Shown here in pieces: positions 1 to 64,000 of a DNA stretch of 64,000 bases. Every line of letters starts with the position of its first letter. Position 1 is the stretch's first letter. The stretch lies in contig CAIVPX010000127.1 in the NCBI GenBank assembly GCA_903907905.1, positions 1-64,000 of the forward strand. The letters are read 5' to 3'. Made by a program: the position numbers and the translations under genes. Source of the DNA: an uncultured bacterium. Its GTDB lineage: Bacteria; Pseudomonadota; Gammaproteobacteria; Burkholderiales; Burkholderiaceae_E. The notes beneath the pieces were generated by a model. It was not told the DNA's origin, did no database searches, and saw only the letters and a list, made by a program, of their open reading frames with translations.

Positions 1-1
1 C

Positions 2-925
2 ATGACCCCGGAACAGATCCTCGCCATTGCCCCGCGCGTGCTCACGCAGTCGCAGCGGGAGTTCTATTTCACCGAGGGCTACATCCTGCTCGAGCGCGTG
101 ATCGGTGAGGAGTGGCTGAGCAAGCTGCGCGCGGCCACCGAAGAGATGGTCGAGCGATCGCGCAAGGTGACCCAATCCGACAAGGTGTTCGACCTCGAGC
201 CCGGTCATTTGCCCGATGCGCCAAGGCTTCGTCGCGTCTCCAACCCGGTTGAACAGCACCCGGCCTATTGGGATTACGTCACCCGATCACCCCTGGTGGA
301 CATCGTGGCCGATCTGGTCGGTCCCGATGTCAAGTTTCACCACTCAAAGCTCAACTTCAAGTGGGCGCGCGGCGGCGAAGAGGTGAAGTGGCATTACGAC
401 ATCAGCTTCTGGCCACACACCAACTACTCGCCGCTCACCGTCGGCACCTACATCTACGACTGCGGCATGGATAACGGCCCGCTCATGGTCATGCCTCGCA
501 GTCATACCGACATCGAACCCATGCTCAGCCAGTACGACGATGCCGGCAAATGGACGGGCTGTCTTGGGGATGCCGATGTGGCCAAGCTTTCGCTGAACAA
601 GGCCGTGGCGCTCCCCGGGCCTGCGGGTTCGCTCACGATCCACAATTGCCGCACCCTCCACGCCTCGCCCAAGAATCTTTCGGACACAGGACGCCCGCTG
701 CTGCTCTACACGCTCACATCGGCGGACGCCTTTCCGTACACGATCAACCCGATCCGGCCCAAGCACGACCAGGCCATCATCGCGGGCAAGCGCGCGCCGT
801 GGGCTCACCACGATCCCCGGCCCTGCCTCATTCCGCCCGATTGGTCGGGTGGCTATACCTCCATCTTCGCCTTGCAGCAGGAAGAGGAAGACTCGAACGC
901 GCCCATCGCCGGCGCCACCATGTAG
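2..925 (+). CDS. Phytanoyl-CoA dioxygenase (PhyH) family protein
   Basis: PhyH-like translation with Fe/2OG motif region (KWHYDISFWPH...; NGPLMVMPRSH; LTIHNCRTLHAS). ATG at position 2; upstream sequence not visible. Confidence 0.85.
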   Translation: MTPEQILAIAPRVLTQSQREFYFTEGYILLERVIGEEWLSKLRAATEEMVERSRKVTQSDKVFDLEPGHLPDAPRLRRVSNPVEQHPAYWDYVTRSPLVDIVADLVGPDVKFHHSKLNFKWARGGEEVKWHYDISFWPHTNYSPLTVGTYIYDCGMDNGPLMVMPRSHTDIEPMLSQYDDAGKWTGCLGDADVAKLSLNKAVALPGPAGSLTIHNCRTLHASPKNLSDTGRPLLLYTLTSADAFPYTINPIRPKHDQAIIAGKRAPWAHHDPRPCLIPPDWSGGYTSIFALQQEEEDSNAPIAGATM

Positions 926-935
926 GAGTGTGCAG

Positions 936-1787
936 GTGCGAGCGTCTCAGCAGAGCCGGGCACGCGCGTTTCATGCCTTGCATCAGGGCCCGGCGCCCCT
1001 GGTCATTGGCAGCGTCTGGGACGTGGCCAGCGCGGTGGTCTTCGCGCAGGCGGGCTTTGCCGCACTGGGCACCTCGAGCGCGGGCATCGCCTATACCCAT
1101 GGCCGGCCAGATGGGCAGGTCATCACGGCCGACCAACTGATCGAATCGGTCGGGCGCATCGCCGGGGCAGTGTCCATTCCCGTATCGGCCGACATTGAGG
1201 CGGGCTTTGGTCAGTCGCCCGAGCAGATTGCGGCCCTGTGCGAGCAATTGATCGCAGCCGGCGCCGTGGGCATCAATCTCGAAGATGCCCCGGGCAACAC
1301 GCCCGGCAGTCTGGCCGACGCCGATCTGCAGTGCGCCACCATTGGTGGCATCCGGCAGGCGGCGCGTCGCTGTGGCCTGTCGCTCTTCATCAACGCCCGT
1401 ACCGACGGCTTCTGGCTGGGCTTGTGGGATGAGCCCACGCGCCTCGCCGAAAGCATCCGGCGCGGCAATGCCTACCTGGCCGCAGGTGCCGACTGCGTCT
1501 TTGTTCCCGGGGCGCTCAAGCCCGACACCCTTGCCGCGCTGGTTCAGGGGATCAAGGGCCCGGTCAATATTCTGGCGATGCCCGGCTGCCCGGATGTTGC
1601 CTCGCTGGGGCGCCTGGGCGTGCGGCGCCTCTCCCAGGGATCGGGCCCCGTCCGGGCCGCTCTCGGACTGACGCGGCGCGTCGCCCGGGAATTGCTTGAA
1701 ACTGGCACTTACAATCACTTCCATCAGGGCGCCATCGCCTATCCCGAAGCCAACGCGCTCTTTTCAGCCCATCAGACATTCGAATGA
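936..1787 (+). CDS. Isocitrate lyase/PEP mutase superfamily protein
   Basis: LVIGSVWDVASAVVFAQAGFAALGTSSAGIA, GINLEDAPG, LFINARTDGFWLG. GTG at 936 preferred over the ORF start at 849, which overlaps phyH. Confidence 0.85.
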   Translation: MRASQQSRARAFHALHQGPAPLVIGSVWDVASAVVFAQAGFAALGTSSAGIAYTHGRPDGQVITADQLIESVGRIAGAVSIPVSADIEAGFGQSPEQIAALCEQLIAAGAVGINLEDAPGNTPGSLADADLQCATIGGIRQAARRCGLSLFINARTDGFWLGLWDEPTRLAESIRRGNAYLAAGADCVFVPGALKPDTLAALVQGIKGPVNILAMPGCPDVASLGRLGVRRLSQGSGPVRAALGLTRRVARELLETGTYNHFHQGAIAYPEANALFSAHQTFE

Positions 1788-2638
1788 ATCCCTCCTTCGT
1801 TCTTACACTCTCCTGTCCCGACCGGTCAGGCATCGTGCATGCGGTGTCGGGTTTTCTGCTTGAACGCGGTGGCAACATCCTGGAAGCCGCCCAGTTCGGC
1901 GACGTGCACACGGGTCTGTTTTTCATGCGGGTGCAGTTCGAGCTGACGCAGGCCGACCCGCGCACCGAGCGCATCGAAGCGGATTTCGCCGCGGTGGGCC
2001 AGGCCTTTGACATGCGTTGGCGCATCGTGGAGAGCAGTCGACGGCTGCCCACCATTCTCATGGTGTCCAAGCTTGGGCACTGCCTGAACGATCTGCTGTT
2101 TCGGCATCGCAGCGGCCTGCTGCCGCTCGATATCCGCGCCATCGTCTCGAATCACCGAGACTTTTATCAGATGGCCGCGTCCTACAACATTGCCTTTCAC
2201 CACATTCCGGTCACGGCCGAGACCAAGCCCGAGGCCGAGGCCAGGCTGCTCGATATCGTCCGAAGCGAAAGGATCGAACTGGTCGTGCTCGCGCGCTATA
2301 TGCAGGTGCTGTCGCCGGAACTTTGCCGGCAGCTCGAGGGGCGGGCCATCAATATCCACCACTCGTTTCTGCCCAGCTTCAAGGGCGCGCGGCCCTACCA
2401 GCAGGCCCACGACCGGGGTGTGAAGCTGATTGGCGCCACCGCCCACTACGTGACCACCGACCTCGACGAGGGGCCGATCATTGAGCAGGACGTGGCCCGG
2501 GTGGACCACACCATGGATGTCGCCCGCGTCACGGCCATGGGGCGCGATGTGGAGAGTGTGGTGCTGGCTCGCGCCATCACCTGGCATGCCGAACACCGGG
2601 TGCTGCTCAACGGCACCAAGACCGTGGTGTTTCGCTGA
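1784..2638 (+). CDS. purU: Formyltetrahydrofolate deformylase
   Basis: N-terminal ACT domain (LTLSCPDRSGIVHAVSGFL) plus formyltransferase-like domain (INIHHSFLPSFKGARPYQQAHDRGVKLIGATAHYVT). ATGA overlap with the upstream gene. Confidence 0.95.
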   Translation: MNPSFVLTLSCPDRSGIVHAVSGFLLERGGNILEAAQFGDVHTGLFFMRVQFELTQADPRTERIEADFAAVGQAFDMRWRIVESSRRLPTILMVSKLGHCLNDLLFRHRSGLLPLDIRAIVSNHRDFYQMAASYNIAFHHIPVTAETKPEAEARLLDIVRSERIELVVLARYMQVLSPELCRQLEGRAINIHHSFLPSFKGARPYQQAHDRGVKLIGATAHYVTTDLDEGPIIEQDVARVDHTMDVARVTAMGRDVESVVLARAITWHAEHRVLLNGTKTVVFR

Positions 2639-2650
2639 AACGACGCCGCT

Positions 2651-3295
2651 TCAGCCGGGTCCCGGCACGAGGGTGTGGTGGATCACGACGCCCGCCGCCT
2701 GCATGCGCGCGATGGATGCTTCGAGCGAGCCGGCCAGGTCGATCGCCCGGCAGGCCGCCGCCATGACCACCGCCTCAAAGCCAAAGCGGCGTGCATCAAG
2801 CGCCGAGTACGCCACGCAATAATCGGTTGCCAGCCCGCACAGAAACACCCGGCGGATGCCCCGTTCGCGCAGCCACCCCCCAAGACCGGTGAGCGTGCTG
2901 CGGTCGTTTTCGCAAAACGCCGAGTAAGAGTCGATACCCGCCCGGAAGCCCTTGCGCAGCACCAGTTGTGCGGCATCGACATTGAGGGCCGAATGAAACT
3001 GGGCGCCCAAGCTGCCCTGAACGCAATGCTCGGGCCAGAGGGTCTGCTCGCCGTAGGACATTGACACGGACGAGAACACGACCTGCCCGGGGTGGCTGAT
3101 TGCAAACGACTGGTGCCCGGGCGGATGCCAATCCTGGGTGAGAACAACGCAGGCGAACGACGGCATCAGCGCGTTGATCAGCGTAACGACCTCGTCACCA
3201 CCCGGAACAGCCAGGGCACCGCCCGGACAGAAATCGTTCTGGACATCGATGACGAGCAAGGCATCGGTGGCGGGCTCGATTGGAAGTGGACTCAC
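2651..3295 (-). CDS. pncA: Nicotinamidase / isochorismatase family
   Basis: ALLVIDVQNDFCPGGALAVPGGDEV, LTQDWHPPGHQSFA, FLCGLATDYCVAYSALDA. GTG start at 3295 is preceded by GGAGG. Confidence 0.9.
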   Translation of the reverse strand: MSPLPIEPATDALLVIDVQNDFCPGGALAVPGGDEVVTLINALMPSFACVVLTQDWHPPGHQSFAISHPGQVVFSSVSMSYGEQTLWPEHCVQGSLGAQFHSALNVDAAQLVLRKGFRAGIDSYSAFCENDRSTLTGLGGWLRERGIRRVFLCGLATDYCVAYSALDARRFGFEAVVMAAACRAIDLAGSLEASIARMQAAGVVIHHTLVPGPG

Positions 3296-3370
3296 GATGA
3301 CCTCCGAAACCCGGCGCGCAAAGGCGCGGCGGACATGACGCACCAGTGTAAGCCAGCACGCGGCCGGCGC

Positions 3371-3478
3371 TCAGGCCAGCAGGATCGCGCAGGGCATGAC
3401 GATGAGGCAGGCCAGTGCCACGATGCGGTCGGAGTCGATCCATCGGCGAAACAAGCTGACAGGGGTGATCGGTTTCAT
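3371..3478 (-). CDS. Putative small membrane protein (35 aa): MKPITPVSLFRRWIDSDRIVALACLIVMPCAILLA
   Basis: Short ORF not in the supplied track. ATG preceded by AGGAG with 7-nt spacer; one C-terminal hydrophobic segment; lies in the gap between pncA and the enoyl-CoA hydratase gene. Confidence 0.6.
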   Translation of the reverse strand: MKPITPVSLFRRWIDSDRIVALACLIVMPCAILLA

Positions 3479-3560
3479 CGCTAAGCTCCTGGAGTTGAAC
3501 CCGAATCAGTCTGTAGGATCTCAGGCTCACCGAATGAGCCTGTCACATCAAGGAGCCGTC

Positions 3561-4355
3561 ATGTCTGAACCCATCGTCACCACCGAGCGTCGGGGCCGCA
3601 TCGCCATCGTGCGGTTTGATCGCGGCCAGACCGCCAACTCGCTGTCGATCGAAACCTGCCGGCAGTTGCAGCAGGCGGCGCGCAGCTTCGAGAACGACAC
3701 CCAGGTGTCGGCGGTCATCCTCACTGGCAGCGCACGCAATTTCACCATGGGCGCCGACCTCAAGGACCCCGAGTTACTCGCCCTGCCGCAGCAACCGCTG
3801 GCCGAGCGGCGTCTGCTGGCCCAGGTGGGCGGCCGCATGTGCCGGGCCTGGGAGGATATCGAGCCCCTGACGATCGCCGCCATAGAGGGCTGGTGTGTTG
3901 GTGGCGGTGCCGCCCTGGCGCTCAGCTGCGACCTGCGCGTGAGCGCAAGCAACGCAAGCTTTTACGTGCCAGAGATCGAGCGCGGCATGAACCTGTCCTG
4001 GAACGCGGTGCCCAGGCTCACGCATCTGGTGGGCGCTGCGCGCGCCAAGCGCATCATCATTCTGGCCGAGAAGCTTGCCGCGCCGGCCGCCGCCGACTGG
4101 GGCCTGGTGGATCAGTTGAGCGAGCCCGGCAAGGCCCTCGAGGCCGCCATGCAATGGGCCGAGCGCACTGCCAGCCTGCCACCCGTGCAGATCCGCATGC
4201 TCAAGCAGCAGGTCAATGCGGCCGCCCACGCGCTCGATCAGGCCGTCAGCCACGCCGACTACGAACAATTCATGCTGGCCGCATCCTCGGGCGATTTTCG
4301 CGAGGGGATGCAGTCCTTCATCGAAGGACGGCCCCCGCGCTACACCGGCGCCTGA
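3561..4355 (+). CDS. Enoyl-CoA hydratase/isomerase family protein
   Basis: Crotonase fold: NFTMGADLKD, AAIEGWCVGGGAALALSCDLRVS. ATG at 3561 follows AAGGAG. Confidence 0.9.
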   Translation: MSEPIVTTERRGRIAIVRFDRGQTANSLSIETCRQLQQAARSFENDTQVSAVILTGSARNFTMGADLKDPELLALPQQPLAERRLLAQVGGRMCRAWEDIEPLTIAAIEGWCVGGGAALALSCDLRVSASNASFYVPEIERGMNLSWNAVPRLTHLVGAARAKRIIILAEKLAAPAAADWGLVDQLSEPGKALEAAMQWAERTASLPPVQIRMLKQQVNAAAHALDQAVSHADYEQFMLAASSGDFREGMQSFIEGRPPRYTGA

Positions 4356-4373
4356 TCGGGCCTGAGGACCTGC

Positions 4374-5714
4374 TCAGCGCCTGCCGCCGCTCGACAGATC
4401 GGTGGCGATGCGCAGGGCTCGCGTGTAGTTTTGCTGGGCTTGGCTGGCCCACAGGCTCTCGAGTGCAGCGACCCGGGGCCGACGCAACGGCTCGCGAATC
4501 TGATCGCTGAAAGCCAATGTGATCGACTCGGCTCGCAGCGCCGGTTCGGCCAGAATGGGCGAGAAGCTGAGCGCTCGGGCCTGCTCGATCAAGGCTCGGG
4601 CATCGGGATCGCCGCCTGTCCCCAAACGGCGACTGGCCTGATCAATGGCGCGGCAGGCTGCCTTGAGCTGATCCAGCGGCTGTACCAGCGTCTGATCGAC
4701 CAAGGTGGCCAGCACGCGTTGCCGACGCTCAAGCAAGGCGGCATCGAGCGTGAGGTACTGCCGGACCGTGTCGGTGCGGACCGGCGGATCCACCTCAGGC
4801 TTCGAGCCTGCTGGGGGCGCGGTTGCCGGTGCCGACACAAAGCGGATGAAACGCTGCGCCTGTCTCGGATCGCGACTGCCGGCGACGATGGCCAGTCGCG
4901 CGCTCATGATCGCGGTGAGCGCAGGCTGCACGAGCCGCGCCGGATCGGTCACGGCGTCTTCAAGGACGAACTGGATCCGCGGGCCGGTAGCGCCCTCGGG
5001 GGCCGTGTTGGCGGCAAGCCGTGCCAGCGTCTGCCAGCCGGCGTCCCAGCCCTGGTCCTGCAAAATGACCTCGATCAGTAGCGGGGCCACGCCGCTGCGG
5101 TCGGTCCACTGCGGCGAGAGCCGGGCCGAGCAAGCGGCCTGGGCCAGATCCTGCCAGCGACGCGGCCATTCGGCCGCAGCCGATCCGGGCGAGGCCGCCG
5201 ACCACTCGAGGCCCAGCCGGACAAGATGCTGCGCACGAAGTGAGAGCACGCGAGCGCTTCGGTCCCCGGTCACCGCGCCGGGCGAGGTTTCTGTTTCTAG
5301 CGCCTGCAGCAGTCCCTCGGCCGCCAGCGTGTCGAAGACCTCGGTCGAGGCAGACCAGATCAGGTCGGGTCGCTGCAGCGGCCCCGTGGCGCGCAGCGTG
5401 CCAAGGGCCAACGCAGATCGCTGGTGAATGAGTTCGATGCGAAGGTCAGGGTTGGCGCGCTCGAATGCCGCCGCACGGGCACGCGAATAGGCTTCCGGCA
5501 GGGAACTGAGCACCGTGAGCGTTTGCATGCGCGCAGGCGCCTGGGCAAGCGTCGGCCCCCAGCCTGCCAGCGCCAGACAGAACAACACAAGACTGCGGAC
5601 GAGGCAGTTCAAAGCCGCTCGAGGCAAGGCTGAGACAATCCCCGCAGGCGCCTGACTCGCACGCGACGCATAGGCAAGCGCGACCATCGGGTCTACGCTG
5701 ACTTTGCGCTTCAT
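4374..5714 (-). CDS. Extracellular solute-binding protein-like (ABC-type), exported
   Basis: N-terminal hydrophobic segment; LTVLSSLPEAYSRARAAAFERANPDLRIELIHQRS... PDLIWSASTEVFDTLAAEGLLQ. Likely start 5714 (MKRKVSVD). Confidence 0.65.
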   Translation of the reverse strand: MKRKVSVDPMVALAYASRASQAPAGIVSALPRAALNCLVRSLVLFCLALAGWGPTLAQAPARMQTLTVLSSLPEAYSRARAAAFERANPDLRIELIHQRSALALGTLRATGPLQRPDLIWSASTEVFDTLAAEGLLQALETETSPGAVTGDRSARVLSLRAQHLVRLGLEWSAASPGSAAAEWPRRWQDLAQAACSARLSPQWTDRSGVAPLLIEVILQDQGWDAGWQTLARLAANTAPEGATGPRIQFVLEDAVTDPARLVQPALTAIMSARLAIVAGSRDPRQAQRFIRFVSAPATAPPAGSKPEVDPPVRTDTVRQYLTLDAALLERRQRVLATLVDQTLVQPLDQLKAACRAIDQASRRLGTGGDPDARALIEQARALSFSPILAEPALRAESITLAFSDQIREPLRRPRVAALESLWASQAQQNYTRALRIATDLSSGGRR

Positions 5715-5921
5715 TGCATAATCCTCCGGCTCGGTCCATGCGGCAACAACCTGCATTCTAGGCCCAGCCGCAATCGACGGCGCTACGCGGGTACGGCTCG
5801 GTGCGGTTCCGGTGGGGCAAGGGGCTCCTCCAGGTCCTGCCCGTCCGCCGGCTTCGGGCGCCGCCGGCCGCAGTACGCTGCATCGTCCTCTGACCTCGAA
5901 CCTGAACTGACTGGAGTCACC

Positions 5922-7094
5922 ATGCCCGGCCCTCGGCGGACCCTGAAACGATTGCTGCAAAGTCTGGCCGCAGTGACGCTGGTCTCGAGCGTAGGTGCAC
6001 TTGCGCAAGGCGAGCCGGCTGAGCGGCTCGCCTGGAGCGTTCCGGACAGCGGCTCCGAGGGCTTCGAGCAGGTCCGTACGATCAGCGACGCACTCAAGGC
6101 CCGGCATCGCCCGCCGGTGCGACTCGAACCCAGCGCCTCGCACACCACCCGGGCCCGGCTTTTGCGCGAGGGCAAGGTACAGTTTTCAGCCACGAGCGTG
6201 GCCGGAAGCTTTTTCGCCCAGGAGGGTCTCTTCGAGTTTGGCGGCCGCGATTGGGGGCCGCAGCCTGTGCGGGTGGTGCTGATGAACGTCCAGTCGCAAT
6301 TGATGGGCGTGGTCACCGCCCGGGACGCCAGTATCGCCACCCTCGCTGAACTCCGGGGCAAACGGGTCGCATGGGTGCATGACACGCCGGCCCTCAATCA
6401 CCATCTCACCGCCTTGCTCGCCTATGGCGAACTGTCGTGGAGCGATGTCAGCAAGGTCGAATTTCCGAGCTACGGCGCAGCCATCGAGGCGATCGTCAAG
6501 AACCGGGCGGATGCCGCCTTTGTTGCCTCGGGCACCGCATCACTCGCAGCCCTGGCCGCATCACCGCGGGGCCTGCACTACCCGATCGTGCCCCATGCCG
6601 ATACACAGGCCTGGGCGCGACTGCAGCGGCTCGCCCCTTACATGATGCCCATCGATGCCAGCGCCGGCACCGAACTGTCACCCAAGCAGCCCGTGGAAGC
6701 CGTCACCTATCCCTACCCGGTATTGATCACACTCGCGAACCAGCGGGAATCGCTGGTCTACGAACTCACCCGCGACCTGGTGGCCGCCTTTGGGCAATAC
6801 CGCGACAAGGCGCCCGGCAATGCAGGGTGGGATGTCCGGCAGCAGGCACTTTCCTGGGCGATCCCCTTCCACGAGGGGGCGGTGCGCCTACTGAGCGAGC
6901 AGGGCCTCTGGAACGCCCGACATCAGGCCCACAACGAGCACCTGATCGCGAGACAGCGCGCACTCAGGCAGGCCTGGGACAGCCTCAGGCGTGCGCTCGC
7001 CGAGCCGGACGAGCCCTTCGACAAAGCCTGGATGAGAACCCGCGCTGAGGCGCTGCGGCAGGCCAACCTGGAGGTGTTTCTGAAAGATTGGTAG
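5922..7094 (+). CDS. TAXI/PhnD-like TRAP or ABC substrate-binding protein
   Basis: Signal-peptide-like N-terminus; LAELRGKRVAWVHDTPALNHHLTALLAYGELSWSDVSKVEFPSYGAAIEAIVKNRADAAFVASGT is typical of TAXI-type solute receptors. Confidence 0.75.
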   Translation: MPGPRRTLKRLLQSLAAVTLVSSVGALAQGEPAERLAWSVPDSGSEGFEQVRTISDALKARHRPPVRLEPSASHTTRARLLREGKVQFSATSVAGSFFAQEGLFEFGGRDWGPQPVRVVLMNVQSQLMGVVTARDASIATLAELRGKRVAWVHDTPALNHHLTALLAYGELSWSDVSKVEFPSYGAAIEAIVKNRADAAFVASGTASLAALAASPRGLHYPIVPHADTQAWARLQRLAPYMMPIDASAGTELSPKQPVEAVTYPYPVLITLANQRESLVYELTRDLVAAFGQYRDKAPGNAGWDVRQQALSWAIPFHEGAVRLLSEQGLWNARHQAHNEHLIARQRALRQAWDSLRRALAEPDEPFDKAWMRTRAEALRQANLEVFLKDW

Positions 7095-7117
7095 CGGCCT
7101 TGTCCGCAAGGGCTTGA

Positions 7118-7135
7118 TCGGGGGACGCCCCCCGA
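7118..7135. terminator. GC-rich stem-loop between convergent genes
   Basis: TCGGGGG-ACGC-CCCCCGA perfect 7-bp stem between the stops of the 5922 and 7152 genes; no T-tract. Confidence 0.4.
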
Positions 7136-7151
7136 CCGGGCCATTGCGGGC

Positions 7152-7931
7152 TCAGAAGGTGCCCGGATAGGCGCCGCCATCGATCAGAAAATTTTGTCCG
7201 GTGACATAGGCCGCCTGCGCACTGCACAGGTACGCGCAGGCCTGACCGAATTCATAGGCATTGCCCAGCCTACCCGCCGGGATCGAGCGCGCGCGTGCGG
7301 CCAGCGCCTCATCAAAGCTGATGCCCTGCTTACCGGCCATGGCCTGCACGGTGGCCCGAATTCGGTCGGTATCGAAGGCCCCCGGCAACAGATTGTTGAT
7401 CGTGACGTTGTGCCGGACCGTCTGACGCGCGATGCCCGCCACAAAACCGGTGAGGCCCGCTCGCGCACCATTGGACAAGCCCAGCACCTCGATGGGCGCC
7501 TTGACCGAGCTTGAGGTGATGTTGACGATGCGCCCGAAGCCGCGGGCGATCATGCCGTCGACAGTGGCCTTGATCAGCTCAATGGGCGTGAGCATGTTGC
7601 CCTCGACCGCCTTGAGCCAGTCTTCACGGCTCCAGTTGCGGAAATCGCCAGGGGGCGGGCCGCCCGCGTTGTTGACCAGAATATCCACCTGAGGGCAGGC
7701 CGCCAGCACGTGTGCTCGGCCCTCGACGCTAGTGATGTCGGCTGCCACTGCATGAACCGTGACACCGGTCTGCGACCGGATGCGCTGCGCAGCGGCCTCC
7801 AGCACATCGACCGAGCGAGCGTTCATCACAAGATTCACGCCCTCCTGCGCAAGCGACTGCGCACAGCCAAAGCCAAGCCCCTTGCTCGACGCACAGACAA
7901 TCGCCCACTTACCCGAAATGCCCAGATCCAT
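7152..7931 (-). CDS. SDR family oxidoreductase
   Basis: Rossmann N-terminus, VDILVNNAGGPP, GRIVNITSSSVKAP, C-terminal VTGQNFLIDGGAYPGTF. Confidence 0.9.
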   Translation of the reverse strand: MDLGISGKWAIVCASSKGLGFGCAQSLAQEGVNLVMNARSVDVLEAAAQRIRSQTGVTVHAVAADITSVEGRAHVLAACPQVDILVNNAGGPPPGDFRNWSREDWLKAVEGNMLTPIELIKATVDGMIARGFGRIVNITSSSVKAPIEVLGLSNGARAGLTGFVAGIARQTVRHNVTINNLLPGAFDTDRIRATVQAMAGKQGISFDEALAARARSIPAGRLGNAYEFGQACAYLCSAQAAYVTGQNFLIDGGAYPGTF

Positions 7932-7961
7932 CGCTCTGCCTCCGAAAGGTGACGAGACGGT

Positions 7962-8645
7962 TCAGCCGCGCACCTGCGGCCGTCGCCCGAGTTCGTCCAG
8001 GCGCGATTCTAGCGAGGCGAGTTCATCCCGGTGTGATTGGAGGTCGGCGCGCGACAGCACTTGCGGATCTTCGATCACCCAGTGACGCACGAAGGCGCGG
8101 CCCGCCCGGTGGCGCAGATCGCTCGCCCGGGCCATTGCGGCCGAGGCGATCGCAACCAGACGATGCGCCAAAATATCGCCCGTGGCACGACTGATGTCTT
8201 CCTCGACATCCCAACGAAGACGCTGCGAAAGCTCGCCGATCGCGGCTGCCAGCAGCACATCGCCCTCGATACGCAGATGGCGCTGCATGCCGGCCACGCC
8301 ATTGCGCAGAAAATCGAACCCGGCGTCGATCGAAGGACGCAAAATCATGCGCACGGCGGGCGCAACGCTCTGGTCGGCGGCTTCCAGTCTCCCCTGATCG
8401 CTGATCCGAAGATCGAGTGGCGGCGGAGCCGGGACAGGCCAGGCGCTTGAATCGACCTCGATTCGCAGTTGCCGACCCGCGTGCAGGCGCAGGCGCTGAC
8501 GCGCAGCCTCATTCTGATCGAGCAAATGGTTAAGGGCTGCGAGCACCGCCCGCAGCCCTTGCTGACCTGCCCACGCCGACCAGGCGGCCGGAGACAGGGG
8601 TTCGGATCGCGCCGTGCCCTCAGGCACGGCGGCCGAAGCAGACAC
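7962..8645 (-). CDS. ubiJ: Ubiquinone biosynthesis accessory factor UbiJ-like (SCP2 domain)
   Basis: Position in the ubiE cluster; SCP2-like lipid-binding region followed by a C-terminal helix typical of UbiJ/YigP. GTG at 8645 overlaps the upstream stop. Confidence 0.7.
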   Translation of the reverse strand: MSASAAVPEGTARSEPLSPAAWSAWAGQQGLRAVLAALNHLLDQNEAARQRLRLHAGRQLRIEVDSSAWPVPAPPPLDLRISDQGRLEAADQSVAPAVRMILRPSIDAGFDFLRNGVAGMQRHLRIEGDVLLAAAIGELSQRLRWDVEEDISRATGDILAHRLVAIASAAMARASDLRHRAGRAFVRHWVIEDPQVLSRADLQSHRDELASLESRLDELGRRPQVRG

Positions 8646-8646
8646 C

Positions 8647-9615
8647 TCAGTGGGTCTGGGTCTGTTGGATGCCCGCAAGCACCCAACCGCCAGTGCCTTG
8701 AACCGGCTTGGTCAGGTTCCAGATCTCGTCGAAGGACTGGGCAGGCGCCCCGACCGCTTCGCGGATCACCCCGTAGAACCGCACACTGGCCATGTGCTCG
8801 ATATCAGTGGACTCGACGCCCAGGAATTCAGCTTCGAACGAGACCACCTCAGTGACGTTGGCCGCGCCCTTGCGCTCTTCGATTTCCATGCGCAGTTCGG
8901 CGAACATTTCGGGCGAGGTGAATTCGCGCAGATCGTTGAGATTGGCCGCATCAAACGACGCCTGCAGTCGGATGAACTGCGCCTTGGCGTTGCGAACAAA
9001 CCCGGCGATGTCGAAGTTGGCCGGCACCCGCAGGCCCGTGCTGGCCGGGCCGGTGCTACCCGAAGCGCCCAAGCTGCTGGCGGCGGGCGAAAGAGCCGGG
9101 TTGGAGACCGGCGAGTACAGCGTCTGGTTGGCGGCGGCTGGCGCGTGAGCGGGCGACGCGGCATGGTCGGCTGCGCCCGCTGCCGGGGCTGCCGCGTAGG
9201 CGGGCTGCAGGGGCGGCGCGCTGGCCGCAGCGCGGCGCGAGAGGATCATGCGAACCACCACGATGGCCACCAGCGCAAGCAGCGCGATCATCATGAACGA
9301 CGCCATTTGCTCGCCGAAGCCGAAGTGACTGGCGAGCGCTGCCAGGCCGATTCCGGCGGCCAGACCGGCCAGAGGGCCGAGCCAGCGGTTGCCTTGCGGC
9401 TGGGGGGCTGCCGCCGGCTGACCGGGGCGTTGGGCGGCGGGAGCCGCCTGCTGGCCGGCCGCGGGCGCTGAGTCTCGCTGCATGGCATTAGGCTGCTGTT
9501 TGCCGGAGGACTTGCCACTCCCGACACGGCTCGCCTCGGCCTGACCCGCGGTGAGGACCATCACCGCGACGAACGCGGCGAGCACCGAAAGAAAACGAAG
9601 CATGGACTGTTTCAT
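8647..9615 (-). CDS. Tim44-like domain membrane protein
   Basis: Signal/TM N-terminus, Pro/Ala linker, FVRNAKAQFIRLQASFDAANLNDLREFTSPEMFAELR ... EIWNLTKPVQGTGGWVLAGIQQT. Confidence 0.9.
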   Translation of the reverse strand: MKQSMLRFLSVLAAFVAVMVLTAGQAEASRVGSGKSSGKQQPNAMQRDSAPAAGQQAAPAAQRPGQPAAAPQPQGNRWLGPLAGLAAGIGLAALASHFGFGEQMASFMMIALLALVAIVVVRMILSRRAAASAPPLQPAYAAAPAAGAADHAASPAHAPAAANQTLYSPVSNPALSPAASSLGASGSTGPASTGLRVPANFDIAGFVRNAKAQFIRLQASFDAANLNDLREFTSPEMFAELRMEIEERKGAANVTEVVSFEAEFLGVESTDIEHMASVRFYGVIREAVGAPAQSFDEIWNLTKPVQGTGGWVLAGIQQTQTH

Positions 9616-9771
9616 TGTTACCACTCCCGATATGACAAGACCGGTGCCGGCCACAAGACCGGCGCTCGGAGAAAACTTCTGCCCACCTATATTGGGCAAT
9701 CCTGGCGCAAATGCAAGAAAAAGCCGGATTTCGTGCGGTTATTCGGACCGACGGATTCCGGTCTTCAAAAA

Positions 9772-10518
9772 TCAGTCGAGCCGCCAGCCCTCGTGCAGGG
9801 CCACCACCCCGGCGGTGAGATTGAAAAAACGCACCCGGGCCAGACCGGCCGACTCCATCATCGACTTGAGCGTCTCCTGATCGGGGTGCATCCGGATGGA
9901 TTCCGCGAGGTAGCGGTAGCTTGCCGCGTCCCCCGCCACCCGCTCGCCCAGCTTGGGGAGGATGGAAAAGGAATAGGCGTCGTAGGCGCGCTGCAAAGGC
10001 TTCCAGACCCGGGAAAACTCGAGCACCAGCAACTTGCCGCCTGGCTTGAGCACCCGCCGCATCTCGGCGAGGGCCACGTCCTTATGCGTCATGTTGCGAA
10101 GCCCGAAGGCCACGCTGACCCGGTCGAAATAGCGATCGGGAAAGGGAAGCTTTTCGGCGTCACACTGCACCGCCGGTTGCACAAACCCCTCATCGACCAT
10201 GCGGTCCCGGCCCACCGACAACATGGAGGCATTGATGTCGGTCAACCAGACTTCGCCCTCGGGCCCGACGCGGTGGGCAAAGGCTTTTGCGAGATCGGCC
10301 GTCCCGCCGGCCACGTCAAGCACCCGCATGCCCGGCCGTAGCGCAGCCTGACCCACTGTGAAGGCCTTCCAGGCCCGGTGCATCCCGACCGACATCAGAT
10401 CGTTCATGAGGTCGTAGCGGGCGGCGACCGAATGAAAGACATCGGCCACCCGGGCGGCTTTCTCGGCCTCAGGGACCGAGGCAAACCCGAAATGGGTGCG
10501 GGGCTGGGAGTCGCTCAT
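9772..10518 (-). CDS. ubiE: Demethylmenaquinone/2-methoxy-6-polyprenyl-1,4-benzoquinol methyltransferase
   Basis: [85 protein letters not shown]. Confidence 0.97.
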
Positions 10519-10526
10519 CGCCGCCC

Positions 10527-10976
10527 TCAGCCGCAACCGCCGCGAGGCCGCGACACCGCCGCGCTCTGCATGCCGGTGTCGCTGACGGTGTCGCTGCCCG
10601 CGACTGGCTCGCGGCTGGCGCCCGCCTCGGCGAGGCGTTGGAGGTAGTCCTGCCAGAGCGTCTCCTGACGATCGCCCAGCCAGTACAGGTAATCCCAGGA
10701 AAAAATACCCGTGTAGTGGCCGTCTGAAAACAGGGGCTGGATCGCGTAATGACCGACCGGCTCGATGGCGTCGATACCCACCTGTGCCTTACCGGTCTGC
10801 AGGGTCTCCTGACCCGGGCCATGGCCGCGCACCTCGGCAGACGGGGAATACACCCGCAGCAACTCGCAAGGCAGGCGAAACTGCTTGCCGTCGGAATAGG
10901 TGAGTTCCAGCACCCGCGAGGTCTGGTGCAGGACGATCTGGATCGGAACGGGGGTGTCGGAATCGAGGCCGGCCAT
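10527..10976 (-). CDS. DUF971 (gamma-butyrobetaine hydroxylase-like N-terminal) family protein
   Basis: [32 protein letters not shown]...[27 protein letters not shown]. Confidence 0.88.
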
Positions 10977-11004
10977 GTCGTGTGTGCTCTGAGTCAGTTC
11001 GATG

Positions 11005-11487
11005 TTAGCGGAAATCGCCCAGACCGCCATCGTCCAGCCCGCACGATCGCAGGCGGCCCGCGAGCAGCGCCTGGTAGGCAGGCAGACGCGCCTCGGTCAG
11101 GCCGATACGGGTCTGCACCTGCGTGGCGTCACGCCCGGCGGCCAGTGGGCTCCAGACCGACGCAGGAAAGTGGCTGTCATCGCGCCAGCGCGGCACGACA
11201 TGCCAGTGCAGGTGCGGCACCATGTTGCCCAGGCTGGCGAGGTTGATCTTGTCCGGTGAAAGCCCCTCGCGCTGGGCTCGCTCGACGGCCATGAGCACCC
11301 CCATCAGATGCGCGCGATCGGACTCGCTCAGGTCGCTCATCTCGGCCACGTGTGCGTTCCAGATCACGCGCGCAAAGCCCGGGTAGAGCGGCTCGTGAGG
11401 CAGGACCACACGCAAGCGCGCATCCCGGGCGATCACCGCGCCACCGGGACCCTCGCAAAGCGGGCAGGCCACAGCCGTCGGGGCCAC
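11005..11487 (-). CDS. HIT family protein
   Basis: CPLCEG..., INLASLGNMVPHLHWHVVPRW (HIT-type histidine motif). Confidence 0.9.
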   Translation of the reverse strand: MAPTAVACPLCEGPGGAVIARDARLRVVLPHEPLYPGFARVIWNAHVAEMSDLSESDRAHLMGVLMAVERAQREGLSPDKINLASLGNMVPHLHWHVVPRWRDDSHFPASVWSPLAAGRDATQVQTRIGLTEARLPAYQALLAGRLRSCGLDDGGLGDFR

Positions 11488-11488
11488 C

Positions 11489-12256
11489 TCAGTACTTCGT
11501 GTAGCCGCCGTCGATCAGCAGATCGGCGCCGGTCATGTAGGCGGAGGCATCGCTCGCGAGAAAGACGGCAATACCACCGAAGTCATCGGCCTTGCCCCAG
11601 CGCCTGAGCGGAATGCGCGGCAGCACCGCGCCTGCAAACCTGGGCTCCCCGAAAATATCGGAGGTCATCTCGGACTCGATCCATCCCGGCAGGATGGCAT
11701 TGACCCGAATGCGGTGGCGAGCGAGTTCAACGGCCAGCGCCCGGGCGTAAGACGTGACCGCTCCTTTCGACGCGCCGTAGTGGCTGTTGCGCGCGGCGCC
11801 CTCAATGGCGGCAGTACTGGCCGTGACCACCAGCGAGCCGCCGGCGCCCCGCGCCACCATGTGCCGCGCAGCCGCCCGAAACGTAAAGAACACGCCATCG
11901 AGATTGACCCGCATGACGCGGCGAAATTCGTCGTGGCTCATCTCAACCAGGGGGGCTGCAAACGAGGACACCCCCGCGTTGGCAAAGCAGGCATCGACAT
12001 GCCCCAATCGGGCAATCGACTCGGCAAAGCTCGCCTCGACCGACTGTTCGTCGCCCACGTCGCAGGCCTGCGCAAAGACCTCGCCATGCTCGGCCAGTTG
12101 CTCGCGGGCACGTTCGTTCTTGTCGGGATTGGTGCCCCAGATGGCCACCCGAGCGCCCGCCTGCAGCAACGCCTGGGCCATCCCCAGCCCGATGCCGCCG
12201 TTGCCGCCGGTGATGACCGCCGTGCGGCCCCTCAGATCGAAGGGGGAATAACTCAT
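11489..12256 (-). CDS. SDR family oxidoreductase
   Basis: TAVITGGNGGIGLGMAQALLQAGARVAIWG, YGASKGAVTSYARALAVEL, YMTGADLLIDGGYTKY. Confidence 0.9.
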   Translation of the reverse strand: MSYSPFDLRGRTAVITGGNGGIGLGMAQALLQAGARVAIWGTNPDKNERAREQLAEHGEVFAQACDVGDEQSVEASFAESIARLGHVDACFANAGVSSFAAPLVEMSHDEFRRVMRVNLDGVFFTFRAAARHMVARGAGGSLVVTASTAAIEGAARNSHYGASKGAVTSYARALAVELARHRIRVNAILPGWIESEMTSDIFGEPRFAGAVLPRIPLRRWGKADDFGGIAVFLASDASAYMTGADLLIDGGYTKY

Positions 12257-12298
12257 CGGCGCTCGCTCCTCACGGAATCAGTCGGCATGTGCCGGGCG

Positions 12299-15200
12299 TC
12301 AGACGAGCACGCGCTCGATACCGCCCGCATTGGCACGCGCCACGTAGTCGGGCATCCAGTTTTCGCCCAGCACGTGCCGCGCGATTTCAACCACGATGTA
12401 GTCGGCCTCGGTACCGGTCTCATCACCGTAGCGCGACAACCCCTGCAAGCAAGACGGGCACGAGGTGAGCACCTTGACAGGCGCATTGACACCGCCGCTC
12501 TGCGACTGCAGGGCCTGGACGCCCTTGCGCATTTCTTCGGCCTTGCGAAACCGCACCTGCGTGGAAATGTCGGGCCGCGAGACGGCGAGCGTGCCCGATT
12601 CGCCGCAACAGCGATCGTTCTTTTCGACCCGTCCATTGAGGCTGTCATTGATGAGCTCGTTGACGACCTTCATGGGTTGATGGCTCTTCATCGGGCTGTG
12701 GCAGGGGTCGTGATACATGTAGCGCGTACCGGTGACCGATTCGAGCTTGACTCCCTTCTCGAGCAGGAATTCGTGAATGTCGAGAATGCGGCAGCCCGGA
12801 AAGATGCGCTCGAACTCATAGCCCTGCAACTGATCGAAGCAGGTGCCGCAGGACACGACCACCGTGCGGATATCGAGATAGTTGAGCGTGTTGGCCATGC
12901 GGTGAAACAGCACGCGGTTGTCGGTGATGATCTTGTCGGCCTTGTCGAACTGACCCGACCCGCGCTGGGGGTAGCCGCAGCAGAGGTAACCGGGCGGCAG
13001 CACCGTCTGCACGCCCGTGTGCCAGAGCATGGCCTGCGTCGCGAGCCCCACCTGCGAGAAGAGACGCTCGGAACCGCAGCCCGGGAAATAGAACACCGCC
13101 TCGGCCTCGGCACCAGCCCGCACCGGGTCCCGAATGATGGGCACGTAGCGACTGTCTTCGATGTCGAGCAGCGCCCGGGCGGTTTTCTTGGGCAACTGCC
13201 CCGGCATCTTGCGATTGATGAAGTGAACGACCTGCTCACGAACGGGCGCAATGCCCACGGTGGCGGGCGGATGGGCCGTCTGGCGGCGCGCCACCGACTT
13301 GAACAGATCGTGGGCGATGCGCTGAACCTTGTAGCCCACCCCCACCATGGCCGCGCGGGTCGCCTTGATCGTGTCGGGGTCGGTCGCGTTGAGAAAGAAC
13401 ATGGCAGCCGCGTTGCCGGCGTTGAACTTCTTTTTGCCAAGCTTGCGCAGCAGGTTGCGCATGTTCATCGACACATCGCCGAAATCGATGTCGACCGGGC
13501 AAGGCGCCTCGCACTTGTGACAGACCGTGCAGTGATCGGCCACATCGGAGAACTCTTCCCAGTGCCGAACCGAGATGCCGCGACGCGTCTGCTCTTCGTA
13601 CAGGAACGCTTCGATCAGCAGGGACGTGGCGAGGATTTTGTTGCGCGGCGAATAAAGCAGGTTGGCCCGCGGCACATGGGTGGAACACACGGGCTTGCAC
13701 TTGCCGCAGCGCAGACAGTTCTTCATCGACTCCGAAATGGCGCCAATGTCGGACTCGTGCAGGATGAGCGACTCGGCACCCATGAGCCCGAAGCTGGGCG
13801 TGTAGGCATTGCGCAAATCACCCGGCATGGCCGGATCGGCCATCAGCTTGCCCTTGTTGAAGCGCCCCTCCGGATCGATACGCGTCTTCCAGGCACGAAA
13901 ATCGGCGGTTTCCTCATCGGTCAGAAACTGCAGCTTGGTGATGCCGATCCCGTGCTCGCCCGAGATGACCCCGCCGAGCGAGCGCGCCAGTCGCATGATG
14001 CGCTCGACCGCCGCCTCGGCCTGCTTGAGCATGCCGTAATCGTCGGAGTTGACCGGAATGTTGGTGTGCACATTGCCGTCACCCGCGTGCATGTGAAGCG
14101 CCACAAACACGCGGCTGCGCAGGACGCGCTGATGCGTGCCTTCGATCGCCTCGATGACCGGTGCAAAGGTGAGCCCCGAGAACCATTGCCGCAGCGGCTC
14201 GCGCAGCTCGGTCTTCCAGGACACCCGAATGGTGCGGTCCTGCAGCAGGTGAAACAGCGTGGCCGAAGGCTCCTTGGCCAGGCGCTCGTCGACGCGGGTC
14301 ACCCAGTGCTCGAGCGAGGCGGCCTGCAAGTCAGGCGCCAGCGCCGAGAGCGGCGCGTCGATGCGGTCGAGCAGCCACTGCCAGCGACCGGCGGTGGTCG
14401 CGAGCGCATCGAGCGCGCGGGCCCTGCGGTCTTCCAGCAACTCGTCGGGCGTAAGCCCCTCGGCATCGGCCTCGTCACTGCGGCCCAGGCTCAAGGGGCC
14501 CGCGATCAAAGACTGCAATTCGTCGACCAGCCTGAGCTTGTTACGGATGGACAGCTCGATGTTGATACGCTCGATGCCGTCGGTGTATTCGGCCATGCGC
14601 TCAAGGGGAATCACCACGTCTTCGTTGATCTTGAAGGCGTTGGTGTGCCGGGCGATGGCTGCCGTGCGCGAGCGGTCGAGCCAGAAGAGCTTTCGGGATT
14701 CGGCCGAAACTGCGATGAACCCTTCGCCCGAGCGCGTGTTGGCCATGCGCACCACTTCGGAGGTGGCACGCGCCACACCCTCATCGTCGTCGCCGACGAT
14801 GTCACCGATCAGCACCATCTTGGGCAGACCGCCCCGGCGCGACTTGGTGGCGTAGCCCACGGCACGCAGATAGCGCTCATCGAGGTGCTCGAGACCCGCG
14901 AGAATGGCGCCGTGCGGCCTGCGGTCGAGATGGTGCTTGATCTCTACGATCGAGGGCACGGCATCCTTGGCCTGACCGAAAAACTCGAGGCATACCGTGC
15001 GGATGTGCGGGGGCATGCGATGCAGGACCCAGCGCGCCGAGGTGATCAGACCGTCGCAGCCCTCTTTCTGAACGCCCGGCAGACCCGCGAGAAACTTGTC
15101 GGTGACATCCTTGCCCAGACCGGGCTTGCGAAAGCGTGAACCGTCGATGTCGAGCTGCTCGCTGCGAATGGGCTCGCCACGCATGCGGCCATCGGCGCCC

Positions 15201-16330
15201 AGTTGCGCGGGCGCAAACCAGCTGAGCTCGAATCGGGCCGACGCTGCATCGTGAATCTTGCCCAGGTTGTGTCCCACGCGCGACACCTCGAGCCAGTTGC
15301 CGTCGGGATCGACCATGCGCCACCAGGCGAGGTTATCGATCGCCGTTCCCCAGAGCACGGCCTTTTTGCCCCCGGCATTCATCGCAATGTTGCCGCCAAT
15401 GCAGGAAGCGTCGAGCGATGTGGGATCGACCGCAAATACCAACCCGGCGTGCTCGGCCGCCTCGGTCACCCGCCGCGTCACCACGCCGGCGCCCGTGAGA
15501 ATGGTGGGCACCTCGGCCTCAAGCCCCGGCAGGCGCACCGTTTCGACCGCACCCAGCTGCTCAAGCTTTTCGGTGTTGATGACCGCCGACATGGGCGTAA
15601 GCGGGATGGCTCCGCCGGTGTAGCCCGTGCCGCCGCCCCGCGCGATGATGGTCAGGCCCAGCTCGATACACCCCTGCACCAGCCCGGCGATCTCGAGCTC
15701 GGAGTCGGGCGTAAGCACCACAAAGGGATACTCGACCCGCCAGTCGGTGGCATCGGTGACATGAGACACCCGAGACAAGCCGTCAAACCGGATGTTGTCG
15801 CGGGCCGTCACCCGGGACAGGCGCTTGAGCGCCCGGGCGCGAAGCGCCCCCACCTCGTTCAGATCGCGCTCGAAACTGCGCACGGCAGCGCCCGCACGCT
15901 CCAGCAGTCGCGCCACCTTGGCCGCGTGCGGCGCTTCGGCCTCGGACGACGCGGGCCCATTCGCGACTACGGGGGCGTCCCCCGACATCGCGTCCGGCTG
16001 ACGCCGACGCTCGACTTCGGCCAGGCGGTGATCGAGCGCCTCGATCAGCAGACGACGGCGCTTGGCGTTGTCGAGCAGGTCGTCCTGCAGGTAGGGGTTG
16101 CGCTGAACGACCCAGATGTCACCCAGCACCTCGTAGAGCATGCGGGCCGACCGCCCGGTACGCCGTTCGGAGCGAAGGTCCTCGACGATCGCCCAGGCAT
16201 CATCGCCGAGCAGCCGGGAGACGATCTCGCGGTCGGAAAACGAGGTGTAGTTGTAGGGAATCTCGCGCAGTCGCGCGCGAGCACCCGTGGCCTCGGGCGG
16301 CGCCAGATGAAAGGGGATAGGAGCGTTCAT
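12299..16330 (-). CDS. Giant FAD-binding oxidoreductase with 4Fe-4S and CCG domains (DUF3683-type)
   Basis: FAD_binding_4 ([24 protein letters not shown]), FAD-oxidase C-terminal domain ([15 protein letters not shown]), [16 protein letters not shown] and [17 protein letters not shown] motifs ([19 protein letters not shown]). Confidence 0.88.
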
Positions 16331-16426
16331 GGATGGCTGACTGACTCAATCCAGCATTCTAGAGGAGGGCCGATCGAAAGCCTTGACCAACCGTGAGGCC
16401 AATCAGGCTTTCGGCGGATCGGTCGC

Positions 16427-16921
16427 TCAGCCGCCTGAAAACAGCGACAGCAGCCGACGCCACCAGTCATCGGGCACCCAGAGCAGGAGCGAAGTCATCA
16501 CGACGTAGCGAACGAGCTTGCCCACCGCCATCCAGGCGAGCGAGTGCCAGAAGGGCAGCTTGAGCCAGCCGGCCACCGTGCAAAGCGGGTCCCCCACCAC
16601 AGGCAGGAAAGCAAAGAACAAGGCCTTGGGCCCCAGGCGCTCGAACCACTTGAGGTAGCGGGTCTGCCGGTCGCGAGCAAGCGCCTGCTTGGCACCCAGC
16701 CCCATCCAGTAGTCGACCGCGCCGCCCAGAGTATTGCCCGCTGTGGCCACCGCTACCACCCACCAGAACTGATCGGGATTGAGCTTGGCATAGCCAAACA
16801 CCGCGGGCTCGGACCCCATGGGAAGGAGCGTGGCCGAAATGAAGGCGATGACGAAGACCGTCGACAGCCCATGCTGCGGCAGCGCGAACCAGCTAAGCAG
16901 GCGTTCGACCCAGGCTTCCAT
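16427..16921 (-). CDS. YqaA/DedA-family (SNARE-associated) membrane protein
   Basis: Hydrophobic; LLPMGSEPAVFGYAKLNPDQFWWVVAVATAGNTLGGAVDYWMGLG. Confidence 0.85.
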   Translation of the reverse strand: MEAWVERLLSWFALPQHGLSTVFVIAFISATLLPMGSEPAVFGYAKLNPDQFWWVVAVATAGNTLGGAVDYWMGLGAKQALARDRQTRYLKWFERLGPKALFFAFLPVVGDPLCTVAGWLKLPFWHSLAWMAVGKLVRYVVMTSLLLWVPDDWWRRLLSLFSGG

Positions 16922-17062
16922 GAGGCACTCGGCAGGCGTGTGGCGACGATAACAACATACCCCGCGATCAAGGCTGCGGAACTCGGTTGAGTCTAGCAGC
17001 GGGGTGCCGCTGCCGACCCACAAGCCGGGGATGCGGGCAGGGCCGGCAGGCTAAAATGCGCC

Positions 17063-18583
17063 ATGCCCAGCAGTTACCTCAAACGCATCCTCAATGCACG
17101 CGTCTACGACGTGGCGCGCGAGACACCGCTCGAGCCCGCGACCCAGCTCAGCCAGCGTCTGAAGAACCGCGTGCTGATCAAGCGCGAAGACCTTCAGCCG
17201 GTTTTCTCATTCAAGCTTCGCGGCGCCTACAACAAGATGGTTCAGTTGCCGCCCGATCAGCTGGCGCGCGGCGTGATCGCGGCGTCGGCCGGCAATCACG
17301 CCCAGGGGGTGGCGCTGTCGGCACGCAAGCTCGGCTGCCGGGCGGTCATCGTCATGCCCATCACCACGCCTCAGGTCAAGATCGACGCGGTCAGGGCGCG
17401 CGGCGCCGAGGTCGTGCTTCACGGCGACTCGTACAGCGACGCCTACGCCCACGCGCTCGGCGTTCAGGCCGAGCAGGATCTGGTTTTCGTCCATCCCTTC
17501 GACGACCCGGATGTCATCGCCGGCCAGGGCACCGTCGGCATGGAAATCCTGCGTCAGCATCAGGCTCCCATTCATGCCATTTTCGTCGCCATCGGAGGTG
17601 GCGGACTGATCGCGGGTGTTGCAGCCTACGTGAAGCAGGTGCGGCCCGAGATCCGCGTCATTGGCGTGCAGACGACAGATTCCGATGCAATGAAGCGGTC
17701 GCTCGCGGCGGGCCGGCGCATCGAGTTGTCCGAGGTCGGCCTGTTTTCCGATGGTACGGCGGTCAAAAAAGTCGGCGAAGAAACCTTCCGGCTTTGCCGG
17801 CAGTATGTCGACGACATCATCCTGGTCGATACCGATGAGCTGTGCGCCGCCATCAAGGACGTGTTTGAGGACACGCGCACCACGCTGGAGCCCGCGGGCG
17901 CGCTGGCCATCGCCGGCGCCAAGGCCTATGTCGAGCGCGAGCGCCTGCGCAACGAATCGCTGGTCGCCATCGCCTGTGGCGCCAACATGAACTTCGACCG
18001 CCTGCGTTTCGTGGCCGAGCGCGCCGAGGTCGGCGAACACCGCGAAGCGGTCTTTGCCGTCACCATCCCGGAGGAGCGCGGCAGCTTCCGTCGTTTTTGC
18101 GAGACAGTGGGCCCCCGCAACGTCACCGAGTTCAACTACCGGATCGCCGACTCGCGCAAGGCCCACGTCTTCGTGGGCATCCAGACCCAAAGCCCGGGTG
18201 AGGCCGCCCGGATTGCCCGCGCATTCGTTCGCGCGGGGTTTCCCACCATCGACCTCACCGAGGACGAACTGGCCAAACTGCACCTGCGTCATCTGGTTGG
18301 CGGGCACTCACCTCTGGCTCGGGATGAACGCCTCTACCGATTCGAGTTCCCCGAGCGCCCAGGCGCCCTGATGCGCTTTCTGTCGAGCATGAGTCCAGGG
18401 TGGAATATTTCGCTTTTTCACTACCGCAACCACGGGGCCGACTACGGCCGCATCCTCGTCGGTTTACAGGTTCCCACCGCCGAAAAGCGTCAACTTCGTG
18501 AGTTTCTGGCGACGATCGGTTATCGTTACTGGGACGAAAGTGATCACCCAGCCTATCGCCTGTTTCTCGGGGCCGACGTATAA
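17063..18583 (+). CDS. ilvA: Threonine ammonia-lyase, biosynthetic
   Basis: PLP motif FSFKLRGAYNKM, IFVAIGGGGLIAGVAAYVK, C-terminal tandem ACT-like domains (VFAVTIPEERGSFRRFCETVGPRNVTEFNYR). Confidence 0.96.
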   Translation: MPSSYLKRILNARVYDVARETPLEPATQLSQRLKNRVLIKREDLQPVFSFKLRGAYNKMVQLPPDQLARGVIAASAGNHAQGVALSARKLGCRAVIVMPITTPQVKIDAVRARGAEVVLHGDSYSDAYAHALGVQAEQDLVFVHPFDDPDVIAGQGTVGMEILRQHQAPIHAIFVAIGGGGLIAGVAAYVKQVRPEIRVIGVQTTDSDAMKRSLAAGRRIELSEVGLFSDGTAVKKVGEETFRLCRQYVDDIILVDTDELCAAIKDVFEDTRTTLEPAGALAIAGAKAYVERERLRNESLVAIACGANMNFDRLRFVAERAEVGEHREAVFAVTIPEERGSFRRFCETVGPRNVTEFNYRIADSRKAHVFVGIQTQSPGEAARIARAFVRAGFPTIDLTEDELAKLHLRHLVGGHSPLARDERLYRFEFPERPGALMRFLSSMSPGWNISLFHYRNHGADYGRILVGLQVPTAEKRQLREFLATIGYRYWDESDHPAYRLFLGADV

Positions 18584-18604
18584 TCCGATAAATTTCAATC
18601 GTTT

Positions 18605-19897
18605 ATGCAAATCCTCACGCTCGGCCTCAACCATCAAACCGCGCCACTCGCCTTGCGCGAGAAAGTGTCATTTCCGGGTGACACTCTGCGCGACGCCCTC
18701 AACGACCTGAGGGGTAGGCTGGCGCGGCTGCTGCCTGAAAGCGCCATCCTCTCCACCTGCAACCGCACGGAAATCTACTGCGCCACCCCGCAGGCCGGCG
18801 AGGCGCGAGTCGCGGTTACCGAATGGCTGGCCGATCGTCACGCCACGGGCAAGCTCGACGAACACCTCTATTCGCTGCCCGACGGTCAGGCCGTTCGGCA
18901 TGCCTTTCGGGTGGCCTCCGGGCTCGACTCCATGGTGCTCGGCGAGCCCCAAATACTCGGCCAGATGAAGGACGCGGTGCGCGCCGCCCAGGAGTCTGGC
19001 GCGCTGGGCACCCATCTGCATCAGTTGTTCCAGCGCAGCTTCGCCGTGGCCAAGGAAGTACGCTCGTCCACCGAGATCGGCGCGCACTCGGTCTCCATGG
19101 CGGCCGCGGCCGTCCGTCTGGCCCGGCGAATCTTCGAAGACCTGGGCCAAAGCAGCGTGCTGTTCATTGGCGCGGGCGAAATGATCGAGCTCTGTGCCAC
19201 GCACTTCGCGGCCCAGCACCCCCGCCGGATCGTGATCGCCAACCGAACAGCCGAGCGGGCTGACCGGCTGGCTCAGCAATTCGGCGCCGAAACCATGCGC
19301 CTGGCCGACCTACCCTCTCGTCTCGAAGAGTTCGACATCGTTGTCTCCTGCACCACCAGCACACTGCCCATCGTGGGGCTCGGCATGGTTGAGCGCGCGT
19401 CTCGTGCCCGGCGCCGGCGGCCCATCTTCATGGTCGATCTGGCCGTGCCGCGCGACATCGAGGCCGAGGTTTCCCGGCTAGACGACATCTACCTCTACAC
19501 CGTCGATGATCTGGGCCGGCACGTCGATGCCGGTCGGGAGAGTCGACGCGCTGCGGTGGCCCAGGCCGAAGCCATCATCGAAACCCGGGTCGACTCGTTC
19601 ATGCAGTGGATGAGCTCCCGTCAGGTGGTGCCGGCCATCCGCTCGCTGCACCTTCGGGGGGAGTCCATCAAGGCGGGTGAGCTTGAGCGCGCCCGCCGCA
19701 TGCTGGCCGGCGGCCAAGACCCCGAGCAGGTACTCGAGGCCCTCGCGCACGCCCTCACCAGCAAGTTTCTGCACGGGCCCACGCGTCTGCTCAACAGTCA
19801 TGGCGAAGACCGTGACCGCATGCTGCACCTCGTCAACCATCTCCTGCCCGAACGCACCGCCTCGCCAGGCGACGGCGAACCCTCGGCCTCAAGCTGA
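18605..19897 (+). CDS. hemA: Glutamyl-tRNA reductase
   Basis: [43 protein letters not shown]. Confidence 0.98.
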
Positions 19898-20016
19898 GCC
19901 CACCGGGCTGCCTGGCCGCTGCAGCCAGGGCTCGAATCCGGCAGGCGTAACATTCGTTTTGCCTCGCCCAGCACCTGCCTCTGCTGAATATATCCCTGTA
20001 CCGAAACGTCTGACCC

Positions 20017-21099
20017 ATGAACGACTCCATGCGCGCCAGGCTGGAACGCCTCGAGCCCCGACTGGCCGAGGTCAATGCCCGGCTGTCCGGGCCCGATGCG
20101 GCGCGTGACCTCAACGAATTCAGGCGCCTGACGCGCGAGCACGCCGAACTGGTGCAACTGCTCGAACGCTTCGGCGCCTTCTGTCAGGCCGAGTCCGACC
20201 TCGACACGGCCCAGCAAATGCGAGAGGACCCCGATCTGCGCGAATTCGCCGATCAGGAGGCGCAAGATGCGCGCGTGCGCATGCAGGCCGAGCAGGACCA
20301 GCTCCAACGCCTGCTGCTGCCGCGCGATCCCAACGACGAGCGCGACGTACTGCTCGAGATCCGGGCCGGCACGGGTGGCGATGAGAGCGCACTCTTTGCC
20401 GGCGACCTGCTGCGCATGTACCTGAGGTTTGCCGAGCGCGAGCGCTGGCAGACCGAAGTGCTGTCGGCCAATCCCTCCGAGTTGGGCGGCTACAAGGAAG
20501 TGATCGTGCGCATCGCAGGCGAGGCTGTCTATTCACGGCTCAAGTTCGAATCGGGCGGGCACCGGGTCCAGCGCGTGCCCGAGACCGAAGCGCAGGGCCG
20601 GATCCACACCTCGGCCTGCACGGTGGCCGTGATGGCCGAAGCCGATGAACTGGGCGATGTGCAGATCGATCCGCAAGACCTTCGCATCGATGTGTTTCGG
20701 GCCTCGGGCGCGGGTGGTCAGCACGTGAACAAGACCGAATCGGCGGTGCGCATCACCCATCTGCCCACGGGACTGGTCGCTGAGTGCCAGGACGACCGCT
20801 CGCAGCACCGCAACCGTGAAAAGGCCATGAAAGTATTGGCGGCCCGGCTCAAGGACCGACAGCTTCGCGAAGCCCAGGCCCGCGAGGCCGCGCACCGCAA
20901 ATCCCTGGTGGGCTCGGGTGACCGCTCCGAGCGCATTCGCACCTACAATTTTCCGCAGGGCCGCATCACCGATCACCGCATCAACCTCACGCTCTACAAG
21001 CTGCAACAGGTGCTCGACGGCGACCTGACCGAATTGCTGGCCGCGCTCATGGCCGCCCATCAGGCTGAACTGCTGCAGGCGCTGGCCGAGGCCGCATGA
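20017..21099 (+). CDS. prfA: Peptide chain release factor 1
   Basis: GGQ motif [47 protein letters not shown]. Confidence 0.98.
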
Positions 21100-21938
21100 G
21101 CCCCGACGCGTACGACAGGCAGATCGCCGCGAGCGGCCTGCCACGGCTCGAAGCGCGCCTGCTCATGGCACACGCCAGCGGACGTAGCCGCGAGTGGCTG
21201 ATGGCCCACGGCGACGAGGCGGCAAGCGCCGAGGTCACCGCGCGATTCGCGCAACTCGCCCGCCGTCGACAAGCGGGCGAACCCGTCGCCTATCTGCTCG
21301 GTGTTCGCGAGTTTCACGGCATCCGGCTGCAGGTTGGCCCGGGCGTGCTGATCCCCCGCCCCGAAACCGAGTTGCTGGTCGACCGCGCCATCGCGCTGGC
21401 CCCCGATCACGCGACGGTCCTCGATCTGGGCACTGGCAGCGGCGCGATCGCGCTGGCACTGGCCACCGCACGCGACGATTTGCGGATCACCGCCACCGAC
21501 ATCTCACCCGAGGCCCTGGCCCTTGCTCAATCCAATGCAGCCGCCCTCTTCGGGCAGACGGCCCGCATCGACTGGCGTCAAGGTGCTTGGTGGCAAGCCA
21601 TCAGCGCGGCCGAGCGCTTTGCGCTGGTATTGGCCAACCCACCCTACATTCGCGATGACGATGCGCATCTGTCCCAAGACGACCTGCGCTACGAGCCTCG
21701 GCTGGCCCTGGCCTCAGGCCCGGATGGCCTGCGCGACATTCGCCAGATCGCCCAGGGCGCCGGTGCCCACCTGCTTGCGCACGGGTGGCTGTTGATCGAG
21801 CACGGCTTTGATCAGGCGGCTGCGGTACGGGCCATCTTCGAGCAGACTGGACTGCGCGACGTCTCCAGCCTGCGCGATCTGGCCGGGCATGAGCGCATCA
21901 CCCTGGGCCGCAGCAACCCCGCCGCCCACATGGTATAA
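21096..21938 (+). CDS. prmC: Release factor glutamine methyltransferase
   Basis: [13 protein letters not shown] (NPPY motif), [16 protein letters not shown]; overlaps the prfA stop. Confidence 0.97.
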
Positions 21939-22025
21939 AAGCGGCGCCTAAAATCAGCACCCGTCCGATCAGTTCAGGGCACGGGTAAACACCCTCCCCT
22001 ACGGCCCACATTCCCAGAGGTTGCC

Positions 22026-22349
22026 ATGGAAGCCAGAGAGTTCATCGAGAAAACCGTCGCCGACAATTCGGTCGTGCTCTTCATGAAGGGCACGGCGCAA
22101 TTTCCGCAGTGCGGCTTTTCGGGCCGTGCGGTGCAGATCCTCAAGTCCTGCGGGGTTCGCAACCTGGTCACCGTCAACGTGCTCGAAGACGATGAAGTGC
22201 GCCAGGCCATCAAAGACTACTCGAACTGGCCAACCATCCCGCAGCTGTACATTCAGGGCGAATTTATCGGCGGTTCGGACATTCTGACCGAGATGTTCCA
22301 GTCGGGCGAGCTGCAAAAGCTGATCCCCGCCGAAACCGCCCAGTCCTGA
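22026..22349 (+). CDS. grxD: Grx4-family monothiol glutaredoxin
   Basis: MKGTAQFPQCGFSGRAVQIL, SNWPTIPQLYIQGEFIGGSDIL. Confidence 0.95.
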   Translation: MEAREFIEKTVADNSVVLFMKGTAQFPQCGFSGRAVQILKSCGVRNLVTVNVLEDDEVRQAIKDYSNWPTIPQLYIQGEFIGGSDILTEMFQSGELQKLIPAETAQS

Positions 22350-22356
22350 GTCAGGG

Positions 22357-22389
22357 CGCGAGGGCGCCAACGCAGCGCCCGGCCTCGCG
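22357..22389. terminator. Stem-loop between convergent grxD and ligC-like genes
   Basis: CGCGAG-GGCGC-CAACGCA-GCGCC-CGGC-CTCGCG: nested inverted repeat filling the convergent gap; no T-tract. Confidence 0.5.
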
Positions 22390-23330
22390 TCACTTCAAGG
22401 TCTTTTCCAGCTGATCGAGCGTTCGGTACGCGGGCAGCACCTGCGCCACGCTCGAGTTGGGCTCCCGCCCCTGCTGGATCGCTGCGAAAAATTCGCGGTC
22501 TTGCAGCTCGATGCCGTTCATCGACACATCAACCTTCGAGACATCGATCGGCTGATCACGGCCGTCCACCAGATCGTCGTAGCGTGCGATGTAGGTGCCC
22601 TTGTCGCAGATGTAACGAAAGAAGGTGCCCAGCGGACCATCGTTGTTGAAGGACAGCGACAGCGTGCAAAGCGCGCCGCCCGGCACCTTGAGCTGGATGG
22701 ACATGTCCATCGCGATGCCGAGCTCGGGATGGATCGGGCCCTGCATGGCGTGCGCCTGCGACGCGAGCTCACCCGTCTGATACTGAAACAGGTCGACGGT
22801 ATGCGCAGCGTGATGCCAAAGCAGATGGTCAGTCCAGCTGCGCGGCTGCCCGAGCGCATTCATGTTGGTACGGCGAAAGAAATACGTTTGCACATCCATC
22901 TGCTGAATCTTGAGTTCGCCGGCGGCGATGCGTTTCTTGATCCATTGATGGCTGGGGTTGAAGCGACGCGTGTGGCCGGCCATGGCCACCAGCCCGGTTT
23001 CCTGCTGCACCCTTACGATCGCCTCGGCGTCCGCCAGGCTGTCGGCCATGGGGATCTCGACCTGCACGTGTTTGCCGGCACGCAGGCACTGGATCGTCTG
23101 CGCGGCATGCATTTGGGTGGGCGTGCAAAGGATGACCGCATCCAGACCGGGCAATGCCAGGCCCTCGGCCAGATCGGTGCCCGCGTGGGCAATCCCGTAC
23201 TTCTGGGCAAACTCGCGGGTCTTGCCGAGTTCACGCCCCACCACCGAGATCACCTCGACGCCCGCGATGTTGCGGATGCCTTCGACATGCTTGGCGCCAA
23301 AGGCGCCGGCGCCGGCCACACAGACTTTCA

Positions 23331-23331
<1 letters not shown>
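22390..23331 (-). CDS. ligC: 4-carboxy-2-hydroxymuconate-6-semialdehyde dehydrogenase (Gfo/Idh/MocA family, LigC/PmdC-like)
   Basis: MKVCVAGAGAFGAKHVEGIRNIAGVEVISVVG; last gene of an operon containing LigA/B/I/K/J homologs; start overlaps the ligB stop. Confidence 0.88.
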
Positions 23332-24564
<1,233 letters not shown>

Positions 24565-24593
24565 GAATGCGGGCTCCCAGAAATGTCGCGGGC

Positions 24594-25469
24594 TCAGTCG
24601 GCCCAATACAGGCGCATGGGGTTGTCCACCAGCAACTTGCGCTGCAACTCGGGGGTGACCGCAATGCGAGGCAGGTAGTCGACCAACAACCCGTCATCGG
24701 GCATGTGCGACTTCATATTGGGATGAGGCCAGTCAGTGCCCCAGAGCACCCGGTCAGGAAAAGACTCCACCACTTTGCGGGCAAACGGCACCACGTCGTC
24801 ATAGGTGGGCGGGCCCGACTTCGAAAGCCTTTCCGGACAGCTCACCTTGGACCAGATGTTGGGATGCTCGGCCAGCAGGCGCAGAAACAGCCCGAACTCG
24901 GGCCCGTCGACGGGCTTGCTCACATCGGGCCGCCCCATGTGATCGACCACCACGACCGTGGGCAATGAGGTGAAAAAGTCCCAGAGCTCGGGCAGGTCCT
25001 GCGCTTCAAAGTAGATGACGACATGCCAGCCCAGGGGCGCGATTCGCCGCGCGATGTCGGCCAGCACCTCGCGGGGCGTGAAGTCAACCAGGCGGCGCAC
25101 GAAATTGAAGCGGGTCCCGCGGACACCCGCCTCGTGCATGGCTCGCAGTTCGGCGTCGGTGACATCGCGACTGACCGAGGCCACCCCGCGCGCACGGCCA
25201 CCGGAATGAACCAGCGCGTCGACCATGGCGCGGTTGTCATTGCCGTGGCAGGTCGCCTGAACGACCACGTTGCGTTCGAACCCGAGAAAATCGCGCAAGG
25301 CATACAACTGATGCCTGGAGGCGTCACAGGGCGTGTACTTGCGCTCGGGGGCGAAGGGAAATTCGGCCGCGGGGCCAAACACATGGCAGTGGGCGTCGAC
25401 CGATCCGGCCGGCAGGCGAAAGCTCGGCCGGGTCGGGTTGGGATGAAAGACAAGCCAGTCGGGGTCCAT
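24594..25469 (-). CDS. ligI: 2-pyrone-4,6-dicarboxylate hydrolase (amidohydrolase)
   Basis: GSVDAHCHVFGPAAEFPFAPERKYTPCDA, VLWGTDWPHPNMKSHMPDD. Confidence 0.92.
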   Translation of the reverse strand: MDPDWLVFHPNPTRPSFRLPAGSVDAHCHVFGPAAEFPFAPERKYTPCDASRHQLYALRDFLGFERNVVVQATCHGNDNRAMVDALVHSGGRARGVASVSRDVTDAELRAMHEAGVRGTRFNFVRRLVDFTPREVLADIARRIAPLGWHVVIYFEAQDLPELWDFFTSLPTVVVVDHMGRPDVSKPVDGPEFGLFLRLLAEHPNIWSKVSCPERLSKSGPPTYDDVVPFARKVVESFPDRVLWGTDWPHPNMKSHMPDDGLLVDYLPRIAVTPELQRKLLVDNPMRLYWAD

Positions 25470-25549
25470 GGGTACGCTCGCGATCAGGACGTGGGGAGAG
25501 TTAGCGGTGTGGGACTCGGCGTGGCAGGCAAGTACCGGGGGCGGGCGCG

Positions 25550-26245
25550 CTACTCGATGTAGCGCAAGCCCGCCTTGGCGAGCGGCTCGCGCATCTTGTA
25601 CAGATCCAGGCCCAGCTCGCCCGAGGCCAGGCGCTTGCGCTTGTCGGCCTCATTGGCTTCGCGCGCAGCCGCCGCCTCGGCAACCTGAGCCGCAATCGCC
25701 TGCGGCACCACCACCACGCCGTCGTCGTCGGCAATGACCACATCACCCGGGTTGACCACCGCCCCGGCGCAGACCACGGGAATGTTGACCGATCCGAGGG
25801 TTGCCTTGACCGTACCGCGCGCGTTGATGGCACGCGAAAACACCGGAAAGCCCATTTCGGTCAGATCGCGCACATCCCGCACGCCGGCATCGATGATGAG
25901 CCCGCGCGCGCCCTGCGCGCGAAACGAATTGGCAAGCAGGTCGCCAAACATGCCGTCCTCGTTGTCGGTCGTGCAGGCCGCCACGACGACATCGCCCGGC
26001 TTGAGTTCGCCCGCCGCCACGTGCAGCATCCAGTTGTCACCCGGTTGCAGCAGCACCGTGACCGCGCTGCCGCACACCCGGGCGCCCGGGTAGATCGGAC
26101 GCATGTAGGGCTTCATCAGCCCCACGCGCCCCATGGCCTCGTGAATCGTCGCCACCCCGAAGCGGCCCAGTTGCTCGACCTCCGACGGGTTGGCGCGTCG
26201 GTAGTTTCGCACCACCACACCCAGATTGTTCATCGCCTGGCTCAT
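25550..26245 (-). CDS. ligK: 4-carboxy-4-hydroxy-2-oxoadipate aldolase/oxaloacetate decarboxylase
   Basis: RraA-like fold: [61 protein letters not shown]. Confidence 0.9.
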
Positions 26246-26360
26246 CGAAGGTTTTCTCCCTGAAGGTATGGATTCGCAGCAAGCCGCGTCAGCGCGCGCG
26301 GCCAACACGGCTGCGCCCGACGATCGCCGCCACCGCCAATGTCGCGCTGGCGCCTCGGCC

Positions 26361-27389
26361 TCAACGCCCGGCCGCCTGCAGCTGCGCATCCAGACGCGGA
26401 AAGACGCGTCGCGCGTTGGACTCGAAAATCTTGTGCCGCTGCTCGAGGCTCAGCTGGGCAGCGGCATCGATGTAGCGGCGCGTATCGTCAAAGGGATGAC
26501 CGGTGTACGGATCGATACCTCGCACCGCGCCGATCATCTCGGACGCAAACAGGATGTTGTCATCGGGAATGACCTTGAGCAGCAGGTCGATGCCGGGCTG
26601 GTGGTAGACGCAGGTGTCGAAAAAGATGTTCTTGAGCAGATGCTCTTCGAGCGGCGGCAGCTTCATGTCCTGCGCCAGCCCGCGAAAGCGTCCCCAGTGA
26701 TAGGGCACAGCCCCGCCGCCATGGGGGATGATGAAACGCAGCGTGGGAAAATCCTTGAACAGGTTGGAGGTGAGGCACTGCATGAATGCCGTGGTGTCGG
26801 CGTTGAGGTAGTGCGCGCCCGTGGTGTGAAAACAGGCATTGCAACTGGTGCTCACGTGCACCATCGCCGGAATGTCGTACTCGACCATCTTTTCGTAGAC
26901 GGGGTACCACCAGCGGTCAGACAGGGGCGGCTCCTTCCAGTGGCCGCCGGAGGGGTCGGGGTTGAGGTTGATTCCAACAAACCCGTACTCCTTCACGCAA
27001 CGCTCAAGTTCGGCCACGCAGGTTTCGGGCCGAACACCGGGCGACTGAGGCAGCATCGCGACGCCAGCAAAATTGTCCGGGAACAGTCGCGTCACCCGGT
27101 GGATCAGTTCGTTGCAAATCGCAGCCCAGGTAGCACTGGTAGAGAAGTCGCCGATGTGATGCGCCATGAAGCTCGCACGCGGCGAGAAGATCGTCAGGTC
27201 GGAACCCCGCTCGCGCATTTTCTTGAGCTGGTTCTGCTCGATCGATTCACGCAAGTCATCATCACCGATCGATAGATCTGAGGGCCGGGGCACCTGGGAT
27301 GAATCGCTCAGGCTTGCCACCTGGCGATTGCGCCAGTCTTCCAGGGCCTTGGGCGCGGTCGTGTAGTGACCGTGGCAGTCGATGATCAT
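26361..27389 (-). CDS. ligJ: 4-oxalomesaconate hydratase (amidohydrolase family)
   Basis: [43 protein letters not shown] 4,5-cleavage context. Confidence 0.9.
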
Positions 27390-27565
27390 TGGGGCTCCAG
27401 TGTCAAGGGTGACACAGCGGGGACTGAAAAAACCGTGATTTTACGCTCGGGTAACTCCCTGCCAGCGCCGCCGCAGGGACATGGCGCGCGAAACGCCCGA
27501 TGCGACCCCGTTCCGCGCAGCCCCGGCCGCATCAGAACGATTTGGGCGAGCGGACAGGGAAGACC

Positions 27566-28537
27566 CTATTGTTTGGCGATCCCCGCGCGTTCAATCACTT
27601 CGCCCCAGCGCCGGATCTCGCTCGCGAGCAGATCCGCCAAGGCCTGAGGCGTGCCGCCGATGGGCTCGACGCCCAGTTCGGCCAGCCGCTGACGAACCGG
27701 CGCCGAATCCAGCGCCGCGCGCGCGGTCTGGTTGAGACGGGCGATGATTTCTGAAGGCGTTCGCGCCGGCGCCGCCAGCGCATTCCAGGACGATGCCTCG
27801 TAACCCGGAACGCCCGCCTCGCTGGCGGTCGGCACCTCAGGAAAATCGGTGGACCGCCGCGCCGAACTGACGGCCAGCAGTCGCAGACCGGTCGGGTTCA
27901 ACTGCGCCTTGAGTGGACCGAGAATTTCGACGCCGGCATCGACGTGGCCGCCCCTAAGCGCGGTGATGAGCGCCGGCGTCCCGTTGAAGGGCACGATCTG
28001 CGCTTCGATCGCTGCCCGGGTTCGAAACAGTTCGCCCGCGAGGTTTTGCGTGCTGCCGATGTTGATGGTGCCCAGATTGAGCTTGCCCGGATTGGAGCGA
28101 GCCCAGGCCAGCAAATCGGCGAGCGTACGGTGGGCAGAGGCTGCTGGCACGACAATGCCCAGTCCAAAGGCTCCCAGTCCGCAGACCGGCGAAAAATCGC
28201 GTACCGGATCAAACGGCAGACTGCGAAACAGGTTGACGCTGACCGCATTACCGTTGGACATCAGCAGAAGCGTATGACCGTCAGGCGCCGCGCGCGCAAC
28301 GGTCTCGGCGGCCGCAATGCCACCCGCGCCGGGCTTGTTCTCGATCACGATCTGGGTCCGCAGCCCCTCGGCCATGGCCTGCGCCACCGCCCGAGCAGTG
28401 AGATCGGCGATTCCTCCCGCGCCAAACGGCACGACAAGGCGAATGGGCCGGGTCGACAGCGTATCGGCCCTCGCGGGGGAAACAGCAGCCGGCAGGGCCC
28501 CGGCGAGCGCATAGCGCAACAGTTGACGACGTCGCAT
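27566..28537 (-). CDS. Tripartite tricarboxylate transporter substrate-binding (Bug) protein
   Basis: RPIRLVVPFGAGGIADLTARAVAQAMAEGL...IVIENKPGAGGIAAAETVARAAPDGHTLLL; signal-peptide-like start at 28537. Confidence 0.93.
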   Translation of the reverse strand: MRRRQLLRYALAGALPAAVSPARADTLSTRPIRLVVPFGAGGIADLTARAVAQAMAEGLRTQIVIENKPGAGGIAAAETVARAAPDGHTLLLMSNGNAVSVNLFRSLPFDPVRDFSPVCGLGAFGLGIVVPAASAHRTLADLLAWARSNPGKLNLGTINIGSTQNLAGELFRTRAAIEAQIVPFNGTPALITALRGGHVDAGVEILGPLKAQLNPTGLRLLAVSSARRSTDFPEVPTASEAGVPGYEASSWNALAAPARTPSEIIARLNQTARAALDSAPVRQRLAELGVEPIGGTPQALADLLASEIRRWGEVIERAGIAKQ

Positions 28538-28627
28538 GGCAGACCTGTTCAGGAGACGGACCACGGCATTATCGCTTCGTTGTTTCGATCGACGAAACAG
28601 GCTGCCACGGACGCCGCACGATGAGCC

Positions 28628-29878
28628 TCAGCGCGGAGGGTCTGGCCGGATCCATAGGGCGAGCACGCCAGTGATGCCGAGCAACAGGGCTGCGCTGGCC
28701 AGCGCCCACTCGGCCGATCCCCCCATATCCCGCATCCAGCCGGCAAGCGGTGGCGCAATCAGGGTCCCCACGCTGGCCATGATCGAAAACATCGCGAACG
28801 CCCCCGGGCGACCGGCCGGCGAGACCGAGCGCGACAGCAAGGCGCCCAGCGGGCCGGGCGGAAGCGCGATCATCGCACCGGCGACCGCGAGCGCCAGCAC
28901 GGGCGAGCTCATTGCCGAGGTGGCCAGGATGGACGCCACCGCGATGAAAGCGCCTGCCACCACCACCGCTCGCGGTCGGCCGCTTCGGTCGGCAACCAGG
29001 CCGCCAAAGGGCGTCACCAGCACCATGGTGAGTGCGGCAATCGAGGTGAAGACAGCCGCCTCACCGACCGCCTCGCCCCGCTCCGCGAGCAATACCGGTA
29101 CGAAGGCCACATAGGACGAGGAGCCGCCGTTGTAGGCGAGATAGGCCAGCCCGATGAGCAGAACGACCGTCCACTCTCGACGAGTGAAGTTAAAGAGCGG
29201 GGCCGATCGCAGCGGGCCGGGCGGGGACGAGGCATGGCTCCAGCCCCGCCTGAGGATAAAGAAGGCCGGCGCGGCCGCAGCCAGCGCCAGCGCGACACGC
29301 CAACCCAGCGCCTGTGCGAGCGGCCCCAGTATCATCAGAGAGACAAGCAACCCGACAGGCCAACTGGCCAGAATGGTCCCCACGGCCACCGAACTCCGCG
29401 GCCCGGCAAAGCGGTCCGCGACCATGCGTGTGACCACCATCTGCACGATGACGCCGCCGCAACCGGCCACCAGACGCCCCAGCATGGCGAGCCCGAAGCC
29501 ACCGGCCAGCGCGGTGAGCAGACTGCCCGCTGTCATGGCCATCAGGGCTGCAGTGAGCACCCGCGTATCGCCGAAACGCCGGGCCCAAGAGGCTCCCGGA
29601 ATCGCCAGCAGGATGGCCGGCGCCGTGTAAAGCCCGACGAGCGCCCCCAACTCGGCACCCGAAAGGTGAAGCTCTTCTTCGAGCAGCGAGGCCACGGCAG
29701 CAATCGAGCCGAACTGAAGACCCGCGCAGGCCCGAAGCGCGAGCAACCCTGTCAGCGAGAACCAGCCCCCCGTAGTGGCCTCGACCGGCGTGCCCGCGCT
29801 CACCGCATCGGCCTCACGGGCAATAGCCGAGCCAGGATTGCCGCCTGCGCGATCACGATCTCGAACACGCTCACTCAC
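28628..29878 (-). CDS. MFS transporter
   Basis: Multiple hydrophobic helices; GARFGDTRVL-like loop and 12-TM pattern. GTG at 29878 overlaps the upstream dioxygenase beta stop. Confidence 0.88.
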   Translation of the reverse strand: MSERVRDRDRAGGNPGSAIAREADAVSAGTPVEATTGGWFSLTGLLALRACAGLQFGSIAAVASLLEEELHLSGAELGALVGLYTAPAILLAIPGASWARRFGDTRVLTAALMAMTAGSLLTALAGGFGLAMLGRLVAGCGGVIVQMVVTRMVADRFAGPRSSVAVGTILASWPVGLLVSLMILGPLAQALGWRVALALAAAAPAFFILRRGWSHASSPPGPLRSAPLFNFTRREWTVVLLIGLAYLAYNGGSSSYVAFVPVLLAERGEAVGEAAVFTSIAALTMVLVTPFGGLVADRSGRPRAVVVAGAFIAVASILATSAMSSPVLALAVAGAMIALPPGPLGALLSRSVSPAGRPGAFAMFSIMASVGTLIAPPLAGWMRDMGGSAEWALASAALLLGITGVLALWIRPDPPR

Positions 29879-30396
29879 ACCGGATAGATGATCGAGTTGG
29901 CAACCATCTCCGAGTCGAAGATTGCCCAACGCGACGCAAACTTGAGCCTGCCCGCTTCGCGCACGAGTTCGTCAAGGTATCGACCCACGTTGAACACCTC
30001 CGGCAATTCACCGTGCCGGACCCGAAACACCACGTAGGGCGTTTCCGCCGTCAGCCGCAGAGACCCCTCGGCCTGCTCGATCGAGATGACCCGAACGGGA
30101 CCCAGAACATGCCGCTGATGATAGGGCTGGTGAAAGAGCGTGTGCTCAATCCCGTAAACCCGATCATGCAACATGCCCCGGCTCTCAAGCGCCATCGTGC
30201 AAAGCGGCAAGCCCTGTTCGAAGTTTTCGCGCGGCTGCAGCCGGTACTCGCACTGCGCCGCGAACAGCTCCACCCAATCGGCGTAGCGAGCGCCATCGAG
30301 ACAGGCTGCGTAATCGGCATTGAGCGCCGACAACTCAGCGAGCAACGCGGGCTCGACGCTGAGGGAACGCGGGCGATTGAAACACTGGGCGTCCAT
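29875..30396 (-). CDS. Aromatic-ring-hydroxylating dioxygenase beta subunit
   Basis: NADYAACLDGARYADWVELFAAQCEYRLQPRENFEQGLPLCTMALESRGMLHDRVYGIEHTLFHQPYHQRHVLG. Confidence 0.93.
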   Translation of the reverse strand: MDAQCFNRPRSLSVEPALLAELSALNADYAACLDGARYADWVELFAAQCEYRLQPRENFEQGLPLCTMALESRGMLHDRVYGIEHTLFHQPYHQRHVLGPVRVISIEQAEGSLRLTAETPYVVFRVRHGELPEVFNVGRYLDELVREAGRLKFASRWAIFDSEMVANSIIYPV

Positions 30397-31683
30397 TCAG
30401 ACCTCCATCACGCGACGCCAGTAGGCATACATGCCCCGGATCAGCGTCTCGGTCACCATGTGGTCGGTCTCGCCCACTCCACGCCCACCCAACTCGCTGA
30501 TGGTGCGATGCTGGGGATGCTGACGAAAGCCTTGCTGCGACATCTCGATGACCTCACCGTCATCAGCCGACACGAATCCTGCCGGGCCAAACAGATTGGC
30601 CTGACGCAACCGGCGGCGCGTCATCTCGGGCGAGTCATCGGTAAAACCGAAATGCGTCCAGACGAAATCGAAGGCATCGGGGCCCCGGGGAACCAGGTGC
30701 CGGGTCGACAGCGAGTTGACCTGCTGCTGAATGATCACTGACGGAAACAGCGTGAGCATGGTCACGCTCGGGCCCTCCCACCAGGGTTCGGGCACCACAT
30801 CGAGCAGCGCAGGGTCGTGCAGGGTCATCCCCTCTCGAAAGGAACTGACGCCCTCTGTCACCGTGGCCTTACCGCCGTCATTGCGGGTCGAGACCATCAC
30901 CGCGTGACGCCCGTGCTGGTCCATCACCATCTTCGATGACTGATCAGCCCGCCAGAGTCCGAAGGTGACAAACCAGGTGTGGAGCAGCCCCGGGTGGTAG
31001 GGATCTTTGATGTTTTCCTGCATGAGTTTCCAGTTGCCTGGAATACGCTGCCTCGAGTAACCCAGCAACGTGAGCTCGCGGCCATTGAAGATACGCTCGA
31101 ACCAGGGCATGACCCTGGGACCGAGGTAATCGGCAAAGTCCTCCACCTGGTGGTCGAAGCTCGCAAAGACCACGCCGTTGTGACGGGCCACCCGAAGCCG
31201 GGTCAGGCCGTGGTCCTCCAGCCGGAAGTCGGCCGGCATACCGCCATCGACCCGCGTCACCCCGTCCTCGGTGCGCCGCACACCACGCCGGAAGGGCAAG
31301 CCCACCAGTCGACCTGTCAGATCGTAGTTCCACTGGTGGTACGGGCAGACGAACTCGCGCACATTGCCGTGGGGCTTCTGGCAGAAGCGCACACCGCGGT
31401 GGGCGCAGTGGTTCTCGACGACGTTGATGGCCCCCCCGGCATCGCGCACCATGATCACCGAGCGCTCGCCCACGTAAGTCGTGCGGTAATCGCCGGGCTT
31501 CGGGATCTCGCACTCGAGTCCCACATAGCACCAGTGGCCCGAATAAAACAGCCGATCGAGTTCGCGCCGATAAAGCGCCGGGTCGGTGTAGGTCGAGTAG
31601 GGCACCCGGCTCGACTGACCGTCCGCCCAGCCCGTGGAGGCAACGGGTGAGCTCGGCATGACCCCGTTACTGGGTGTGGGCAT
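30397..31683 (-). CDS. Rieske aromatic-ring-hydroxylating dioxygenase alpha subunit (terephthalate/anthranilate-type)
   Basis: Rieske motif CAHRGVRFCQKPHGNVREFVCPYH; mononuclear iron motif NIKDPYHPGLLH; directly abuts the beta subunit. Confidence 0.93.
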   Translation of the reverse strand: MPTPSNGVMPSSPVASTGWADGQSSRVPYSTYTDPALYRRELDRLFYSGHWCYVGLECEIPKPGDYRTTYVGERSVIMVRDAGGAINVVENHCAHRGVRFCQKPHGNVREFVCPYHQWNYDLTGRLVGLPFRRGVRRTEDGVTRVDGGMPADFRLEDHGLTRLRVARHNGVVFASFDHQVEDFADYLGPRVMPWFERIFNGRELTLLGYSRQRIPGNWKLMQENIKDPYHPGLLHTWFVTFGLWRADQSSKMVMDQHGRHAVMVSTRNDGGKATVTEGVSSFREGMTLHDPALLDVVPEPWWEGPSVTMLTLFPSVIIQQQVNSLSTRHLVPRGPDAFDFVWTHFGFTDDSPEMTRRRLRQANLFGPAGFVSADDGEVIEMSQQGFRQHPQHRTISELGGRGVGETDHMVTETLIRGMYAYWRRVMEV

Positions 31684-31712
31684 TGGGACAAATCCTTGAT
31701 CTGGGTCGGGCG

Positions 31713-31748
31713 CTTGAGTTCGTGAACCCCTGCTCAAGCAGGCTTGAG
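31713..31748. promoter_or_regulatory. CTTGAG/CTCAAG inverted-repeat array in the divergent promoter region
   Basis: CTTGAG-N14-CTCAAG-CAGG-CTTGAG between the divergent Rieske operon (31683) and ubiX (31773). Confidence 0.35.
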
Positions 31749-31772
31749 GTCTTGCGCCGGTAGAATGGTGCC

Positions 31773-32369
31773 ATGGTTCGGAAACGATTCACCATCGCGA
31801 TAACAGGCGCCTCGGGTGCAGTGTACGGTTTGCGCCTGCTCGAAATGCTGCGCGATCTGCCCGATGCAGAGACCCATCTGGCCGTGTCGCCGGCGGGATG
31901 GCTCACTATCGAGCAGGAAACCGGTCACTCCCGCACTCAGGTTGAGTCACTCGCCGACGTGGTCCATGGCGTGCGCGAAGTCGGCGCCTGCATCGCCTCG
32001 GGCTCCTACGGCATCGACGGCATGGTCGTTGCCCCCTGCTCGATGAAGACGCTTGCGGCAATCGCCCAGGGCTATGGCGACAATCTCATCACGCGCGCAG
32101 CCGACGTCATGCTCAAGGAGCGGCGCCGCCTCGTGCTGATGGTTCGCGAAACACCGCTCAATCTCGCGCATCTTCGCAACATGACCGCAGTCACCGAAAT
32201 GGGCGGCGTCATCTTCCCGCCCGTTCCCGCGTTTTATCTTCGACCGGACAGCCTCAGCGACCTGGTCGACCATACCTGCGCCCGGGTGCTCGATCTGCTC
32301 GGCGTGGAAAACCGGCTCGCGCCCCGATGGACGGGACTCAAGAGCCAACACAGGGGAGATGCGCCATGA
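31773..32369 (+). CDS. ubiX: UbiX family flavin prenyltransferase
   Basis: ITGASGAVYGLRLLEML, GSYGIDGMVVAPCSMKTLAAIAQGYGDNLITRAADVMLKERRRLVLMVRETPL. Confidence 0.95.
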   Translation: MVRKRFTIAITGASGAVYGLRLLEMLRDLPDAETHLAVSPAGWLTIEQETGHSRTQVESLADVVHGVREVGACIASGSYGIDGMVVAPCSMKTLAAIAQGYGDNLITRAADVMLKERRRLVLMVRETPLNLAHLRNMTAVTEMGGVIFPPVPAFYLRPDSLSDLVDHTCARVLDLLGVENRLAPRWTGLKSQHRGDAP

Positions 32370-32791
32370 AATTACTGGTCGCCTGCGACGGATCCAAAAC
32401 CGCCCTTCGCGCCGTCAAGTACGCCGCCAAGCTGCTCGAGAGTCTTTCAAAAGGCGGCAAGATCACGCTCATCAGCGTTCACGATGATGTGGCGCTGAGC
32501 CACGCCATGCGCTTCGTCGGCAAGGCAGCCGTCGACGATTACCTGCGCGAGCTCAGCGAAAAGGACCTATCGGCCGCGCGCAAGCTTCTCGACAAGTCGA
32601 ACGTGAAGCACGACATGATCGTCTCGCACGGGCACATCGCCGCCGAAATCGCCAAAGCCGCCTCGCATGGCAAATTCGATCTCATCGTCATGGGCTCCAA
32701 GGGGCGCAGCGCCCTCAAGGACATCCTCATCGGGTCGGTGGCCATGCGCGTGAACGAGCTGGCCAGCGTGCCGACCCTGCTAGTCAAATAG
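32366..32791 (+). CDS. Universal stress protein (UspA family)
   Basis: MKLLVACDGSKTALRAVKYA..., FDLIVMGSKGRSALKDILIGSVAMRV; ATGA overlap with ubiX. Confidence 0.94.
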   Translation: MKLLVACDGSKTALRAVKYAAKLLESLSKGGKITLISVHDDVALSHAMRFVGKAAVDDYLRELSEKDLSAARKLLDKSNVKHDMIVSHGHIAAEIAKAASHGKFDLIVMGSKGRSALKDILIGSVAMRVNELASVPTLLVK

Positions 32792-32827
32792 GCGGGACGC
32801 CCCCGCGAAACGGCCTGCGGCGCAAGC

Positions 32828-33472
32828 TCAGGGCGACAGTCGCTGGCGCAGCCAGAGCCCGTCAGGCTGGTGCTTGTAGCAGATCCGATCGTGCAGGCGG
32901 GAGCGCCTGCCTTGCCAGAACTCCCAGTAATCGGGCACCAGCCGATAACCTCCCCAGTGAGGCGGACGAGGCGGGTTGAGTCCGTACTTCACCCCCATTT
33001 CGGCGGTACGCTTGACCAGATCGAGCCGCGAGTCGAGTACCTCGCTTTGCGCCGACGCCCAGGCCCCGATTCGCGACGCCAGAGGGCGCGAGGCGTAGTA
33101 GGCATCGGCCTCGGCCGGGTCTGAAAATTCGACCCGCCCCTCGATGCGCACCACCCGCTCAAGCTCGACCCAGTGAAACTGCAGGGCCGCGAAGCCGTTG
33201 GCCGCGAGCTGGCGCCCCTTGCGGCTCTGGTAGTTGGTGTACCAGACGAGCCCGCGCTCATCGAAACCCTTGATGAGGACCACCCGGGTCGAGGGCCGGC
33301 CATCGTGACCGACCGTGGCCAGCGTCATGGCATTGGGTTCGGGTACTTTGGCCGACAGCGCATCGTTCAGCCAGACCCGGAATTGCTCAAGCGGCACCCG
33401 TGCCGCCATCGACTCGTCCAGTTCGCTGCGCTCGTGCTCCTTGCGCAGATCGGCCAGGGGAGGGGTACTCAC
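32828..33472 (-). CDS. pdxH: Pyridoxamine 5'-phosphate oxidase
   Basis: [44 protein letters not shown]-terminal [24 protein letters not shown]...LSP. Confidence 0.97.
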
Positions 33473-33484
33473 GGCAATACGCCT

Positions 33485-34996
33485 CTATCGCGAAAAGGAG
33501 GAACGCCCGGGTGAGCGGGTGTGGCCAAACCCCTGCCCGCGCGGCGCGGACGGCGCAACCGCTGCCGGTCTGGGTGCCGACTGAGGCGGTGAGGCAGGCT
33601 GGGCACGCGCCGCCGGCGGTGACGGGTTGCGGCCCGGGCCGGGGGAGGCGCCTGCACGACCCGAATTCGACGAACCCGAGCGACCACCACCCGGCTGCCC
33701 GCGCGCGGGCCCCGAACGCCCCGGTCTGGGGCCGCCACCCTCGCGGCGTCCACCCCCCATGGGGATCGGCTCGGGCCTAACGCTGAGGTCGGGCTCGAAC
33801 CCGGGGATGGACTCACGCGGCAATTGCCGCCCGATCAGTTTTTCGATGCCGCGCAGGAAGGCATGCTCATCGACGCACACCAGCGAGACGGCCTGGCCCG
33901 ATGCACCGGCACGACCCGTTCGACCAATCCGGTGAACATAATCTTCGGCCACATTGGGTAGCTCGAAGTTGACCACGTGCGGCAGTTCATCGATGTCGAT
34001 CCCGCGTGCCGCGATATCGGTTGCCACCAGCACCTGCAGGCTGCCATCCTTGAACTCGGCCAGCGCCCGCGTCCGCGCGTTCTGGCTCTTGTTGCCATGG
34101 ATGGCCATGGCGGTAATTCCAGCCTTCTCCAGATATTCGGCCAGGCGGTTCGCGCCGTGTTTGGTCCGGGTGAACACCAGTACCTGAAACCAGGCCCGCT
34201 CACTGATCAGCTTGGCCAGAAGCTCGCGCTTGGCATCGCGGTCGACCAGGATCACCGTTTGATCGACCGCCTCGGCGGGCGCGTTGCGCCGGGCGACCTC
34301 GATACTCGCCGGGCGATCAAGTAGACCGTTGGCGAGGGTTCGGATTTCATCGGAGAAGGTGGCGGAAAAGAGCAGGTTTTGCCGCTTTTTCGGTAACAGC
34401 GCCAACACTCGACGAATATCGTGGATGAAGCCCATGTCGAGCATGCGATCCGCTTCATCGAGCACCAGGATTTCGACCTGCGACAGATCGACCGTGCGCT
34501 GCGACACGTGATCGAGCAGGCGGCCGGGTGTGGCCACCAGAATGTCGACGCGGTTTCGAAGCTGATTGATCTGGGGGTTGATGTTGACCCCGCCGAACAT
34601 CACCATCGAATTGAGGCGCAGGTGCTTGCCGTATTGGCGCACGCTTTCCTCAACCTGCGCGGCGAGCTCGCGCGTGGGGGTCAGGATGAGCGCGCGAATG
34701 GGCGCGCGCGACGCGCCCGGACGAACGGCCGACCGGCCGGCATCGGCCCCTCGCGGGGCTGCCTGCCCCTGAACAACAGCGCCGGCCGAGGCTGCGGCGG
34801 TATCAATGAGACGCTGCAAAATGGGCAGCACGAAGCCAGCCGTTTTCCCGGTGCCGGTCTGGGCGGCCGCCAGCAGATCGCCGCCACTGAGCACAGCGGG
34901 AATCGCCTGCAACTGGATAGGGGTGGGTTGGGTATAGCCGAGCTCGGACACGGCTCGTGCGATGGGCTCGGAGAGACCCAGGGAAGAAAATGACAT
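33485..34996 (-). CDS. rhlE: DEAD-box RNA helicase (RhlE type)
   Basis: [59 protein letters not shown]; low-complexity G/P/R/S C-terminal tail. Confidence 0.93.
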
Positions 34997-35221
34997 GAGG
35001 GACCCGGAAGATGGGCTGCGTCGACCTGCCGCATGGCTTTGAACCACGGCACCAGTCGGGAAGACGGAGAGGATTGATTGAGAGTCGAGACCGACAGCGG
35101 CGAGGAGACTGGTTTCAATGCCGCGTCGCAGCATTATAGGGGGGGCACGGCGGGTCGCCGTGCGTGACCCGATGAACGCTCGGGTTCAGTTGCAAACGCG
35201 CCACAGATCGGCGCATCAACC

Positions 35222-35719
35222 CTAGAACGGCGGCTTGATGACCTTGGCGCAGGTGCCGCGAATGAGGCTGATGTTGCGTCCGTCCTGAATGCTGATGGTC
35301 TGAGTGAAGGCGCCGCTGCTGCGGTCGATGACGAACTCTTCGCGGTTGATGGTGACGCCGAAGCGCTGAAACATGGCGGGGCGACTCACGATCAGCTTGC
35401 TGCCCGACACCGTGAGCGCGCCCGCCCGCCCCTCGGAGATGGAAAGCCTTCCCTGGTACCAGCCGGACGCTTTATCGAAGTCGATTTGAACCAAGGACAT
35501 GCGCGAGGGCTCGTTGGCGTTGATGCCGAGCGCGAGTTGGCCGTCGAGGTCGAGTTGCAGTTCACAGATCAGATCCATGACCCCGGTACGACGTGCCAGG
35601 CCGGTATCCTGCGGGATGTCGGGCAATGCGCTGCTGTCGTCCAGGATCAGGTAACCCAAACCGATGACTCCAGCCATCATGAGCGCACCGGCCACGATTC
35701 CGACGATCAATTGTTTCAT
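35222..35719 (-). CDS. Hypothetical membrane-anchored protein
   Basis: MKQLIVGIVAGALMMAGVIGLGYLIL N-terminal TM followed by a soluble domain; no family recognised. Confidence 0.7.
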   Translation of the reverse strand: MKQLIVGIVAGALMMAGVIGLGYLILDDSSALPDIPQDTGLARRTGVMDLICELQLDLDGQLALGINANEPSRMSLVQIDFDKASGWYQGRLSISEGRAGALTVSGSKLIVSRPAMFQRFGVTINREEFVIDRSSGAFTQTISIQDGRNISLIRGTCAKVIKPPF

Positions 35720-35853
35720 GATTGGATTCAAGCTGAGTCAAACGGTGTCGATCATACTAGCAGCCCCGCGGGCTCGCCGCTTGCGACGAATACCACGCCC
35801 GACCGAGCATTTCTCCCAACACCCGTGTCTTTGCCCGAACCGGTGACCCAAGC

Positions 35854-36675
35854 ATGAAAGCGATATTGCGTCTGGCTCTCATCGTCTCGACCGCGATCCT
35901 GATCGCGGTGCTCGCCACGCTCACCTTCGTCAAGTGGCGTCAGGCCTCGGAACTGGGCCATGGGCTCGACAAAGCGGTCACGCAGATCAAGGGTCTACGT
36001 GGCGAGATCCGATCGCTCAAGGAGGAGATCGATACTCTGGAAGAGAAGCTGCGCGAAGCCGCGGCCAGTCTCGCCGCGCAATCCGCCCGCACCGACGCCC
36101 CCCCCTCCAAGAAGGCGTGTTCAGCGGGTGCTGCGCCAAGGTCGATCGACTCGGCTGATGCGAGCCGCTATCCGCTTGAACTGCGCTACAAGCCAGGCGT
36201 ACTGAAGCTGATCAACGACGGCCAGTCACTGACACTGGCCGCTGCCGCAGGCAGTTCGCTCAAGCTTGGGCCCGAGATCTTCGAGCTGATCAGCGTTCAT
36301 TTCCTGCGACCCGAAGGCGGGCAGGTTGACGGCAAGCCAGTCGCCCTGGTCGCCCATCTGACGCACCGCACCGCTGGCGGCCAAACCGTCGTGGTGTCCG
36401 TCCCGATCCGGGAATCGGCCTTTCAGCACCGGACGATCTGGCAGATCTGGAATCACATTCCAGCCAAGGGCGCGCCCGAGGCCACCATCTCCAATGTGTC
36501 GATCGATCCCATGAATTTGCTACCCGACAACTTGAGCTACCAGGTCTACGAGGGCGCGCTGACCATTCCGCCCTGCGCGGAAAAAGCCCGCTTCTACCAG
36601 CTCAGAAACCCGATCGGCATCAGCAAGGATCAGCTGGAGAAGTTCCTGGCGCGGGTGAAAGCGCCGGCAGTCTGA
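35854..36675 (+). CDS. Membrane-anchored coiled-coil protein with degenerate alpha-carbonic-anhydrase-like domain
   Basis: N-terminal TM; coiled coil (IKGLRGEIRSLKEEIDTLEEKLREA); CA-like LELRYKPGVLKLINDGQSLTL, FELISVHFLRPEGGQVDGKPVALVAHLTH, LLPDNLSYQVYEGALTIPPCAE. Confidence 0.8.
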   Translation: MKAILRLALIVSTAILIAVLATLTFVKWRQASELGHGLDKAVTQIKGLRGEIRSLKEEIDTLEEKLREAAASLAAQSARTDAPPSKKACSAGAAPRSIDSADASRYPLELRYKPGVLKLINDGQSLTLAAAAGSSLKLGPEIFELISVHFLRPEGGQVDGKPVALVAHLTHRTAGGQTVVVSVPIRESAFQHRTIWQIWNHIPAKGAPEATISNVSIDPMNLLPDNLSYQVYEGALTIPPCAEKARFYQLRNPIGISKDQLEKFLARVKAPAV

Positions 36676-36732
36676 GCGGCCTCAGCCCCGGCCCTCGCCA
36701 CGGAGCGGCTTGGCTGCGGGCAAGCCCTGCAG

Positions 36733-37215
36733 TCACCCACCAGGCTTGCCGCTCTGGATCTGCCCCGGGCAGTGCAACTGGTAGGCCAGCGTGAAGAGTC
36801 CACCGACCGGAATCCGCCGCCAGTAGCCCATCTCGCTGACATCGAATAGTTTTTTCCCGCTCAGCATCGCGCCCGCGTAACTGGTCATGCGACCGATGCG
36901 GTGCATCTTGTTCTCGCAGTCGTACTCGTTGAGGTACCGACGCGACAGCACGCCCTCGGGATCGGCAGACTTCAAGTCCTGCATTTCGATGACCCGCCTG
37001 ATCGCGCCCTCCCGTTGCAGGGTGGACCGGTCCATGTAAAGGGTGAGCGCAGGTGTCTCGCCCACCTTGTCCCAAGCGGGCTCGGCGGCTCGCGTCTGAA
37101 CCGCGGCGAACGAGCCCAGCAGTACAACGCAGGCCCCGATGATCCACCGCCTAGAAATAAGCCCCCGCCACAGGGCAAGGGGAAATGATCGAATCAGGGA
37201 GGGATCTGTACGCAT
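36733..37215 (-). CDS. Surface-adhesin protein E-like domain protein, exported
   Basis: Signal-like segment ending ...FAAVQTRAAEPAWDKVGETPALTLYMDRSTLQREGAIRRVIEMQDLK...YDCENKMHRI; resembles the adhesin E-like domain pattern. Confidence 0.65.
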   Translation of the reverse strand: MRTDPSLIRSFPLALWRGLISRRWIIGACVVLLGSFAAVQTRAAEPAWDKVGETPALTLYMDRSTLQREGAIRRVIEMQDLKSADPEGVLSRRYLNEYDCENKMHRIGRMTSYAGAMLSGKKLFDVSEMGYWRRIPVGGLFTLAYQLHCPGQIQSGKPGG

Positions 37216-37240
37216 CGGATCGTCGCCTTGCCGTCGCGGC

Positions 37241-38188
37241 TTAAAAGTAGGTACCCGCGAGCGTACGGACTGAACCGCCCGCACCGAGCTTGAAGCGCGA
37301 GATACCGGGCAGTGAGTGGGTGTTGACGCCGCCCAGATCGAGCATCTGGATCCCGCGCTCACGCAAGTAGCCCAGGCCACGCCACAGCAGCAGATTGTGC
37401 GCGTTGAGCCTTCGCCCCGACTCATCCGCCCATCCGATGTGGTAGGTCGCACCTTTGCCGTGAATCAGAAAGAGCATTGCCGCAATGGTACTGCCCTGGT
37501 AGTCGACGCGGCTGAGCGCGAACGCCTCCGCCGGCGAACTCGCTGCATCGATCCAGGCCTGGACAAATGCGGTTGGCAGGCCATGAAAATTCTTGGTTGA
37601 GCGCTGCTGCCCCTCACGCTCGAGCAGCCAGCGGCACTTGCTCACACTCGCGTTGACGAACACCTGCAGGCCCTGCTCAGACTCGGCCTTGACCAGGCGA
37701 TTGCGCCATTTGCCCTCGAAGTGAGCGCGCAAGGTACCGAGCGGCTGCCGCAGATCGACCAACACGGTCGAATAACCTGTCATGACACGCTTGAGGCCTG
37801 CCGTTTCGCCCGGAGCCAGCTCCTGCGCCAATTGATCGGGCGAAAACAGCGTCACCCGCAGGGCTGCCGTGGGAATCGTCTGCTGGATCCGGCGGTAAAG
37901 CGCCGAGCGGTCGGACGCTGGCAGCGCAGGGTCCCACAGGGGACCCCGTGCGCAGGACGACAGTGACAGATACCCGGCAAGGCGGCGGCACGTGAACTGT
38001 GCGATCGCCACGGGCTTGTCGCCCTCCAACGCCACCGCACGATGAATCCGCACCCCCAGCGACTGCAGTGCCTGCCCATAGCGCCACGACTGCTGCATCG
38101 CCCCGACACGTTCCCGGTAAAAACGCTCCCAGAGTTCGGCCGGCGCCTCATCCCAGATCAGGTTCATATCGATATAATACGGAGACAT
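37241..38188 (-). CDS. FemAB/GNAT-like (lipid II glycyltransferase-related) acyltransferase
   Basis: MQQSWRYGQALQSLGVRIHRAVAL..., GSTIAAMLFLIHGKGATYHIGWADESGRRLNAHNLLLWRGLGYLRERGIQMLDLGGVN. Start uncertain (38188 or 38167). Confidence 0.78.
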   Translation of the reverse strand: MSPYYIDMNLIWDEAPAELWERFYRERVGAMQQSWRYGQALQSLGVRIHRAVALEGDKPVAIAQFTCRRLAGYLSLSSCARGPLWDPALPASDRSALYRRIQQTIPTAALRVTLFSPDQLAQELAPGETAGLKRVMTGYSTVLVDLRQPLGTLRAHFEGKWRNRLVKAESEQGLQVFVNASVSKCRWLLEREGQQRSTKNFHGLPTAFVQAWIDAASSPAEAFALSRVDYQGSTIAAMLFLIHGKGATYHIGWADESGRRLNAHNLLLWRGLGYLRERGIQMLDLGGVNTHSLPGISRFKLGAGGSVRTLAGTYF

Positions 38189-38358
38189 CCCCAATCGGAG
38201 TCACTGCCGCGTTCCCGCGCGGTCAAGAATGCGACTTCCATGCCGATTACCCCTTACCCCCGCTGAGTTTGGCCAGCACCGAAAAAACCGGGCGGCATGT
38301 GGTGTTGGGGCACGACATTTCAAGGCCCCGGCTGACCGTCGTCGGTGCCGCTCTGTGC

Positions 38359-38466
38359 ATGGTCTACCTTGGCGCCCCGATCGTCATTCTGGGCAACCTG
38401 ATCGATCTGATTTTCCAGCTGGCCTTTGGCTGGTGTATCGGTGTGTGGTGCGTTTTTAAGTCTTGA
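38359..38466 (+). CDS. Possible small hydrophobic protein upstream of motA (start uncertain)
   Basis: MVYLGAPIVILGNLIDLIFQLAFGWCIGVWCVFKS; strongly hydrophobic reading frame in an otherwise unexplained gap; weak RBS. Confidence 0.35.
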   Translation: MVYLGAPIVILGNLIDLIFQLAFGWCIGVWCVFKS

Positions 38467-38475
38467 GGGCTTGCC

Positions 38476-39339
38476 ATGTTCTTTTTCATCGGTCTCATCG
38501 TGGTGTTCGGAGCAGTGCTGGGCGGCTACGTGCTCGCAGGCGGCAAAATGGCGCCGATCATCAAAGCCGCGCCCTTCGAATTCATCATCATCGCCGGTGC
38601 GGCGATTGGCGCCTCGCTGGTTGGCAACAGCTTTCCGATCTTCAAGGCCGCCATGGGCGGTATCGGCAAATGCATCTCGGGGCCCAAATGGAAGCAGGAA
38701 GACTACCTCAACCTGATCGTGCTGGTGGGCAAGCTGCTCGGCGTGATGAAAAAGGAGGGCGTGGTCGCCCTTGAAGCGCACGTCGAGAACCCCGACTCAA
38801 GCCCCATCTTCGGTGAGTACCCCAAGCTGGCCAAAGATCATTCCATCGTGCAACTCATCTGCGACCCGCTTCGGCTGGCCGTGATCTCGCAGGGCAACCT
38901 CGACGCCGATGCGGTCGAGGACATCATGAAAACCGCCATCAAACTCCACCACCACGAAGTCATGCGCGCGCCGGCCGCACTTAACACCATGGCGGGCTCC
39001 ATGCCTGCGCTGGGGATCGTGGCCTGCGTGCTCGGGGTGGTCAAGACCATGGGCGCCATCGACCAGCCACCCGCCGTGCTGGGTGCGCTGATCGGCGCCG
39101 CGCTGGTGGGCACCATGCTGGGGGTGTTCCTGTCTTACGGCATGTTCGAGCCATTTGCGGGCCGGCTTGCGCAGGTCCTCGATGAGGAGGGTCAGGTCTA
39201 TCAGGTCATTCAGCAGATGATTGTGGCCAACCTCAAGGGCCATCCCCAGCCCGTCGTGATCGAAGCCGCCCGAGCCTGTATCAGCCATCACAATCAACCG
39301 AGTTTCTCCGAAGTCTTCGACAGTCTGCGAGGGGCCTGA
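38476..39339 (+). CDS. motA: Flagellar motor stator protein MotA
   Basis: FFIGLIVVFGAVLGGYVLAGGKM, HHHEVMRAPAALNTMAGSMPALGIVACVLGVVKTMG. Confidence 0.97.
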   Translation: MFFFIGLIVVFGAVLGGYVLAGGKMAPIIKAAPFEFIIIAGAAIGASLVGNSFPIFKAAMGGIGKCISGPKWKQEDYLNLIVLVGKLLGVMKKEGVVALEAHVENPDSSPIFGEYPKLAKDHSIVQLICDPLRLAVISQGNLDADAVEDIMKTAIKLHHHEVMRAPAALNTMAGSMPALGIVACVLGVVKTMGAIDQPPAVLGALIGAALVGTMLGVFLSYGMFEPFAGRLAQVLDEEGQVYQVIQQMIVANLKGHPQPVVIEAARACISHHNQPSFSEVFDSLRGA

Positions 39340-39376
39340 TGCGTACCTGCCCTGATTGCCGTCGCCGGGGTCGCTG

Positions 39377-40363
39377 ATGGCCGAAGCGAACAAGCCCGAT
39401 CCGGCCGCGGCAGCCGCCGAGGCACCGCCAGCCGCAGCGCCCGCCGAGGCACCGCCGGCCGCCGAACGGCCAATCATCCGCAAGATCATCGTCGAGGACG
39501 GTCACGGCGGCGCGCACGGCGGCGCCTGGAAGATCGCTCTCGCAGACATGATGACTGCGATGATGGCCTTCTTCTTGCTCATGTGGCTGCTTGGGGCGGC
39601 GAACGCCGATCAGCGCAAGAGCATCGCCGACTACTTCCGGCCCGCCTCACACAGTCAGATCAAATTCGGCGAACTGGCCGGATCAGACGGCCTGTTGGGG
39701 GGTAAGTCCATCATCGACCCCGATGGCTTTCCCTTCACCGCCAAGCAAACGGCCATGCTTGAACGCCTGACCCCTCGTGCGCAAGGCGGCCCCAGTACCG
39801 ATCAAGGCAGTTCGCAGCAGGAGCAAAACGCTGAGGGTCCGCAGCAGGATGCGCCCAGCAATGACCCTTCGCGGGGCCCGAAAAAAGTCGAGGATCAGGC
39901 CAATTTCGAGAAGTTGCAGGAAGAGTTGAAGCAAAAGCTCTCGGAGAATCCCCAACTCAAGGCACTACAGGATCAGGTCAACATCGCCCGCGAGAAGGAC
40001 GGTCTGCGCATCGAAATCATCGACAAGGCCGATTTTTCGATGTTCCGCCTGGGAACGGCTGACATCGATCCGCGCGCCGCGGCGCTGCTGGCCGAGGTCG
40101 CCAAATCGGTTCAAGGGCTACCCAACAAACTCGCGATCCGGGGTCACACCGACAGCCTGGGCTATGCCCCCGGCAGCGCGCGCAACAACTGGACACTGTC
40201 CACCGAGCGGGCCGATGCGACCAGACGCCTGATGGAGTCTTCCGGCATCTCCACATCGCGGTTCGAACGGCTGGAGGGCGTGGCCGACACGGCACCCTTC
40301 ATCCCCAGCAACCCCGCTGACCCGCGAAACCGTCGCGTCAGTATCACGGTGCTTAATCAATAG
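39377..40363 (+). CDS. motB: Flagellar motor stator protein MotB
   Basis: WKIALADMMTAMMAFFLLMWLLGA (TM with stator Asp), OmpA-like domain LAIRGHTDSLGYAPGSARNNWTLSTERADATRRLM. Confidence 0.96.
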   Translation: MAEANKPDPAAAAAEAPPAAAPAEAPPAAERPIIRKIIVEDGHGGAHGGAWKIALADMMTAMMAFFLLMWLLGAANADQRKSIADYFRPASHSQIKFGELAGSDGLLGGKSIIDPDGFPFTAKQTAMLERLTPRAQGGPSTDQGSSQQEQNAEGPQQDAPSNDPSRGPKKVEDQANFEKLQEELKQKLSENPQLKALQDQVNIAREKDGLRIEIIDKADFSMFRLGTADIDPRAAALLAEVAKSVQGLPNKLAIRGHTDSLGYAPGSARNNWTLSTERADATRRLMESSGISTSRFERLEGVADTAPFIPSNPADPRNRRVSITVLNQ

Positions 40364-40445
40364 ACCCTCAGGCGGAGCCCCAGCATCACGGGCTCTGCGA
40401 CATGGCAAGATCTCGCTCTTTGCATTGTCCCATCGCTGACCGATC

Positions 40446-43400
40446 ATGAGCGACAGCAGCCTTTCCGCGAGTGGCGCCGAGCCGCTGCCCGCGGCCCCCA
40501 CCAATAGCCGGCCCACGGGCGCGGTGCTGATTCAGGGAGCGGCGCAGGTCGGGCATTGGCTGAGCGCCAGCCACACGCTGAGCGACCCCAACTTCATTCC
40601 CGCCACCGGGAGCGGCGCGATCAGCTATCAATGGCGTGCCAATGGTGCGGCGATTGCCGGGGCCACGGGCGCGAGCTATCGCCTGACTGAAGCCGATCTG
40701 GGCAAACGCATCACCGTCACCGCGTCCTACACCGATGCGGGTGGCACGGCCGAGCGCGTGAACAGCGCCACGACAGCGGCGGTGGCAGCAGCCATCGACT
40801 ACGCGAGCTTTGTCGCCCTGCCCCGACTGCGCATCAAGACGAGTCTGGGCGATCTGGTGATCGAACTCGAGAGTGACCGCGCCCCCATCACGGTGGCCAA
40901 CTTCCAGCGCTATGTCGACAGCAATTTTTATTACGGCACCGAGTTCCATCGCATCCTCTCCACCTTCATGGCGCAGGGCGGGGGTTACGACTACACCGGT
41001 GGCGCCTACGTCTACAAGACCCCCACCTACTCGGCCATCACCCTCGAAAAAACCAGCAGCACGGGCTTGAGCAATCTGGCGGGCACGCTCGCCATGGCGC
41101 GAACCAGCGCAGCCAACAGCGCCACCAGCCAGTTCTTCGTCAATTTCGTCGACAACACCTTCCTTGATTCGGCACGCGCCTCGGACGGCAATGGCTACGC
41201 GGTCTTCGGCCGGGTGGTGGACGGCGGCAGCACGCTGGCCCAACTCAAACAGGTGGCGGTGGTCAACAACGGCTCGGGTGAAATCTCTCAACCCACGAGC
41301 GCCATCAGCCTGCTCGACATCGTGGCCGAGCCGGCGGCGGCCACCGCGCTGCCCACCGGCAAGGTTCGCATCAGCGGCACGCCGGTGCAGGGTCAGACGC
41401 TGCTGGCGCTTAGCACCCTCGCCGACGCCGATGGTATCCCGGGTGCCGGGCTAACCGGCGCGCTCAGCTATTACTGGAAGGCCGACGGCGTCATCATCCC
41501 GGGTGCCCTCGCGCAATCGCTCACGCTCACCTCGTCAATGGCGGGCAAGACCCTCACGGCTGAGGTTTCCTACACCGATCTCAAGGGCGCGAGCGGCCAT
41601 GTGGGCAGCGCCTCGGTGGTCGTGGGCAACCTCAACGATCTGCCCAGCGGGCGGGTGAGCCTCAGCGGCACCGTGGCTGCCGGCAGCACCCTGACCGCCA
41701 GTCAGAATCTCGCCGACCTGGATGGCATGCCGGCAGCAAGCGCCATCGGCTGGCAGTGGAAGGCCAATGGCAGTCCGATCGCAGGCGCCAACGCCAGCAG
41801 CTACACGCTGAGCGCGGCCGACCTTGGCAAATCCATCACGGCGACGGCCTCCTACACCGATCTGCGCGGCACGGCCGAGAGCGTCACCAGTGCGGCAGCG
41901 GGTACGGTCGACAGCCTGATGGTCTACCCGGCGCTGCCCCGCGTGTGGCTTCGAACCAATTACGGCGACATCCTGCTTGAACTGGAGGCGCAGAAGGCCC
42001 CCATCACGGTGGCCAATTTCGTGCGCTATGTGACCGATGGGTTCTACACCAACACCGTCTTTCACCGGATCATTTCGGGGTTCATGGCCCAAGGTGGCGG
42101 CTACACGATCACCTCCAACCAGTACACGTCCAAGGCCGCCACCTACCCAGCCATCGACCTGGAGAAGACCAGCATCACGGGATTGAGCAACGTCGCGGGC
42201 ACGATTGCCATGGCGCGCAGCAGCCTGCCCAAAAGCGCCACCAGCGAGTTCTTCCTCAACTTCAACGACAACCTGTTTCTCGATGCCGCCCAACAGCCCG
42301 ACGGCAATGGCTACGCGGTCTTCGGTCGAACCGTCGACGGCATGGCAACACTGGGACTGTTGAGCCAAATTCCGGTTGCCAACAACGGCGCGGGCGAAGT
42401 CAGCCTGCCCACCGTGGCAACCGTCCTGTACGGTGCCTACTACGACGCAGCGGCCCCGGCCGGCCAGGTGCTCATCACGGGGTCTGCCGCGCAGGGCCAA
42501 ACCCTCGTGGCGAGCAACAACCTGGTCGACCCCGATGGCAGCCTGAGCGTGCTTTTTTACCAATGGAAAGCCAACGGCGTGGCGATCGCGGGGGCCACGG
42601 GTTCGTCATTCACGCTGGGCCAGGCCCAGGCCGGCAAGGCCATCACGGTGGCAGCCGTCTACCAGGACGGCAAGTCCGCGTTCGGCTACGTCACCAGCGG
42701 CGCCACGGCGACGGTCGCCAATCTCAACGATCAGCCGACCGGGGAGATCACCATCAGCGGTCAGGCCGAACAGGGGCGCACCCTCACCGCCTCCCACACC
42801 CTGGCCGATCTCGATGGCATCCCCAGTTCAGGCGCCAATGCCATCCGCTACCAGTGGTCCGCCGACGGCGTCGCGATCGACGCAGCGACGGGCAGCAGCC
42901 TCAAGCTCTCGGCAGCCCTCGCGGGCAAGAGCCTCAGCGTGAGCGCGAGCTACACCGACAACGCGGGCAACGCGCAATCGGTGAGCAGCACCGCCACGCC
43001 GCCTGTGCTGTCGGCTGCGGTAACAGGCGATGTCTACCATTGGAAAAGCCACGCGCTGATGAGCGGGGTGACGGTTGCACTGCAGGCGCCTGGCTCGGCA
43101 GCCGATACTCCGCCGCTAGCCGTGGCCCGTAGCGGCATCGATGGCGCCTGGGCAGCCGAGGGGCTCGACTTCGATGCGCTCTACCAGCTGTCGGCCTCAC
43201 GCACCGCCAACGCCAGCGAGTGTGCGCAGGCCATCACCAGCGCCGACGCACTCGCAGCCCTCAAGCTTGTCATGGGCCGATCGGTCAATGCGGATACCGA
43301 TGGACCCGGCGCGCTCGCACCGCTGCCCGCCTCGCCTTATCAACTGCTCGCAGCCGACGTCAACCTTGATGGCCAGGTCACCACCCAGGACGCCCAGGAC

Positions 43401-43730
43401 ATTTTGGCCATGGCGGTCGGCAAGACAGGAGCTCGCGCACCCGTCTGGCGCTTCATCGATGAGTCGCAGCCTCTCTGGAACAGCGCGACCGGCGCTTCGA
43501 GCGTCACCGCCGCGGCCGTGCCTCAGAGCTTTGCGCGACCCCAGGCCCAGGCCGGCGCGGGCGAATCACACCACTGGGTGGCGGTGCTGGTGGGCGATGT
43601 CGACGGCAGTTGGACGCCCGTTGACTCGGGAACGGTGTCCACCGCAGGCTATGATCAGCTCAAGTCCGACTACTTCCGCGCCCTGGGGCTGGAGGGCAGT
43701 GCGCTCGCCCAATGGGGGCTGCTCGCCTGA
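40446..43730 (+). CDS. Large multidomain protein: two cyclophilin-type PPIase domains interleaved with five Ig-like repeats and a C-terminal dockerin-like calcium-binding region
   Basis: Two cyclophilin blocks (APITVANFQRYV...FHRILSTFMAQGGG...SQFFVNF; APITVANFVRYV...FHRIISGFMAQGGG...SEFFLNF); repeats YQWKANG..IAGATG..; C-terminal SADALAALKLVMG...ADVNLDGQVTTQDAQDIL. Confidence 0.88.
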   Translation: MSDSSLSASGAEPLPAAPTNSRPTGAVLIQGAAQVGHWLSASHTLSDPNFIPATGSGAISYQWRANGAAIAGATGASYRLTEADLGKRITVTASYTDAGGTAERVNSATTAAVAAAIDYASFVALPRLRIKTSLGDLVIELESDRAPITVANFQRYVDSNFYYGTEFHRILSTFMAQGGGYDYTGGAYVYKTPTYSAITLEKTSSTGLSNLAGTLAMARTSAANSATSQFFVNFVDNTFLDSARASDGNGYAVFGRVVDGGSTLAQLKQVAVVNNGSGEISQPTSAISLLDIVAEPAAATALPTGKVRISGTPVQGQTLLALSTLADADGIPGAGLTGALSYYWKADGVIIPGALAQSLTLTSSMAGKTLTAEVSYTDLKGASGHVGSASVVVGNLNDLPSGRVSLSGTVAAGSTLTASQNLADLDGMPAASAIGWQWKANGSPIAGANASSYTLSAADLGKSITATASYTDLRGTAESVTSAAAGTVDSLMVYPALPRVWLRTNYGDILLELEAQKAPITVANFVRYVTDGFYTNTVFHRIISGFMAQGGGYTITSNQYTSKAATYPAIDLEKTSITGLSNVAGTIAMARSSLPKSATSEFFLNFNDNLFLDAAQQPDGNGYAVFGRTVDGMATLGLLSQIPVANNGAGEVSLPTVATVLYGAYYDAAAPAGQVLITGSAAQGQTLVASNNLVDPDGSLSVLFYQWKANGVAIAGATGSSFTLGQAQAGKAITVAAVYQDGKSAFGYVTSGATATVANLNDQPTGEITISGQAEQGRTLTASHTLADLDGIPSSGANAIRYQWSADGVAIDAATGSSLKLSAALAGKSLSVSASYTDNAGNAQSVSSTATPPVLSAAVTGDVYHWKSHALMSGVTVALQAPGSAADTPPLAVARSGIDGAWAAEGLDFDALYQLSASRTANASECAQAITSADALAALKLVMGRSVNADTDGPGALAPLPASPYQLLAADVNLDGQVTTQDAQDILAMAVGKTGARAPVWRFIDESQPLWNSATGASSVTAAAVPQSFARPQAQAGAGESHHWVAVLVGDVDGSWTPVDSGTVSTAGYDQLKSDYFRALGLEGSALAQWGLLA
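41184..41209 (+). repeat. 26-bp exact direct repeat, copy 1 (within cyclophilin domain 1)
   Basis: GACGGCAATGGCTACGCGGTCTTCGG also at 42300-42325. Confidence 0.9.
42300..42325 (+). repeat. 26-bp exact direct repeat, copy 2 (within cyclophilin domain 2)
   Basis: Identical to 41184-41209. Confidence 0.9.
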
Positions 43731-43862
43731 GCCGGTGACGCAGCGGTCGGCGCAAATTCCGTGACCGGGTCGCGCGGTGCCAGGTGCGGCTCTCGCCCAA
43801 TCGGTTCACAATCTCGGCTTGGCCGGACCCGCGGAGGTCCGCGTAGCCGAAGGAGAATCGAC

Positions 43863-44840
43863 ATGCGAAAAACTCACCTGCGCCCTCTGCTTGTTGCCGC
43901 TCTGGGTGCCTGCCTGCTGGCGCTCACCTCCCAGGCCAGCGCCTGGCCCGACAAGCCGATCACCCTGGTGGTGCCCTTTCCGCCTGGCGGATCGAGCGAC
44001 GCGGTGGCGCGGGCCATTGCACCGGAGTTGCAGTCGCGCCTGGGCCAGTCGGTCATTGTCGACAATAAGCCCGGGGCGACGGGCACCACGGCCATCGCCC
44101 AGCTGCGGCGGGCCGCGCCCGACGGATACCAGTTGTTGGTCACCTCGCTCGGCCCCCTGGTCATCGCGCCCCACCTGATGAAAAGCGTGCAATACGACGC
44201 GAGCCGCGATCTCGAACCCATCACGGTCGCGGTGCAGGCGCCTAATGTGCTGGTGGTGCCGGCCAGTTCGAAACTCGCGAGCGTCGCCGACGTGATCGCG
44301 CTGTCCAAGGCCCAGCCCGGCAAGGTGAGCTACTCGTCGTCGGGTATCGGATCCAGCGATCACCTCACGGCCGAGTTGTTCTGGCAGCAAACCGGCAGCC
44401 CGGGGCTTCATGTGCCCTACAAGGGGGGCGCCCCCGCCATTCAGGATCTGCTCGGCGCTCAGGTCGAAGCCTCGTTTCAGAACGTCAATTCAGTCATGCA
44501 GCACATTCGCTCGGGGCGCTTGCGGGTGCTTGCGGTGACCTCAGGCGCTCGCATTGCGCTGCTGCCTGACGTGCCGACGCTGGCCGAGGCCGGCGTCGCC
44601 GACCTGGTGGTGTACTCGTGGCAGGCGGTGCTTGCGCCGCGAGGTCTGCCCGCAGAGGTTCGGGACCGCATCCATGCAGCGGTGGTGGCGGCGCTCAACA
44701 GCCCTCAGGTGCGGGCCCCGTTTGAATCAGTGGGGTTCGAGATCGTGGCCAACACGCCCGCGCAGTTCGCCGACTTTCAGCGCCGGGAATTCGCCCGCTG
44801 GAAACGCGTCATTGAAACCGGCCGTATCCAGGCCGACTGA
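43863..44840 (+). CDS. Tripartite tricarboxylate transporter substrate-binding (Bug) protein
   Basis: Signal peptide; WPDKPITLVVPFPPGGSSDAVARAIAPELQSRLGQSVIVDNKPGATGTTAIAQLRRAAPDGYQLL. Confidence 0.95.
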   Translation: MRKTHLRPLLVAALGACLLALTSQASAWPDKPITLVVPFPPGGSSDAVARAIAPELQSRLGQSVIVDNKPGATGTTAIAQLRRAAPDGYQLLVTSLGPLVIAPHLMKSVQYDASRDLEPITVAVQAPNVLVVPASSKLASVADVIALSKAQPGKVSYSSSGIGSSDHLTAELFWQQTGSPGLHVPYKGGAPAIQDLLGAQVEASFQNVNSVMQHIRSGRLRVLAVTSGARIALLPDVPTLAEAGVADLVVYSWQAVLAPRGLPAEVRDRIHAAVVAALNSPQVRAPFESVGFEIVANTPAQFADFQRREFARWKRVIETGRIQAD

Positions 44841-44986
44841 GCCCGAGAAAACTGGCTGGATGCGTCCGGGCGCGCCGGGGATGTGTCGCTCCTCGAGTGG
44901 CGGACGCGCGCGGGCTAAAAAGTTCGGGCGCGAGCGCTTGCAACCGAATTAGGTCACTCGCCACCGCAGTGATCACATGGAGCGCA

Positions 44987-45011
44987 TTGCGCGCAGGGCC
45001 GCTGCGCGCAA
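44987..45011. terminator. Perfect 10-bp inverted repeat downstream of tRNA-Thr
   Basis: TTGCGCGCAG-GGCCG-CTGCGCGCAA; 3' of the minus-strand tRNA; no T-run seen. Confidence 0.35.
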
Positions 45012-45027
45012 CTGGGCGAATCGAAAC

Positions 45028-45103
45028 TGGTGCCGGCTACCTGACTCGAACAGGTGACCTACCGCTTACAAGGCGGTTGCTCTACCAACTGAGCTAAGCC
45101 GGC
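45028..45103 (-). tRNA. tRNA-Thr (anticodon TGT), CCA encoded
   Basis: Minus strand GCCGGCTTAGCTCAGTTGGTAGAGCAACCGCCTTGTAAGCGGTAGGTCACCTGTTCGAGTCAGGTAGCCGGCACCA: complete cloverleaf with anticodon loop CTTGTAA. Confidence 0.96.
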
Positions 45104-45132
45104 GTGAGGCAATGATAGTTGGACTCGCCCGT

Positions 45133-45945
45133 TTATTTCACGCGCTTGAGGTGCGCCCGACCCGCCTTGGGCGCGGGCGGTGGCTCCTCGGGCGGAGGGG
45201 GTGTCTCAGAGGCGCCCGCGCTCGGCGCGGGTGACAGGCCCGGAGGCTCTGCTGTACCAACCGCTGCGAGCGGTGCGCGACGCCGGCCCTTGGCTGCCGG
45301 CTTTCGTGTCTTGGCGGCGGGCGTCCCGGCGGGAGATTGAGACGCGTCTGGCGCCCCGATCTCGCTCAGAGCGGGGGTTGGGGCGGAACCCGCCTGCACC
45401 TCGAACGGCGCGGGCGAGTCAACCGATGGATTCGGCGCAGGCACCGCGCGCAAGGGCGACACGCCTTCGGGCTTTTGCGAGGCGGGCCGCTCGCGCGGCG
45501 CAGCACCCGACGAACCGGCACCGTGCGCTGCCCCCTCTGGCACCAGTTTGGGCCGTTCGGGCTTGCCAGTCTGGGTTGCCAGCTGCGGCCCTTGCGCCTG
45601 CGGGCGGACGGGTTCAGGCGCCAGCGCCAGCGGCTTGGGGACATCAAAGGCCATGCCGTGACCGGTCTCTTGGGCGTAGATGGCCGAGACGTTGCCGATT
45701 GGCACCGACACCTGACGTACCGCCCCGGAGAACCGCGCCTCGAATTCGATCAGCTCATTGCCGATTCGCAGGTGGTTGGTCGCCTGCGCCGACACGTTCA
45801 GGACGATCTCGCCATTACGGACAAACTCGCGGGGGACGAAAGTATGCTCATCCACCAGCACTGCGATGTAGGGCCGAAAACCGCTGTCCTCGCACCACGC
45901 GTGGATAGCCCGGATCAGGTACGGCTTGGTCGAGATGTCGGCCAT
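45133..45945 (-). CDS. sspB: ClpXP protease specificity-enhancing factor SspB
   Basis: STKPYLIRAIHAWCEDSGFRPYIAVLVDEHTFVPREFVRNGEIVLNVSAQATNHLRIGNELIEFEARFSG; long P/A-rich tail; C-terminus HLKRVK. Confidence 0.95.
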   Translation of the reverse strand: MADISTKPYLIRAIHAWCEDSGFRPYIAVLVDEHTFVPREFVRNGEIVLNVSAQATNHLRIGNELIEFEARFSGAVRQVSVPIGNVSAIYAQETGHGMAFDVPKPLALAPEPVRPQAQGPQLATQTGKPERPKLVPEGAAHGAGSSGAAPRERPASQKPEGVSPLRAVPAPNPSVDSPAPFEVQAGSAPTPALSEIGAPDASQSPAGTPAAKTRKPAAKGRRRAPLAAVGTAEPPGLSPAPSAGASETPPPPEEPPPAPKAGRAHLKRVK

Positions 45946-45988
45946 GGACGTGTTGGAGAAATAGGGCGAGCTCGCAGCGGCAGACGCC

Positions 45989-46603
45989 TCAGCGACGCAT
46001 CACTTTTTCAGAGGGCGTGAGGGCCTCGATGTAAGCCGGCCGCGAGAAGATGCGCTCGGCATAACGCAAGAGTGGCGCCGCCGTCTTGGGCATTTCGATG
46101 CCGTAGTGGTCGAGGCGCCAGAGCAGGGGCGCAATGGCCACGTCGAGCATGGAAAACTCCTCGCCCAGCATGTGCTTGTTCTGGATGAAGATGGGCGTGA
46201 GCAGGGTGAGCCGGTCGCGAATCTGAAGCCGAGCCTTCTCCTGAAGCTTTTGTGCGTCCTTGGCACCATCGCGGCGCTCGAGCGTTTGCACGTGCACGAA
46301 CAGTTCGCGCTCGAAATTGAAGAGGAACAGACGCGCCCGCGCACGCATGACCGGATCGGCCGGCATGAGTTGCGGATGCGGAAACCGCTCGTCGATGTAC
46401 TCGTTGATGATATTCGACTCGTACAGGATGAGATCACGCTCGACCAGGATGGGCACCTGGCCATAGGGATTCATGATCGAGATGTCATCGGGCTTGTTGT
46501 AGAGATCAACGTCCCGAATCTCGAAGTCCATGCCCTTTTCGAACAGAACGAAACGACAACGCTGCGAAAACGGGCAGGTCGTGCCGGAGTACAAAACCAT
46601 CAT
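45989..46603 (-). CDS. sspA: Stringent starvation protein A (GST-like)
   Basis: VLYSGTTCPFSQRCRFVLFEKGMDFEIRDVDLYNKPDDISIMNPYGQVPILVERDLILYESNIINEYIDERFPHPQLMP. Confidence 0.96.
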   Translation of the reverse strand: MMVLYSGTTCPFSQRCRFVLFEKGMDFEIRDVDLYNKPDDISIMNPYGQVPILVERDLILYESNIINEYIDERFPHPQLMPADPVMRARARLFLFNFERELFVHVQTLERRDGAKDAQKLQEKARLQIRDRLTLLTPIFIQNKHMLGEEFSMLDVAIAPLLWRLDHYGIEMPKTAAPLLRYAERIFSRPAYIEALTPSEKVMRR

Positions 46604-46696
46604 GACGGACGGCTCCCCTGGTTGGTGGGCCTTGAAACAGGAAGGCGGGCGGGTCCCAAAGGACCTGAGCCCGCCGCGAGGAGATCAGACCGGGAG

Positions 46697-47563
46697 TTAC
46701 TTGACGTCTTTCCAGTACACCCGGTTAAGGTGCCAGGCAAACACGGTGAAGAGCGCCAGGAACAACAACACCCAGACCCCAAGCCGCGTACGAGAGCTGG
46801 CGTTCGGGTCGGACATGTAGGTGAGAAAAGCGACCAGGTCACCGATCTGCGAATCGTAGTCGGCCTGCGACAGACTGCCCCCCTCGGCTTTACCGAGTTT
46901 GATGGTCTTGCCCGCGTGGGGGTGGCCGCCGGAGATCTTTTCGCTGGACTCGGTGCGCAAGCCGGCGGTGTCAAAACTGACGGTGGTTTTGGTAAAGCCA
47001 GCCGACTTTCCGGTCTTGGGGTCGCGACTTTCGCGAATGTCTTCGATGGACACGCCTCGGGCCCCCTGCAACTGCCAGAGCACGTGCGGCATGCCGACAT
47101 TTTCGAAGAGTGCATTGTTCCAGCCCGTGGAGCGGGTGGAATCGCGATAGTAGGCACGCAAATAGGTGTAGAGCCAGTCGGCGCCACTGCCCTCAGCCGA
47201 TGCCCGGGCCCGCGCAATGACGGACAGGTCGGGCGGCAAGGCGCCGAACCAATCCTTAGCGTCGCTCGCGCGCAGCGCAATCTTCATGGGCTCACCCACC
47301 TTGGTGGTGGTGAACATGAGATTGGTGGAAATTTGCGCCTCGGTCAGGCCCAGATCGCGCAGGCGGTTATAGCGCATGGACGACGCGCCGTGGCAATTGA
47401 GGCAATAGTTGACGAACAGCTTGGCGCCGTTCTGCAAGGCACTTTGGTCGGTGAGTTTTTCGACCGGGAAGTGATCTAGGGGGTAGCTTGATCCGGAGCC
47501 GTAGGCCGAGCCGATAAAACAGGCTGCGAGTAGCGCGATCGATTTGCCCAGAAGTTTATTCAT
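46697..47563 (-). CDS. petC: Ubiquinol-cytochrome c reductase cytochrome c1
   Basis: CLNCHGASSMRYNRLRDLGL heme motif; C-terminal TM anchor. Confidence 0.96.
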   Translation of the reverse strand: MNKLLGKSIALLAACFIGSAYGSGSSYPLDHFPVEKLTDQSALQNGAKLFVNYCLNCHGASSMRYNRLRDLGLTEAQISTNLMFTTTKVGEPMKIALRASDAKDWFGALPPDLSVIARARASAEGSGADWLYTYLRAYYRDSTRSTGWNNALFENVGMPHVLWQLQGARGVSIEDIRESRDPKTGKSAGFTKTTVSFDTAGLRTESSEKISGGHPHAGKTIKLGKAEGGSLSQADYDSQIGDLVAFLTYMSDPNASSRTRLGVWVLLFLALFTVFAWHLNRVYWKDVK

Positions 47564-47581
47564 TTGATCGGACTCCGGCTT

Positions 47582-48988
47582 TCAGTGCGCGGCAAAAGTG
47601 ACGCGTTCGGGCGCGGTCTTGAATTCGCCCATCGCGCTCCACCAAGGCATGAGCATGAAGAACGCGAAGTACAACAGGGTGCCGATCTTGGCGACCAGAT
47701 TGCGCAGTTCTTCGGGCGGCTGCACACCGAGGTAGCCCAGCACCAGGAAGACGACGACGAAGAGTGCATACACCCAGCGATGCCAGCCCGGCCGATAGCG
47801 GATGGAGCGAACCGGGCTGTGGTCGATCCAGGGCAGTGAGAACAGGATCATCACGGCCGCGCCCATGGCAACAACCCCCCAGAACTTGGCCTCGACCAGG
47901 AAGAAACCGGCGATGAGGACAACGACCGCCGCCACGGTGATGAGTTTGACACTCGCCTGACGGGCCGTGGTGACCACGAGCAGGGCGTAAGCAATGAGGA
48001 AGGGGGTCATCCAGTAGGAAAGGAAGTCTTCCGTGACCGCGCGCAACACCGAGTAGTAGGGCGTGAAGTACCAGACCGGCGCGATGTGGGGCGGCGTCTT
48101 GAGCGGGTCGGCGGGGATGAAGTTGTTGAACTCCAGGAAATACCCGCCGAACTCGGGCGCAAAAAACACGATGGCCGAGAAGGCGATAAGGAACACCGAC
48201 ACGCCCAGGATGTCATGCACCGTGTAATAGGGGTGGAAAGGAATGCCGTCGAGGGGTACGCCACGCTCGTCTTTTTTGGCCTTGATGTCGACGCCGTCGG
48301 GGTTGTTGGAGCCCACTTCGTGCAGTGCCACCACATGGGCCGCCACCAAACCCAAGAGCACGAGCGGAATGGCAATGACGTGGAAGGCAAAGAAGCGGTT
48401 GAGCGTCGCGTCGCTCACAACATAGTCGCCGCGAATCCAGATCGACAACTCGGGTCCGATGAAGGGGATGGCGGAGAACAGATTGACGATGACCTGCGCG
48501 CCCCAGTAGGACATTTGCCCCCAGGGAAGCAGGTAGCCAAAGAAGGCCTCGGCCATCAGGCACAGGAAAATCAGGCAACCGAAGATCCAGACGAGTTCAC
48601 GCGGCTTGCGATAGGAGCCATACAGCAGGCCCCGGAACATGTGCAGGTAGACCACGACGAAAAATGCCGAAGCGCCCGTAGAGTGCAGGTAGCGCACCAG
48701 CCAGCCCCAGGGCACATCGCGCATGATGTACTCGACCGAGGCAAAGGCCACCGGCACGCCCGACTCGTTAAGCGAGGCATCCGGCTTGTAGTGCATGACC
48801 AGAAAGATGCCAGTGACGATCTGGATGACCAGCACAAGCATGGCGAGCGAACCGAAGAAGTACCAGAAGTTGAAGTTCTTCGGCGCGTAGTACTCGGACA
48901 GATGCGCCTTCCAGGTTGCCGTCAGCGGAAAACGCTGATCTACCCAGCCCAGCAGGCCGGTGGTCTCGATTTGCTTTTGCTGCGCCAT
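47582..48988 (-). CDS. petB: Ubiquinol-cytochrome c reductase cytochrome b
   Basis: NFWYFFGSLAMLVLVIQIVTGIFLVMHY, GYLLPWGQMSYWGAQVIVNLFSAIPFIG. Confidence 0.97.
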   Translation of the reverse strand: MAQQKQIETTGLLGWVDQRFPLTATWKAHLSEYYAPKNFNFWYFFGSLAMLVLVIQIVTGIFLVMHYKPDASLNESGVPVAFASVEYIMRDVPWGWLVRYLHSTGASAFFVVVYLHMFRGLLYGSYRKPRELVWIFGCLIFLCLMAEAFFGYLLPWGQMSYWGAQVIVNLFSAIPFIGPELSIWIRGDYVVSDATLNRFFAFHVIAIPLVLLGLVAAHVVALHEVGSNNPDGVDIKAKKDERGVPLDGIPFHPYYTVHDILGVSVFLIAFSAIVFFAPEFGGYFLEFNNFIPADPLKTPPHIAPVWYFTPYYSVLRAVTEDFLSYWMTPFLIAYALLVVTTARQASVKLITVAAVVVLIAGFFLVEAKFWGVVAMGAAVMILFSLPWIDHSPVRSIRYRPGWHRWVYALFVVVFLVLGYLGVQPPEELRNLVAKIGTLLYFAFFMLMPWWSAMGEFKTAPERVTFAAH

Positions 48989-49090
48989 TTCGTTGCTCCT
49001 CGCGAATGTCACGAGAGGGAGTTTGCGGAGTCGGTGCCCGGCGAGCCCCGAGCGCAAGCCCTGCGCGCGGGTCTCGAATAACGGGCGGGG

Positions 49091-49693
49091 TCAGGCTGCC
49101 TTGTCGTCGCCGATCAGGATGCGGGAGTCGGACAAGTACTTGTGCGGTGGCACCTCGAGATTGTCGGGTGCGGGGACGTTCTTGAACACCCGGCCGGCCA
49201 GATCGAAGGTGGAGCCGTGGCAGGGGCACAGGAAACCACCCGACCAGTCGTCTGGCAAGGAGGGCTGGGCACCGGTCTGGAACTTGTCGGACGGCGAGCA
49301 CCCCAGGTGCGAACAAATGCCCACCACCACCAGGTACTCGGGCTTGATCGAGCGGTGCGGGTTCTTGGCATAGTCGGGCGTGGGATAGGCCATGCGCAGC
49401 GACCCGGGGTCAGCCACCTGCGGCTCGGTGGACTTGAGCGAGGCGAGCATGTCGGGCGTACGGCGCAAGACCCAGACCGGTTTGCCGCGCCACTCGACGC
49501 GCTTGAGCTCGCCCGGCTGCATCGCGCCGATATCGACCTCGACCGGCGCGCCGGCCGCCTTGGCGCGCTCGGACGGCGCAAACGTGCTGACAAAGGGAAC
49601 AATAGTGGCAACGCCACCCACCGCGCCAACCGTGGCGGCGAGGCCAATGGCGGTGCGACGGGACGAGTCGGCAGGCTTTGCAGGATCGCTCAT
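49091..49693 (-). CDS. petA: Ubiquinol-cytochrome c reductase Rieske iron-sulfur subunit
   Basis: CSHLGCSPSDKF and CPCHGSTFDLAGRVFKNVPAPDNLEVPP. Confidence 0.97.
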   Translation of the reverse strand: MSDPAKPADSSRRTAIGLAATVGAVGGVATIVPFVSTFAPSERAKAAGAPVEVDIGAMQPGELKRVEWRGKPVWVLRRTPDMLASLKSTEPQVADPGSLRMAYPTPDYAKNPHRSIKPEYLVVVGICSHLGCSPSDKFQTGAQPSLPDDWSGGFLCPCHGSTFDLAGRVFKNVPAPDNLEVPPHKYLSDSRILIGDDKAA

Positions 49694-49823
49694 GACTTTC
49701 CTGATCTTCGGAGTGTCGGAGTGGAAAACCGATGATTTTAGCGTATTGCGGCATCGCAATAGAAGCCCCAGGGTTTAGGAATCTCCAAAACCCGAATTTG
49801 ACACCACCACAACGGGCTTCGTA

Positions 49824-50678
49824 TTGTCGCGGTTTGCGCCTGGAGCGGCTTGCCACCGTCCCGCTGATCGGGTTGCCGTGATTCGAATTTCCGACTGGTC
49901 CCAGTTCTTGTCTACCGTGAGCCGCCTGGAGCAGTGGGCGTTCCGTGGCCAGGCCCGCGCAGACCTCCCCCTGTTGCCCTCAATCGCCCGCCGGCTGATG
50001 CACTTCTGCCCCGATCGCCGGCTCTGGCCGCTGCGCGAGCGCCGGGGCCTGCGCATCTTTCGGCGCAAGGCGCATGTGCACGTGGCCGACGGCAAGGCGC
50101 TCGAGGACGACCTGCGTGTGCTCGCCATGATGCAGCACCACGGCGCGGCCACGCGGCTGCTCGATTTCACCAAGTCGCCCTTCGTGGCGGCCTTCTTTGC
50201 GCTTGAATCGAGCGCCGGCGAATCGATCGTCTACGCCCTCAACACCCCCACCCTCTGGTCGCGCGCGCCACGCTTTGACCGCAGCCTCACCCGCCATGCC
50301 ATCGACCCGCGGGTGGCAGGCCACTTCGAGCGCTATTTTCTGGATAACCGCTATCCGGTCGTCTGGTTCGGCGAGCCCTCGTTGATGGACCAGCGGCTGG
50401 TCGCGCAATCCGGGCTCTTCGTGCTGCCCGGCGTGCTCGACGAGCCCCTCGACAGTTTGCTCGCGCAATACGAAGAGCCGGGAGAGTCCCTGCTGGTCAA
50501 GATCGTGCTGGAGCCCAGCCTGCGCGCCTCGGCGATGCGCGAGCTGTACCGGATGAATATCACGCACGCCTCGCTCTGGCCCGACCTGGACGGGCTGGCA
50601 CGGTCGATCAACCAGGAACTCGAGATTTTGTGGCAACCGCTCGTCGAGGAGTTTCAGTCGCTACCGGCCCCCCCCTGA
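49824..50678 (+). CDS. FRG domain-containing protein
   Basis: QWAFRGQARADLPLLPSIARR...DDLRVLAMMQHHGAATRLLDFTKSPFVAAFFAL is the FRG-domain pattern. Alternative GTG start at 49878. Confidence 0.85.
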   Translation: MSRFAPGAACHRPADRVAVIRISDWSQFLSTVSRLEQWAFRGQARADLPLLPSIARRLMHFCPDRRLWPLRERRGLRIFRRKAHVHVADGKALEDDLRVLAMMQHHGAATRLLDFTKSPFVAAFFALESSAGESIVYALNTPTLWSRAPRFDRSLTRHAIDPRVAGHFERYFLDNRYPVVWFGEPSLMDQRLVAQSGLFVLPGVLDEPLDSLLAQYEEPGESLLVKIVLEPSLRASAMRELYRMNITHASLWPDLDGLARSINQELEILWQPLVEEFQSLPAPP

Positions 50679-50736
50679 GATAGGCCCCTCAAGCCCACCG
50701 CCTGCCCCGTTTTCAACCTTGAACAGGAGTACCCGG

Positions 50737-51567
50737 ATGTACGACCTTTACCAGATCGACCGACTGATCGACTTGTGGCTGTCCGAGGACATCGGCTATT
50801 GCGACCTGACCGCGCAACTGATGATCGACGAGGATGCGGTCGCCACCTTTCACATGAATGCGCGCGAGTCCATGGTCATTGCCGGAATTGGCGTGGCCGA
50901 ACGGATCCTCAAGCGCTATGACCCGACGCTTGCGGTCACCCGTCTGGTGAGCGACGGTCAGCGCGTGGAAAAGGGCGCACGGCTGCTCACCATCTCCGGA
51001 TTGGCGCGCAGCATCGTCACCACCGAGCGCCCCACCCTCAACATCCTGCAGCGCATGTGCGGCATCGCCACCGAAACCGCACGCTACCGGGCGGCCATCG
51101 AGGGAACGGGGGCCTGCCTGATCGACACGCGCAAGACGACACCGGGCCTGCGCATGCTCGAAAAGCACGCCGTGGTATGCGGGGGAGGCGTCAACCACCG
51201 ACTCGGTCTCGATCAGGGCGTGATGCTCAAGGACAACCATATCGCGGTGGCAGGCAGCATCCGCAACGCAGTGGCGCGCGCCCGCAGGCAATTGCCCATC
51301 CTCACCAAGATCGAAGTCGAGTGCGACCGCCTCGAGCAGGTCGCCGAGGCCGCCGAGGCGGGGGCCGACGTGATCATGCTCGACAACATGCCGCCCGCCG
51401 AGATGAAGAAGGCCGTCGCGATGGTCGCCGGCCGGGCCAAGATCGAGGCCTCGGGGGGCATCCGAATCGACACCATCCGGGACATTGCGCTCACCGGTGT
51501 GGACTACATCTCCACCAGCAAGATCACGCAGAGCGCGCCGGCTGTCGACATTGGACTCGATGAATAA
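50737..51567 (+). CDS. nadC: Nicotinate-nucleotide pyrophosphorylase (carboxylating)
   Basis: EDIGYCDLTAQLM, TERPTLNILQRMCGIATETARYRAAI, DTRKTTPGLRMLEKHAVVCGGGVNHRLGL, LKDNHI. Confidence 0.96.
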   Translation: MYDLYQIDRLIDLWLSEDIGYCDLTAQLMIDEDAVATFHMNARESMVIAGIGVAERILKRYDPTLAVTRLVSDGQRVEKGARLLTISGLARSIVTTERPTLNILQRMCGIATETARYRAAIEGTGACLIDTRKTTPGLRMLEKHAVVCGGGVNHRLGLDQGVMLKDNHIAVAGSIRNAVARARRQLPILTKIEVECDRLEQVAEAAEAGADVIMLDNMPPAEMKKAVAMVAGRAKIEASGGIRIDTIRDIALTGVDYISTSKITQSAPAVDIGLDE

Positions 51568-53395
51568 ACCGGCAGCGCCCGGCGCCTCTTTGCCAGGCCC
51601 GGGCGCGGCTGCACGCCACGGTGCGGGCACGCTGTTCCTGGTCGTTGGCCCCAGTGGCGCGGGCAAGGACAGCCTGATCGACGGGTTGCGGGCGCGGCTC
51701 GACCCAAGCCGGTTCGTCTTTGCCCGCCGCACCATCACCCGCCCGTCAGGGGCGCCCGGCGAGGACCATCTCGCGTGTAGCGAAACCGAGTTCGAGAGAG
51801 CTCGGTCGCGCGGCGATTTTCTGATCACCTGGCAGGCGCACGGGCTTCACTACGGTCTGCCAGGCTCGATCGCCCACGCGCTTGCCGCCGGCCAGCATGT
51901 GATCGCCAATGGTTCGCGCGGCGTTGCCGGCGACCTCGCCCGGGCCGTGCCCACGCTTGCCGTGCTCGAAGTCGACGCGCCTGCCGATGTGATTGCGGCA
52001 CGACTGGCCGCGCGGGGGCGCGAGCAGGGAGAGGACTTGCAGCGCCGACTGAGCCGGCCTCGCGTCGCCTACCCTGCCCACCTGCCGCTGCTGCGTGTGA
52101 ATAACGACCGCGATCTCGCCACGGGAGTGCTGCGCATGTTGGCGGCGATCCTGAGCCATCTGGGCGAGTTACCCGCCACGCTGGCGGCGCTTTGGCGCAA
52201 GCTCGACGGCGAACGTCTGACCGAGTCGCAGTGGGCCGAGCTGCTTGCGGCCATCGTCGACGGGCAGATCGCTGCGAGCGATCGTGACGCCCTGCTCATC
52301 GCCTGCGCCAACGATCTGGACGATGAGGAACTGGTGCATGTCGCCCGCTGGCGATCACGCCTGATGCCGCGTGTCAGCTGGGGCCGAGAACAAGTCGTCG
52401 ACAAGCACTCGCTGGGCGGGACCGCTGGCAGCCGGGTCACGATGGTCGTGATTCCCATCGTTGCCGCCCATGGCATGCTGATTCCCAAGACCTCGTCACG
52501 GGCCATCACCTCGGCAGCCGGTACCGCCGATACGATGGAGGTCCTCGCCAGGGTCGATTTGACACCCGAACAATTGCGTACGGTGGTGCGCGAGGCCGGG
52601 GCCTGTATCGCCTGGAACGGCCGGCTCAATCACTCGGTGCTCGATGAAGCCATGCACGCGCTGGAGCGGCCACTCGGCCTGGATACCCGCCGTTGGTCAG
52701 TTGCCTCGATCCTGTCAAAGAAGTTCAGCGCGGGTGCAACGAATGTGGTGATCGATCTGCCCTACGCGCCAGGCGGCAAGTTGAAGAGCCGCGAGCAGGC
52801 CGAGGCGCTGGCGGCCATCTTCGAGGCGCTCGGGGCACGACTGGGCATGACGGTGCGCGCCTTTCCCACCGATGGCTCAGCACCCATCGGCCGTGGCATC
52901 GGCCCCGCCCTGGAAGTTCGCGATGTGCTGCAGGTGTTGGCGTGCGATCCGCAGGCGCCGGCCGACCTCCGGGACAAGTCGCTGTTTTTTGCCGCACGAA
53001 TCATCGAAATGGATCCTGCGGTCCCGGGCGCCCGCCAAGCCGAGGCGCGGGCTCGGGCACTGCTGGAGAGTGGCGCCGCGCGGCAGTCATTTGAGGCCAT
53101 CATCGAGGCGCAGGGCCGTCGGCCCGCCCCTGATTGGTCTCGGGTTCAAAAGCGGGCGGTGCGGGCGTCGCACAGCGGCACCGTTCATCAGATCGACGCC
53201 CGCGCGATCTCCGCGATCGCTCGCAGCGCAGGCGCACCCGCCGATCCGCTCGCGGGGATTGATCTGGTCTGCAGGCAAGGCCAAATGGTAGCCGGGGGCG
53301 ATCCGCTCTACTGGGTTCAGGCTTGCGACGCCTCGCGGCTATCGCAAGCCGCCGAGGCCGCGCAGCGTGCGCCCGGCATTGTGATCGGCGGCTGA
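51560..53395 (+). CDS. Fusion: PhnN-like ribose 1,5-bisphosphokinase (about 51560-52160) + AMP phosphorylase/thymidine phosphorylase-like domain (about 52175-53395)
   Basis: P-loop VVGPSGAGKDSLI, FARRTITRP, LITWQAHGLHYGLP (PhnN-like); KHSLGGTAGSRVTMVVIPIVAAHGMLIPKTSSRAITSAAGTADTMEVL and ASILSKKFSAGA (NMP/thymidine phosphorylase). Confidence 0.92.
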   Translation: MNKPAAPGASLPGPGAAARHGAGTLFLVVGPSGAGKDSLIDGLRARLDPSRFVFARRTITRPSGAPGEDHLACSETEFERARSRGDFLITWQAHGLHYGLPGSIAHALAAGQHVIANGSRGVAGDLARAVPTLAVLEVDAPADVIAARLAARGREQGEDLQRRLSRPRVAYPAHLPLLRVNNDRDLATGVLRMLAAILSHLGELPATLAALWRKLDGERLTESQWAELLAAIVDGQIAASDRDALLIACANDLDDEELVHVARWRSRLMPRVSWGREQVVDKHSLGGTAGSRVTMVVIPIVAAHGMLIPKTSSRAITSAAGTADTMEVLARVDLTPEQLRTVVREAGACIAWNGRLNHSVLDEAMHALERPLGLDTRRWSVASILSKKFSAGATNVVIDLPYAPGGKLKSREQAEALAAIFEALGARLGMTVRAFPTDGSAPIGRGIGPALEVRDVLQVLACDPQAPADLRDKSLFFAARIIEMDPAVPGARQAEARARALLESGAARQSFEAIIEAQGRRPAPDWSRVQKRAVRASHSGTVHQIDARAISAIARSAGAPADPLAGIDLVCRQGQMVAGGDPLYWVQACDASRLSQAAEAAQRAPGIVIGG

Positions 53396-53453
53396 TCAGA
53401 CAGCCCCCTTCGGGCGTGGCAGCACCCTGCGCACCGAGCCCGGCAACCAGCCC

Positions 53454-54626
53454 TCAGCGCCCCGCGGGTTTGGGGCGCTTACCGACCGTAATCGTGAGAT
53501 CAAGCTCCTTGCCCTCCCGCACAAAGCGAAAACTCACGCGCGAGCCCGGCGACAATTGCGCGATCGTGTTGAGCATGACGGTCGTGTTGGCAACGGCCTG
53601 ACCCTCGACCGACACAAGAATGTCGCCCGGGCGCACACCCGCACGATCGGCCGGGCTATTGCGCAGCACCGATGCGATGATTGCGCCGCTGCGGCGCGGC
53701 AGGCGAAAGGCCTCGATGAGCTCGGGCGTCAGGTCCTGCGGCTCGACACCGATGTAGCCGCGCGTAACAGCCCCATCGCGCAGGATCTGCTCGAGCACCT
53801 GACGCGCCGTCGAAGCAGGCGTGGCAAAACCGATCCCCAGAGAGCCAGCGCCGCTGCCGCGCGAGGAAAAGATCGCTGTGTTGATACCGATCAGGCGGCC
53901 CTGGGCATCGACCAGCGCCCCGCCTGAATTGCCCGGATTGATGGCTGCATCGGTCTGGATGAAATTCTCAAACGTATTGATGCCGAGCTGGCTGCGCCCC
54001 AGCGCGCTGACGATGCCCATGGTGACGGTCTGGCCCACGCCGAAGGGATTGCCGATGGCCAGCACCACATCGCCCACCCGGACGGCTTCTGAGTCGCCGA
54101 ATTCGATAACGGGCAGATCGCGTCGATCGATTCGCAGCACCGCCAGATCGGTGTCGGGGTCGCTGCCGACGAGTCGGGCACTGGCCCGGGTGCCATCGGC
54201 CATCAGCACCTGAATTTCATCAGCAGATTCGATGACGTGATGGCTGGTGAGCACATAACCTTCACGCGCAACGATCACCCCCGAGCCCAGGCTGTTGGCC
54301 TGCTGGCGTTCGGGCAGCGCCTCGCCGAAGAAGCGCCGCATGGCCGGGTCATTCATGGGGTGGCCCGGCGGCAGGCGCCCCGCCCGGGTGGTATGAATAT
54401 TGACAACCGCAGGAATCGCGCGCTGGGCCGCCGATGCGTATGACACAATCGGTTGATTCAGGGCGGGCCCGGTACCCCCCCCCGAGGTCAGCGCCGTGCG
54501 ACCGGCAAGGCCAGCAGGGCCCAGGCGCGTCGGCAGCCACTCGGGACGTAACACCGCCAGCGTGAACAGCAAGGCCAGCAGGACGGTGACGGCCTGGGCG
54601 AAGATCAACCAGAGCTTATTGAGCAT
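53454..54626 (-). CDS. degQ: S1C-family serine protease, single PDZ (DegQ/AlgW-like)
   Basis: N-terminal TM; VLTSHHVI, SDPDTDLAVLRID, NPGNSGGALVDAQGRLIGINTAIFS; one PDZ domain. Confidence 0.93.
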   Translation of the reverse strand: MLNKLWLIFAQAVTVLLALLFTLAVLRPEWLPTRLGPAGLAGRTALTSGGGTGPALNQPIVSYASAAQRAIPAVVNIHTTRAGRLPPGHPMNDPAMRRFFGEALPERQQANSLGSGVIVAREGYVLTSHHVIESADEIQVLMADGTRASARLVGSDPDTDLAVLRIDRRDLPVIEFGDSEAVRVGDVVLAIGNPFGVGQTVTMGIVSALGRSQLGINTFENFIQTDAAINPGNSGGALVDAQGRLIGINTAIFSSRGSGAGSLGIGFATPASTARQVLEQILRDGAVTRGYIGVEPQDLTPELIEAFRLPRRSGAIIASVLRNSPADRAGVRPGDILVSVEGQAVANTTVMLNTIAQLSPGSRVSFRFVREGKELDLTITVGKRPKPAGR

Positions 54627-55425
54627 GAAGACAGTACAAGCGAAAACAGCCAGAGCGCTGCGCAAAGCCAGCCCCAGGATCAGCGCCCGCCGTCTGGAGA
54701 CGTGGTTCGAGTCGTGTCTGCAGGCCAGCCAGTTCAAGGATTATTGCCCAAACGGCATGCAGGTGGAAGGCAATCGCCCCATCGCGCGCATCGCCTGCGG
54801 GGTGAGCGCCAGTCTCGCGTTCGTACGCGCGGCGGCCGCAGCGGGTGCGGATGCCTGTCTGGTACATCACGGCTGGTTCTGGCGGGGCGAAGATCCCTGC
54901 ATCATCGGTGTCAAGGGGGTGCGCATGCGCGCGCTGCTGGAGAGCGGCATGCATCTCTTTGCCTATCATCTGCCTCTGGACGTTCACCCAACGCTGGGCA
55001 ATAACGCGCAACTGGCGCAACGCCTGGGCTGGCGCACCGATGGTCGCTGCGGCGACGACGCGCTGATCTCCTGGCACGATCTGGCCACGGGCACCCCGGC
55101 GCCCCGGATCGCTTCGCTGCTCAAACGGCGGCTCGGTCAGGCGGCGCTCATGGTCGGCGCCCTTGATCGACCGATTCGGCGCATTGCCTGGTGCACGGGC
55201 GCAGCCCAAGACCTGCTCGAGCAGGCCGCGCGCGCGGGTGCCGACGCCTTTGTAAGCGGCGAAATATCAGAGCGCACGACCCACTTGGCCCGGGAACTGG
55301 GGGTGGCTTACTTCGCGGCCGGCCACCACGCAACCGAGCGATTTGGCGTGCAGGCACTGGCCTCACACGCCAGCGAGGCCCTGGGGGTCGAGCAGGTCTT
55401 CATTGACGACCCCAATCCGGCTTGA
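54625..55425 (+). CDS. NIF3-like dinuclear metal centre protein
   Basis: FKDYCPNGMQVEGNRPIARIACGVSASLAFVRAAAAAGADACLVHHGWFW; ISERTTHLARELGVAYFAAGHHATERFGVQAL. Confidence 0.94.
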   Translation: MKTVQAKTARALRKASPRISARRLETWFESCLQASQFKDYCPNGMQVEGNRPIARIACGVSASLAFVRAAAAAGADACLVHHGWFWRGEDPCIIGVKGVRMRALLESGMHLFAYHLPLDVHPTLGNNAQLAQRLGWRTDGRCGDDALISWHDLATGTPAPRIASLLKRRLGQAALMVGALDRPIRRIAWCTGAAQDLLEQAARAGADAFVSGEISERTTHLARELGVAYFAAGHHATERFGVQALASHASEALGVEQVFIDDPNPA

Positions 55426-55447
55426 GCAGCGGGTTGGGCCGGCCCCG

Positions 55448-56308
55448 TCAGGCTTTGGGCGGGTCCGATGGCGGGGTTCCCTGCGCGCCGGCCGGTGACG
55501 CCGCACTGCCAGTCGGCACACTGCCAGCCGCCTCGCCGCCAGCTGCCGCGCCTGCGGCAGCCTGGGCCGCGTCTTCGTCGGCCTTGTCACGGCTGTAGGC
55601 CTTGAGAAAGCCCGCCAGGAAAATGCCCAGCTCGTAGAGCAAGATGAGCGGGATGGCCAGCATGAACTGGCTCAGCACATCGGGCGGCGTGAGAATGGCC
55701 GCGGCAATGAAGGCACCCACGATCACGTAGCGACGCACCTCGCGAAGCTGGGTGGTGGTGACCATGCCCAGCTTGACCAACAGCATTTCGACGACCGGCA
55801 CCTCAAAGGCCAGACCGAAGCCGAAAAAGATCGCCAGCGTGAAGTCCCAGTACTTCTGCAGGTCCTGCATGACCTCAGCGCCCGTTCCCTCAACAAACGA
55901 GAAGAAGAACTTGTAGGCGGCAGGCAGCACAAACAGGTAGGCAAACCCGATCCCGACCACGAGAAAGAACACGCTGGAGAAGATGAGCGGCAGGGCAAAC
56001 CGCTTTTCGTGTTCGTAGAGGCCTGGCGCGACGAAGGCCCAGGCTTGATAGAGCACCCAGGGCAGCGCGGCCAGAAGCGCCGAGAGGAAGGCCACCTTGG
56101 TGAGCGTGAAGAAGGCGCCTTCGCCTGCGAGAAAGACCGGCTTGGCACCCGGCGGCAAGGCTTCATAGAGCGGCAGCGAAAGGAATCGCATGATGTCGCT
56201 CGAGAAATAAAAGCACACGCCAAACAGCACCAGCACGACCACGAGCGACTTGATCAGCCGGTCACGCAGCTCGACCAGATGGGAGATGAAACTTTCTTCC
56301 TGGGCCAT
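55448..56308 (-). CDS. tatC: Sec-independent protein translocase TatC
   Basis: FISHLVELRDRLIKSLVVVLVLFG, FGLAFEVPVVEMLLVKLGMV. Confidence 0.97.
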   Translation of the reverse strand: MAQEESFISHLVELRDRLIKSLVVVLVLFGVCFYFSSDIMRFLSLPLYEALPPGAKPVFLAGEGAFFTLTKVAFLSALLAALPWVLYQAWAFVAPGLYEHEKRFALPLIFSSVFFLVVGIGFAYLFVLPAAYKFFFSFVEGTGAEVMQDLQKYWDFTLAIFFGFGLAFEVPVVEMLLVKLGMVTTTQLREVRRYVIVGAFIAAAILTPPDVLSQFMLAIPLILLYELGIFLAGFLKAYSRDKADEDAAQAAAGAAAGGEAAGSVPTGSAASPAGAQGTPPSDPPKA

Positions 56309-56319
56309 GGCAGCTGCGC

Positions 56320-56754
56320 TCAGTTGCGATAGAAACGGCGCTTGGGCCGTTTACGGCGGAATTCGCGGTCACGCTCGACGCGCCGGTCGCGGATGCGCTC
56401 GCGCATGCGTCGGTTGGCGTAGATCCGGTCCCAGTCGGTGGGTGCCTCGGCAGGCTTGCTGTCGCCATCGAAGGCCGAGTTGAGTGAATCAAACTGGGCC
56501 TGGGCGCCATCCACGGCAGACTTGACTGAAGACTCAACCTCGCGCGCCGCCGAACTGACCTCGGTTTGCAGTTTGCGCAGGTCTTCGAGATCCATTTGAC
56601 GATTGATATCGGTCTTGACGTCAGCGACATAGCGCTGAAGCTTGCCAAGCCACTGACCGACCTGCCTGGCCACGCGCGGCAGACGCTCGGGCCCGAGCAC
56701 CACCAGAGCAACCAGGGCGGTCACGGCCATCTCGCTGAAACCGAAATCGAACAT
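56320..56754 (-). CDS. tatB: Sec-independent protein translocase TatB
   Basis: MFDFGFSEMAVTALVALVVLGPERLPRVARQVGQWLGKLQRY. Confidence 0.96.
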   Translation of the reverse strand: MFDFGFSEMAVTALVALVVLGPERLPRVARQVGQWLGKLQRYVADVKTDINRQMDLEDLRKLQTEVSSAAREVESSVKSAVDGAQAQFDSLNSAFDGDSKPAEAPTDWDRIYANRRMRERIRDRRVERDREFRRKRPKRRFYRN

Positions 56755-56866
56755 GGCGGATTGGGGGCTCAGGCCGGCGGTCGGGTGCCGCGCTCAAAAA
56801 GACACGAGCGGCCTGATCGACCGCTCGCTCGGCAGGGCGCCCAAGCCACCAGGGCCGGCGAAGCGC

Positions 56867-57115
56867 TCAGTGCTTTTCCTTGGCTTCGACGTCGATGGTC
56901 TTGCTGGCCACCTGCGGTGCAGGCACCTGCTGCGATGGCGCAGCGGGTGCCTGCGTGTCGCCCGCGGCCTTGTCTGCGCCTTCTTTCATGCCTTCCTTAA
57001 AGCCCTTGACGGCGCCGCCCAGGTCAGACCCGATGTTCTTCAGCTTTTTCGTCCCGAAAATCAGCATGATGATCACAAGCACGATCAACCAGTGCCAGAT
57101 GCTCAGCGATCCCAT
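56867..57115 (-). CDS. tatA: Sec-independent protein translocase TatA
   Basis: [43 protein letters not shown]. Confidence 0.97.
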
Positions 57116-57135
57116 TATCAGCTCCTGATGACAGT

Positions 57136-57492
57136 CTACTGGCGGCGCGAGGCAGACGAACCCAAGGGCTCGGGGCCACCCAGTACATGGATATGGAGAT
57201 GATACACCTCCTGCCTTCCCACCCTGCCGTTGTTGACAATGACCCTGAAGCCGTCATCGAGACCTTGTTCCCGGGCGAGCTGTCCTGCCATCCCGAGCAA
57301 CTTGCCGAGCAAGGCCTGATGCCGGAGGTCGGCGTCGTAAAGGTTCTCAAGGTGCTGCTTGGGGATCATGAGAAAGTGCACGGGCGCGCTGGGGTTGATA
57401 TCGTGAAACGCCAGCATATCCTCATCTTCGTAGACCTTGCGCGACGGGATTTCACCCCGGGCAATCCGGCAAAAAATGCAGTCGTGAGACAT
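57136..57492 (-). CDS. hinT: HIT family purine nucleoside phosphoramidase (HinT-like)
   Basis: [51 protein letters not shown]. Confidence 0.93.
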
Positions 57493-57629
57493 CGTTGCTC
57501 CTCGGTCGCGTCGCTCAGTGGGGTAACTCGGTCGCGTCAATCTGTGCCGCGCGTCAGCAACGGCGCTGGGCCGGGTCCGGCAACAGCAGGGCGGCCCCGC
57601 GTGCGATCGATCGTACGCAGGGCGCCGGA

Positions 57630-57995
57630 TCAGGCGTCGTCACGCTCACGTGCCACCGCCTTGCGCAGCGCCTTTTCCTCGAGGCCCGAAAGCCCTTCCC
57701 TGCGGGCAAGCTCGGCCAGGACGTCTGCAGGGCCCAGATCATAGTGCGCCAACATGACCAGACAGTGAAACCACAGGTCGGCCGTCTCGGACACGATACG
57801 TTCGCGCACGCCGTCTTTGGCGGCCATCACCGTCTCGGTGGCCTCCTCGCCGATTTTCTTGAGCACTGCATCGGGCGCGCGCGCGAGCAGCCGGGCGACA
57901 TAGGAGCTGTCGGGGCTCGTACCCTTGCGAGACTCAATGACCTGCGCCAGGCGCTCGAGCACCTCGGCGGAGAAAGCGGGAATGGAATCGCTCAT
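57630..57995 (-). CDS. hisE: Phosphoribosyl-ATP diphosphatase
   Basis: [52 protein letters not shown]. Confidence 0.96.
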
Positions 57996-58414
57996 CGGTA
58001 GATGATCTCGGGGTCCTTGAGCACCGGGTCGACGGCCACCCAGTCTCCGGCCTGCAACTGCCTGAAAAAGCAAGACTGCCTGCCGGTGTGACAGGCGATG
58101 CCGCCCGCCTGATCGACTGCGAGCAGGACCACGTCGCCGTCGCAGTCGAGGCGGATCGCGCGCACCGCCTGGGCATGACCGGATTCTTCGCCCTTGCGCC
58201 AGAGCCGGCCGCGCGAGCGAGACCAGTACACCGCGCGACCGCTTTGGGCGGTTTCGAGCAGCGCCTCGCGGTTCATCCAGGCCACCATCAGAATGCGGCC
58301 ACTCTCGGCATCCTGAGCGATGGCCGGAACCAGGCCGGACGAATCCCAGCGGATCTGGTCGAGCCAGTCGTCCGACGCAGACTGGTGCTGCCCGGGTACG
58401 TGCGGGGCGCTCAT
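57992..58414 (-). CDS. hisI: Phosphoribosyl-AMP cyclohydrolase
   Basis: [56 protein letters not shown]. Confidence 0.97.
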
Positions 58415-59176
<762 letters not shown>

Positions 59177-59184
59177 TGGGCCGC

Positions 59185-59925
59185 TCAGCCGTTGAGCTCG
59201 TCGGCGCGCGTCTGGGCGGCCGCGAAATCGAGCCTGCCTTCATATAGCGCGCGGCCCAGAATCGCCCCCTCGATACCCTCGTCTTCGACGGCGCAAAGCT
59301 TGTCCACGTCGTTGATATCGGCCACGCCGCCCGAGGCGATGACCGGCACCCGCAGTGCCTGCGCAAGGCGCACGGTGGCCTCGATGTTGACGCCGGTGAG
59401 CATGCCGTCGCGCCCGATGTCGGTGTAGATGACGGCTTCAACCCCATAGTCTTCGAACTTGCGCGCCAGATCGACCACGTCGTGCTTGGTGACCTTGCTC
59501 CAGCCGTCGGTGGCGACCCGCCCGTCCTTGGCGTCGAGTCCGACGATCACCTGGCCGGGAAAGGCGCTGCAGGCATCGTGCAGAAACCCGGGGTTCTTGA
59601 CCGCGGCCGTCCCCACGATGACGTAGGACAAGCCGCCGTCGAGGTAGCGCTCAATGGTGTCGAGGTCACGAATACCTCCGCCCAGTTGCACCGGAATGCG
59701 GCCGGCAATTTCGTCGAGAATGGCCCGAATGGCCGACTCATTGCGGGGCTTGCCGGTGACGGCGCCGTTGAGATCGACCAGATGCAGGCGCCGGGCGCCC
59801 TGCTCGAGCCAGTTGCGGGCCATGGCCGCCGGGTCTTCGGAGAAGACCGTGGCGTCTTGCATGTCACCTTGCCGCAGCCGCACGCAGCGGCCGTCCTTGA
59901 GGTCGATTGCGGGAATCAGCAGCAT
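59185..59925 (-). CDS. hisA: ProFAR isomerase HisA
   Basis: [42 protein letters not shown]. Confidence 0.98.
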
Positions 59926-59973
59926 TGCGGGCAGATATGAATGGTGGGACCGGAAAAAGAGGGAACCGCGGAA

Positions 59974-60621
59974 TCAGGGGTTCCAGCGGACGAAATTCTC
60001 GTAAAGTTTGAGCCCGTTGGCCGCGCTTTTCTCGGGGTGGAATTGTGTCGCAAAGATGTTATCCCGCGCCACCGCACAGGTAAAGCGCAGGCCGTATTCG
60101 GTTTGCGCGGCAATGAGGGAGGCGTCATCGGGCACCGCGAAAAAGCTGTGCACGAAGTAGAAGTAGGCGCCGGGCGCTACGCCAGCCCAGAGCTCATGCT
60201 GACGCGTCGGCTCGACCCGATTCCAGCCCATGTGCGGTACCTTGAGCCGCGCGCCATCGGGCAGCCGCATGGAAGCGTCGGGAAAGCGCAACACCTTGCC
60301 GGGGAGCAGGCCCAGGCCCGGCGTGTCCCCCTCAGCGCTCCAGTCAAACAGCATCTGCTCGCCGACGCAGACGCCAAACAGCGGCCGACTCCGAGCGGCG
60401 CGCAGCAGCGCATCGCGCAGGCCCGACTCATCCAGATGGCGCATGCAGTCGGGCATGGCGCCCTGCCCCGGAAAGACCAGTCGGTCGGCGCTGTCGAGCC
60501 GGGCGGGCTCGCCCGTGATGATGACGCTTGCCTTGGGCGCCACGTGCTCGAGCGCCTTGGCGACCGAGCGAAGATTGCCCATGCCGTAGTCGACGACTGC
60601 AATGGTGGTCACGGTTGGCAC
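59974..60621 (-). CDS. hisH: Imidazole glycerol phosphate synthase subunit HisH
   Basis: [54 protein letters not shown]. Confidence 0.97.
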
Positions 60622-60702
60622 CTGGAGATGCGTCGGGATGAAAAATTCATCAGGGTTGTCGCCGAGTCATGACGGGTAGCAGCCACAGCGGGAGGGGCGG
60701 TT

Positions 60703-61290
60703 TCAGAGCGCTTCCTTGGTGGACGGGAGCTGGCCCGTTGCCCGCGGATCGGCTTCGATCGCCATGCGAAAGGCCCGGGCGAAGGCCTTGAAAATGGTCT
60801 CGCACTGGTGATGAGCATTGTCGCCACGAAGGTTGTCGACATGCAGGGTGACCTGAGCGTGATTGACAAAGCCCTGAAAGAATTCGTGCGCCAGATCGAC
60901 ATCGAAGCTGCCGATCATCGCGCGCTTGAACTCGACCTGCCAGATCAGGCCCGGCCGGCCCGACAGATCGATTACGACCCGCGACAGCGCCTCGTCAAGC
61001 GGCACATAGGCGTGACCGTAGCGGCGGATGCCGCGCTTGTCGGCCAGCGCCCGGGCGACCGCCTGGCCGAGGGTGATGCCGATGTCTTCAACCGTGTGGT
61101 GCGCATCAATATGCAGGTCACCGTGCGCCTCGATGTCGAGATCGACCAGGCCGTGGCGGGCAATCTGGTCGAGCATATGGTCGAGAAACGGCACGCCGGT
61201 GGCCAGTTTTTGCTGGCCTGTGCCATCGAGATTGATGCCCACGCGGATGCGGGTTTCGGCGGTATTGCGGGTGACTTCGGCTGAACGCAT
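60703..61290 (-). CDS. hisB: Imidazoleglycerol-phosphate dehydratase
   Basis: [46 protein letters not shown]. Confidence 0.98.
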
Positions 61291-61326
61291 GTTGAACTCG
61301 TTAAGGGGCCGGCGCTGCGGAGCGCC

Positions 61327-63786
61327 TCAGAGCGAAGCCGCCAGTGCGGCAAGCATCGCCTGGTTTTCTTCGGGAGAGCCCACCGTGATTCGCAGACAGT
61401 TGGCAAGAAGCGGATGCATTTTACCGACGTCCTTGACCAGCACACGCCGCTCGCGCATGCGCTGGTGGGTGAGCGCACTGTCAGCCACCCGAGCGAGCAG
61501 GAAGTTGGCCCGAGAATCGATGGCCTGGACGCCCGCCATCGACTGCAGGGCCGCGAGCAACACCGAGCGCTCGCGCCGGATCTGCTCGGCCTGCGCATCT
61601 AGCACATCGAGGTGTTCGAGCGCGAATTGGGCCGCGGCCTCATTGAGGACGCCGATGTTGTAGGGCGGGCGCACCTTATCGAGTTGACTCAACCACTCGG
61701 GCGCGGCCGAGAGATAGCCCAGCCTCAGCCCGGCCAGGCCCAGCTTGGAGAGCGTGCGCATGACGACGAGATTGGGATAGTGCGGCAGACGTGGCATCCA
61801 GGTGTCGAGCGCGAAGGGCTGATAGGCCTCATCAATGACGACCAGCCCGGGGGCCTCGGCAAGAATGGCCTCGATATGGACCGAATCGAAGCAGTTGCCA
61901 GTCGGGTTGTTCGGAAAGGCCAGAAAGACCACCGCCGGGCGGTGCCTGCGCACAGCCTCGAGCATGGCTGGCAGGTCGAGGCTGAAGTCGGCAGCGAGCG
62001 GCACCCCCACAAAACGACTGCCGGCGAGCTTGGCCGAGACCTCATACATCACGAACGAGGGCACCGGCGCGAGTACGGTCGCCCCGGGGCGGGCGGTGGC
62101 CACGCACAGAAGGGTGATGAGTTCGTCGGACCCGTTGCCCAGCAGCACCTCGTAGCCTGCGGGCACGCCCAGTTTCGCGCCGATCGCAGCCTTTAGGCCG
62201 GCATAAGCGGGCGCCGGATAACGATTGAGCAAGGCCGCCGCCAGCCGCTCGCCCAGGGCGCCTTGAAGCGCCGGTGGCAGGGTGTATGGATTCTCCATGG
62301 CGTCCAGCTTGACCAGCCCGGCCGCGGGCGGCACGTGATAGCTCGTCATGGCGAGCACCTCGGGGCGGATCAGCCCCTGGACCCGGGCTGCAAGCGCCGA
62401 ACCGGCCGATGGGTGAGTGCCCGCCGGATCGAGTCGCAGCTCGGCGCTGCGCGCATGGGCCTCGAGCCCCTCGCCCCGCGCCAGCGTCGCGGCCACCCGA
62501 CCCAAAGCCTGGGCGGCATCGCGCGACACTTCGATGATGGAGCTGCGTTTCTGAAAATCGTAGACGCCCAGCGGCGAGGAAAAGCGCGCCGTGCGCATGG
62601 TCGGCAGCACATGGTTGGGGCCGGCGCAATAGTCGCCCAATGACTCCGACGCATACGGGCCCAGGAACATCGCTCCCGCATGGCGGATGCGATCGGCCCA
62701 GCGCCGGGGGTCAGCCGCGATGATTTCGAGGTGCTCGGGCGCGATGTGGTTGGCCAGTTCGCAAGCCTCGTGCATGTCGCGAACCTGCACCAGCATGCCG
62801 CGATCGGCCAGCGATCGCTCGATGACGGCCCGACGCGGCATGGTGGGGAGCAGGCGAGCGATCGACTCGGCCACCCGATCGATGAAGGCGGCATCCGGGC
62901 ACAGCAGGATGGACTGCGCGAGTTCGTCGTGCTCGGCCTGGGAAAAGAGGTCCATGGCCACCCAGTCGGGATCGACCGAACCGTCAGTGAGCACCAAAAT
63001 TTCGCTGGGGCCGGCGATCATGTCGATCCCCACCACCCCAAACACGCGGCGCTTGGCCTCGGCCACATAGGCATTGCCAGGGCCGACGATCTTGTCGACG
63101 GCGGGCACCGTGCGGGTACCAAAGGCCAGCGCGGCCACGGCCTGCGCACCGCCCATCGTGAACACGCGGTCGACGCCGGCGATGGCCGCCGCGGCCAGCA
63201 CCATGGAATTTCGCAGGCCGTCGGGCGTGGGCACCACCATGATCAGTTCGCCCACCCCTGCCACGCGCGCGGGGATCGCGTTCATGAGCACCGACGACGG
63301 GTAGGCGGCCTTGCCCCCGGGCACATACAGGCCCACGCGGTCGAGGGGACTGATTTTCTGGCCGAGTCGGGTCCCGTCGAGCTCGACATACTCCCAGGAC
63401 CGGGCGAGCTGGCGCTCGTGATAGGCACGAACGCGGTCGGCCGCCGATTGCAGCGCCTCGCGCTGCTCGGCGCCGAGCGCGGCCAGGGCCGCGTCGAGCG
63501 TGGCCCGAGGCAGTTCAAGGTCGGCCGCGTCGTCGATCTGCAGGCGATCGAAGCGACGTGTGAATTCGATCAGCGCCGCATCGCCGCGGCGGCGCACCTC
63601 GTCGATGATTTGCCCGACCACCTGCCCGACCGACTCGTCCTGCTGGGCCTCGTAGGCGAGGAGGGCTGCCAGTCGCGCGTCAAAGTCGGGGTCGCAGCTA
63701 TCGAGGCGATGCACCATGCCCGTAGCCTCGCGCAGGGCCCTGCCGCCTGGGGTGCCGACATCGGCCTTGAACGCGCCGGCGCTCAT
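61327..63786 (-). CDS. hisDC: HisD-HisC fusion: histidinol dehydrogenase (N-term) + histidinol-phosphate aminotransferase (C-term)
   Basis: Single 819-aa frame: His[57 protein letters not shown]; His[49 protein letters not shown]. Confidence 0.93.
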
Positions 63787-64000
63787 TTGGCCCCCCCGCC
63801 AGCAAGACTGGGAGCCGCAGTCACGGCCCGGTCGATCGCAGCCAGCAAGGCGCCCATGCGCTCGGGTTGAGTCTTGAGCGAGGCCTGGTTGACGATGAGA
63901 CGCGCGGAAATGGACATGATCTCCTCGACCTCGACCAATCGGTTGGCACGCAAGGTGCCGCCGCTGCTCACGACATCGACGATCACATCGGCCAGCCCCA
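63783..64000 (-). CDS. hisG: ATP phosphoribosyltransferase (short form), C-terminal part; continues beyond window
   Basis: [52 protein letters not shown] overlap with hisDC. Confidence 0.94.

Follow-up and report, generated by a model that had tools for sequence, protein, structure and literature searches.

What does a large protein with two cyclophilin domains do, and does it do it outside the cell? The question is raised by an open reading frame at positions 40446-43730 (+) of the window, the whole 64,000-nucleotide stretch of DNA analysed here. The frame is intact, encoding 1094 aa from an ATG start with no internal stops, and is considered coding because GC3 was high over its full length (0.76-0.85 throughout) compared to positions 1 and 2 (0.44-0.73).

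The gene and its locus

The domain order proposed in a first-pass annotation of the sequence, in which Ig-like repeats and cyclophilins (Cyps) alternate ahead of a dockerin-like end, was borne out by alignments, with the dockerin match falling below threshold (Table 1). No hydrophobic stretch or signal peptide was found at the N-terminus (MSDSSLSASGAEPLPAAPTNSRPTG...), as that annotation had also stated. The ZirU family model (NF040485) matched the protein in four stretches, confined to the repeats, at 97.5 bits (cut-off 100), and no match to RTX repeats or to a protease (HExxHxxGxxH, Met-turn) was obtained with Pfam or by alignment. A full-length AlphaFold model built with 6 sequences had a pLDDT of 48.9 and carries no structural claim.

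Table 1. Features of the window gene and its upstream neighbours
Feature	Position	Strand	Evidence
Whole gene, Ig-Cyp-Ig-Ig-Cyp-Ig-Ig-CTMOD	40446..43730	+	ORF, Pfam, alignment; same-locus orthologs in four other species
Short N-terminus, residues 1-22	40446..40511	+	Alignment and intergenic comparison
Ig-like repeat 1, residues 23-115	40512..40790	+	Alignment; ZirU_fam stretch 57-106
Cyclophilin domain 1, residues 124-292, FHRILSTFMAQGG, SQFF	40815..41321	+	Pfam PF00160 stretch 128-274
Ig-like repeats 2 and 3, residues 301-487 (301-396, 399-487)	41346..41906	+	ZirU_fam match, alignment
Cyclophilin domain 2, residues 496-660, FHRIISGFMAQGG, SEFF	41931..42425	+	PpiA match 489-657; NCBIfam 491-650
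Ig-like repeats 4 and 5, residues 671-857 (671-760, 765-857)	42456..43016	+	ZirU_fam match, alignment
CTMOD, residues ~858-1094: beta-sandwich, dockerin-like helices, GDVDGSW, DYF..AQWGL tail	43017..43727	+	Alignment, model, genus-only distribution
motA-motB, conserved upstream neighbours, outside the protein	38476..40363	+	NCBIfam and synteny

The locus order, motA-motB upstream of the giant gene and sspB-sspA-cytochrome bc1 downstream, was conserved in all five sequenced species of the genus. MotA matched TIGR03818 (MotA1) above the cut-off, and the best match of MotB was NF006548 at 228 bits, under the cut-off of 277. No clear ribosome-binding site was found before the ATG of the giant gene, a promoter search there returned no promoter-like site above chance, and no type I secretion system (T1SS) genes were seen beside it. 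The position of this putative isomerase gene between motAB and sspB/sspA (window 38476-45945) in all five species recalls a report that Legionella Mip, also a peptidyl-prolyl isomerase (PPIase), binds SspB and flagellin (PMC10017501), a resemblance that is probably a coincidence.

 A single 819-aa frame at 61327-63786(-) is a hisD-hisC fusion (hisD at residues 57-451, hisC at 474-816, both above the NCBIfam cut-off) with no stop at the junction, and a 1343-aa frame at 12299-16330(-) combines GlcD-like FAD oxidase and GlpC/LdhH-like Fe-S regions, resembling large fused dehydrogenases of a type already known.

Protease-bearing orthologs in the genus

Whole-genome searches identified the gene once in the window's own genome, and the four remaining species of the genus (G001-G004) have a single ortholog apiece. 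No ortholog was detected in the 69 other family genomes at E <= 1e-44, and none further outside the genus in family-wide or order-wide (399 genomes) searches. A scan of genome contigs with the whole window protein gave no close relatives, and the order sample, in which two candidates per genome were scored, yielded a single 343-aa Ig-Cyp frame, in G372.

The four orthologs are longer (1885-1968 aa, about 1900; the G004 gene is split over two contigs), with an extra N-terminal region of about 880 aa that consists of a PPC-like domain, a serralysin-type zinc metalloprotease and RTX repeats. All four have the features of M10B serralysins, namely the HE[IV]GHALGLKHP zinc site, a Met-turn (MTY or MSY) and RTX repeats (PF00353), and their protease domain matched Erwinia PrtC, Pseudomonas alkaline protease and Serratia serralysin in the PDB with E values of 1e-25 to 1e-22. 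This N-terminal protease half is missing in frame from the window copy, where residues 1-22 occupy its place; the initial MS alone aligned with the orthologs before the window protein enters the first Ig-like repeat.

Flanking proteins of the window species have 78-79% identity to those of the other four, which share 89-97% among themselves. With the window species as the outgroup of the five, parsimony is equally served by loss of the protease in its lineage and by gain in the other four. We favor loss, since other cyclophilin-bearing giant exoproteins also have a protease. Several genomes are fragmented, and a deletion introduced during assembly is in principle another way to account for the missing N-terminus.

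The cyclophilin domains

Pfam PF00160 (Pro_isomerase) matched the window protein in two stretches with 249.9 bits against a cut-off of 21.7 (whole-protein E 1.6e-74), and Cyp2 matched solved PpiA over residues 489-657 with an E value of 6.6e-37. The FHRIxxxFMAQGG motif in both domains, and SQFF in the first where the second has SEFF, had been noted in the first-pass annotation and were confirmed in the sequence. The catalytic residues are kept in Cyp1 (R169/F174/M175/Q177/F231) and in Cyp2 (R541/F546/M547/Q549/F603), taking CypA R55, F60, M61, Q63 and F113 to be the reference positions. At the position of CypA Q111, Cyp1 has Q229 and Cyp2 has E601. In the initial collection of about 50 cyclophilin domains, only this giant gene family was seen to have SEFF instead of SQFF.

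Between the G001 and G003 orthologs, dN/dS was lowest in the protease (0.079), Cyp1 (0.082) and Cyp2 (0.095), compared to 0.15-0.20 in the segments for the Ig and RTX repeats and the C-terminus. For the pair of G001 and the window copy, in which synonymous sites are near saturation, Cyp1 was again lowest (0.17) and Cyp2 (0.23) was close to Ig-like repeats 2 and 3. With dN/dS among the lowest in the gene, the cyclophilins appear to be kept as enzymes would be. One ortholog departs from this pattern. In G002 (L058:2446-8352(-)) the catalytic motif of Cyp2 has been lost (VHKV..SMVLVG; VHKVAPGSMVLVGS) with Cyp1 intact, indicating that two active domains are not essential; this Cyp2 is predicted to be a natural inactive counterpart. 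The remaining cyclophilin domains seen whole in the gene family retain their active-site residues.

The C-terminal module and probable export

The C-terminal module (CTMOD), roughly the last 200 residues, was modelled with a pLDDT of 86 as an N-terminal beta-sandwich followed by dockerin-like helices. The best hit of a PDB fold search with it had an E value of 0.035, short of significance, and CnaB and X-dockerin-like folds were matched weakly. Dockerin_1 (PF00404) matched residues 932-984 at 15.2 bits (E 0.026), below the cut-off of 22.9, with one complete loop where type I dockerins have duplicated Ca-binding F-hand repeats. No cohesin was found in the five genus genomes, so cellulosome-style anchoring was rejected.

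The module was present in 38 large frames of the five genus genomes (G000-G004), 5 to 13 per genome, and in none of the 69 other family genomes or the order genomes searched. Besides the giant gene, the window's genome has eight CTMOD frames, and related Ig repeats abound in several of these. In G000 (C1) genes for an ABC protein (C39-like) and HlyD are followed by a CTMOD cargo gene as the third member of the cluster, in G004 (C90) a CTMOD protein is encoded directly behind the orthologous HlyD (76% identity), and in G002 (C80) an ABC-HlyD pair has a CTMOD frame some 2 kb upstream of it. CTMOD also forms the end of all five Cyp-less serralysins of the genus, one in each species, and serralysins are classical T1SS substrates. 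In one 2008-residue protein (L049) the module is internal, at residues 243-422, so that the entire CTMOD cannot strictly be called a C-terminal signal. Cyclophilin was absent from 23 of the 27 CTMOD frames examined, the window gene not being counted.

Because CTMOD ends both the genus serralysins and T1SS-adjacent cargo, T1SS export is the best inference for the window protein, which is most likely exported by this route, and CTMOD is probably a secretion-associated module. The link to type I secretion suggested at first pass thus gains support, and the proposal of an extracellular protein carrying PPIase modules is backed by the gene anatomy and the T1SS association, both read from sequence. 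The accompanying comparison with giant adhesins fits less well: the nearest kind of protein, to judge from the orthologs, is serralysin-type proteases with cyclophilins, which makes an ancestral link to extracellular proteolysis likelier than one to adhesion.

Serralysin-cyclophilin fusions elsewhere

The protease subfamily was represented at ten loci in 74 family genomes, and five of these loci also carried a cyclophilin. The ten comprise the four giant orthologs, a locus in G021, from a different genus, and five copies without a cyclophilin, one per genus member. The G021 fusion has a single Cyp and crosses a contig break, the contig ends sharing 46 residues: the first part (L074:16111-17589) encodes RTX and serralysin and the second (L072:3-3266) RTX, cadherin-like, He_PIG, Big_12, cyclophilin, Big_5, RTX and DUF4214 domains. 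In a phylum-wide sample such proteases were found in 28 of 399 genomes. G936, from outside the family, encodes a serralysin, a cyclophilin, Big_5 and ALTTAQ repeats in one 1693-aa frame (L161:1818-6896), the one fusion outside the family among the loci examined, most of the others having been read for 1.5 kb on each side, a span that remoter Cyps could escape. A class-wide search with the G021 protein gave no further RTX-Cyp protein. A 715-aa cyclophilin frame in G711 was rejected as a fusion, being a run-on frame around a canonical cyclophilin.

Cyclophilin trees, the second built without the long branches of G002 Cyp2 and L014, contained a split with support of 100/98. Secreted Ig-Cyp lipoproteins joined the genus Cyps on one side of it, and canonical PpiA/PpiB-type domains joined the Cyps of G021 and G936 on the other. 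This opposition indicates that a cyclophilin was joined to a serralysin at least twice. The nearest relatives of the giant-gene Cyps in the tree were the Ig-cyclophilin lipoproteins of the genus together with the G372 Cyps. Lipoproteins combining He_PIG Ig-like domains and a cyclophilin recur in the genus, two of them in the window's genome, and G372 has two tandem cyclophilin lipoprotein-like genes adjoining each other; the loci concerned are L056:1605-2894(-), L055:8988-10292(-), L064, L065 and L073.

Comparison with known systems

Taken singly, cyclophilins, serralysins and T1SS exoproteins are all familiar; no description of a serralysin-cyclophilin fusion was found in the open literature searched on cyclophilins with serralysins or type I secretion. 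The four orthologs share with M10B serralysins (Erwinia PrtC, Serratia serralysin) the protease domain, RTX and presumably T1SS export. Their Ig repeats, pair of cyclophilins and dockerin-like end are not found in the classical form, and the window protein lacks both protease and RTX. LapA-like giant adhesins have an N-terminal retention module and an RTX C-terminus; of these, RTX was looked for in the window protein and gave no match. A 2010 review of RTX proteins counted three predicted members as cyclophilin-like PPIases (PMC3034196). As described there, these resemble the genus giants in being exported RTX-type proteins with a cyclophilin-like annotation, and the review's passage on them mentions neither a protease fusion nor a double cyclophilin (PMC3034196); the window copy differs from them in having no RTX.

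PpiA, the enterobacterial periplasmic cyclophilin, has the fold family and active-site pattern of the window Cyps but is a single Sec-exported periplasmic domain, whereas the window protein has a pair of them set among Ig repeats and no signal peptide. The genus Ig-cyclophilin lipoproteins (L056, L055, L064, L065) also combine extracytoplasmic Ig-like and cyclophilin domains; they differ in their single Cyp, lipoprotein signal, length of about 430 aa and Ig family (He_PIG). A loose functional parallel to the pairing of a PPIase with a secreted metalloprotease is found in Legionella, where the surface PPIase Mip and the metalloprotease ProA have collagen and flagellin as common targets (PMC10017501), although Mip and ProA are separate, unrelated proteins, an FKBP rather than a cyclophilin and an M4 rather than an M10 protease.

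Proposed function and alternatives

Our leading interpretation, which we hold with about equal belief and doubt, is that the window protein, exported by a T1SS, works outside the cell as a prolyl isomerase and in its ancestral form cooperated with a protease joined to it in one polypeptide. The protein would leave the cell without a signal peptide through a type I system recognizing its C-terminal end and act outside as a PPIase with two cyclophilins spaced by Ig-like repeats. For cleavage near proline, most proteases require the chain to be extended and in trans. In the relatives the Cyps would most likely isomerize Xaa-Pro bonds within stretches of the substrate, or prevent partly unfolded substrates from becoming rigid, and the attached serralysin-type protease, acting on extended trans-Pro chains, could then cut the isomerized substrate. 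In the window species the isomerase arm probably acts, for the benefit of other secreted proteases, on extracellular clients of the same kind; one such protease, a CTMOD serralysin (C95, cut off by a contig end), is still encoded in the window's genome. Both PPIase activity and cooperation with proteolysis are deduced here from sequence.

Help with proteolysis is favored over help with folding because the genus Cyps sit on a large serralysin while most CTMOD frames have none, and because two other lineages also put a cyclophilin on serralysins. Protease help as the only role would predict decay of the Cyps after loss of the protease, yet they are constrained in the window lineage, which suggests that the isomerase arm is valuable without a covalent protease. 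The constraint is also accounted for if the Cyps are foldases for T1SS cargo, speeding outside the cell the folding of their own Ig repeats and of other Ig-rich CTMOD proteins. Type I substrates exit the cell unfolded, folding of many Ig domains is limited by prolyl isomerization, and such cargo is at hand in the eight further CTMOD frames of the genome. This alternative, which includes the self-folding suggested at first pass, is nevertheless disfavored and seems unlikely to us, given that 23 of 27 CTMOD frames have no cyclophilin and that the Cyps are tied to the protease and not to the cargo class: those of the orthologs are on a serralysin-bearing protein, and those of G021 and G936 on serralysins with other C-termini.

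The Cyps might instead be non-catalytic ligand-binding domains of a surface adhesin or matrix protein. PPIase folds sometimes moonlight, the exoprotein is large and Ig-rich, and the Cyp2 domain of G002 has been retained though its active-site motif is gone. Legionella Mip, moreover, binds collagen (PMC10017501). Active-site residues kept in the other whole Cyps, and a dN/dS as low as that of the protease, make a purely binding role improbable. We give far less credence still to the window copy being a non-functional remnant left by deletion of the protease half: the absent N-terminal half and the lack of a clear ribosome-binding site before the ATG or of a promoter-like site above chance would fit decay, but the 3.3 kb frame is intact with strong GC3 bias, the active sites are kept, the Cyps are constrained, and the native locus and start region are preserved.

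The preferred reading, a secreted isomerase with an ancestral protease partner, can be extended to a broader proposal, which we offer tentatively and consider rather doubtful as a whole: serralysin-cyclophilin fusions may make up a class of secreted, isomerase-assisted proteases that has gone unreported and arose independently at least two times. The Cyp of such a protein would convert cis-prolyl bonds for the cutting of proline-rich or folded extracellular proteins, with the window protein a derived protease-free version.

Significance

The genus-specific CTMOD marks a set of large exported-type proteins. Extracellular PPIases are known, and their role outside the cell is rarely clear. A protease-cyclophilin protein together with a protease-free sister version would offer a direct test of whether prolyl isomerization limits extracellular proteolysis or the folding of T1SS cargo.
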